Source: an uncultured Clostridia bacterium
GTDB taxonomy: Bacteria > Bacillota > Clostridia > Christensenellales > Aristaeellaceae
Direction: 5' to 3'
Assembly: GCA_946629635.1 (NCBI GenBank)
Contig: CAMOYA010000013.1
Span: 1-36,546, forward strand
Length of the DNA stretch: 36,546 nucleotides
Shown here: positions 1-36,546 of the stretch, one piece after another
Layout: the number at the start of each line of letters is the position of its first letter
How positions within the stretch are numbered: the stretch's first letter is position 1
The notes under the pieces: model-generated
Told to the model about the DNA's origin: nothing
Seen by the model: only the letters and a program-made list of their open reading frames with translations
Database searches by the model: none
Made by a program: the position numbers and the translations under genes

Positions 1-1
1 C

Positions 2-60
2 GAAATCCGGGTAACGGAGCGGACGAAGAAGTTCACCGTTACGGCAATCTCAGTGCGATA
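2..60 (+). CDS. Possible C-terminal tail of an upstream gene
   Basis: Frame 2 is open from the window edge to a TAA at 58-60 and encodes about 19 residues ending TAISVR. The peptide alternates hydrophobic and polar residues like a beta strand, and its third codon positions are mostly G or C. Frame 1 is also open up to a TGA at 70-72, so the choice of frame is uncertain. No function can be assigned. Confidence 0.25.
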
Positions 61-76
61 ATCGGAAAATGAGAAA

Positions 77-94
77 ATGCATGATTTCATGCAT
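77..94. promoter_or_regulatory. 18-bp inverted repeat upstream of the LuxR-type gene
   Basis: The sequence ATGCATGA-TT-TCATGCAT is a perfect 8-bp inverted repeat with a 2-bp centre. It is followed at once by GATACT (95-100), a possible -10 box with no good -35. It lies 56 bp before the preferred start codon of the regulator, where an operator would sit. That it is an operator, perhaps for autoregulation, is inference. Confidence 0.35.
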
Positions 95-149
95 GATACT
101 GTTCAGGAAGTCAGAGCATTCTGTGGAAAATGAAAGAGGGAAGGGGAAG

Positions 150-1616
150 ATGATCTCAAAGGCACAAAAACGGTCGAACGATTCGTTCATAGCAAAGTCT
201 CAGAACAATCATGAAGACAATGCGCATCTCTCCAGGCATCCTCTCCTGATCAGCATTGCGATCACCGGACTGTGCTTCCTTTTGACTTCGACCTCCTGGC
301 TGGCATGGGAATACCATCTGATGGAACTGACTTCCACGCTGATGTCTGATCTGATGACAATGGTCATCGGATACGTTCTGCAGGCGGCAGGAATCGGTGC
401 ATACGCGCTTCTGCTTCGTCAGAATGATTTACTGGCTGAGCATATCACCCCTCTGGCGCTTATTCTGCATATGCTGTGTATGGTGCCTGCGGTGCTGATC
501 AGAAACCTTACGGGAGCGCTGGCTCTGGGGTTCCTCATGAACATGTCTTGCGGATGGATTGCGGGGTACTATCTGACGACGATGACCTGTCTCGTGTCTG
601 CGGAAAGACGTGCGTCCTCCCTGGGTATCGGATATGGATTATCGATCCTGGGTTCGTGGCTGCTTTCGAAGATTGACGGTGGGCGGGTTTATTATTCCAA
701 TCGGATCTGGATTATCTGTCTCTTTATGACCATCGGAGCGCTTGGACTTCTGTGGTGGGAAAGGCATTGCGGGCAGAAGCCGGAAATGTCAGAATCATCC
801 GGTTTTCGCAGGAAAACGGATACCGACAGCACATGGAGAAAGAACGTTCTGGTGATCGGTGCAGTGGTGCTACTGTTCAGCGTTGTCAACAACAGCGGCT
901 TTGCTTTTTCCTCCGGTGACCTGGTGCAGGGAATCCGTGTGGAAACGTCCCGGCTTTTCTACGCGATGGGGCTGGTGATCGCGGGCATCGTTTCGGACTG
1001 GCGCCGAAAGATTGGTGCGATTGCGGCGCTGTCAGCCCTGATTATTCCTTTTGTTATGCTGGCCATGAGAAGTGAGCCGGTTTCGTTGACAGTCCTTTGG
1101 GCGCTGAATTACTTTGCATATGGGTTCTATTCAGTGTTCAGAATTACGGCTTTCTCGGATATTGCTGAGAAAACAGGTCAATTGTCGCTTGCTTGCTTCG
1201 GACTCATGATCGGGCGGGCAGGTGATGCGATCGGGGAAGGAATCTGTCTGGCTCTGAAGGGATCAACGGTGGCGCTGGTTCTTCTGACAGCTGTACTGTT
1301 CATAATCACCATCTTTCTGTTTTTCCGGGTTTATCGTCAACTGTATGGCATCGAAGCCGGAACGGAAGGTGTTTTATCCGACGGGTTCCAGAGTGAACAG
1401 GATCGCTTTTATCGTTTCGCGATACAGCATGACTTGTCGTCGAGAGAACGGGATGTGCTGCGTCTGCTTCTGGAAGAAAACTCCAACGGCGAAATTGCTG
1501 CGGCGCTATCCATTTCAGAAAACACCGTCAAGTTCCATATCCGGAATCTTTTTCAGAAGACGAACTGCAGGAACCGTAATGAACTGATAGCGGCTTATAT
1601 CAGCTATAAGGCTTGA
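150..1616 (+). CDS. Membrane-anchored LuxR-family transcriptional regulator (MFS-like sensor domain)
   Basis: The protein has about 488 residues. The first 400 or so form roughly twelve hydrophobic segments resembling an MFS transporter or 7TM-type sensor. The last 65 residues are a LuxR/GerE helix-turn-helix, recognisable from LSSRERDVLRLL, NGEIAAALSISENTVKFHIRNLF and CRNRNELI. The likely role is a membrane-bound one-component regulator that senses a ligand through the transporter-like domain and binds DNA with the C-terminal helix-turn-helix. I chose the ATG at 150 because GAGGGAAGGGGAAG lies just upstream. An in-frame ATG at 69 has no ribosome binding site and overlaps the inverted repeat at 77-94. 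Proteins of this build are common in Eggerthella-like Actinobacteria and occur in some Clostridia (established, from memory). The natural target is the next gene, a secreted DUF4214 protein (inference). G+C is lower here than in the rest of the window. Confidence 0.85.
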   Translation: MISKAQKRSNDSFIAKSQNNHEDNAHLSRHPLLISIAITGLCFLLTSTSWLAWEYHLMELTSTLMSDLMTMVIGYVLQAAGIGAYALLLRQNDLLAEHITPLALILHMLCMVPAVLIRNLTGALALGFLMNMSCGWIAGYYLTTMTCLVSAERRASSLGIGYGLSILGSWLLSKIDGGRVYYSNRIWIICLFMTIGALGLLWWERHCGQKPEMSESSGFRRKTDTDSTWRKNVLVIGAVVLLFSVVNNSGFAFSSGDLVQGIRVETSRLFYAMGLVIAGIVSDWRRKIGAIAALSALIIPFVMLAMRSEPVSLTVLWALNYFAYGFYSVFRITAFSDIAEKTGQLSLACFGLMIGRAGDAIGEGICLALKGSTVALVLLTAVLFIITIFLFFRVYRQLYGIEAGTEGVLSDGFQSEQDRFYRFAIQHDLSSRERDVLRLLLEENSNGEIAAALSISENTVKFHIRNLFQKTNCRNRNELIAAYISYKA

Positions 1617-1623
1617 TTTATCT

Positions 1624-1665
1624 GGGTACCTACCCGGAAACCACCCCTCTCTGAACATGTATACT
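1624..1665 (+). promoter_or_regulatory. Candidate activator-dependent promoter with inverted-repeat operator
   Basis: GGGTA-CC-TACCC (1624-1635) is a perfect 5-bp inverted repeat, and a TATACT -10 box lies at 1660-1665. There is no recognisable -35 at the matching distance. If transcription starts near 1672, the repeat is centred at about -42, the classical place for a LuxR-type activator site (established for the family). Control of the downstream secreted protein by the neighbouring LuxR-type regulator is inference. Confidence 0.35.
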
Positions 1666-1757
1666 ACCCATAAACCGGCTTGCTTTTCACATGCACTTCA
1701 TCCATGATGAATTCACAAAGAACCTCATAATCTGGTGTGGATGAAAGGATGGTTGGT

Positions 1758-4394
1758 ATGGAAAAAAGGAAGCTTATTGCGCTAGTTCTGAGCATTATGA
1801 TGCTGATGACGGTGATTTATGCGGGATCTCTGGCAGAAGATAAGGGCAGCCAGAGCAAATCAAAGGACGTGTACATCGACAATACCGTGGACAACAGCAA
1901 ATCCTACGTGACCGGCATGATTCATATCACCGGCAGCGGCGGAATTCAGGAAGGATATGACGAGGGAAAGACGGTTTATGAAAACACCGCAGCAGTTACA
2001 TATTCGAATCCGAAGACTGCTCAGGTTCAGGGAATGATCAATGATGCCTATACGAAGGTAAACAACCTGGCGAAGGAACTGAAAGAGCGCGGCAAGACTG
2101 GTGAGTTCCATATGTCCACCTCGGAAAGCACTGGGAAGGTATGGGATAACCGTAAATATACTACCGTAGAGGATGGAGACGCCGTTCTGATTGGAGATTC
2201 AGATTATCTGCAGGGAGCATACGGCGTTTCCGGAAGTTCCGATTCGGAGTATACCCGGACGCATATCGCTTCCGGAGATTACGGCAAGGAATCATTCTAC
2301 CGGGTGGAAGCGAACGGATGGGTGAAAGGCTATTCCATCACGGTGACGGACGACGGGAACGGAAAGGCCAGCGCGAGCATGACGGAAGCACTGAAGGATA
2401 CGGTGATCACGCTGACTGCGACGCCAAACGACGGATATCAGTTTGGCAAATGGCAGGTCGTTTCCGGAGATGTTTCCGTTTCGGACAATCAGTTTACTGT
2501 TGGAAGCAAAGACATCGAGATCAAGGCAATCTTTGCAGAAAATGAAAATGCGGATAGCAGTGCATCGCTGATTACCAGCGTATCTCTTAGCATTGCGCCG
2601 CCAGCGGCAGGAACGAAACGGCTGTCTGCGGATCCGGATGTTGAGATTGGTTCTGGCGCGTCATATACGATCAATATGCTGGGATGGCTGGAACAGGGCG
2701 GAGGAATGTCAACGGTTGCAGAAGATTACACTTTCGAAGAAGGAAAAACATATTATGCATCCATCTGGCTGAAAGCCAATGACGGTTACGCGTTCAAGAG
2801 CGGTGCGCCGGCGACTGGCAATTATGAAAAACGATTTACAATAGACGGGACATGCGACGTTCAGGGCGGCAGCCTGTATACGACCGCAATCACCGGAGAC
2901 AGCACCTCCGGAACGGAAATGGTTGTAGTGGCCACCGTAGTGGCTGGGCCATCTGTGGAAGAACCGGAGGAGACAAATGTCGGTATCGCCTTTGGAGCGA
3001 CCGAAGGCGGAAGCTATTCAGTCAGAACAGGACAAACGGATCATGACGACAATATTGGTGGATCCGGAACGATAGGCTCACTGAATATCACTGCTGTCTA
3101 TGGTGAGGCTGTCACGCTGAAGGCATCACCGGCTGCCGGCTACACCTTTGCCGGATGGTATGAAGGCCTGATTCGGGATAAAGGTTTCGTGGAGGATTAT
3201 GGTGAAACACTGATATCCAGCAGTGCCAGCTACTCTTTTGAGGCCAGAAACACCCTTCTCATCTGTGCGGTATTTGAACCCGTTCCGAGCCAGAATGACG
3301 AGGAACCGCTGGAACCGGAACCGATAGAATCAGAACCGTCGGAACCAGTGCAACCGGAAGGACCCCAAAAGGAACCGCAGCCCGATATTGATTATGAATG
3401 GCTGGCGGAGCAGGAGGCTGCCCGGAAGGAAGCGGAGCGTATTGCGGCTGAACAGGCAGCAGCTGCTGCAGCCAAAAAGGAAGAGGAAGATACTGAAGCT
3501 GCACAGAAGGTAATCGACCTGATCAATGCGCTTCCGAACAGAAATGATATCCTGCAGAAGGATCGGGAGACCGTAGAAAACGCACGGGCTGCATACGATG
3601 CGTTGACCGCTGATCAGAAAGGCAAGGTCAAAGGGACGACATGGAGAAAGCTGACAGGTGCGGAAGCCGCACTTGCGGGCCTCTCCCCGGCATCCCTGAT
3701 TGATCGGTACTATCTTCGTATCCTGGGTCGGTATCCGGATGAGGCCGGGTATCGTTACTGGGTCGATCAGCTGCTTTCAGAAAAGATGTATGCGGCGGAA
3801 ATTGCGCAGGCTTTTGTTAATTCGGAAGAATTTCGCAGCAAAAATCTGGATGATGCAGGAATTGTGAGCGTGCTGAGCAATGCTATGTTGAATCTGCCTG
3901 AGGCGCCGGATGCTGCGTCATGGATTGAAGAACTGGGAAAGGGCGGTTCGCTGGCTGGAATGATTAATGGTTTTGGCGCTTCCAACGAGTTCGATGATCT
4001 GCGGAACAACTACGGAATCGAGTCCGATTATGGCGTGAACGGGGACCAGCGGATCAACCTCGTCGCTGTCCGAGCTTTCGTGGGAAAGTGCTATCAGGTG
4101 CTTCTGAAGAGAGAACCGGATAATGCAGGACTGAATACATGGTCACAGAACATTGCCTCCGGAAAACAGGAAGCTGCTCAGGTTGTGAATGAGTTTATCA
4201 GCAGCAAGGAGTTCACAGACAATGGCTACAGCCAGGATGCTACCCTGAATGTACTTTATCAGCTGTTGCTGAACCGGCAGGCGGATGAAGGCGGAAGGGA
4301 ACACTGGATCACCAGAATGAGCGAAGGATTCACTTTCGCGGAAGTGATTGAAGGAATCATGAATTCTGAGGAGTATCTGACTCTTCAAAAGTAA
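1758..4394 (+). CDS. Secreted DUF4214-repeat protein with InlB-like domains
   Basis: The protein has about 878 residues. It starts with a signal peptide (positively charged MEKRK, a hydrophobic core, then a small-residue cleavage region near AGSLAED). The middle carries domains of the divergent InlB/Listeria-Bacteroides repeat type, with GYQFGKW and GYTFAGWYEG as typical strands. Next comes a Glu-Pro-rich linker, an Ala/Glu/Lys-rich coiled stretch and a helical segment (YDALTADQKGKV). The last 240 residues hold at least three DUF4214-type repeats, with signatures such as YYLRILGRYPDEAGYRYW, CYQVLLKREPDNAG and LYQLLLNRQADEGG, each followed by a helix ending in SEEF, SKEF or SEEY. DUF4214 occurs in surface and S-layer-type proteins and its function is not settled. 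The ATG at 1758 is preferred over a GTG at 1737 because AAAGGA lies 8 bp before it. No LPxTG anchor or S-layer homology domain is visible. Confidence 0.85.
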   Translation: MEKRKLIALVLSIMMLMTVIYAGSLAEDKGSQSKSKDVYIDNTVDNSKSYVTGMIHITGSGGIQEGYDEGKTVYENTAAVTYSNPKTAQVQGMINDAYTKVNNLAKELKERGKTGEFHMSTSESTGKVWDNRKYTTVEDGDAVLIGDSDYLQGAYGVSGSSDSEYTRTHIASGDYGKESFYRVEANGWVKGYSITVTDDGNGKASASMTEALKDTVITLTATPNDGYQFGKWQVVSGDVSVSDNQFTVGSKDIEIKAIFAENENADSSASLITSVSLSIAPPAAGTKRLSADPDVEIGSGASYTINMLGWLEQGGGMSTVAEDYTFEEGKTYYASIWLKANDGYAFKSGAPATGNYEKRFTIDGTCDVQGGSLYTTAITGDSTSGTEMVVVATVVAGPSVEEPEETNVGIAFGATEGGSYSVRTGQTDHDDNIGGSGTIGSLNITAVYGEAVTLKASPAAGYTFAGWYEGLIRDKGFVEDYGETLISSSASYSFEARNTLLICAVFEPVPSQNDEEPLEPEPIESEPSEPVQPEGPQKEPQPDIDYEWLAEQEAARKEAERIAAEQAAAAAAKKEEEDTEAAQKVIDLINALPNRNDILQKDRETVENARAAYDALTADQKGKVKGTTWRKLTGAEAALAGLSPASLIDRYYLRILGRYPDEAGYRYWVDQLLSEKMYAAEIAQAFVNSEEFRSKNLDDAGIVSVLSNAMLNLPEAPDAASWIEELGKGGSLAGMINGFGASNEFDDLRNNYGIESDYGVNGDQRINLVAVRAFVGKCYQVLLKREPDNAGLNTWSQNIASGKQEAAQVVNEFISSKEFTDNGYSQDATLNVLYQLLLNRQADEGGREHWITRMSEGFTFAEVIEGIMNSEEYLTLQK

Positions 4395-4418
4395 AACAGA
4401 AAGAGGGATCGCAAACAT

Positions 4419-4454
4419 AGCAAGGACCCCGTCGAAGACGACGGGGTCCTTGCT
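4419..4454. terminator. Strong hairpin between convergent genes
   Basis: A perfect 16-bp stem (AGCAAGGACCCCGTCG and its complement) with a 4-base loop AAGA sits 25 bp after the DUF4214 gene and 19 bp after the oxidoreductase operon on the other strand. It probably stops transcription from both sides, although the T tracts are weak. Confidence 0.85.
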
Positions 4455-4472
4455 TCAGCAATGATTCGGACT

Positions 4473-5009
4473 TCAGCCAACGGAGGCGGCGCCGCGTTCC
4501 ATGGCCTGACGGTTGATGGGAAGCAGGTGCTCCTTTTTCGGACCGAAGGTGGCTTTCAGGGCTTCCATGGCGGAATCGATGGAGACCACGCCGGTCTTCT
4601 TCAGGATGGCGCCGAGCATGACCATGTTGGCCGTGCGGGCGTTGCCCAGTTCTTCCGCAATCCCGTTGCAGTCCACAGGAATGGCAGTGATGTCATCCCG
4701 GTCGGGTTTGATGTCGATCAGGGAGGAGTTGTACAGCATGACGCCGCCCTTTTCCATGGCGGGGGTGAACTTGATCATGCTGGGCTTGTTCATGATCACG
4801 GCGATCGGAATCTCCGTCACCAGGGGGGAGCCGATGGGTTCATCCGAGATGACGACGGCACAGTTGGCCTCGCCGCCGCGCATTTCCGGACCGTAGGAAG
4901 GCATCCAGGAGACGTTCATCCCCTCATGCATGGCAGCCTTGGCCAGCAGCTGGCCGATGAGCAGAACGCCCTGGCCGCCGAAACCGGCGATCAGAAATTG
5001 AGCTTCCAT
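4473..5009 (-). CDS. 2-oxoacid:ferredoxin oxidoreductase, gamma subunit
   Basis: The protein has about 178 residues and belongs to the pyruvate/ketoisovalerate ferredoxin oxidoreductase gamma family. It opens with IAGFGGQGVLLIGQLLAKAA and continues with SYGPEMRGGEANCAVVISDEPIGSPLV, both hallmarks of the family. The subunit helps bind coenzyme A and completes the alpha-beta-gamma-delta enzyme that oxidatively decarboxylates a 2-oxoacid to its acyl-CoA and reduces ferredoxin. The ATG at 5009 is chosen. A TTG at 5021 abuts the AGGAGG with no spacing, and that AGGAGG lies inside the end of the beta gene, so the two genes are tightly coupled. It is the last gene of the operon. Confidence 0.92.
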   Translation of the reverse strand: MEAQFLIAGFGGQGVLLIGQLLAKAAMHEGMNVSWMPSYGPEMRGGEANCAVVISDEPIGSPLVTEIPIAVIMNKPSMIKFTPAMEKGGVMLYNSSLIDIKPDRDDITAIPVDCNGIAEELGNARTANMVMLGAILKKTGVVSIDSAMEALKATFGPKKEHLLPINRQAMERGAASVG

Positions 5010-5013
5010 GGAT

Positions 5014-5751
5014 TTACTCAACCTCCTTCTTGACGCCCAGCGGATACTGGGGAATCATGTTTGCTTCAAGCCACTTCAGGGCCTCCTGCGGGGTCATACC
5101 CCAGTTGGTAGGGCAGGCGGAAAGCACTTCCACCATGGAGAACCCCTTGCCGGCCAGCTGCATTTCGAAAGCTTTCTTAATGGATTTCTTGGCTTCCAGA
5201 ATATGCTTCACATCATGCACGGAAACCCGGGAAATATAAGCGGGGCCGTCCAGCGTGGCGAGCATCTCGCTGACCCGGATGGGGTAGCCGCACAGCTTCG
5301 GATCCCGGCCGTAGGGGGAGGTGGTGGTTACCTGGCCCGGCAGAGTGGTCGGCGCCATCTGGCCGCCTGTCATGCCGTAAATGGCGTTGTTGACGAAGAT
5401 GACGGTAATGTTCTCTCCGCGGGTGGCGGCGTGAGTGATTTCCGCGGCGCCGATGGAGGCCAGGTCGCCGTCTCCCTGATAGGTGAAGACGATGTTGTTC
5501 GGGTTTACGCGCTTGCAGCCCGTGGCCACTGCCGGAGCACGGCCGTGAGCGGCTTCCATCATATCGCAGTTGAAGTAGTCATAGGCGAAAACCGCGCAGC
5601 CCACGGGAGCAATACCGATCGTTCTTTCCTGAATGCCCAGCTCATCGATCGCCTCCGCCACCAGCCGGTGGATGATGCCGTGGGTGCAGCCGGGACAGTA
5701 ATGCAGGGGCTTGTCGGTCAGCAGCTTCGTTTTTTCATATACAACTGCCAT
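5014..5751 (-). CDS. 2-oxoacid:ferredoxin oxidoreductase, beta subunit (thiamine diphosphate-binding)
   Basis: The protein has 245 residues. It carries the catalytic cofactor: GDGD at 93-96 followed by NN at 121-122 is the thiamine diphosphate/Mg motif. CPGC at 19-22, C52 in PVGC and the Cys in SACPTNW fit the [4Fe-4S] ligands of this family. It oxidatively decarboxylates a 2-oxoacid in the cytoplasm together with the neighbouring alpha, gamma and ferredoxin subunits. The gene starts 1 bp after the alpha gene stops. The substrate cannot be fixed from this subunit alone, and 2-oxoglutarate or branched-chain 2-oxoacids are the main candidates. Confidence 0.93.
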
Positions 5752-5752
5752 C

Positions 5753-6829
5753 TCATTTCCCCTCCTTTGCCAGCGTTTCTACCTGGGTGATAATTTCCCG
5801 GACGGTGGGCACGATGCCGCCGGTGCGTCCGAAGAAGTGGACGGGTTTCTTTCCTTCGACGGCCAGCTTCACGTCGTCCACCATCTGGCCCATGCTCATC
5901 TCCACGGTCAGGAAGGCTTTCGCATGCTCCGCGGCCTTCGCGATGGGGGCGGCAGGGAAGGGCCACAGGGTGATCGGCCGGATCAGACCGGCTTTGATTC
6001 CCTCTTCCCGCAGCTTGCGCATGGCACTGCGGGCAATCCGCGCGGTGGTGCCGTACGCTACGATCACGAAATCCGCGTCATCGGTCATTTCCTCCTGCCA
6101 GCGGCACTCAGTCTGCTCCATGACCGCGTATTTCTCATACAGCCGGTTGACATGCTTTTCAAGCACGGCGGGGTCGATATACAGCGAGTTGATCACCGCG
6201 CGCTCGCGGCCGCATCCCGGCTTCCAGCCGGTGGCAGCCCAGGTCTTGGGCGGCAGATCCGTCCGCTCCTTGCGCTCCGGCATCTCCACGGGTTCCATCA
6301 TCTGGCCGATGAGGCCGTCGCCCATGATCAGCACGGGATTGCGGTATTTGTCGGCCAGGTCAAAGGCTTCCTGGGTCAGCTCCACCGCTTCCTGAACGGA
6401 GGAAGGAGCCAGCACCAGCATCCGGTAGTCTCCATGTCCGCCGCCGCGGGTGGACTGATAGTAGTCGCTCTGGGCAGGCTGAATGGAACCGAGACCAGGG
6501 CCGCCGCGTACCATGTTCACAATCACGCAGGGCAGCTCCGCGCCGACGATATAGCTGATGCCTTCCTGCTTCAGGGAAATTCCCGGACTGGAGGAAGAAG
6601 TCATAACCCGGGCGCCGGCGCCGGCCGCGCCGTAGACCATATTGATGGCGGCGACTTCGCTCTCCGCCTGAAGGAAGCAGCCGCCCTCGATCTTCGGCAG
6701 CCGCTTGGACATATATTCCGGTATCTGGTTCTGGGGCGTAATGGGGTAACCGAAGAAAAAGCGGCATCCGGCCTGGATGGCGGCTTCTGCGATGGCCTCA
6801 TTCCCCTTCATGAGCATTTTTTCACCCAT
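5753..6829 (-). CDS. vorB: 2-oxoacid:ferredoxin oxidoreductase, alpha subunit (VorB-like)
   Basis: The protein has 358 residues and is the pyrimidine-binding half of the enzyme. [65 protein letters not shown] and [20 protein letters not shown] are close to sequences usually annotated as 3-methyl-2-oxobutanoate dehydrogenase subunit VorB in Clostridia (from memory). The role is conversion of branched-chain (or related) 2-oxoacids and CoA to acyl-CoA, CO2 and reduced ferredoxin. The reaction can also run reductively in amino acid synthesis. AGGAGG lies 10 bp before the ATG. It follows the ferredoxin gene by 15 bp. A 2-oxoglutarate enzyme (KorA) is the main alternative. Confidence 0.9.
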
Positions 6830-6844
6830 GGGTAGGCTTCCTCC

Positions 6845-7048
6845 TTATTTTTCGACTTTAATCACGGCATCCGGGCACATCCGTGCACAGAACGCGCAGC
6901 CGATGCACTGATCCTGCTGCTCGATCCCGATCGGATGATAACCTTTGGCGTTAATCTCCTTGCTCAGGGCGAGCAGGTGCTTCGGACATACATCGGCGCA
7001 CAGGCCGCAGCCCTTGCAGGTTTCCCGGTCAATGGTCAGCTTGGCCAA
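6845..7048 (-). CDS. 2[4Fe-4S] ferredoxin-type delta subunit of the 2-oxoacid oxidoreductase
   Basis: With the preferred start the protein has 67 residues and two CxxCxxCxxxCP motifs (TCKGCGLCADVCPKH and QCIGCAFCARMCPDA), so it should bind two [4Fe-4S] clusters and pass electrons from the catalytic subunits to free ferredoxin. The start is the TTG at 7048. AAGGAGG (7057-7063) lies 8 bp upstream, and the peptide then begins AKLTIDRETC, as is usual for the family. Two in-frame ATGs further upstream (7114 and 7084) fall in the -35 and -10 elements of the promoter at 7083-7111, so they cannot be on the mRNA from that promoter. It is the first gene of a four-gene operon. Confidence 0.9.
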   Translation of the reverse strand: MAKLTIDRETCKGCGLCADVCPKHLLALSKEINAKGYHPIGIEQQDQCIGCAFCARMCPDAVIKVEK

Positions 7049-7082
7049 GTCTTCCGCCTCCTTAATGCGTTGTTTACGGAAC

Positions 7083-7111
7083 ATTATAGTTTTTTCGCGG
7101 AAATGCGTCAA
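7083..7111 (-). promoter_or_regulatory. Sigma-A-type promoter of the 2-oxoacid oxidoreductase operon
   Basis: On the minus strand TTGACG (7106-7111) is followed after exactly 17 bp by a consensus TATAAT (7083-7088). The predicted start near 7076 leaves a leader of about 28 bases before the TTG codon, including AAGGAGG. Confidence 0.88.
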
Positions 7112-7158
7112 CAATTCATGCCCACAAAAGGCGGGAAAAGACGGAAAGAATGCAGAAA

Positions 7159-7189
7159 GGCGGGACTTTCACAGCCGGAGAGTCCCGCC
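7159..7189 (-). terminator. Rho-independent terminator after the SGNH esterase gene
   Basis: On the minus strand GGCGGGACT and AGTCCCGCC form a 9-bp GC-rich stem with a 13-base loop, followed by TTTCTGCATTCTTT. It lies 82 bp after the esterase stop and before the oxidoreductase promoter. Confidence 0.7.
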
Positions 7190-7270
7190 GGGAGAATATG
7201 GTCTGAACGAAGAAGCATTTTGCTGCAGGCGGCAGAATAGAGCCTGCGGACGGGACTGCTCGGGATTGCC

Positions 7271-8320
7271 TTACAGGATCGTTCGCAGATACCCGGCCAG
7301 CAGGTGGCCTGCCCGCCGGTTGAAAGCGGCATTGGGATGGGAGCGGGCCCCCATGTCCTCAGGTCCGTAATCCGGGAGAGTGCAGAAGTAAACATTCTGC
7401 ATGCCCTCCTTTGCGGCCAGCAGAACGGCTTTCCGCCCCAGCTCCGGATGGCAGTCAGTGGAAGGCAGGATCCAGACGATTCTGGAAGATGGATTGAAAG
7501 AACGGATTCGGCGCAGGAATGCGAGCGAACCCTGCACGACTTTATCCTGATCTGCTTCGAAGGAATGCTGTATGTTCATGCCGCCGCAATCATTGGTCAG
7601 AAGCCGGACGCAGATGATATCCGGTACCCAGGCGGAAAAGTCATAAGCCTTCCCGCACCCCCGCGCCTCTGCCTCCGGCCCTTTCAGCACGCCGACGATC
7701 CGGTCATATCCCGCCGCCATGGTGGAGCTTTCGTTATGATCCCAGCCCCAGCAGACACCCCATCCGCTCTGGGAAAGAACGCGACGCTCCGCATTCAGCT
7801 CCTGACAGGCCACATTAGAATAATTGGCAACGGAGGAGAACCAGGGCGTGATCCATTCCTCGTTTCCCCGGGCAGCCAGGGTGCCTTCTCCGCTTGTCAG
7901 GCTGTCGCCGATGAATTCAATTTTCAGATTCTGCAGGGGCAGTTCCTCCAGCTCCCCGCGGAAGCGGATCGAATGAAGCCGGACAGTGGCTTCCGGCTGA
8001 TCCGGCATGCACTGGGTTTCCTTCAGAAGGGTGACAGTGCGGGTCTTCTCCGCCTCCATGCCCAGCAGCAGGGGATAGAACCGGATTCCCGGTTCCACCG
8101 GGAAACGGGTGATCGGGCATCCGTCCGCCAGCACGACCATCCACATGATCGGGGAGAGGGCGGGTGCTTCCAGCTCAGCCCAGATATCCGTTCCGCGAAG
8201 CTGGACCTCCAGGCCGCTGCCGGTCCAGTCCAGCGCGGGAACACGCTGCTCCCGGTCCATTCGCCCAAGCAGGCGGAGCCGCGGATGGTCAAAGGTGACG
8301 GGAAGGGTCTGCATCTCCAT
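7271..8320 (-). CDS. SGNH/GDSL hydrolase, carbohydrate esterase CE2-like
   Basis: The protein has 349 residues. The first 130 or so are predicted mostly beta, like the jelly-roll domain of CE2 esterases. The rest is an SGNH hydrolase: block I IEFIGDSLTSGEG around residue 137 carries the nucleophile Ser, LTNDCGG around 240 supplies the Asn block, and SHPNAAFNRRAGHLL near 327 carries the catalytic His. CE2 members remove acetyl groups from xylan or other plant polysaccharides (established). No signal peptide is visible, so it would act in the cytoplasm on imported, acetylated oligosaccharides (inference). The start is supported by GAGGAGG 8 bp upstream. That ribosome binding site directly follows the gpmI terminator, leaving no room for a separate promoter. 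Confidence 0.8.
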   Translation of the reverse strand: MEMQTLPVTFDHPRLRLLGRMDREQRVPALDWTGSGLEVQLRGTDIWAELEAPALSPIMWMVVLADGCPITRFPVEPGIRFYPLLLGMEAEKTRTVTLLKETQCMPDQPEATVRLHSIRFRGELEELPLQNLKIEFIGDSLTSGEGTLAARGNEEWITPWFSSVANYSNVACQELNAERRVLSQSGWGVCWGWDHNESSTMAAGYDRIVGVLKGPEAEARGCGKAYDFSAWVPDIICVRLLTNDCGGMNIQHSFEADQDKVVQGSLAFLRRIRSFNPSSRIVWILPSTDCHPELGRKAVLLAAKEGMQNVYFCTLPDYGPEDMGARSHPNAAFNRRAGHLLAGYLRTIL

Positions 8321-8334
8321 CGTTTCTTCCTCCT

Positions 8335-8369
8335 CAAAAAAAGCAGCCGGTCTTGTGCGGACCGGCTGC
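8335..8369 (-). terminator. Rho-independent terminator after gpmI
   Basis: On the minus strand GCAGCCGGTC and GACCGGCTGC form a perfect 10-bp stem with a 7-base loop, followed by seven or eight T residues. It lies 12 bp past the gpmI stop. The ribosome binding site of the next gene starts immediately after the T tract, so the esterase must rely on read-through or a promoter inside gpmI. Confidence 0.92.
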
Positions 8370-8381
8370 CGTGAATATACT

Positions 8382-9989
8382 TTATTTCTTCAGCATGGAT
8401 TTTTCCCAGCAGTCATAGGGCTTCAGACCCAGCAGCTCCACGACGGTGGGAGCCACATTGGCCAGTCCGAAGGGACTTTCCGTATCCATCTCGTGCCGCT
8501 CATCCTTGTCATGAATGATGAAGGGAACGGGATTCAGGCTGTGCGCCGTACGGACGGAAATGGCGCCCTTCTTGTTCTTTTCCAGCATCTGGTCGGAATT
8601 GCCGTGGTCGGCAGTCACAACGAGGATGTATCCGTGCTCATCGCAGGCCTTCAGCACGCGGGCGAGGCACAGATCCACGGTTTCCACGGCGATTTCCGTC
8701 GCTTCCAGACTGCCGGTATGGCCGACCATGTCGCCGTTGGGATAATTGCAGCGGATGAAGCCGTACTTCCCGCTCTCGATGGCGGAAATGACCAGGTCAG
8801 TAATCTCCGTGCCCTTCATCCAGGGGCATTCGTCAAAGGAACGGACATCGGAGGGAACCTCCTGCCAGGTTTCCAGGTTTTCATCGAACTTCTCGCTGCG
8901 GTTGCCGTTCCAGAAATAGGTGACGTGGCCGTATTTCTGGGTTTCGGAGCAGGCATATTCGTTGATGCCGTTTTCCACCAGGAGCTCGGTCAGCGTGTGC
9001 CGGATCTGCGGCGGATTGACCAGATAATTGTGCGGAATATGCAGGTCGCCGTCGTACTCCAGCATGCCGGCGTATTTGACATTGGGAACCACGCCACGGT
9101 CAAACTTGTCGAAGGAGGCATCTCCGTCAAAGGCCATGGACAGCTCCAGGGCACGGTCTCCGCGGAAGTTGAAAAGGATAACGCTGTCCCCGTCGTGCAT
9201 GGCGCCGACAGGCTGACCGTTTTCACCGATGACGAAGGAAGGAAGATCCTGATCGATCGCACCGGTTTCTGCACGGAGGGTTTCAATGGCTTCCCGGGCG
9301 CTGCCGAAGAAAGCGCCTTCCCCATCGATGACCTTGTACGAACTCTTGCCGTGGACATGCACGTCCCACCCGGCTTTGACCATCGCCCAGTTGGCCTGAT
9401 AGCGGTCCATCGTGATCTGCATGCGGCCGCCGCCGGAGGCAATCCGGCCGTCAAAGGAAGCATCGTTCAGCTCAGCCAGCACGTTTTCCAGCTGGTCGAT
9501 ATACTCCAGCGCGGAGGTGGCAGGCACGTCCCGCCCGTCCAGCAGCGTGTGGACGCGAACCTTCTTCACGCCCTCCTTTTTGGCCTCGCGCAGCATGGCA
9601 ATCAGATGGGAAATATTGGAGTGAACGTTGCCGTCGGACAGAAGGCCGATGAAATGCAGCGTGGTGCCGCCGGAGATCACGGAGCCAACCAGATCCTTCC
9701 AGGTGGCGGATTCATAGATTTTGCCGGATTCGATGGATTCGTTGACCAGCTTGGCACCCTGAGAATAGATCTGGCCGCAGCCCAGGGCGTTGTGCCCCAC
9801 TTCGCTGTTGCCCATATCATCGTCCGAGGGAAGACCGACGGCCGTGCCGTGCGCCTTGATGATCCGGAAAGGATCATTGGCCTTCAGGGCATCCAGGGTG
9901 GGTGTGGTGGCCTTCTGAACCATGTTGCCCAGCGTTTCCGGGGTTTCCCCCACGCCGTCCATAACTACCAGAACAACGGGCTTCTTCAT
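8382..9989 (-). CDS. gpmI: 2,3-bisphosphoglycerate-independent phosphoglycerate mutase
   Basis: The protein has 535 residues, within the usual range for the family. It interconverts 3- and 2-phosphoglycerate in glycolysis through a phosphoserine intermediate using two Mn ions. VVMDGVGE at the N-terminus gives the first metal Asp (D11). DDDMGNSEVGHNALG places the catalytic Ser at residue 62, exactly where it is in studied enzymes. HTLLDGRDVPATSALEYI, GRMQITMDRYQ, YPNGDMVGHTG and VTADHGNSDQM are further family blocks. The start is the ATG at 9989 with AGGAGG 10 bp upstream. A longer in-frame reading from 10079 would begin inside or before the promoter at 10029-10057. It forms its own transcription unit with a promoter and a strong terminator. 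Confidence 0.97.
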   Translation of the reverse strand: MKKPVVLVVMDGVGETPETLGNMVQKATTPTLDALKANDPFRIIKAHGTAVGLPSDDDMGNSEVGHNALGCGQIYSQGAKLVNESIESGKIYESATWKDLVGSVISGGTTLHFIGLLSDGNVHSNISHLIAMLREAKKEGVKKVRVHTLLDGRDVPATSALEYIDQLENVLAELNDASFDGRIASGGGRMQITMDRYQANWAMVKAGWDVHVHGKSSYKVIDGEGAFFGSAREAIETLRAETGAIDQDLPSFVIGENGQPVGAMHDGDSVILFNFRGDRALELSMAFDGDASFDKFDRGVVPNVKYAGMLEYDGDLHIPHNYLVNPPQIRHTLTELLVENGINEYACSETQKYGHVTYFWNGNRSEKFDENLETWQEVPSDVRSFDECPWMKGTEITDLVISAIESGKYGFIRCNYPNGDMVGHTGSLEATEIAVETVDLCLARVLKACDEHGYILVVTADHGNSDQMLEKNKKGAISVRTAHSLNPVPFIIHDKDERHEMDTESPFGLANVAPTVVELLGLKPYDCWEKSMLKK

Positions 9990-10028
9990 AAGAGACTGAC
10001 CTCCTGATTCTTTCGATTCGCAACGATA

Positions 10029-10057
10029 AGGATAACGCAGGAAGGGGGAAATGTCAA
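10029..10057 (-). promoter_or_regulatory. Sigma-A-type promoter of gpmI
   Basis: On the minus strand TTGACA (10052-10057) and TATCCT (10029-10034) are separated by 17 bp, giving a start near 10022 and a leader of about 33 bases ahead of the ATG at 9989. Confidence 0.82.
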
Positions 10058-10127
10058 TGAAAACAAAGCCTGCGGACATGCCTGAAAACGACGCGATGAA
10101 AGGAACCGGACAAGGAATAAAACGATA

Positions 10128-10156
10128 TTGACGCGACCATGCCGGATGCGTATAAT
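10128..10156 (+). promoter_or_regulatory. Sigma-A-type promoter of the FMN riboswitch-ribU-rqcH unit
   Basis: TTGACG (10128-10133) and a consensus TATAAT (10151-10156) are 17 bp apart. Transcription should start near 10163, about 25 bases before the riboswitch aptamer. Confidence 0.9.
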
Positions 10157-10185
10157 AGCGCCGTACGAATCGCGTACCACTTGAA

Positions 10186-10306
10186 GCTTCTTCGGGGACG
10201 GGTGAAATTCCCTACCGGCGGTATAGCCCGCGAGCCTGGCCTGCAGCCTGGCAGATCCGGTGTGATTCCGGAGCCGACAGTATACAGTCTGGATGAGAGA
10301 AGAAAT
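10186..10306 (+). ncRNA. FMN riboswitch (RFN element)
   Basis: The conserved RFN parts are all readable in order. The P1 left strand is CTTCTTC, followed by GGGGACGGGTGAAATTCCC and TACCGGCGGTATAGCCCGCGAGCC. A variable arm comes next, then GATCCGGTGTGATTCCGG, AGCCGACAGTATACAGTCTGGATG, and the P1 right strand GAGAAGAA. FMN binding normally turns off riboflavin synthesis or uptake genes (established). Downstream, CGCCCCTCA (10326-10334) pairs with TGAGGGGCG (10349-10357). ATATGCG (10310-10316) can extend the stem with CGCATAT (10358-10364), ending in ATATTTT just before the GAGGAGG of ribU. That hairpin is the probable expression platform, acting as a terminator or by hiding the ribosome binding site. 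Confidence 0.96.
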
Positions 10307-10382
10307 CGGATATGCGTCTGCATTCCGCCCCTCAGAGCGAAGCTGCTTTGAGGGGCGCGCATATTTTGAGGAGGTATGCACC

Positions 10383-10979
10383 ATGACTCACCGCACAAAA
10401 CCGAAACTGCTGACCGTTGGCGTGATGACCCGGATCGCGCTGCTGACCGCAATGGCCTTCATTCTCTTCCTGATTCAGATTCCTGTCGTGGCTTTCTATA
10501 AGCTGGATCTGAGCAATTTGCCCGTGCTGCTGGGGACATTTTCCATGGGAACGGTGCCGGGGCTGATCATCCTGCTGCTGAAGGATCTGCTGGCGCTGCT
10601 TCGGACGACGTCCGCAGGCGTCGGCGATCTGGCGGATTTCATCATGAGCGCGGCACTGATCATTCCGGCGGGAATCATCTATCATCGGAACAAAACCCGG
10701 AAGAGCGCCATGATCGGCATGGCGGTCGGAACGGTCTGCATGGTGGTGACCGGCGTGCTGGTGAACAAATGGATCATGCTGCCTTTCTATATGGGCGCAT
10801 TCCATATGGATATGGAAGGAATCATTTCCTTTGCGAAGGTGGACGGGGTGGACAGCGAAACGAAGCTGCTGCTGCTGGTCACGGGCCCCTTCAATCTGCT
10901 CAAGGGCGCGGTGCTGAGCATCATCACGGGGCTGATCTACAAGCCGCTCAGCCCGCTGCTGCATCAGAAGATCAAGTGA
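10383..10979 (+). CDS. ribU: ECF transporter S component, riboflavin-specific
   Basis: The protein has 198 residues and is strongly hydrophobic, with about six membrane segments. It fits the RibU substrate-binding component of an energy-coupling factor transporter for riboflavin. LTAMAFILFLIQIPV, LDLSNLPVLLGTFSMGTVPGLIILLLKDLL and NKWIMLPFYM are typical of RibU. The energising EcfA/A'/T module is not in the window and is usually encoded elsewhere and shared (established). The ATG at 10383 follows GAGGAGGT by 7 bases. The FMN riboswitch upstream independently supports the substrate. rqcH follows after 18 bp without a terminator. Confidence 0.95.
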   Translation: MTHRTKPKLLTVGVMTRIALLTAMAFILFLIQIPVVAFYKLDLSNLPVLLGTFSMGTVPGLIILLLKDLLALLRTTSAGVGDLADFIMSAALIIPAGIIYHRNKTRKSAMIGMAVGTVCMVVTGVLVNKWIMLPFYMGAFHMDMEGIISFAKVDGVDSETKLLLLVTGPFNLLKGAVLSIITGLIYKPLSPLLHQKIK

Positions 10980-10997
10980 TAAAGGAGCGATAATCCG

Positions 10998-12740
10998 ATG
11001 CCCATGGATGGACTGACGGTCGGCTTTGCCGCCCGGGAGCTGGACCGGATGCTGAAGGGCGGCCGGGTGGACAGAGTGACCCAGCCGGAGCGGGATACGA
11101 TCCTGCTGACGGTTCGCGCGGAGAGTGAAAACCGGAAACTGCTCCTGTGCGCATCGCCGAATAATGCCCGGTGTCATCTGACCGGCGCCTCCTTTTCCAA
11201 TCCGCTCGAGCCGTCTGCACTGTGCATGCTCATGCGCAAGCAGCTGACCGGCGGCAGGATCCTTTCCGTTGCCCAGGTGGCGGGGGACCGGGTGGTTCAT
11301 GTGGATCTGGACACGGTGAACGAGCTGGGAGATCATGAAAAGCGGCGCCTCGTGCTTGAAATCATGGGCCGCCATTCCAATCTGATGCTGCTGGACGGGA
11401 ATGACCGGATTCTGGAGGCGACACGGCACGTGAATATGGAAATGAGCCGCGTGCGCCAGATTCAGCCTGGCATGACCTATCTGCCGCCACCTGCCCAGGA
11501 CAAGCTGAGCCCGGATGCGGTCACGCCGGAAGCACTGCTTGCCCGGCTTAAGGGAATGGAACCGGGCCGCTTCAGCCGTGCACTGGCGGATCATGTGACC
11601 GGCCTGAGCCGTACGGCGGCGGACGAGATTGCCATGCGGGTGCTGTCCCCCGGAGAGGAATGGCCGGAAAACCTGCCGGATGCCTGCCGGAGAACGGCGG
11701 AATTCCTGCGCCGTCTCCCGGAGATGGCGGATCCCCGCGTGCTTCGCAATGCGGAAGGCGGCGCGGAGGATGTGTTTGCTTTTCCGTATTTCAGCAGGGA
11801 TCCGGAGGCACAGCAGTCCTATTCGACGCTGAGCGAAGCGATCGATGCGTGCTACAGCGGCCGGGACATGCAGGAACGCCTCAGCCAGCGGAGCGCCGCC
11901 ATGGTGCGGACGCTGAAAACCCATGTGGAGCGTTGCGAAAAGAAACTCGCCATGCAGGAGGAGGAGCTGGCCTCCGCGGAACGCATGGAGGAATACCGGA
12001 TGATGGGCGAGGCGATCAATGCCAATCTGTACCAGCTGAAGAAGGGCATGACGGAGGCGCAGCTGCCGGACTGGTTCCACGGGGAAGACGGTGAAATCAC
12101 CGTTCCGCTGGATCCGCTGCTGACACCGAGCCAGAACGCCCAGAAATATTTCAAAAAGTATCAGAAGGCGCGCTCTGCCCGCGAAACGGCTGCCGTTCAG
12201 CGGGACAAAACGCTGGAGGAGCTGGATTACCTGGAAGGCATGCTGCTGGATGTGGACAAATGTACCGGGGAGAGCGAACTGGAGGAAATCCGTCAGGAGC
12301 TGACCCGGACCGGATACATGAAGCGGGTCACGAACCGGAAACAGCAGCGCCAGCTGCCCAGAAGCAATCCGTATAAGTACCTTTCCTCCGATGGAATTGA
12401 GATCCTGGTCGGGAAGAATGCCACCCAGAATGACCGGTTGACGCTGGGAGCCCGTCCGGATGAAATGTGGATGCATGCCAAGGACATGCCCGGCAGCCAT
12501 GTGATCATCCGCGCGGAAGGGGAGATCCCCCGGAAAACGCTGCAGGAGGCGGCGATGCTGGCTGCCTGGTACAGCAAGGGCCGATACAGCTCCACCGTGC
12601 CGATCGACTATACGCGGAAAAAATATGTGAAGAAGCCTTCCGGTGCCGCACCGGGCAAGATGATCTATACCCATCACAGGACCGCCTACATGACGGCGGA
12701 GGAGGAGATCATCCGGGGAATCCGGATCCTGGAAAAATGA
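10998..12740 (+). CDS. rqcH: Rqc2 homolog RqcH, ribosome-associated quality control factor
   Basis: The protein has 580 residues with the NFACT layout: NFACT-N at about 1-215, a central helical coiled-coil region at about 270-420 and NFACT-R at about 450-560. It binds stalled 50S-nascent chain complexes and adds C-terminal alanine tails for degradation (established for B. subtilis). Visible motifs are LVLEIMGRHSNLMLLD in NFACT-N, with Asp97-Arg98 (GDRVV), the same residue pair and numbering needed for Ala tailing in B. subtilis. NFACT-R has MWMHAKDMPGSHVII and ARYS-like WYSKGRYSSTVPIDYTRKKYVKKPSG. AAAGGAG lies 10 bp before the ATG. It sits in the same apparent transcription unit as ribU, which would put it under FMN riboswitch control. 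Confidence 0.94.
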   Translation: MPMDGLTVGFAARELDRMLKGGRVDRVTQPERDTILLTVRAESENRKLLLCASPNNARCHLTGASFSNPLEPSALCMLMRKQLTGGRILSVAQVAGDRVVHVDLDTVNELGDHEKRRLVLEIMGRHSNLMLLDGNDRILEATRHVNMEMSRVRQIQPGMTYLPPPAQDKLSPDAVTPEALLARLKGMEPGRFSRALADHVTGLSRTAADEIAMRVLSPGEEWPENLPDACRRTAEFLRRLPEMADPRVLRNAEGGAEDVFAFPYFSRDPEAQQSYSTLSEAIDACYSGRDMQERLSQRSAAMVRTLKTHVERCEKKLAMQEEELASAERMEEYRMMGEAINANLYQLKKGMTEAQLPDWFHGEDGEITVPLDPLLTPSQNAQKYFKKYQKARSARETAAVQRDKTLEELDYLEGMLLDVDKCTGESELEEIRQELTRTGYMKRVTNRKQQRQLPRSNPYKYLSSDGIEILVGKNATQNDRLTLGARPDEMWMHAKDMPGSHVIIRAEGEIPRKTLQEAAMLAAWYSKGRYSSTVPIDYTRKKYVKKPSGAAPGKMIYTHHRTAYMTAEEEIIRGIRILEK

Positions 12741-12787
12741 AAAGAACCGACCGGTGCAGAATGATGATGGCACCGGTCGGTTCTTTT
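12740..12787. terminator. Bidirectional terminator between rqcH and the xylanase operon
   Basis: An 18-bp perfect stem (AAAAGAACCGACCGGTGC and its complement) with a 12-base loop ends in TTCTTTT on the plus strand and TTCTTTTC on the minus strand. It starts at the rqcH stop codon and ends 10 bp from the xylanase stop. Confidence 0.92.
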
Positions 12788-12797
12788 ACAGCGCGTT

Positions 12798-14021
12798 TCA
12801 GTCCCCCTTCAGGGTATGATAAATACTGTCAAAACACGTCTTGATTCTGTACTTCTGGGTCAGCAGGCAGCCGTAGGGGCTGTTCAGGTTGTATACATAA
12901 TCCTTCTTATAGGGATTCGCGTCCACCAGACCCCAGATGCATACCGCTGTCAGCGGATGGCTGTCCGCCGTGTTGGCCTGCATGAAAACCTCGCTGAACA
13001 GCCGGCTGTAGAACCGGTCGTGCTCGGAAACCTTTGCCTTGTCAAAGTTCCGGACGGCCATTTCCGTCAGCTGGGCTTCCAGACCGGCCTCATGGAACAG
13101 CCGAATGGATTCCTTCACGTTGGTGATGATACTCTCATCCAGACAGCCGTCCTGGGTGCCGTATCCGCCCATGTATCCCTGCATGCCGATGCCGTCGATC
13201 AGCTTGCGGAATCCGCCGCTACTGTCCTTTGCATAGGTGTTGATGCTCTCCGCCAGCGCGAGGGCCGCGGAGCGTTTCTCCGGAAAGAACATGTTGTAGT
13301 CATTGTAGAACAGGGTGATGTTCGCACCCAGCTTTTCAACGGTGTTCCGGGCACACAGAAAGGCATACTCCACATAGTCATTGCCGACCTGATCCAGGAA
13401 GATATTGGAGGTTCCGCTGCGGAGGGTGCGCAGATGGCGGGCGTCGCTGCCGTCCCATTCGCCGGCATTGTCGCCGATGGCTTCATTCACCACATCCCAG
13501 CAGTAGATCACGCCGGGAAACTTCTCCTCGAAGTGGGTGATCACCTGATCGATATAACTGGCCACGCGCAGGCGCATGGTCTCCCGGTCCGCCAGGGGCT
13601 TTGCATCATCGTATTCTTCGTGGAAGAACCAGGTGGTCATATACGCGTCCCATACCAGCACGTGGCCGCGCACGCCCTTGCCGTGATCGGCTGCCCACTG
13701 GATCATGATGTCCGCGTTGGTATAGTTCATCCGCGGCATCCCGTCGGGGCTGGCTTTGGAAGCTGACTGATCCAGCAGGGAATAGGCTTTCGTTTCGTTG
13801 GTACAGGTCAGGGAATTGAAATGATCGTTCAGGAATCCCATGAAGGTGTCATTCCGCATATCCCAGAATCCGAAGGCACCGCCCAGCCTGAAGCCATAGG
13901 GCTCGGCAAAGGAGTACAGCGGCTCATAGTCGGAAGAAACCGTGCCGGCCTCCTCCGTCGATGCGATCACTGGAAGAACCGCCATGCATACGCCCAGGAG
14001 CAGGATCATCAGTCGCTTCAT
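12798..14021 (-). CDS. Secreted GH10 endo-1,4-beta-xylanase
   Basis: The protein has 407 residues. A signal peptide (MKRLMILLLGVCMAVLPVIAS) indicates export. The remainder is one GH10 catalytic barrel with no binding module or dockerin. The acid/base Glu is E180 in WDVVNEAIGD and the nucleophile is E320 in AQLTEMAV. FYNDYN and the C-terminal CIWGLVDANPY are also GH10 blocks. GH10 enzymes cut xylan chains internally (established). Two positions that are usually His in the -1 subsite differ: LVWDAY has Asp125 where LVWHSQ is usual, and GMQGYM has Tyr283 where GMQSHL is usual. GGAGG lies 9 bp before the ATG. The gene begins 17 bp after the nucleoside kinase and is the last gene of that operon. 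Confidence 0.9.
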   Translation of the reverse strand: MKRLMILLLGVCMAVLPVIASTEEAGTVSSDYEPLYSFAEPYGFRLGGAFGFWDMRNDTFMGFLNDHFNSLTCTNETKAYSLLDQSASKASPDGMPRMNYTNADIMIQWAADHGKGVRGHVLVWDAYMTTWFFHEEYDDAKPLADRETMRLRVASYIDQVITHFEEKFPGVIYCWDVVNEAIGDNAGEWDGSDARHLRTLRSGTSNIFLDQVGNDYVEYAFLCARNTVEKLGANITLFYNDYNMFFPEKRSAALALAESINTYAKDSSGGFRKLIDGIGMQGYMGGYGTQDGCLDESIITNVKESIRLFHEAGLEAQLTEMAVRNFDKAKVSEHDRFYSRLFSEVFMQANTADSHPLTAVCIWGLVDANPYKKDYVYNLNSPYGCLLTQKYRIKTCFDSIYHTLKGD

Positions 14022-14038
14022 TTCTCAATTCCTCCGGT

Positions 14039-15685
14039 TCAGTCTTCTTCAAAGGTACAACCGCCGATGAACTCCCGCAGCAGGGAAAGCGGCGGAATTT
14101 CATTCAGCAGGGCGGGATCCACATCCGGCAGATAGTTCAGGGTCTTGATCAGCCGGCGGGCAAGCAGGTAGTTCGGCGACTCCGGCGCAATCTCCTTCAG
14201 CAGTTCATAGGCAAAGAGCTTCAGGATCGGCAGCTCGTAATGCAGCGCGGTGTTGAACATGCTGTCCGCGTTCTCCTGATAGGCGAAAATATACTTTTCC
14301 TCGCCCCGTCGGACGCTGGGCCAGATGGCCAGGGTTTTCTCGGGCGCGTAAGCGCGGAACTGGTAATCCCGTACGATCCGGCGCAGCAGGCGGACGTCCG
14401 TCGTGCGGATCCGGTTGTGATCGTCCAGATTCAGGCAGGTCAGCGCGCTGACAAAGACGCGGTAGATTTCATCGGAGGGCAGGCTTTCGGATACCAGCGG
14501 GTTCAGGCCGTGGATACCTTCCAGGATGATGATTTCTCCGGGGGCGAGGGTGGTCGGGGGCGTGAGGTAATCCTTCTCGCCGGATTCGAAGTCATATCCG
14601 GGCATGAACACCTCTTCACCGTTGAGCAGCGCGGTGAGACTTTCGGAAAGCAGCTTGATATCGAGCGCTTCGATGGTTTCATAATCCTTCGTTCCGTCCA
14701 GCTGCATGGGTAGATCCGCACGGTTGATGAAAAAGTCATCCATGGAGATGCGCCGCGATTGATGGCCGTACATCTGCAGATGAACCGCCAGGCGGCCGGC
14801 AAAGGTGGTCTTGCCGCTGGAGGAAGGTCCGGCGACCAGCACGATATGCTTGTTCAGCTCATGTACCCGGCGGGCAATATTGTTGATCGCGGATTCGTGC
14901 AGCGCCTCGTTGACCCGGATAAAGTTCCGCAGCCTGTTTTCCTCGATCATCCGGGTGACATCCGTCACGTTGGTGACGCCGAGAATTTCACACCATTCCG
15001 CGCTCTGGCTGAATACCTCCAGGTGCTTCGGCCGGTAGACGTAGGGAGCCGCATGCTCGAAGTCCTTCCCGGCGGGCAGCTGGAGCACGAATCCGCCCCG
15101 CAGCTCGAAGAGCGTGAACACCGGGACATATCCGGTGGAAACGGTCATGGCGCCGTAGAAGTATTCCCACATCCCATCAATGGAATACATGTTGATATAG
15201 GGAACAGGACGGCGGCGGAGCAGCTCCACCTTGTCCGGCTGCTTTTCTTCCTCGAAATAGCGGATGGCGTCCTCCTTTGTCCACTGCTTCCGCTCGAAGG
15301 TCAGGTCCAGCTCCACAAGGCGGCGCATCTCGTTCTCCAGACGGACGATGTCCTGCCGGTGCAGCGTGATGCCGGGCAGGCGAACGAACACGCCGTATCC
15401 GACGGAATATTCAATCCGAACCTGCTGATAGGGGTACAGATGGCGCAGCGCCAGCAGCATGACGAAGCGAAGAGAGCGCTCGTATACCCTGCGCCCTTCC
15501 TCGTGCTCCAGCGTCAGGGGCTCCAGGGAGCAGTCCCGCCGGAGCGGCTCATTCAACTCGCGCACCACGCCGCCGGACAGCGCGGCCAGCGTGCCGTGCG
15601 GAAAAGCGTTCAGCGCCTTCAGAGCGGCCTGAACCGTGGTTCCTTCCGGGAATTCTTTTTGACTGTTATTGGACTGGATGATCAT
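14039..15685 (-). CDS. Nucleoside (uridine-type) kinase with N-terminal TGS/ThrRS-like domain
   Basis: The protein has 548 residues. The N-terminal 65 residues resemble a TGS domain (EFPEGTTVQAALKALN). The next 200 or so resemble the threonyl-tRNA synthetase second domain (HGEE-type motifs are degraded). The C-terminal half, from about residue 280, is a phosphoribulokinase/uridine kinase P-loop domain with VAGPSSSGKTTFAGRL as Walker A and ISMDDFFINR and DYETIEALDIKLL as substrate-site motifs. Such proteins are widespread in Clostridia and Thermotogae and are annotated as nucleoside kinases. The exact nucleoside is unknown to me. I chose the ATG at 15685, 9 bp after AAGGAGG; two earlier in-frame starts lack spacing. 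It lies 22 bp after the exonuclease gene. Confidence 0.85.
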   Translation of the reverse strand: MIIQSNNSQKEFPEGTTVQAALKALNAFPHGTLAALSGGVVRELNEPLRRDCSLEPLTLEHEEGRRVYERSLRFVMLLALRHLYPYQQVRIEYSVGYGVFVRLPGITLHRQDIVRLENEMRRLVELDLTFERKQWTKEDAIRYFEEEKQPDKVELLRRRPVPYINMYSIDGMWEYFYGAMTVSTGYVPVFTLFELRGGFVLQLPAGKDFEHAAPYVYRPKHLEVFSQSAEWCEILGVTNVTDVTRMIEENRLRNFIRVNEALHESAINNIARRVHELNKHIVLVAGPSSSGKTTFAGRLAVHLQMYGHQSRRISMDDFFINRADLPMQLDGTKDYETIEALDIKLLSESLTALLNGEEVFMPGYDFESGEKDYLTPPTTLAPGEIIILEGIHGLNPLVSESLPSDEIYRVFVSALTCLNLDDHNRIRTTDVRLLRRIVRDYQFRAYAPEKTLAIWPSVRRGEEKYIFAYQENADSMFNTALHYELPILKLFAYELLKEIAPESPNYLLARRLIKTLNYLPDVDPALLNEIPPLSLLREFIGGCTFEED

Positions 15686-15707
15686 TCGGGGCATCCTCCT
15701 TCGGCGA

Positions 15708-16709
15708 TTAATCGAAGGGCATGCTGGCGATATCGGCATTCAGCAGCTCTTCATCCGGATCGGGAAGGGCGCCGTGTTCTTCCAGATAGCGGGCGGCGCG
15801 CTCGCGCATCTGGAGCTGTTTGGTATGCACGTAGGCGACGTTTGCGCTGGTCGCAGGGGCGGTGGTTCGGCTCATAACCTTCTTTCCGTCATCATCGATC
15901 CGGAAACGGAGACGGATCAGAATCCTGCCGTGATTTTTGCACTTGGCAACTGCGAGATACCTGTCGGCGCTCTGTTTAATATATTCGCCGTCCAGGGCCA
16001 GAACCCTTCCGCAACGCGGGCAAACAGGATGAATTGCCGTTTCACTTTCCAGCGCGTCGCGGACTGAGTCAAAGGCTTCGCCCGGAGTCTTTTCCCGGGC
16101 ATTCCGCCTGGCATGGATCAGCTGACGGGGCTTCTGCGGATAATTCAGCACAGCATCTGGATCCGGGAGCATCTTGAACACCAGCGCGGTATACCAGGCA
16201 TCGTTCATGGCATTGTGGAAAGCCATGGACTCATCGGGCTGGATGTTCAGCGCCTCCATGGCGCTTTTCAGGCTGGCACGGTCCTTCATCCTGTGCAGAT
16301 CGCTGTACAGGCGTTGAATATCGCACAGGGGCGCGAGCGGAATGTCCTCACAATGGAAAAAGCTGATGTTCTGATAGAGAACGCTGATATCGTCACATCC
16401 CCAGGTGAGCAGGGTATAATCCTCGCCGCACCACTCGGCAAAACGGGTCAGCGCTTCCCGGAAGGCCGGAGCGCCGGCCAGGGTTTCGGAATCCAGTCCG
16501 GTCATCCGCCGGATTCGGGGATGAATCTTCAGATAATGGGTTGGCGCGATCGGTATCGAAATGGCTTCGGCCGGGTTCAGGTCTGCATCCAGCCGGACGG
16601 CGCCGATCTGAATCATCTCAAAGATGAGCCTGTCACCCACCTCGCGATAGGTGCGGCTCTGATAGGAAATGGGCTGGTTCCATTCAAGGTCCAGAATGAT
16701 ATAGGTCAT
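15708..16709 (-). CDS. DEDDh 3'-5' exonuclease with C-terminal zinc ribbon
   Basis: The protein has 333 residues. It opens with the ExoI motif of the RNase T/DnaQ superfamily (IILDLEWNQP; D7 and E9). TWGCDDISVLYQN gives ExoII, and AFHNAMNDAWYTALVF supplies the His and Asp of a DEDDh ExoIII. It resembles KapD-type exonucleases of Bacillota. After the nuclease domain, CPRC (about residue 231) and KCKNH (about 255) look like a Cys3His zinc ribbon, which I do not recall as standard for this group. The substrate (RNA or DNA) cannot be read from sequence. Its start overlaps the end of the FAD oxidoreductase gene by 4 bp, so the two are translationally coupled. Confidence 0.87.
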   Translation of the reverse strand: MTYIILDLEWNQPISYQSRTYREVGDRLIFEMIQIGAVRLDADLNPAEAISIPIAPTHYLKIHPRIRRMTGLDSETLAGAPAFREALTRFAEWCGEDYTLLTWGCDDISVLYQNISFFHCEDIPLAPLCDIQRLYSDLHRMKDRASLKSAMEALNIQPDESMAFHNAMNDAWYTALVFKMLPDPDAVLNYPQKPRQLIHARRNAREKTPGEAFDSVRDALESETAIHPVCPRCGRVLALDGEYIKQSADRYLAVAKCKNHGRILIRLRFRIDDDGKKVMSRTTAPATSANVAYVHTKQLQMRERAARYLEEHGALPDPDEELLNADIASMPFD

Positions 16710-17941
16710 GTTTCCTCCGTGGCAGCGCTGTGGCCGGCCAGGGCGCCGGTCGACCAGGCGATCTGCAGATTGAATCCGCCGGTATGGGCATCCACGTCGA
16801 TGATTTCACCGGCAAAATACAGATTCGGAATGATTTTGCTGGCCATGCTTCCGGGATTGATTTCCCGGACGGACACGCCGCCGCGCGTGACCACCGCCTC
16901 CTCCACCGGACGGGGGCAGCGCAGAGAGATGGGAAGTGCCTTGAGGACGGCAACCAGCGCGGCGCGCTGGGCCTGGGTGATCTGGCTGCAGCTGAGGGCG
17001 GCACTCAGGCCACACAGGGCGGGAAACTGATCCGCCAGGCGCGCGGGGAGCAGGGAAGAAAGCTCCGTACGCAGCTGCTTCTTTCCCGCGGCGGCAAAAT
17101 CCCGCAGGAGACGGGCGTCCAGCTGGCTTTCCGTCAGCCCCGGTTTCAGGTCGATGGTGATGGAAACCCCTTCCGGCGGATCCGGCAGGTGACAGCTGCC
17201 TTCCAGTACCAGCGGACCGGAGATGCCGAAGTGGGTGAAGAGCATTTCTCCCAGATTGCTGTAGAGCGTCTTCTTGCCCCGTGAAAGGGTCAGTGTGACA
17301 TTTTTCAGACTGAGTCCCTGGAGGGAGCGCGGCCAGTCCTCCTTCGTTTCCATGCCGACCAGCACCGGAGAAGGCGGCGTCACCGTGTGCCCGGCCTGGG
17401 CAGCAAAGCGGTAACCGTCGCCCGTGGAGCCGGTGGAAGGGTAGCTGTATCCGCCGGTGCACAGGATGACCGCGTCTGCCCCGAGGGTTTCGCCGCTGTC
17501 CAGCAGCAGACTTTGTACGCGGCCGTTCCGGATCTCCATGGAGCGGATTCCCGCGTTCAGCCGGATCCGGACTCCGGCTTTGTCGAGTGCATGGGTCAGC
17601 GCCCGGGTGACATCGCTGGCCTTCTCGGACTGAGGAAAGACCCGCTGCCCTCGCTGCACCTGCACCGGGCAGCCGTTTTCCGTCATCAGCTCCATCGTAT
17701 CACGGGGACTCAGAAAGCTCAGGGCGCTGTACAGAAACCGTGGGTTTCGCGGGACCTCCGCCAGGAAGTCATCCAGCGCGCAGTCATTGGTCAGATTGCA
17801 TCGCCCCTTGCCGGTAATATATACTTTCTTCCCCAGCTTTTCATTTCTCTCCAGCAGGGTTACGTTCGCTCCCGCACGGGCGGCAAACAGCGCGGCAGCC
17901 ATGCCGGAAGCACCGCCGCCAATCACCAGAATATTCCGCAT
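16706..17941 (-). CDS. FAD-dependent oxidoreductase, HI0933/BaiN-like family
   Basis: The protein has 411 residues. The N-terminal Rossmann motif is ILVIGGGASGMAAALFAARAG (G8, G10 and G13 for FAD). GKKVYITGKGRCNLTND, CTGGYSYPSTGSTGDGY, RGGVSVREINPGSMASKI and FAGEIIDVDAHTGGFNLQIAWSTG are hallmark blocks of the HI0933-like family. Members are cytoplasmic flavoproteins of uncertain substrate. Annotations include aminoacetone oxidase and BaiN, but neither is demonstrated here. The ATG at 17941 follows GGAGGAGGG by 5 bp; an upstream in-frame start at 18001 lies inside the preceding terminator. It is the first gene of the operon running through exonuclease, kinase and xylanase. Confidence 0.92.
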   Translation of the reverse strand: MRNILVIGGGASGMAAALFAARAGANVTLLERNEKLGKKVYITGKGRCNLTNDCALDDFLAEVPRNPRFLYSALSFLSPRDTMELMTENGCPVQVQRGQRVFPQSEKASDVTRALTHALDKAGVRIRLNAGIRSMEIRNGRVQSLLLDSGETLGADAVILCTGGYSYPSTGSTGDGYRFAAQAGHTVTPPSPVLVGMETKEDWPRSLQGLSLKNVTLTLSRGKKTLYSNLGEMLFTHFGISGPLVLEGSCHLPDPPEGVSITIDLKPGLTESQLDARLLRDFAAAGKKQLRTELSSLLPARLADQFPALCGLSAALSCSQITQAQRAALVAVLKALPISLRCPRPVEEAVVTRGGVSVREINPGSMASKIIPNLYFAGEIIDVDAHTGGFNLQIAWSTGALAGHSAATEET

Positions 17942-17980
17942 GACCGCCCTCCTCCGTTTTCTTTCCGTTTCCGCACACTG

Positions 17981-18029
17981 AAAAAACCCCGTATTCTTCA
18001 AAAAGCACGGCGGGAAGAATTATACGGGG
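17981..18029 (-). terminator. Terminator of the EAL-domain gene
   Basis: On the minus strand CCCCGTA plus TTCTTC pairs with GAAGAA plus TACGGGG (13 bp with a 3-base bulge), followed by six T residues. It starts 22 bp after the stop codon of the EAL gene. Its 5' arm contains the -10 box of the next promoter. Confidence 0.85.
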
Positions 18030-18047
18030 AAGCGCGTTTTTTTGCAA
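18019..18047 (-). promoter_or_regulatory. Promoter of the FAD oxidoreductase operon, embedded in the preceding terminator
   Basis: On the minus strand TTGCAA (18042-18047) and a consensus TATAAT (18019-18024) are 17 bp apart. The TATAAT lies in the 5' arm of the terminator hairpin. A transcript beginning near 18012 would lack that arm and so escape termination. Confidence 0.8.
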
Positions 18048-18050
18048 CTG

Positions 18051-20948
18051 TCAGATGCTGTTTTGATCCGGATTGACGGCAGGAGACATGGAAACGATGC
18101 AGCGCACCTCCTGGGTCGGATCGTCAATATGGTAAAAACGCATATGCATGGCAATCTTCCGTCCGTCCCGCATGTGCAGGGTGTACATGCCGTTCAGGCT
18201 GGCAGGATCCATGAATCGCTCCTTCAACAGGCGGAAGAGGTTTTCGCCATGGCTGTTCAGAACCGGGATTTCCCGGGCTTTCATCTCGCGGATGAAGGAG
18301 GCCTGATCGCGCATGAGCGTTTCCTGGAGCCCGTAGATGGCCACCTCCGCTGTCTGCAGATCCGGATCCTTCAGGAAGACGATGCAGTCCGTAGAATAGA
18401 GCTCCAGCAGATGCATCCGGTTTCGCAGCGTCATCAGCGGAGTGATGTCTGACAGGACACACTGCCAGCAGAGCGCACCGAACCGATCCGTCAGGATCGC
18501 CTGATTGGTGACATAGCGGAAGTTTCCGTCCCGATGACGGATTCGGAATGGCTGGAAGCCGCGTTCCTTGCCGGAGGAGATGCTCCTGCTTCTTTCCAGA
18601 ATCGGTTCCACATCCTCCGGATGAACAAGATTGATCAGGCGGTTGCCAAATTCCTGACGGATTTCCTCCTTCGTAAATCCGAGCATGGAAAGGAACCCGC
18701 TGCTGATGTATATAAATTCCAGCTTCCGGTCTGCGGTACAGCGAAAATAGCCTCCCGGAAGTTCCGCATTCAGATACTGCAGCTCCGTCACATCCCGGGC
18801 GGAGGTATAAAACAGCTGGCAGTTCCCCTCCTCCTTCAGGAACCATGCGTGCACCTGAATCCAGACGAAAAGGCCACTGGGCTTGTATACGCGGAAAACC
18901 TCCTCAGCACCGTTCATTCGGTCATTCATGGCAGTCCGGAGCATCCTGAACAGGCGGGCCCGATCATCCGGATGAAAGTATTTCTGAATACCAAACCGAC
19001 GGTATTCAATTTCGGCGGAAGTCAGCCCGACCATGCGGAAGAACTGCTCATTGTAGCGAACGATATCCACGCTGTCATCCTTCAGCCGGTAGAAAGCGAC
19101 CGGACCGAGGATGTTGTTCAGCATGGCGTCGCTGTAGATGCTTTCGTCGAGAAACTCGCGGTTATGCAGCTGAACATGCACGGATGGCTGGAGACCGGCC
19201 GGATCCACCTTGCCGGGGTCGCTGATCAGCCGCTCAAACTGCGATACGGGCATGGGCCGGTAGTAGAAGAATCCCTGCATGTACCTGCAGCCCATATCCT
19301 CCAGAAAACGGGCGAGCTCACGGGATTCCACGCCCTCAACGATGATGGGCGTGGACAGGGCCTGCGTCATGTTGATGACGGATTCCAGGATATTGATGCC
19401 CCGCTTCTCATCCTCCGCGTTGAAGCGCAGGAACTGGGCATCCAGCTTGATGACGTCCATGTTCATGGTGCGCAGCATATTCAGGGAGGAGTACCCGCTG
19501 CCGAAGTCATCCATCAGCACCTGGAAACCCAGCCTCTGCAGTCCCGAAACGGTATCCGACACCTGGGCCGCATCCTCTGCGTAGGCGGATTCCGTGATTT
19601 CTGCCTTGATCAGACGGGACGGAAGCGAATACTTCTGCGCAAGAGCGATCAGCTTTTCCGATACCGGGATGGAAAACAGATCCACCCGGGAGATGTTGAC
19701 GGAGATGGGGACAGGGGTCAGTCCCCGGTCAATCACCTGCCGCAGCCATTTGCAGACGGCTTCCCAGATGTACAGATCCAGGTCTGTGACCAGACCGTAT
19801 TTTTCCAGCACAGGGACGAACACTGCCGGGGAGATCATGGTCCCGTCCGGGCGAATCCAGCGGGCGAGGGACTCGGCGCCGATGATCTGCCCGGTTTCGG
19901 ACTTGCACTGGGGCTGGAGATAGAACTGGATCTCGCCTCCCGCCAGCGCGTTCCTGAATTCGGCCAGCAGGCGGAATTCCTCCACATGGCGCTCATGAAC
20001 GCCGGGCTCATAGATGCGGATATGCGTCCGCGGATCGTCCTTGATTTCCTCCGCGGTCAGCGCAGCCTGATTGAACAGGTTCAGCGGACTTTCGTTCGGG
20101 TTGTCGATCATGCAGATACCCAGGATCGGGACAAATCCACTGGTGGCGGAGAGCGCGTCAATCGCCTTTCGAAGATCGGAGAACAGCTGTTCCACCACAT
20201 TCCGGTCGCTGGGAATGAAAAGGCCGAAATCATCCTGACCGCGGTAGCAGGCCAGACCGCCCATGGCATCCGCGTACCGGTGCAGGATGGCGGCGAAGGT
20301 GACCAGAAGCTGGTCCCCCTTCTCCTGCCCGTTCAGCTCCTTGAACAGCTTGAAATGCTGAACATCCACGGCGATCAGGCTCCAGTGGCTGTCCAGGCTC
20401 TCCATCCGGCGCTCCACCAGTGCGAAAAAAGTACTCTCCTGCAGCATGTCCGGCATACGGTCCAGCAGTCCGGAGGAGAGCTGAACGTTCTGCTGATGGC
20501 CATGGGCACGGTATTCAATCTCCTGAATATCGTACAGATAAAGGTAAAACTGATCCCTTTCAAGCCCGAATCGGGGTCCGGAAACCAGCAGATGGAACAT
20601 GGTATACCATTCGCCGTTGAGCGCAAGCAGGCGGAATTCGCCCGTCAGGATTCCCGGCGGGTCCGACTGTTCCAGCCGCACCGGCAGGCTGGCAGGATCA
20701 AACAGAGCGCGATACGTCTCCCGATCCTCAGGATGGATCAGGTTGGATTCCGTATATTCGATCAGCCGGCTGAGGGAGCCGTTGATGACCGGCATGAAGA
20801 ATTTACGATCCATGTGGAATCGGTCAATCACCGTATTTGTGGACAGATCCGCGGACAGCAGTTCATCAAAGGGCGTATGGCTGAGCACATCAATCAGACG
20901 CTGCGGAGGCGTGCTGCAGATCAGTTCACTGAGGAACGGAAGAGCCAT
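18051..20948 (-). CDS. PAS-GGDEF(degenerate)-EAL-PAS-PAS c-di-GMP signalling protein
   Basis: The protein has about 965 residues and no convincing membrane segment. A PAS-like region occupies about 20-140. A degenerate GGDEF domain follows (about 165-320) in which the signature reads RGQDDF, so cyclase activity is unlikely. The EAL domain (about 330-570) keeps the metal and catalytic residues: AESLARW (EAL variant that keeps the Glu), SVNISR, KAEITES, MDDFGSGYSS, VIKLDAQF, VEGVE and QGFFYYRPMP. It is therefore probably an active c-di-GMP phosphodiesterase. Two clear PAS domains and one possible PAS domain follow it, with FHPDDR and VHPEDV typical. The ATG at 20948 is 7 bp after AAGGAGA. It is transcribed alone. 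Confidence 0.9.
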   Translation of the reverse strand: MALPFLSELICSTPPQRLIDVLSHTPFDELLSADLSTNTVIDRFHMDRKFFMPVINGSLSRLIEYTESNLIHPEDRETYRALFDPASLPVRLEQSDPPGILTGEFRLLALNGEWYTMFHLLVSGPRFGLERDQFYLYLYDIQEIEYRAHGHQQNVQLSSGLLDRMPDMLQESTFFALVERRMESLDSHWSLIAVDVQHFKLFKELNGQEKGDQLLVTFAAILHRYADAMGGLACYRGQDDFGLFIPSDRNVVEQLFSDLRKAIDALSATSGFVPILGICMIDNPNESPLNLFNQAALTAEEIKDDPRTHIRIYEPGVHERHVEEFRLLAEFRNALAGGEIQFYLQPQCKSETGQIIGAESLARWIRPDGTMISPAVFVPVLEKYGLVTDLDLYIWEAVCKWLRQVIDRGLTPVPISVNISRVDLFSIPVSEKLIALAQKYSLPSRLIKAEITESAYAEDAAQVSDTVSGLQRLGFQVLMDDFGSGYSSLNMLRTMNMDVIKLDAQFLRFNAEDEKRGINILESVINMTQALSTPIIVEGVESRELARFLEDMGCRYMQGFFYYRPMPVSQFERLISDPGKVDPAGLQPSVHVQLHNREFLDESIYSDAMLNNILGPVAFYRLKDDSVDIVRYNEQFFRMVGLTSAEIEYRRFGIQKYFHPDDRARLFRMLRTAMNDRMNGAEEVFRVYKPSGLFVWIQVHAWFLKEEGNCQLFYTSARDVTELQYLNAELPGGYFRCTADRKLEFIYISSGFLSMLGFTKEEIRQEFGNRLINLVHPEDVEPILERSRSISSGKERGFQPFRIRHRDGNFRYVTNQAILTDRFGALCWQCVLSDITPLMTLRNRMHLLELYSTDCIVFLKDPDLQTAEVAIYGLQETLMRDQASFIREMKAREIPVLNSHGENLFRLLKERFMDPASLNGMYTLHMRDGRKIAMHMRFYHIDDPTQEVRCIVSMSPAVNPDQNSI

Positions 20949-21010
20949 AACCATATCTCCTTTTTCCCGGTCGGAACAGGATCGCCGGAAATCATATCAT
21001 TGTCGGATGG

Positions 21011-21039
21011 AGTATAACAGACAAAACGTTTTTTTGCAA
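21011..21039 (-). promoter_or_regulatory. Sigma-A-type promoter of the EAL-domain gene
   Basis: On the minus strand TTGCAA (21034-21039) and TATACT (21011-21016) are 17 bp apart. The first 13 bases, TTGCAAAAAAACG, are identical to those of the promoter at 18019-18047. Confidence 0.82.
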
Positions 21040-21079
21040 ACGGCTTTCCTCAATTTGGGGGATCGTATGAAAAGACATG

Positions 21080-21108
21080 AAAAACCGGCTGCCTGAAAAG
21101 ACAGCCGG
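21080..21108 (-). terminator. Terminator of the glutathione peroxidase-CDF operon
   Basis: On the minus strand CCGGCTG and CAGCCGG form a 7-bp stem with a 10-base loop, followed by TTTTT. It begins 17 bp after the CDF stop codon. Confidence 0.85.
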
Positions 21109-21124
21109 CATTCGGAAAACGGGT

Positions 21125-22264
21125 TCAGTCCGTGATGTCCACGTCGGGAATGATCTGCGCCTTATAATCCGGAAAAGCGCTGCTTATCTCCCCGTACAGG
21201 GTTTCCATCGCTTCCTTCTGCGGGATTTCGAAGCTGAGCACTACGTCGAAACGCATGGTTTTCGTCTTTGTATCTGCGTAGAAGCCGTGCATCTGCAGCG
21301 CCCAGTCATGGTTCATGACGATCTGCAGTACGCGGCTGCGCAGCGCGGAAGCTTCCGCGTCCGTCGTGTTGTAGGAATAAACACCGACGCCGGTCAGGAT
21401 CACGCCTGTTTCCCGGTACACCTTGTTTTCCACCCTGCGGGTCAGCCGGTCCACTTCCTCCACAGTCATCGTGTCGGGCAGTTCCACGTGGACGGAGCCG
21501 TACTGCCGGTTCGGGCCGTAATCGTGGAGAAACAGGTCATAGGCACCGCGAATCTCCGGTTCATCGTTCAGGATCTGCTTGACGGTGCGGCTGACCTCCG
21601 GATCCGCACGTCGGCCGAGGATCTCGCTCAGGGTATCACCCATCATCTCAATGCCGGCCTTGATGATGAACCCGGCAATGATGACGCCCACATAAGCCTC
21701 CAGCGATACGTCGGTCGCCAGGAAAATGATCGCGGAGAGCAGGACGGAAGATGAAAGGATCGCGTCAAAGGTGGCATCCGATCCGGAGGCGATCAAGGCG
21801 CCGGAATTGACCTTTTTTCCCTGCGATTTGACGAAATGACCCAGAACCAGCTTGGCCACGATGGCCACCGCAATGATGATCAGGGAAACCAAGGAATAAT
21901 CCGGCGTTTCAGGATCGAAGATCTTCTTGACGGATTCGATCAGCGCAGTGATGCCGGCATACAGCACGATGGCGGCGACGATCAGGGAACTGAGATATTC
22001 AATCCGCCCGTGCCCCATGGGATGCTTCCGATCCGGCGCCCGGCCTGCAAGCCGGGTGCCGATGATTGTGATCACGGAAGACAGTGCGTCCGACAGGTTG
22101 TTGACGGCATCCAGGATCACGGCGATGGAATTGGAAATCAGACCGACGGCCGCCTTGAAGACTGCCAGAAAGACGTTGGTCAGGATGCCGACAATGCTGG
22201 TTCGGACGATGACCTGATCGCGGTTCATCGTCATCTTCTGCAGGTTTGCACTTTCTCCACTCAT
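21125..22264 (-). CDS. Cation diffusion facilitator (CDF) metal efflux protein
   Basis: The protein has 379 residues. Six membrane helices occupy roughly residues 20-215, followed by a cytoplasmic domain of the ZT-dimer type with an extra C-terminal extension. The first metal site in TM2 reads N55-x3-D59 (DAVNNLSDALSS) and that in TM5 reads D-x3-D (SDATFDAILSS). DRKHPMGHGRIEYL is the conserved CDF loop. Zinc exporters usually have HxxxD at these places, so a manganese-type exporter is more likely (inference from known CDF subgroups). It exports divalent cations in exchange for protons at the cell membrane. AAGGAGA lies 6 bp before the ATG. It follows the glutathione peroxidase gene by 34 bp and probably shares its promoter. 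Confidence 0.92.
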   Translation of the reverse strand: MSGESANLQKMTMNRDQVIVRTSIVGILTNVFLAVFKAAVGLISNSIAVILDAVNNLSDALSSVITIIGTRLAGRAPDRKHPMGHGRIEYLSSLIVAAIVLYAGITALIESVKKIFDPETPDYSLVSLIIIAVAIVAKLVLGHFVKSQGKKVNSGALIASGSDATFDAILSSSVLLSAIIFLATDVSLEAYVGVIIAGFIIKAGIEMMGDTLSEILGRRADPEVSRTVKQILNDEPEIRGAYDLFLHDYGPNRQYGSVHVELPDTMTVEEVDRLTRRVENKVYRETGVILTGVGVYSYNTTDAEASALRSRVLQIVMNHDWALQMHGFYADTKTKTMRFDVVLSFEIPQKEAMETLYGEISSAFPDYKAQIIPDVDITD

Positions 22265-22298
22265 GGGTTTTCTCCTTGCGGGACTTTATTTCAGAAAA

Positions 22299-22838
22299 TC
22301 AGATCAGAGAACCGACGCACTTGGCCACTTCTTCCATCTTGGCGGTGGGCTCAAAGCGGGCGACGACGTTGCCTTCCCGGTCGACCACGAACTTGGTGAA
22401 GTTCCATTTGATGTCGGGGTTGTTCTTGTAGTCCTTGTCGATCTTCTTCAGCATCAGGTTCATCGGGATGGCGGCGGGACCGTGGAAGCCTTCGAAGCCC
22501 TTCTGGCTCTTCAGGTAGGCGAAGAGGGGAAGCTGGTTCGCACCGTTCACGTCGCTCTTTTTCATCTGGGGGAACTGCGTGTTGTACTTCAGCGTGCAGA
22601 ACTCGTGAATTTCCTCGTCGGTTCCGGGCGTCTGGCCGGCAAACTGGTTGCAGGGAACATCCACGATTTCAAAGCCCTGATCGTGATACTTCTCGTACAT
22701 TTCCTCCAGATCCTTGTAATGCGGAGTGAAGCCGCACCCGGTCGCCGTATTGACCACGAGAACCACCTTGCCGGCGAAATCCTTCATGGAGACCTCTTTG
22801 CCATCGGGAGCAGTGACGCTGTAATCGTAGAAACTCAT
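22299..22838 (-). CDS. Glutathione peroxidase family thiol peroxidase
   Basis: The protein has 179 residues. It reduces peroxides in the cytoplasm. Bacterial Cys-type members mostly use thioredoxin rather than glutathione (established). The peroxidatic Cys sits in NTATGCGFTPHY, Gln in PCNQFAGQTPG and Trp in IKWNFTKF, which completes the catalytic set. The codon is TGC, so this is not a selenoprotein. The ATG at 22838 follows GAGGAGG by 9 bp. Longer in-frame starts lie inside the leader hairpin and promoter. It is the first gene of a two-gene operon with the CDF exporter. Confidence 0.94.
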   Translation of the reverse strand: MSFYDYSVTAPDGKEVSMKDFAGKVVLVVNTATGCGFTPHYKDLEEMYEKYHDQGFEIVDVPCNQFAGQTPGTDEEIHEFCTLKYNTQFPQMKKSDVNGANQLPLFAYLKSQKGFEGFHGPAAIPMNLMLKKIDKDYKNNPDIKWNFTKFVVDREGNVVARFEPTAKMEEVAKCVGSLI

Positions 22839-22865
22839 GACTGATGTCCTCCTCATATCTATTTC

Positions 22866-22895
22866 TGTGCCGGTGGATGAAATCCTCCCGGCACA
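22866..22895 (-). promoter_or_regulatory. Hairpin in the 5' leader of the glutathione peroxidase operon
   Basis: TGTGCCGG and CCGGCACA form a perfect 8-bp stem, and GGAT/ATCC inside the loop add 4 more pairs. No T tract follows. It lies between the predicted start site (about 22907) and the ribosome binding site, so it may stabilise the RNA or bind a factor. Its role is unknown. Confidence 0.45.
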
Positions 22896-22913
22896 AATCT
22901 TTGAAACAATCAT

Positions 22914-22941
22914 ATTTTATCACATATAAATGATCTGTCAA
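22914..22941 (-). promoter_or_regulatory. Sigma-A-type promoter of the glutathione peroxidase operon
   Basis: On the minus strand a consensus TTGACA (22936-22941) and TAAAAT (22914-22919) are 16 bp apart in an AT-rich stretch. Confidence 0.78.
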
Positions 22942-23020
22942 TCGTTTTTTCCAAGCTTTTTTCGGCGGCATGAAATGCCGGGTTCCGGTCATTATCGGAG
23001 AGCAGCGGCTGTTGCAACAG

Positions 23021-23052
23021 AAAAGCGCGACTCCTTTTTTCAGGATTCGCGC
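23021..23052 (-). terminator. Terminator of the AI-2E-family gene
   Basis: On the minus strand GCGCGA-A-TCC pairs with GGA-G-TCGCGC around an A-rich loop that contains the stop codon, followed by TTTTC. The 5' arm lies in the last codons of the gene. Confidence 0.7.
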
Positions 23053-24302
23053 CGTGAAAACAATTTGGCTCTTTTTTTCTCCCCCGGGCCGGAAGAGGGG
23101 GAAGCCGGATCCGGAGACGGATCCGAAGGCTGCACCGCACGGAATTCCGCCTCTTCTTTTCGGAGCGCTTCCGGATCCTCCTTCCAGCGGTTCCTGAACC
23201 AGGCGACGATCCGGTGGATATCCAGCATGGTCAGATCAAACCGCCTCCCATGGAACGCGCCAACCAGAACGGACATCAGCACCGGGCCGCAGATCAGGCC
23301 CATGACGCCCCCCAGCCGCATGCCGACGAACATGCCGATCAGGCTCTGGAGAGGGGAGATGCGCATGGAATTGGCCATCAGCCTGGGCTCGATGATCCTT
23401 CGGATCAGCTGGAAAGATCCCGTCAGGATCAGCAGCTGGAACCCGGAGGCGGAATCTGCTCCCAGGAAAGCGATGATCGCCATCAAAATGTACAAAAGGC
23501 CGCTGCCGACCATGGGAATCATCTCCATGACGGCGGCAATCAGCGATATCAGGCTGGCGTACTGGAACTGGAAGCAGGTCAGATAAATCCAGCTGAAAAC
23601 AAATGCGATGAAGGAGAATGTGAGCTGGACCCGAAGGTATCCGCTCAGGCTGCTCAGCGCGGAATTGGTCAGCTGGGACGTGTTGCTGTCCGGACGCCGG
23701 CGCTTTCCGCCGGGGAGATAGCTGCGGATCTCTTCATATTGATTGGCGATGAAATACAGGCCGATGGCCAGAAAGCTGATGTAGATCATGCCGTAGGGGA
23801 TACCTGCCACAAGGCTGACGGAAAAGGAGACGGCATGGGTTGCCAGCTGGGAACCCCACGTGGCCGCCTGATCCACCATGCTGTTCATGGCTCTGCGGAC
23901 AGCGTCCTGGAAATCGGGACTGAAGTTGGATGCGGTATTGGCTATAAAATTGTTGGCTGCCTGGCGGATGTCCGCGACCGCACTGGAAATGAAGTCGCCG
24001 CTCTGACCTACGATCTGCGTAACCTGCTCTGTCAGCACGCTGAACAGCCATGTGCCGATCCAGAACATCAGGATAATCATCAGGATGACGAGCAGAAGGG
24101 AGGAGATGCCGGGCTTCATTTTCAGCCTGCGATGCAGAAAGTGCATGGGCTTCTGCATCATGGCGGCCAGCGGCAGCGCGATGATAAAGGGGGACAGCTT
24201 GTCCCAGATCTGAGGAAGAAGCCATCGGACGGCAATCAGGCCAATTGTCAGACAGATGGCTCTGAAAACCAGGCGTTCCGCAGATCTTCTTTCCGCGGTC
24301 AT
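23040..24302 (-). CDS. AI-2E family transporter (YtvI/PerM-like permease)
   Basis: The protein has about 420 residues and is strongly hydrophobic. An N-terminal pair of helices (LPQIWDKLSPFIIALPLAAMMQKPMHFL), a periplasm-facing helical stretch with repeated Ile/Val/Gln, and a C-terminal block (LYILMAIIAFLGADSASGF; MRISPLQSLIGMFVGMRLGGVMGLICGPVLMSVL) match the AI-2E/PerM family. Members have been linked to autoinducer-2 export, ion/proton antiport and, in Bacillus, sporulation (YtvI), and sequence does not decide among these. The last 50 residues are a charged, Pro/Ser-rich cytoplasmic tail (SDPSPDPASPSSGPG). The ATG at 24302 has a weak AAAGGA about 9 bp upstream. It stands alone with its own promoter and terminator. 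Confidence 0.87.
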   Translation of the reverse strand: MTAERRSAERLVFRAICLTIGLIAVRWLLPQIWDKLSPFIIALPLAAMMQKPMHFLHRRLKMKPGISSLLLVILMIILMFWIGTWLFSVLTEQVTQIVGQSGDFISSAVADIRQAANNFIANTASNFSPDFQDAVRRAMNSMVDQAATWGSQLATHAVSFSVSLVAGIPYGMIYISFLAIGLYFIANQYEEIRSYLPGGKRRRPDSNTSQLTNSALSSLSGYLRVQLTFSFIAFVFSWIYLTCFQFQYASLISLIAAVMEMIPMVGSGLLYILMAIIAFLGADSASGFQLLILTGSFQLIRRIIEPRLMANSMRISPLQSLIGMFVGMRLGGVMGLICGPVLMSVLVGAFHGRRFDLTMLDIHRIVAWFRNRWKEDPEALRKEEAEFRAVQPSDPSPDPASPSSGPGEKKRAKLFSRRES

Positions 24303-24340
24303 CGGCAATCATCCTTTCAATATGGAACTACGGTGATGAT

Positions 24341-24369
24341 ATTGTAGTCATTTTGAAAGGTTTGTGCAA
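24341..24369 (-). promoter_or_regulatory. Promoter of the AI-2E-family gene
   Basis: On the minus strand TTGCAC (24364-24369) and TACAAT (24341-24346) are 17 bp apart. Confidence 0.68.
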
Positions 24370-24429
24370 CGGGAAGCAGGAGATTTTGTCGGATGATGCA
24401 TATTATTCCTGTTTTTTTCATGTATATGC

Positions 24430-24472
24430 TGCATTTATGCATACAAAAAGCAAACATATGCATAAATATGCA
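24430..24472. promoter_or_regulatory. AT-rich inverted-repeat pair, candidate regulator (ARG-box-like) sites
   Basis: TGCAT-TT-ATGCA (24430-24441) and TGCATA-AA-TATGCA (24459-24472) are each palindromic and together form a larger inverted repeat. They end 9 bp before the -35 of the amino acid transporter promoter. Their build resembles the paired AT-rich palindromes bound by ArgR/AhrC repressors (established type). Assignment to ArgR is inference. Confidence 0.4.
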
Positions 24473-24481
24473 AAAATCAGA

Positions 24482-24511
24482 TTGACAACTGCCGGAAATG
24501 AATGATATACT
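24482..24511 (+). promoter_or_regulatory. Promoter of the amino acid ABC transporter operon
   Basis: A consensus TTGACA (24482-24487) and TATACT (24506-24511) are 18 bp apart. The leader then runs about 58 bases to the first gene. Confidence 0.8.
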
Positions 24512-24575
24512 GTCCGCAATCCGCAAAAGGAGAAATGATTCCGGAAGAACCGGAGAAGGATGGAGGATCTGAAAT

Positions 24576-25319
24576 ATGAAAAAACTGATGGCTGTGCTGC
24601 TGACCGTTTGCCTGATGATTCCGGCTTTTGCCGCCTGCGCGGATACGCTGATTATGGCGACCAACGCTGCTTTCCCGCCCTATGAGTACTATGAAAATGA
24701 AACGATCGTCGGCATCGACGCGGAGATCGCCGCTGCGATCGCGGAAAAGCTGGGCATGGAGCTGCAGATTGACGATATCGACTTCAACGCGATCATCCCC
24801 GCGGTGACCTCCGGCAAGGCCAGCTTCGGCATGGCCGGTATGACTGTGACCGAGGAGCGGAAGCAGAGCGTGAACTTCTCCGATTCCTACGCGACCGGCG
24901 TTCAGGTGATCATCGTGAAGGAAGGCTCCCCGATTGCGAGCGTGGATGACATCCTGGCGGAAGGCGCGACCTACAACGTGGGCGTGCAGGAAGCGACCAC
25001 CGGCGATATCTACATCTCCGGCGACCTGGAAGGTCAGCCTGACCGGGTTCAGAAGTATCAGAACGGCGCGCTGGCGGTGCAGGCCCTGCTGACGGACAAG
25101 GTGGACTGCGTGATCATCGACAATGAACCGGCAAAGGCTTTCGTTGCCGCCAACGAAGGGCTGAAGATCCTGGATGCAGCCTATACCGAAGAGGATTACG
25201 CGATTGCGGTTGCCCTCGACAATACCGAGCTGCTGGACAAGATCAATGCTGCGCTCAAGGAACTGATCGAAGACGGAACCGTTGCGGCTATTATTGCGAA
25301 GTATATTCCCGCGGAATGA
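24576..25319 (+). CDS. Polar amino acid ABC transporter, substrate-binding protein
   Basis: The protein has 247 residues and belongs to the SBP_bac_3 family. A signal peptide MKKLMAVLLTVCLMIPAFAAC is followed by mature protein. The FAAC sequence could be a lipobox, which would make this a lipoprotein anchored at the outer face of the membrane. LIMATNAAFPPYEYYENETIVGIDAEIAAAIAEKLG is the classical N-terminal block, and GMTVTEERKQSVNFSDSY and DCVIIDNEPAKAFVA follow. It captures a polar amino acid, possibly arginine, cystine or glutamine, and hands it to the permease. GGAGG lies 9 bp upstream of the ATG. It is the first gene of the operon, separated from the permease by a hairpin. Confidence 0.93.
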   Translation: MKKLMAVLLTVCLMIPAFAACADTLIMATNAAFPPYEYYENETIVGIDAEIAAAIAEKLGMELQIDDIDFNAIIPAVTSGKASFGMAGMTVTEERKQSVNFSDSYATGVQVIIVKEGSPIASVDDILAEGATYNVGVQEATTGDIYISGDLEGQPDRVQKYQNGALAVQALLTDKVDCVIIDNEPAKAFVAANEGLKILDAAYTEEDYAIAVALDNTELLDKINAALKELIEDGTVAAIIAKYIPAE

Positions 25320-25338
25320 TTCGCGGCCTGACTGAAAC

Positions 25339-25374
25339 GGCAACGAGGGGAGCGAGCAATCGCCCCCCGTTTGC
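25339..25374 (+). terminator. Intercistronic hairpin (probable partial terminator)
   Basis: GCAACG-A-GGGG pairs with CCCC-C-CGTTTGC around a 12-base loop, between the binding protein and the permease, with only a weak T stretch after it. Such hairpins commonly protect the upstream mRNA so that more binding protein than permease is made (established). No promoter is visible after it. Confidence 0.55.
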
Positions 25375-25414
25375 TGTTATGAAGCATTGAGTTCTTTCGG
25401 GGGTGCAGGGAGAG

Positions 25415-26731
25415 ATGAGCGGGAGAAGGAATACCGCCGCAGCCAGCCATCGGATGAAGGGATGGGTCTGGGCAGCGATCATTGTGGCTGGCCTGATCTG
25501 GGCTTATTTTGCCGTTTTTTACGATGCGGATGTGTTGGAAATTCGGGACGGGAAAGCAGTTGGCACAAAGCCCACATGGCTGATCGGTCATTTCCGGGAG
25601 GGCGGCGGAGACGAGCGGTATTATAAGCTGGCGGATGTCGGTGCCCCGAAAGGATATTCGGAGAACCGGGAAGCAACAGATCCGGACGAAGATCCGGTGA
25701 CCACGTTCTTTGCCTTCTCCGGCAAGGATCCGGACAAGGATCCTGGAAGCATCCTGATTCAGCCGTTGGCCATGCCGATGGAAACGGCTGCCAGGGAAGC
25801 AGGAGCCTCCGTCGGAGGGGCGGATGAAGCGTGCGCGGGCTGCTGGGTGCTGAAGGAAAACGCAGACGAAGAGAAGAAAATGACGCTGTTCCTGCCTTCC
25901 CCTTATGAGGCTGCCTGCATCCGGCTGGAAGTGACGATGCCGGTGGAGACGGAGGACGCGGACATGGCAGCGCTGGCCGCGGCGGCATCAGGAAAAATCG
26001 TTCCGGGAAAGAAAATGTCCGCCATGGCAGCGGACTTCAAGCTGAACTTTCTGGATGACAACCGCTGGACATACCTGACGAACGGTCTGCTGGTAACCCT
26101 GGAGATCACGCTGGGTGCAGTGCTGCTGGGCATCGTCCTGGGCGTGATCGTGGCGACGGTGCGCTCCACATGGGAGCAGAACAATGAGAACATGCACCGG
26201 GGGTTCGGCCGGGGAGCGCTGTCCTTTGCCAACGAGGTGTGCGGCGTGTATCTGACCGTGATCCGGGGCACGCCGGTGGTGATCCAGCTGATGATCATGT
26301 ATTATATCATTTTCGCCTCTTCCCGGAACGGCGTGGCCATTGCGGTTCTCGCCTTCGGCATCAACTCGGGGGCGTATGTGGCGGAGATCATCCGCGGCGG
26401 GATCATGTCCATTGACCGGGGACAGCTGGAGGCAGGCCGCAGCCTGGGGTTCAACTATGTTCAGACGATGCGCCACATCATCATTCCCCAGGCGATGAAG
26501 AATGTGCTGCCGGCGCTGGCCAACGAGTTTATCGTTCTGCTGAAGGAAACATCCGTTTCCGGCTACGTGGCAGTGAGGGACCTGACCAAGGGCGGAGACA
26601 TCATCCGCGGAGTCACTTATTCAGCCTTCATGCCGTTGCTGGCGGTGGCAGCAATTTATCTGGTCATGGTGATGTTCTTCACCTATCTGGTCAGCCGGCT
26701 GGAAAGGAGGCTGCGTGCAAGTGACCACTGA
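25415..26731 (+). CDS. Amino acid ABC transporter permease with large extracytoplasmic N-terminal domain
   Basis: The protein has about 438 residues, roughly twice the usual length of HisM/GlnP-type permeases. Residues 1-16 are cytoplasmic, one helix follows ([22 protein letters not shown]), and about 170 residues of mixed, acidic sequence probably lie outside the membrane. The permease core then begins at about residue 215 ([24 protein letters not shown]). The EAA loop is clear: [35 protein letters not shown]. The extra domain contains ACAGCW and EAACIRLE cysteines and is not a recognisable SBP_bac_3 domain, unlike GlnP fusions. I do not recognise its family. The ATG at 25415 has only AGGGAG very close by; a GTG at 25403 is an alternative. 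Confidence 0.9.
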
Positions 26732-27464
26732 TATACTGATTTCGGTGCGGGATCTGCAGAAGCATTTCAAGGGCGGCGGGGTCCGGGCGCTTCAGGGCGT
26801 GAGCGCGGACATCCGCCGTGGGGAAGTCGTGGTGGTGATCGGGCCTTCCGGCAGCGGAAAATCCACCTTTCTCCGTTGCCTGAACCTGCTGGAGATGCCC
26901 ACCGGCGGCACGATCACCTTCGAGGGCGTGGATATCACGGATCCGAACGTGAACATCAATATTCACCGGCAGAAAATGGGCATGGTCTTTCAGCATTTCA
27001 ACCTGTTTCCGCATATGACGGTGCTCCGGAACATGACGCTGGCGCCGATGCAGCTGAAGAAGGTATCCAGGGCGGATGCGGAGAAGGAAGCCATGCGCCT
27101 GCTGGAGAGGGTTAATCTGGCGGATCGGGCGGATGCGTATCCGAATCAGCTCTCCGGCGGCCAGAAGCAGCGGATCGCGATCGTCCGAGCACTGTGTATG
27201 AGCCCGGAGGTCATGCTCTTTGACGAGCCCACTTCTGCCCTTGATCCGGAGATGGTCGGTGAGGTGCTGGATGTCATGAAGGAGCTGGCCCGCTCCGGAA
27301 TGACCATGGTCTGCGTGACCCATGAGATGGGTTTCGCCCGCGAGGTGGCGGACCGGGTGCTGTTCATGGACGAAGGACGGATCATTGAGGAAGGGACTCC
27401 CGCGGAGATCTTTTCAAATGCGAAAGAGCAGCGGACGCAGGATTTCCTGCGCAAGGTGCTGTAA
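26721..27464 (+). CDS. Amino acid ABC transporter, ATP-binding protein
   Basis: The protein has about 247 residues of the polar-amino-acid importer ATPase type. Walker A is GPSGSGKST, the signature motif [15 protein letters not shown], Walker [15 protein letters not shown], and the switch His is in [16 protein letters not shown]. It powers uptake with the binding protein and permease just upstream. Its start overlaps the end of the permease. GTG at 26721 is 10 bp after AGGAGG, and an in-frame GTG at 26715 (4 bp spacing) is possible. It is the last gene of the operon, followed directly by a terminator. Confidence 0.95.
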
Positions 27465-27471
27465 GCCAAAT

Positions 27472-27508
27472 AGCAGAACGGGAAGGTGTGCTACCTTCCC
27501 GTTCTGCT
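27472..27508. terminator. Bidirectional terminator between the ABC transporter and the GH2 gene
   Basis: A 16-bp perfect stem (AGCAGAACGGGAAGGT and its complement) with a 5-base loop lies 7 bp after the ATPase stop and adjoins the GH2 stop codon on the other strand. Confidence 0.87.
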
Positions 27509-30187
27509 TTATGTCAGCAGGGAGCCGATCCATTCCGCGGACAGCTCCTGCATCGGTCTGAAATCGTCGGAAACGAGATAATCATAGAGAACACCCAGCA
27601 GGCATCGGGCCTCCGGGAACTGCTGAAGCTGCTGCAGCCCCAGGGAGGAGGCCAGCAGCCTGCCGCCCTCGCATCGGCATTCCAGCAATTTGGCCATGGG
27701 CCGCAGATAGGCATAGGAATCCATTTCGGTGATGATGGCATCGGCCTTTTCCGGCAGCAGGAACGCCCTCTGGCGGGAAATCCGGGCCCATTGCCAGTTG
27801 CTGAATGATTCCGTGGGAAAGTGCCGGAACAGCGGGTGATCGTCATCGATCAGCTGTCCCATGGTGCCCGTCTGGGTCGGAAAGGTGCACACGGACCAGA
27901 AGTCAGGGCTGAAATGGCAGGGCAGGGAGCGCGGCATCGCTTCCTCCGTGCTGTCGGGGGAGAGATAGACCGTGCCCCCGCGGCGCAGATGAGCGACAGC
28001 CGCCTCGTCCAGCCTCCGGCATTCATGGACGGATGCGGGACAGGCGGGGAGTCGGTTCGGATAAACCCAGAGGGGATATTCATTACGATTTCCGCAGAAG
28101 GATACGGTCAGGGTCAGCTTTTCCGCCTCTTCCGGAGCCGGAAGGGAAACTGTCAGCATGCCGGCTTCCCGCAGGCCTCCTGCATGAGCGGAGACGAAGC
28201 CGGCCGTGCCGCCGGAAATGGCGTACCCGCCCCGGGACAGCGTCCATTCCACCGGGCCGTGAAGATCCGTTTTGCCCCAGTGGGCGATCAGAACGGGGGC
28301 AGCCAGGGAATCCCCGGCGGTGAACGTGAATCCGGGAAGCTTCAGCAGCGGCAACGTGTCCCGGAAGAACGCGCGGAACCGTGCGGGATCCGCGAATGCA
28401 TAGGGCTTGGGTGCCAGATGGGCGTTCATCATGCCCACCAGGGCGGTACCCTGGCCGGGGAAATCCTGCAGCCCCAGCAGCGAAATACCGCTGTATCCTT
28501 CGGTCCGAAGAGCGGCTTCCACCTCCGCCCGGTAGCACAGCAGGCTGCTTTCACCCGTGGCTTCCACCATGCGGTGCCAGATGGGTTCCAGCCCTTTTTC
28601 CGCGACCTTCCGGCGGATGTGCTTCAGGTTTTCGGGAGAGGTGATCCCCTGATACATGCGGATCTCATCAAAGTCCGGCAGCACTTCAAACTGTCCGACC
28701 TCAAAGGAGAAGACGGGATGGCTGCCCGCTGCGCGGATGGCGTGAACAGCCTCGGTATAGTCATGCCGGGTATCCGGGGTGCCCTGATTGAGCCATCCCC
28801 TCATGTCGGCATACGCGGCGCGCAGATCCAGATCGAAAAAGTTGGTGGACGTATAGAAATCGCTGGAAGGGTCGGAACCGACAGCGCCGTAATGGACGTT
28901 TGAACCGTTCGCGTACAGGCGCGTCGGATCGAAGCGCTTCGCTTCCTTCAGCAGGCTGTCCATGAACCGATGTCCCGCCTCATCTGCCTGCAGCTCGTTG
29001 CCGAATGTGAGCATGACGAAGGACGGATGGTTGGAAAGATGCCGGAGGATGGCCAGCAACTCGGTCCGGTAATAGGACCGGGCTTCCTCCGTTGCGAAGG
29101 CATGCTCCGGATCCCAGTGGCTGAGCTCAGGCTGCATCAGCATGCCCATTTCATCCGCGGCGAGGAAAGCGGCATCCGGCGGGCAGTGGCTGTGAAACCG
29201 GAGGCAATTGACCCCATAGTCCCGGTACTTTTGCAGGATGCAGCGCCATGCATCCGGATCCGTTGGGATGTATCCTGTTTCCGGGAACACGGCACAGTTG
29301 GCTTCGCTGCGCAGGAAGATCCGCCTTCCGTTCAGCGCCAGATGCCCGTCTGCGGCGGAAAATTCCCGGATGCCGAAGAAAACAGAGCACTGCTCCAGCG
29401 CTTCGCCGGAAACGGACAGGCGGTGCAGAATGCCTTCTTCCAGATCCCATTTTTCCGCGGCGGGATTCAGCGCGAGCCCGGAAAAAACGATTTCCTTTCT
29501 TCCCGGGGACAGTCGCACGGGGAGAGAAGCCTCCTCTGTCAGCGCGTCGCTGCGTACGGTCAGGCTTCCGCTCCAGGGAATCGCTGCGTCCATCTCAACG
29601 ATGACGTCCAGTTTCCCTGCCATTGGGTATACCCGTACACCGCTGATGAAAACGGGGCTTTCGGCACGGAGACGGATGAAGCCCAGCAGCCCGTTCCAGT
29701 TCGTCTGGGTTTCATCGGATGCGGCGGAGGAATAGACGATGGCGTTCCGCGGCCAGGAAGGGTAGCTGTTGTCTGAGATGAACTCCAGCGTATCGTTTCC
29801 GGAAAGAAACCCGGTCAACTCAAACGTATACGGTGCGGACAGGCAACCGGGGAGAGCTGGGTCCACTTCCTGCCCGTTGACGGTCAGCCGGAGGTGCCTG
29901 GCGCGCTCCACGTCCAGAAAGATCCGCTTCTCTTCCGGCACTGTCCACTCCAGCGTCCGGGAGATTCGCGCCGGGCCCTCATAGGTGTACTTCCGGGTCA
30001 GCCGGGTGACGATGGGATCGCCTTCGTGCCAGAAGCCGATCCGCCGGACTTCGTCCGCCTTCCACTGACGGGCGGGATCGTCCGGGTCACCGATACCGCT
30101 TTCGTCCAACGTTCCGGGCAGGCGGAGCGGAGCGCTCCGGCCTGGTATTTCACAGTTCCAGATTCCGGAAAGATTGAGAATCTCCAT
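27509..30187 (-). CDS. Glycoside hydrolase family 2 protein
   Basis: The protein has 892 residues with no signal peptide, so it acts on imported oligosaccharides. An N-terminal galactose-binding-like jelly-roll (LSGIWNCEIPG, then RTLEWTVPEEKRIFLDVERARHLRLTVNGQEV) and an immunoglobulin-like sandwich precede the TIM barrel. The likely acid/base Glu is in MLTFGNELQ (about residue 397) and the nucleophile in FSFEVGQFE (about 495). The last 250 residues are further beta-rich modules. GH2 covers beta-galactosidase, beta-mannosidase and beta-glucuronidase activities, and sequence alone does not tell which applies here. AGGAGG lies 6 bp before the ATG at 30187. A terminator separates it from the sucrose operon, and no strong promoter is visible ahead of it. 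Confidence 0.88.
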   Translation of the reverse strand: MEILNLSGIWNCEIPGRSAPLRLPGTLDESGIGDPDDPARQWKADEVRRIGFWHEGDPIVTRLTRKYTYEGPARISRTLEWTVPEEKRIFLDVERARHLRLTVNGQEVDPALPGCLSAPYTFELTGFLSGNDTLEFISDNSYPSWPRNAIVYSSAASDETQTNWNGLLGFIRLRAESPVFISGVRVYPMAGKLDVIVEMDAAIPWSGSLTVRSDALTEEASLPVRLSPGRKEIVFSGLALNPAAEKWDLEEGILHRLSVSGEALEQCSVFFGIREFSAADGHLALNGRRIFLRSEANCAVFPETGYIPTDPDAWRCILQKYRDYGVNCLRFHSHCPPDAAFLAADEMGMLMQPELSHWDPEHAFATEEARSYYRTELLAILRHLSNHPSFVMLTFGNELQADEAGHRFMDSLLKEAKRFDPTRLYANGSNVHYGAVGSDPSSDFYTSTNFFDLDLRAAYADMRGWLNQGTPDTRHDYTEAVHAIRAAGSHPVFSFEVGQFEVLPDFDEIRMYQGITSPENLKHIRRKVAEKGLEPIWHRMVEATGESSLLCYRAEVEAALRTEGYSGISLLGLQDFPGQGTALVGMMNAHLAPKPYAFADPARFRAFFRDTLPLLKLPGFTFTAGDSLAAPVLIAHWGKTDLHGPVEWTLSRGGYAISGGTAGFVSAHAGGLREAGMLTVSLPAPEEAEKLTLTVSFCGNRNEYPLWVYPNRLPACPASVHECRRLDEAAVAHLRRGGTVYLSPDSTEEAMPRSLPCHFSPDFWSVCTFPTQTGTMGQLIDDDHPLFRHFPTESFSNWQWARISRQRAFLLPEKADAIITEMDSYAYLRPMAKLLECRCEGGRLLASSLGLQQLQQFPEARCLLGVLYDYLVSDDFRPMQELSAEWIGSLLT

Positions 30188-30236
30188 GGCGGTCCTCCTG
30201 ATTTCGGGTGCGGATAAAAAGGAAAGTCCATGATGA

Positions 30237-30278
30237 ACAAAACCCGGTCCGGTTCCGTCAGGAAATCCGGACCGGGTT
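30237..30278 (-). terminator. Terminator after the GH13_18 gene
   Basis: On the minus strand AACCCGGTCCGG pairs with CCGGACCGGGTT (12 bp perfect, 14-base loop), followed by TTTTG. It starts 14 bp after the stop codon of the sucrose phosphorylase-like gene. Confidence 0.87.
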
Positions 30279-30291
30279 GAACACGGATGCA

Positions 30292-31791
30292 TTATGGCGT
30301 CAGCCGGATCTGATACTCCTGCGTTTTCAGATCGGCATGCAGCTCGGCTTCATTCGGGCCATTCTTCCATTTGATCAGAAGGGTATGCGCCTCCGGCTGC
30401 TGCGCTTCCATCTCCGAATCGAAGCCGAAGGCAGGATGCCGGTTGCGGATCCGCAGCAGCTCCAGCTGCTTGCGGACGATGGGCCAGGCGAGCCGCTCCG
30501 CAATGTCGTTTTCCGTCAGGTTTGTCCGGTTGATCTCCTTGTGCCCGCCTTCGCCGCTGCGAGCGACAGCCTCCAGGTCGTTCCGGCCCGCAAACAGGTC
30601 CAGGTACCAGATCTGTGGCTTTCCGGGCATGAACATCTGGATGGCGCGGGCAAGAAGCATCTTCTTTTCGTCGCATCCCAGTGCACTGAAATAGGTGGCG
30701 TTGACCTGGTAATACATGTTTTTCGCACCGTGCAGGTTCTTGATCAGCCCACCCCGGCGAACGATCAGATCGATCAGCTGCTGGATCCTGTCATCCGGAA
30801 CCAGTCCCTTCAGATCCAGCATCGGAATGCCGTCGTGACAGCCCAGCATGTTCACACTGCGGATGCCCAGCTCCTTCTGCTCCCTGGCCCAGCGGAGCAG
30901 GAACCCGGCATCCCGGTTTTCGATTGCGTCAATCAGAAGCCCTGGCAGGAAAAAGTCATAGGTCATATATCCTTTTTCCGTCAGCGTCCGATAGCTTTGC
31001 TCCGCGTAGGCCGCGTGAATCTCCGGCAGCAGCGTCAGCCCACGCTGATCCGCCAGCTGACGGATGCGTTCCAGAATGTCCCACGTTTCCGGCTCGTTCA
31101 TGAAGTTGCGCCGTCCGGGAATTTTGGACGCGTATCCAAATGCGTCCAGCCGTACGATGGAAGCGCCATATCCGGCCAGCCGATCCAGGGTGTCTTCATA
31201 GAATGCCCAAACCAGGGGAGAAGCGATGTTCACATCCATCTGGCCGAGATAGCTGCGCTTTCCCGTGACCGGATCCGTGTTCACCTCCTGATAGAAGGTG
31301 TTCCAGTAGGGAACCTCGCGCCCGTCCGGGAATGAAACCATCAGCAGGGGCAGACCGCTCTTCCGGAAGAACATTTCCCGGATATATTCGGCATCCGGCT
31401 GGATATACCCGGCCTCCGTCATGCTGCCCTTTCCCTGCCAGAAGCGGTTCCAGTCGATAAAGAAATCCCGGTAGGGAGATGCTTCGCCCCGTGCAATCAT
31501 GTCCTGAAACTGGGGCGACTGGACGGAAAGGTGATTCAGGATGAAATCAAGCTTCAGATCCAGCCCGAGCCTTTTCAGCCTTTCCAGATCTTCAGCCCTC
31601 GCCAGCTCCGGGTTCAGTTCATAGCTGATGACCGAAAAGCCACGGTCCAGGTCGGTGGTGAAGACGCTGGGCAAAATATAGAAAGACCGAAAGGCGTCTT
31701 TCATTTCCGGACGCTCCAGCAATGCGGCGATTTCTGACATCGTGCCGCCCAGGCTGTCCGGATAGGCGTTGAGCATTGCTCCGTCGTTCAT
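30292..31791 (-). CDS. GH13_18 sucrose (or sucrose 6F-phosphate) phosphorylase
   Basis: The protein has 499 residues, the usual family size, and is cytoplasmic. It splits sucrose, or its 6-phosphate, with inorganic phosphate to glucose 1-phosphate and fructose or fructose 6-phosphate. The catalytic nucleophile is D216 (IVRLDAFGYA), the acid/base E257 (LLPEIHAAY) and the third acid D320 (LGCHDGIPM). The retained YQVNATYFSALGC and GKPQIWYLDLFAGRND blocks set it apart from amylases. An insertion WNTFYQEVNTDPVTGKRSYLGQMD is typical of the clostridial branch (from memory). Preference for free or phosphorylated sucrose cannot be read directly; the neighbouring kinase favours the phosphate form. It is the last gene of the operon, 13 bp after the kinase. 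Confidence 0.88.
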   Translation of the reverse strand: MNDGAMLNAYPDSLGGTMSEIAALLERPEMKDAFRSFYILPSVFTTDLDRGFSVISYELNPELARAEDLERLKRLGLDLKLDFILNHLSVQSPQFQDMIARGEASPYRDFFIDWNRFWQGKGSMTEAGYIQPDAEYIREMFFRKSGLPLLMVSFPDGREVPYWNTFYQEVNTDPVTGKRSYLGQMDVNIASPLVWAFYEDTLDRLAGYGASIVRLDAFGYASKIPGRRNFMNEPETWDILERIRQLADQRGLTLLPEIHAAYAEQSYRTLTEKGYMTYDFFLPGLLIDAIENRDAGFLLRWAREQKELGIRSVNMLGCHDGIPMLDLKGLVPDDRIQQLIDLIVRRGGLIKNLHGAKNMYYQVNATYFSALGCDEKKMLLARAIQMFMPGKPQIWYLDLFAGRNDLEAVARSGEGGHKEINRTNLTENDIAERLAWPIVRKQLELLRIRNRHPAFGFDSEMEAQQPEAHTLLIKWKNGPNEAELHADLKTQEYQIRLTP

Positions 31792-31804
31792 CGGATATCC
31801 TCCC

Positions 31805-32728
31805 TCAGCATTCCGCCATCCGGCGGCGGTAATCCACGTAGGTCATCAGCTCGCCCTGCTTGCTGAGAATGATCCTGGCTTTGGCTGCCTGCGATTCCAG
31901 CTTTTTCTGTTCGATCTCCAGCACCATGGTGGTGAAAGCACTGTCAGTCTTTCCGTCCCGGTTCCGGGCGCGCCGGTGGGCGAGGGTTTCGGCGGGGGTG
32001 GAGTTCAGAAGCACGGGGATGTCCACCCCTTCCAGCCAGTCGCTGTTCCCGTGCGTCCATTCCAGAATGAGCACTCGCGTGGAGGAGAAATCCACCCTGT
32101 CATACCACAGTTCCGTGGTTTCCCGCCCCATGCGCTTGAGATGGATCGCGCCCGTGCCCTGATGGAAAAGGGCCAGAATCCGGGACACTTCGTCAAAATC
32201 CGTTTCCCGGGGTGTGCCCAGATAGGCGGTCAGCATCCGCCGCCCCGACTGCTGATAGAAACCAAGCCAGGGCTCGGCGGCCAGGGCCGGATCGGCATCC
32301 GTATCCGCTTCCCAGAGCGCACGGAGCCGTGTGCTCCGCTCCGGGGTCAGCAGATCCCGGGCCACGAGCCCCTGCAGACCGCCCTGGCGGAATACGCGGA
32401 CCCGCTCCAGATCATTGTCCCGCGGGATCCGACGGGGGTAATTGTCCCCGCTCATAATATAGGTGCCAATCCCTTGCTGATTCAGATACCATGCCAGCAC
32501 GGAGGCGATCTCGCTCTTGCCGACGCCGCTGCCGCCGCACACGGCGACCACGGTCTTTTCCGGCATGGAGCCGGGAGTGGATGAAAGCTGTTTCATCTCC
32601 TCCAGCAGACGGGGGAAGATGGCCTGTGCCTTTCGGATGTGTTCTTCTCCGATACAGATCCGATCTCCGGGCATATCCCCCTGGGGGATTTCCGCGGGCA
32701 CAGGCGGAAAGCTGAACGGCTGAGTCAT
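31805..32728 (-). CDS. P-loop sugar kinase, candidate stand-alone sucrose kinase
   Basis: The protein has 307 residues. Walker A is CGGSGVGKSEIAS (residues 64-76). It is followed by MSGDNYPRRIPRDNDLERVRVF, which resembles the substrate region of phosphoribulokinase/uridine kinase enzymes. KRMGRETTELWYDRVDF, LILEWTHGNSDWLEGVDIPVLL and HRRARNRDGKTDSAFTTMVLEIEQ are strongly patterned blocks. From memory these resemble the sucrose kinase half of the bifunctional alpha-galactosidase/sucrose kinase AgaSK of Ruminococcus gnavus. The setting between GH32 and GH13_18 sucrose enzymes fits that role, but it is an inference. A uridine-kinase-like enzyme acting on another sugar is the alternative. AAGGAGG lies 9 bp before the ATG. 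Confidence 0.8.
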   Translation of the reverse strand: MTQPFSFPPVPAEIPQGDMPGDRICIGEEHIRKAQAIFPRLLEEMKQLSSTPGSMPEKTVVAVCGGSGVGKSEIASVLAWYLNQQGIGTYIMSGDNYPRRIPRDNDLERVRVFRQGGLQGLVARDLLTPERSTRLRALWEADTDADPALAAEPWLGFYQQSGRRMLTAYLGTPRETDFDEVSRILALFHQGTGAIHLKRMGRETTELWYDRVDFSSTRVLILEWTHGNSDWLEGVDIPVLLNSTPAETLAHRRARNRDGKTDSAFTTMVLEIEQKKLESQAAKARIILSKQGELMTYVDYRRRMAEC

Positions 32729-32758
32729 CGGTATGATCCTCCTTCAGGAATGTCAGTT

Positions 32759-34231
32759 TTATCCCAGATGATGCGCTTCCACGCTGACATGAATCGGCGC
32801 ATCGGCAGCGAAGGTGATCCCATCGGCATCCAGCGGCGTCGGAATCAGAGAGGTGACGACCCGCTCCCCTTCATTGATGAACAGCTCGATGCTCTCCTTG
32901 TCCATCAGGAGACGGAGCGCAAGCTTTCCGTCCTGCACATCGGCCCGGACGTGGCGCGTATGGGCAATATCCCGGTGGGATCCGCCATGGCTTCGGTCAA
33001 ACACCAGTTCTCCGCGGGCAAGGTCGCACCGGATCTTGACATAGTGCGCCGCATCCTTGGCCACGAGCAGGGAGAACCTGCGGCAGGCGGAATCACCAGG
33101 CTGAAGCGTAACGCTCAGGTCCATCAGCCGCCCGCGGACGCCGGATAGCTCCGTTTCCTCCTGAATGAGCACCCGGTCATGACGCACGGTATCCTGCCAC
33201 ATGCGCTCGATCTCCCGCACCGGTTTCTGGCAGAGGCGGCCGTTCCGCAGGAAAAGCTCGCGGGGCATGCTCATCTGGGCATACCAGGGATGGCGGCGAG
33301 GCGCTTCCTTGCAGGTTTCCCAGCTGTCCATCCAGCCGATCATGATCCGGCGTCCGTCGGGCGAGAGCAGGGTCTGCGGGGCGTAGAAGGTCAGGCCGTG
33401 ATCCACCGGCTGAATGCTTTCCCGGATGAAATCGCAGTTTTTCTCATCGAAGCTTCCGATGATGCCGACGGTTCCGAAGCCCGCATGGAACTCTTCCCGT
33501 GCGTGCATCTCCTGGGGACTGACCACCAGCACATGCTTTCCGTCCAGTTCAAAGAAGTCCGGGCACTCCCACATCCGGCCGTACTCATTCCGGCTGGCGT
33601 CGATCTCGCCACGGAAGGTCCAGTCCAGCCCGTCCCGACTGGAAAAGAGCAGAATGGCGCCCTGGCGCTCCACATGCCGGTTGCCGGCCACCATGCGGAA
33701 GCTCCCGTCCGCTTCCCGCCAGATCTTCGGATCCCGGAAGTCGAACTCGCTGTATCCCACCGGCAGGTGCGCATGGCGGATGACGGGGTTCAGCAGGGAT
33801 TTTTCAAAGTCTGTTCCGTTGCCGATGGCGATGCACTGCGCCTGGGTTTCTCGCCGGAAGGTACCGGCAGGCTGAACGCCGGTGTATGCCAGCAGGAGCC
33901 GGCCGTCCGGCAGCGGAACCGCGCTGCCGGAGAAGCATCCGCCCGCGTCCGCTGCCGTATCCGGCGCCAGGGCACAGGGCATATAGGTCCAGTGAAGCAG
34001 GTCGCTGGAAACGGCGTGCCCCCAGTGCATGGGTCCCCATTGGCGGGAAAAGGGATGATACTGATAGAAAAGATGGTACTGTCCCTGATAGAAACAGAAG
34101 CCGTTCGGGTCATTCATCCACCCGATGAGCGGGGTCAGATGGAACAGCGGTCTCTCTGAAGCAGAGATCCGGGGTGCCTGTTCCCTCTCAAATTCCCGGA
34201 CTCTCTCCAGAGGGGCTGGGTTCAGACTCAT
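32759..34231 (-). CDS. GH32 sucrose(-6-phosphate) hydrolase / fructan beta-fructosidase
   Basis: The protein has 490 residues with no signal peptide. The catalytic triad of GH32 is visible: D41 in WMNDPNG, D167 in FRDPKIW and E222 in WECPDFF. The C-terminal 160 residues are the usual beta-sandwich. It hydrolyses sucrose, sucrose 6-phosphate or short fructo-oligosaccharides inside the cell and releases fructose for the kinase encoded next to it. The exact substrate is unresolved. AAAGGAGG lies 9 bp before the ATG. The gene begins 49 bp after the fructokinase. Confidence 0.93.
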   Translation of the reverse strand: MSLNPAPLERVREFEREQAPRISASERPLFHLTPLIGWMNDPNGFCFYQGQYHLFYQYHPFSRQWGPMHWGHAVSSDLLHWTYMPCALAPDTAADAGGCFSGSAVPLPDGRLLLAYTGVQPAGTFRRETQAQCIAIGNGTDFEKSLLNPVIRHAHLPVGYSEFDFRDPKIWREADGSFRMVAGNRHVERQGAILLFSSRDGLDWTFRGEIDASRNEYGRMWECPDFFELDGKHVLVVSPQEMHAREEFHAGFGTVGIIGSFDEKNCDFIRESIQPVDHGLTFYAPQTLLSPDGRRIMIGWMDSWETCKEAPRRHPWYAQMSMPRELFLRNGRLCQKPVREIERMWQDTVRHDRVLIQEETELSGVRGRLMDLSVTLQPGDSACRRFSLLVAKDAAHYVKIRCDLARGELVFDRSHGGSHRDIAHTRHVRADVQDGKLALRLLMDKESIELFINEGERVVTSLIPTPLDADGITFAADAPIHVSVEAHHLG

Positions 34232-34280
34232 AGTGATGGGCCTCCTTTACAATGCGTATGATCAAATGATTGCAGTTTTC

Positions 34281-35240
34281 TCAGTTTCGGTTCATCAGAT
34301 CCAGCACATCGTGCCGATCCGGAACACTGGTGATGCCGCCGTGCTTCTGGGTGGAGAGGCTTGCGGCGGTGCAGGCAAACCGGACAATATGGGTCAGCTC
34401 CGCTTCCGTCAGCTCCTGAGGCGCCTTATGGCAGGCGAGGAACTGGCTCATGGCGCTGCCGCCGAAGATATCGCCCGCGCCGGTGGTGTCGACGACGTGA
34501 ATGCCGGACGGACTGCTGACCGTGACCTTCTGGGACGCGGTGACGGCATAGCATCCCTTGGGCCCCAACGTGATATAGGCCAGGGAAATGCCGTATTCAT
34601 TCAGCAGCTTCCGGGCACCGTCCTGCGGGGAGAGTCCCCACAGGAACTCGATTTCCTCATCGCTGATCTTTACGATGTCAGCCTGATGCAGGCTCCATTC
34701 AATCGCGGCCTTCGCGTCCGCTTCGCTTCTCCACAAGGGTTTGCGCAGGTTGGGATCCAGGCTGATGAGCAGACCGTGATCCTTGGCCAGGCGGACGGCA
34801 CTTCGGGTTGCGGAAGCCGCCGGCTCGTCGGTCAGAGACAGGGTGCCGAAGTGAAACACCCGGGCATCCCTGATCAGCGCCTCATCGACATCCTCCGGCC
34901 GGAGACACGTGTCCGCGCCGGGCTTCCGGGCAAAGCTGAAGTCCCGGTTGCCGCTTTCGTCCAGGGATACGAAGGCCAGTGTGGTGAACTGATCGGGATC
35001 CAGCAGGATTCCCTTCGTTTCGATTCCGGCCTTTTTCAGCGTACCGGCCAGCAGGTGGCCGAACATGTCTTCACCCACCTTGCCGATCATGGCGGTTTTG
35101 CAGCCATAGCGTGTCAGAGCGGCCAGGAAATTGCCAGGCGCTCCGCCGGGATTGGCGGAAAGAACAGGATATCCGGCCTCATTGACGGATTGGGGGGCGA
35201 AGTCGATCAGCAGCTCGCCAAGTGCAACAACGTCATACAT
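34281..35240 (-). CDS. scrK: PfkB-family fructokinase
   Basis: The protein has 319 residues. It phosphorylates fructose (probably to fructose 6-phosphate) with ATP. VVALGELLIDF, GGAPGNFLAAL and VVDTTGAGDIFGGS are the PfkB family motifs, the last holding the catalytic base Asp in the GAGD loop. The genomic link with GH32 and GH13_18 points to fructose rather than another ketose. The ATG at 35240 follows AAAGGAGAG by 6 bp; an upstream in-frame ATG at 35264 lacks a ribosome binding site. It is the second gene of the operon after the LacI regulator. Confidence 0.9.
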   Translation of the reverse strand: MYDVVALGELLIDFAPQSVNEAGYPVLSANPGGAPGNFLAALTRYGCKTAMIGKVGEDMFGHLLAGTLKKAGIETKGILLDPDQFTTLAFVSLDESGNRDFSFARKPGADTCLRPEDVDEALIRDARVFHFGTLSLTDEPAASATRSAVRLAKDHGLLISLDPNLRKPLWRSEADAKAAIEWSLHQADIVKISDEEIEFLWGLSPQDGARKLLNEYGISLAYITLGPKGCYAVTASQKVTVSSPSGIHVVDTTGAGDIFGGSAMSQFLACHKAPQELTEAELTHIVRFACTAASLSTQKHGGITSVPDRHDVLDLMNRN

Positions 35241-35267
35241 GGGATTCTCTCCTTTTTTATTCATGAT

Positions 35268-36254
35268 TTATCCTTTGGTTGTCCCGCCGAACTGGTAATG
35301 AACCGGCAGGCAGATCAGGGAAGGAACGCTGGAAAAGTGCTTGGACAGGATCGTGCTGACGCAGGCTTCCGCGATTTCCTGCGTCGGCTGAACGATGCTG
35401 GAAACGATGGGCTCCTGGTCGCCGAACATCCGGATGCCGTCAAAACCGATGACCTGAACATCTTCCGGAACACGAACGCCCAGTTCGCGCAGGTGCCGGA
35501 TGACCTTCCAGGCCAGAGAATCCGTTCCGATGAAAAGGCCGTCGAAATCGAACCGGCCATCTTCAAGGTGTGAACGAATGAAATCATCGATTTCGGAAAA
35601 AGGATGGCCGTCTTCCAGCATCAGCGTTTCAAAAGGAAGACCGAGCTCCACACATGCGCTGATAAAGCCTTCCTTCCGCTTGCTGGGTTCGTTGGTCAGG
35701 GTGGATGCGACCCGCATGAAGGCGACGCGGGTGGCGCCCAGTTCTTTCAGCTTATGGGCGGCGAGCCAGCCGCCTCCGAAATTGTCGGAAGCGACGCAGG
35801 GCACGGAAGATGAAAAGAAACGGTCAATTGTAACAAAGGGCACATCCGGCGGAATCGTCAGATCCGGGTTGTAGGTCAGCGCGATGATGCCGTCCACCAG
35901 ATTCTGGCGGGCCATCTGAATAAACTCTGCTTCCCGGCTCGTGTTATACTCGGTGAAGCACAGCATCATCTTGCAGTCTCTTTTTTCCAGCGCCATATTG
36001 ATGTGGTGTACCAACAGCGCGAAATAAGGATTGATCGTGTTGGGAATGATCACGGCGATGGTATTGGTTTTACCTGTCCGAAGCGTACGCCCGCCGCTGT
36101 TGTACTGATACCCGAGGCGCGCGATCGCTTCTTCGACGCGGACCCTGAATGCTTCGCCCACCTGCTGACCGTTAATGACGCGGGAAACGGTGCCCAGAGC
36201 AACACCGGCCTCCCGCGCAACATCCGCCATTGTAGGTGCATTCTTCTCTTTCAA
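35268..36254 (-). CDS. LacI-family transcriptional regulator of sucrose use
   Basis: The protein has 328 residues. The helix-turn-helix and hinge are APTMADVAREAGVALGTVSRVINGQ, and the rest is a periplasmic-binding-like sensor domain (NTIAVIIPNTINPYFALLVHHI; DVQVIGFDGIRMFGD). It most likely represses the sucrose operon and the divergent gene, with release by sucrose or a derivative (inference). I chose TTG at 36254 because AAGGAG lies exactly 8 bp upstream. The in-frame ATG at 36275 has no ribosome binding site and sits inside a repeated operator-like motif. The first gene of its operon, it probably controls itself. Confidence 0.92.
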   Translation of the reverse strand: MKEKNAPTMADVAREAGVALGTVSRVINGQQVGEAFRVRVEEAIARLGYQYNSGGRTLRTGKTNTIAVIIPNTINPYFALLVHHINMALEKRDCKMMLCFTEYNTSREAEFIQMARQNLVDGIIALTYNPDLTIPPDVPFVTIDRFFSSSVPCVASDNFGGGWLAAHKLKELGATRVAFMRVASTLTNEPSKRKEGFISACVELGLPFETLMLEDGHPFSEIDDFIRSHLEDGRFDFDGLFIGTDSLAWKVIRHLRELGVRVPEDVQVIGFDGIRMFGDQEPIVSSIVQPTQEIAEACVSTILSKHFSSVPSLICLPVHYQFGGTTKG

Positions 36255-36274
36255 CCAATCAGCTCCTTTTTTCA

Positions 36275-36304
36275 TTTCATGAAATTATGATATCATTTTC
36301 ATGA
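36275..36304. promoter_or_regulatory. Repeated TTTCATGA motif in the LacI promoter region
   Basis: TTTCATGA occurs at 36275-36282 (within the palindrome TTTCATGAAA) and again at 36297-36304, 22 bp apart, on either side of the -10 box of the regulator gene. It shares TTCATGA with the operator at 36423-36442, which suggests autorepression. Confidence 0.45.
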
Positions 36305-36315
36305 TCAAAGGTCAA
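36287..36315 (-). promoter_or_regulatory. Promoter of the sucrose operon (LacI regulator first)
   Basis: On the minus strand TTGACC (36310-36315) and TATCAT (36287-36292) are 17 bp apart. One TTTCATGA motif lies in the spacer and one just downstream. Confidence 0.75.
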
Positions 36316-36385
36316 GAGCAAATTTCTATTCTTTGAGTATGTAAATTGCCAAAGATGGAGAATCTGGATAAAAATGAAAAATAGG

Positions 36386-36414
36386 TTGACAAAGATAAGC
36401 GAGCATGATATTCT
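36386..36414 (+). promoter_or_regulatory. Divergent promoter of the plus-strand gene at the window end
   Basis: A consensus TTGACA (36386-36391) and TATTCT (36409-36414) are 17 bp apart. The predicted start is near 36421, directly in front of the operator. Confidence 0.8.
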
Positions 36415-36422
36415 AAGCGAGC

Positions 36423-36442
36423 TTCATGAAACGAATCATGAA
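36423..36442. promoter_or_regulatory. Candidate LacI-family operator
   Basis: TTCATGA-AACGAA-TCATGAA is a perfect 7-bp inverted repeat with a 6-bp centre, of the 20-bp size typical of LacI-family operators. It overlaps the predicted start of the divergent transcript, where a bound repressor would block RNA polymerase. Confidence 0.6.
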
Positions 36443-36476
36443 CTGAACGTGAAACGAATATGAAGGTGGAATTGCA

Positions 36477-36546
36477 ATGACTTCGACAGTTGCTCCATCC
36501 CGGAAAGTGCATCGCAAAAGTCTGGGGCGGCGCATGGCGGACAACT
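36477..36546 (+). CDS. Start of a gene running off the window (possible sugar ABC transporter permease)
   Basis: An ATG at 36477 follows AAGGTGGA by 6 bp and is open to the window edge for 23 codons. The basic N-terminus (TSTVAPSRKVHRKSLGRRMADN) resembles the cytoplasmic start of sugar ABC transporter permeases of the LplB/UgpA type. With its LacI-type operator it would be the sugar importer of the sucrose cluster. The assignment rests on context and a short basic peptide only. Confidence 0.5.
   Translation, partial: MTSTVAPSRKVHRKSLGRRMADN

Follow-up and report, generated by a model that had tools for sequence, protein, structure and literature searches.

A gene for a P-loop kinase (SK) and a gene for a strict-type sucrose 6F-phosphate phosphorylase (SPP) form a genomic unit, which was found in the window, i.e. 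the whole stretch of 36,546 nucleotides analysed here, and in many other genomes. SK is very likely an ATP-dependent sucrose kinase, and its product is likely to be sucrose 6F-phosphate. We consider it probable that the whole chain holds, in which SK would make sucrose 6F-phosphate and the SPP encoded 13 bases downstream would split it to glucose 1-phosphate and fructose 6-phosphate.

The window comprises one whole contig (G000:C13) of the source assembly G000, which is 2.07 Mb in size and 87% complete. The SK gene is part of a run on the minus strand (36275 to 27509) with the order LacI-FRK-GH32-SK-SPP-GH2 (Table 1). The genes can be regarded as one co-directional run because the successive gaps are only 3, 49, 30, 13 and -1 bases. 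A ribosome-binding site of the GGAGG type precedes each of the GH32, SK and GH13_18 genes. The position of the ORF and both neighbours of the kinase are as the initial annotation had described them. The contig ends 271 bases upstream of the LacI regulator, so that a transporter gene may or may not lie just beyond that edge. The GH32 protein matches PF00251 (317 bits) and scores above the cut-off of 356.4 for TIGR01322, the sucrose-6-phosphate hydrolase family, whereas the pfkB-family kinase scores 201 bits against the PRK09434 fructokinase model, under its equivalog cut-off of 450. The protein closing the sucrose run resembles the exo-beta-1,4-galactosidase BT4151 (NF049890, 461 bits, below the cut-off of 1500); a Pfam profile search gave no match, and translation probably starts at 30187, where GGAGG precedes an ATG, rather than at 30292.

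Table 1. Genes of the sucrose run in the window
Feature	Coordinates	Strand	Basis
LacI-family regulator, first in run	35268..36275	-	family profile matches
pfkB-family sugar kinase of 327 aa, a probable fructokinase	34281..35264	-	PF00294; PRK09434 best NCBIfam
GH32 protein of the ScrB family, 490 aa, sucrose / sucrose-6-phosphate hydrolase	32759..34231	-	TIGR01322, 365.5 bits
SK, stand-alone sucrose kinase (predicted), 307 aa, ATG start	31805..32728	-	P-loop GGSGVGKS 65-72, D95, EWTH 223-226
GH13_18 phosphorylase, predicted strict SPP, 499 aa	30292..31791	-	PDB 6S9U (IcSPP), 597 bits; residues
GH2-type beta-galactosidase-like protein, last in run	27509..30292	-	NF049890, 461 bits

Three other ORFs of the window were looked at in passing. 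An ABC permease (25403-26731, plus strand) carries PF00528 in residues 276-438 behind a long N-terminal part that lacks a match, and, by eye, one flanking ORF resembles a binding protein and the other an ATPase of the amino-acid-transporter type. At 14039-15739 on the minus strand, far from the SK run, another member of the PRK/uridine kinase family is encoded, whose residues 300-496 (of 566) match PF00485 with 54 bits. An 813-aa ORF with a GTG start (10332-12773, minus strand) has no Pfam match at 1e-6.

SK is homologous to the kinase domain of L193 (40% identity over 235 columns, E 5e-57), which can be taken as an AgaSK-type protein because its GH36 half matches crystallised AgaSK (2YFN) over 720/720 residues (1638 bits). 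The initial annotation had pointed to the AgaSK resemblance and had named a lack of homology to the AgaSK kinase half as a refutation; the homology is there. Residues 65-72, D95, E223-H226, R252, R255 and R257 are invariant in 40/40 SK rows (residues 223-241 of SK read EWTHGNSDWLEGVDIPVLL), and the fold suggests catalytic roles for these conserved residues. The relatives are 52-76% identical to the window SK, with the exception of one remote row (L036, 29%), and as relatives of that identity occupy the same context in many genomes, the observation goes beyond chance. SK does not match PF00485 (phosphoribulokinase/uridine kinase) at E 0.001, and no curated family of Pfam or NCBIfam scores above its cut-off; the remote L036 kinase does match PF00485 (33.6 bits, cut-off 22). 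In a structure comparison the fold was of the phosphoribulokinase/uridine kinase/PanK type, the matches including pantothenate, uridine and glycerate kinases and phosphoribulokinases.

The best PDB match of the window GH13_18 protein is the strict sucrose 6F-phosphate phosphorylase IcSPP (6S9U), with the next match scoring 278 bits. Its loop A, KNMYYQ (357-362), fits the KXXYYQ motif given for loop A of strict SPPs (PMC7178133). Alignment mapping makes R143, K351, Y361, Q362 and K418 the equivalents of Arg152, Lys364, Tyr377, Gln378 and Lys434, for which phosphate-binding roles have been described, in the case of Gln378 by docking only (PMC6720575). The score for the NCBIfam sucrose phosphorylase equivalog (322.7 bits) is just under the cut-off of 334.4. 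The protein is therefore predicted to be a strict sucrose 6F-phosphate phosphorylase, in line with the type proposed for this neighbour in the initial annotation. RgSPP cleaves sucrose 6F-phosphate but not sucrose, and sucrose 6G-phosphate does not appear in its substrate table (PMC6521584); both strict SPPs, RgSPP and IcSPP, were reported to act on sucrose 6F-phosphate but not on plain sucrose (PMC6720575; PMC6521584). Many SK-linked SPPs are longer, about 546-573 aa (e.g. L028:10556-12241), and in the genome search their alignment with the window SPP is interrupted around residues 165-175, suggesting an insert that is missing from the window SPP and from the AgaSK-linked SPPs.

The unit was followed in 129 SK loci with 119 distinct SK sequences: 14 window relatives, 80 named loci (the best 80 of 228 confirmed relatives), 8 loci from a class sample and 27 from a family sample. 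These loci are kin by descent and were found using the window's own sequences, so that the counts below are not independent events and the sample is biased towards the window. Three of the 18 matching genomes, G000 included, were left out of the SK count for short or weak matches (G047, G108 and G032); L037 of G047 was accordingly omitted from the 14 window relatives, and L017 of G108 was rejected as an SK, being by eye another P-loop ATPase. The class sample, in which SK was accepted at E 1e-12 or stronger and weaker matches were left out, gave 13 strong genomes besides G000, eight with wide flanks and five (L126, L129-L132) with 1.5-kb flanks; SPP is adjacent in 5/5 of the latter. An SPP gene was counted as strict-type when more than 45% identical to the window SPP.

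Within this sample, which includes the best 80 of 228 relatives, a strict-type SPP gene lies downstream of SK on the same strand in 118/129 loci, at a median distance of 24 bases (at most 100 in 99/118, the longest gap being 884). Nine loci of the same sample (8 distinct) encode SK and SPP as a single polypeptide. These fusions were found on contigs of Actinobacterial MAGs (L073, 891 aa; L108 and L109, 864 aa) and in four genomes of family f58 (L155, 789 aa; L195, 800 aa; L196, 815 aa; L194, 834 aa), while that of L111/L197 runs off the contig end. As to the remaining 2/129 loci, L088 stops at the contig edge and L036 adjoins another SPP type. Loop A was readable in 122 of 129 aligned SPPs, the window included, and 118 of these fit K..YYQ; L056, L218 and L194 have YYQ with R or Q replacing K, and L036 has EGGFHQ. 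The four binding positions, readable in 121 SPPs, show the IcSPP quartet R-K-Y-K in 120 and R-S-H-R in L036.

L036 encodes a 217-aa remote kinase beside a GH13_18 protein that shows 30% identity and carries the set of residues typical of TtSPP. A general link between this kinase type and TtSPP-type enzymes was considered and rejected, L036 being a single case: its kinase relatives L253 (41%) and L252 of Gemmatirosa (36%) have no GH13_18 match within the fetched stretches, and at E 1e-12 the kinase type was found in 1/398 genomes of the phylum and, besides itself, in 0/8 of the family. It was also observed that one MAG (Clostridia RGIG4437) carries two SK-SPP loci on separate contigs (L038 and L039), which shows that a genome can have two copies of the unit.

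On a quick tree (120 rows) at least five changes of the label for SPP fusion are needed, three of them being forced by well-supported branches, although the long branches of this tree leave the exact number unsure; the GH36 fusion forms a single clade. The initial annotation had regarded the domain as known mainly as a fusion. On the contrary, the free-standing kinase is the commonest form in this window-biased sample (109/120 tree rows), and Clostridium sp. L2-50 has already been described as having a separate kinase gene (PMC7688924), so novelty of the free-standing form was rejected. The part worth following is the wider SK-SPP unit with its fusions, which we did not find in the open-access literature; a search there gave no published description of SK-SPP fusions. 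One further ORF (L198:5699-7846, minus strand, genome G768), labelled stand-alone in the tree, is 716 aa long, with SK occupying the C-terminal portion from residue 428 onwards, and its residues 38-391 match a serine beta-lactamase family (PF00144, 155 bits); it is either a third SK fusion partner or a frame accident.

Kinase and phosphorylase also co-occur at the level of whole genomes. Family f58, by inference the Lachnospiraceae since it holds the Pseudobutyrivibrio kinase (L158 = L084), has SK at E 1e-12 or below in 30/397 genomes (best 5 candidates per genome scored). A GH13_18 protein at least 54% identical to the window SPP was found, with an E 1e-20 limit and the best 3 candidates per genome, in the same 30/397. 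By comparison, 23 further f58 genomes contain only GH13_18 proteins of at most 40% identity, and SK is present in 0/23. This co-occurrence is uncorrected for relatedness, and the SPP is in pieces in G695 and G737.

PTS enzyme I (PF05524) was not found in the 87% complete assembly G000, in agreement with the initial annotation of an operon without a PTS; the only PF02896 match there lies in an 898-aa frame that is, by its size, presumably a pyruvate phosphate dikinase. Among 55 SK-bearing genomes (including G132, of the remote type) enzyme I is present in 37 and missing in 18, and nine of the latter are at least 90% complete (G052, G058, G087, G337, G414, G464, G395, G019 and G031). G337 is a single contig, 100% complete, and SPP lies beside SK in 9/9. 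Since these genomes lack enzyme I and the SPP is unlikely to use sucrose, the kinase would be their only evident source of sucrose 6F-phosphate. In the 37 genomes with enzyme I, the PTS could feed the SPP.

Transport is not uniform across the SK loci: ABC-transporter genes adjoin the SK units of L155, L193, L110, L036 and L251, an MFS permease lies near the L108 fusion and a PTS permease near L089. In G000 the binding-protein family PF01547 gives 22 matches, of which 21 exceed the cut-off, and an intact GH36 gene lies elsewhere in the genome. In both L036 and L110 a DUF3502 binding protein, an ABC permease and a GDSL lipase adjoin the kinase and GH13_18 genes, although the kinase and phosphorylase types of these two loci differ.

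We propose that sucrose would enter the cell unphosphorylated and that SK would use ATP to place a phosphate on C6 of its fructose half. The SPP would then use inorganic phosphate to convert sucrose 6F-phosphate to glucose 1-phosphate and fructose 6-phosphate, as was shown for RgSPP and IcSPP and is predicted here from the residues. The cost would be one ATP, with both products reaching glycolysis in phosphorylated form. That the product of the kinase is the substrate of the phosphorylase is suggested by co-occurrence, adjacency, fusion, the residue sets and the missing enzyme I taken together; as strict SPPs bind the fructose phosphate, SK would be expected to act as a sucrose 6F-kinase.

The published assignment for AgaSK is at odds with this: the enzyme was reported to phosphorylate C6 of the glucose, the product being named S6P after mass spectrometry (PMC7688924). 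The isolated kinase domain (RgSK) was active on sucrose with a Km of 1.0 mM and a kcat of 2.4 per s (PMC7688924). Mass spectrometry may, we infer, have left the position of the phosphate open. A relation between SPP activity and the kinase gene has been noted from four syntenic gut loci, with the remark that the components may act independently (PMC6521584, PMC7688924), and a 2020 review derives the sucrose 6F-phosphate for strict SPPs from the PTS or a currently unknown source (PMC7178133). The chain put forward in the initial annotation, an AgaSK-type kinase followed by the SPP, therefore cannot be derived from the literature, which places the AgaSK phosphate on glucose whereas the strict SPPs need it on fructose; the initial annotation did not mention this conflict. 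Further points weigh against the proposed chain: sucrose 6G-phosphate is absent from the RgSPP substrate table, the PTS could feed the SPP in the 37 genomes with enzyme I, the window SK, with 40% identity to the AgaSK domain and some 45 residues more, could have a different substrate, and the ScrB-family GH32 and the fructokinase of the run would suit a 6G-product too.

The latter point leads to an alternative that we regard as improbable, namely that the kinase makes sucrose 6G-phosphate, which GH32 splits to glucose 6-phosphate and fructose, the fructokinase then phosphorylating the fructose, while the SPP draws on sucrose 6F-phosphate from a separate source. It agrees with the glucose-C6 assignment for AgaSK (PMC7688924), with the above-cut-off GH32 and the pfkB-family kinase of the window, and with L193 and L089, which also have GH32 and fructokinase genes nearby. 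However, GH32 is near SK in 2/129 loci, against a strict-type SPP adjoining or fused in 127/128 of those not cut by a contig end; the kinase is fused to SPP, and no kinase-GH32 fusion was seen among the SK loci; and 18/55 genomes lack the enzyme I from which a separate supply could come. Very unlikely, in our view, is a kinase for another sugar, be it fructose, raffinose or a fructosyl-oligosaccharide, or one that phosphorylates both primary hydroxyls, paired with SPP for a reason other than sucrose phosphorylation. Kinases of this fold do take many small hydroxyl substrates and the window SK has a segment missing from AgaSK, but the characterised relative uses sucrose (PMC7688924), the assayed SPPs of the clade require sucrose 6F-phosphate (PMC6720575; PMC6521584), a pfkB-family kinase is already present in the run, and the SK-GH36 and SK-SPP fusions bracket sucrose as a shared intermediate. 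A salvage kinase (a uridine-kinase-like nucleoside kinase or an adenylylsulfate kinase) present in the operon by chance is scarcely credible: the fold is common to uridine kinases and the sole family match of SK is to APS kinase (PF01583), but that match is sub-threshold (20.6 bits, cut-off 21.1) and confined to the P-loop region (residues 59-100), for which reason such an identity was rejected, and the pairing with SPP extends over 119 distinct SK sequences and the fusions.

Returning to the sucrose 6F-kinase, we also lean towards its extension to the whole SK family. The family would then found a PTS-independent sucrose pathway in Clostridia and Actinobacteria in which kinase and SPP were fused into one bifunctional enzyme several times, the glucose-C6 assignment for AgaSK would be wrong or incomplete, and the "unknown source" would be solved. 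The SK-SPP evidence points to one pathway, and the reported regiochemistry is testable with two purified proteins. If true, this would give a name to a kinase that reaches the cut-off of no curated Pfam or NCBIfam family, and could shed light on PTS-free sucrose use by some Clostridia.

The GH32 and fructokinase genes would provide an extra hydrolytic route in this lineage, for sucrose or other fructosides. The initial annotation had pointed to such a parallel route; both genes are indeed in the run, but they are rare companions of SK. Besides the window, GH32 was found near SK in 2/129 loci (L089 and L193) and a fructokinase relative in 3/129 (L029, L089 and L193), both counts being lower bounds as the fetched flanks range from less than 1 to about 10 kb. 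With so few cases, GH32 would seem to be a second, local outlet for free sucrose or fructosides outside the SK-SPP unit, although it may have a part in hydrolysing a 6G-phosphate. In L193, which is nearly a copy of the R. gnavus AgaSK locus, GH32 (46%) and fructokinase (45%) genes (L193:2-2430) precede the AgaSK-type gene by about 4.5 kb and resemble the set in the window.

Finally, the window can be compared with the known systems. Within the phosphoribulokinase/uridine kinase/bacterial pantothenate kinase superfamily, SK shows only 12-14% identity in two structural alignments, and no Pfam family reaches its cut-off for SK. Sucrose 6G-phosphate made by the PTS normally feeds the ScrB route; both genes of a ScrB-type route (GH32 and fructokinase) are in the window run, but no PTS enzyme I was found in the G000 assembly. 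The predicted SPP agrees with RgSPP and IcSPP (GH13_18, EC 2.4.1.329) in the KXXYYQ loop, the equivalents of Arg152, Lys364, Tyr377, Gln378 and Lys434, and the catalytic Asp/Glu/Asp. According to the published description, Clostridium sp. L2-50 likewise has a free-standing sucrose-kinase gene in an SPP locus (WP_008399817.1), but, unlike the window, with a separate GH36 gene alongside (PMC7688924). AgaSK of Ruminococcus gnavus E1, with glucose C6 as the reported product position (PMC7688924), has its kinase joined to a GH36 alpha-galactosidase and is without about 45 residues of the window SK, whereas the latter is free-standing, with 307 aa and no GH36 in the run, and thus not a bifunctional AgaSK. 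In both, a homologous P-loop kinase domain (40%, via L193) is followed by a strict-type SPP gene.
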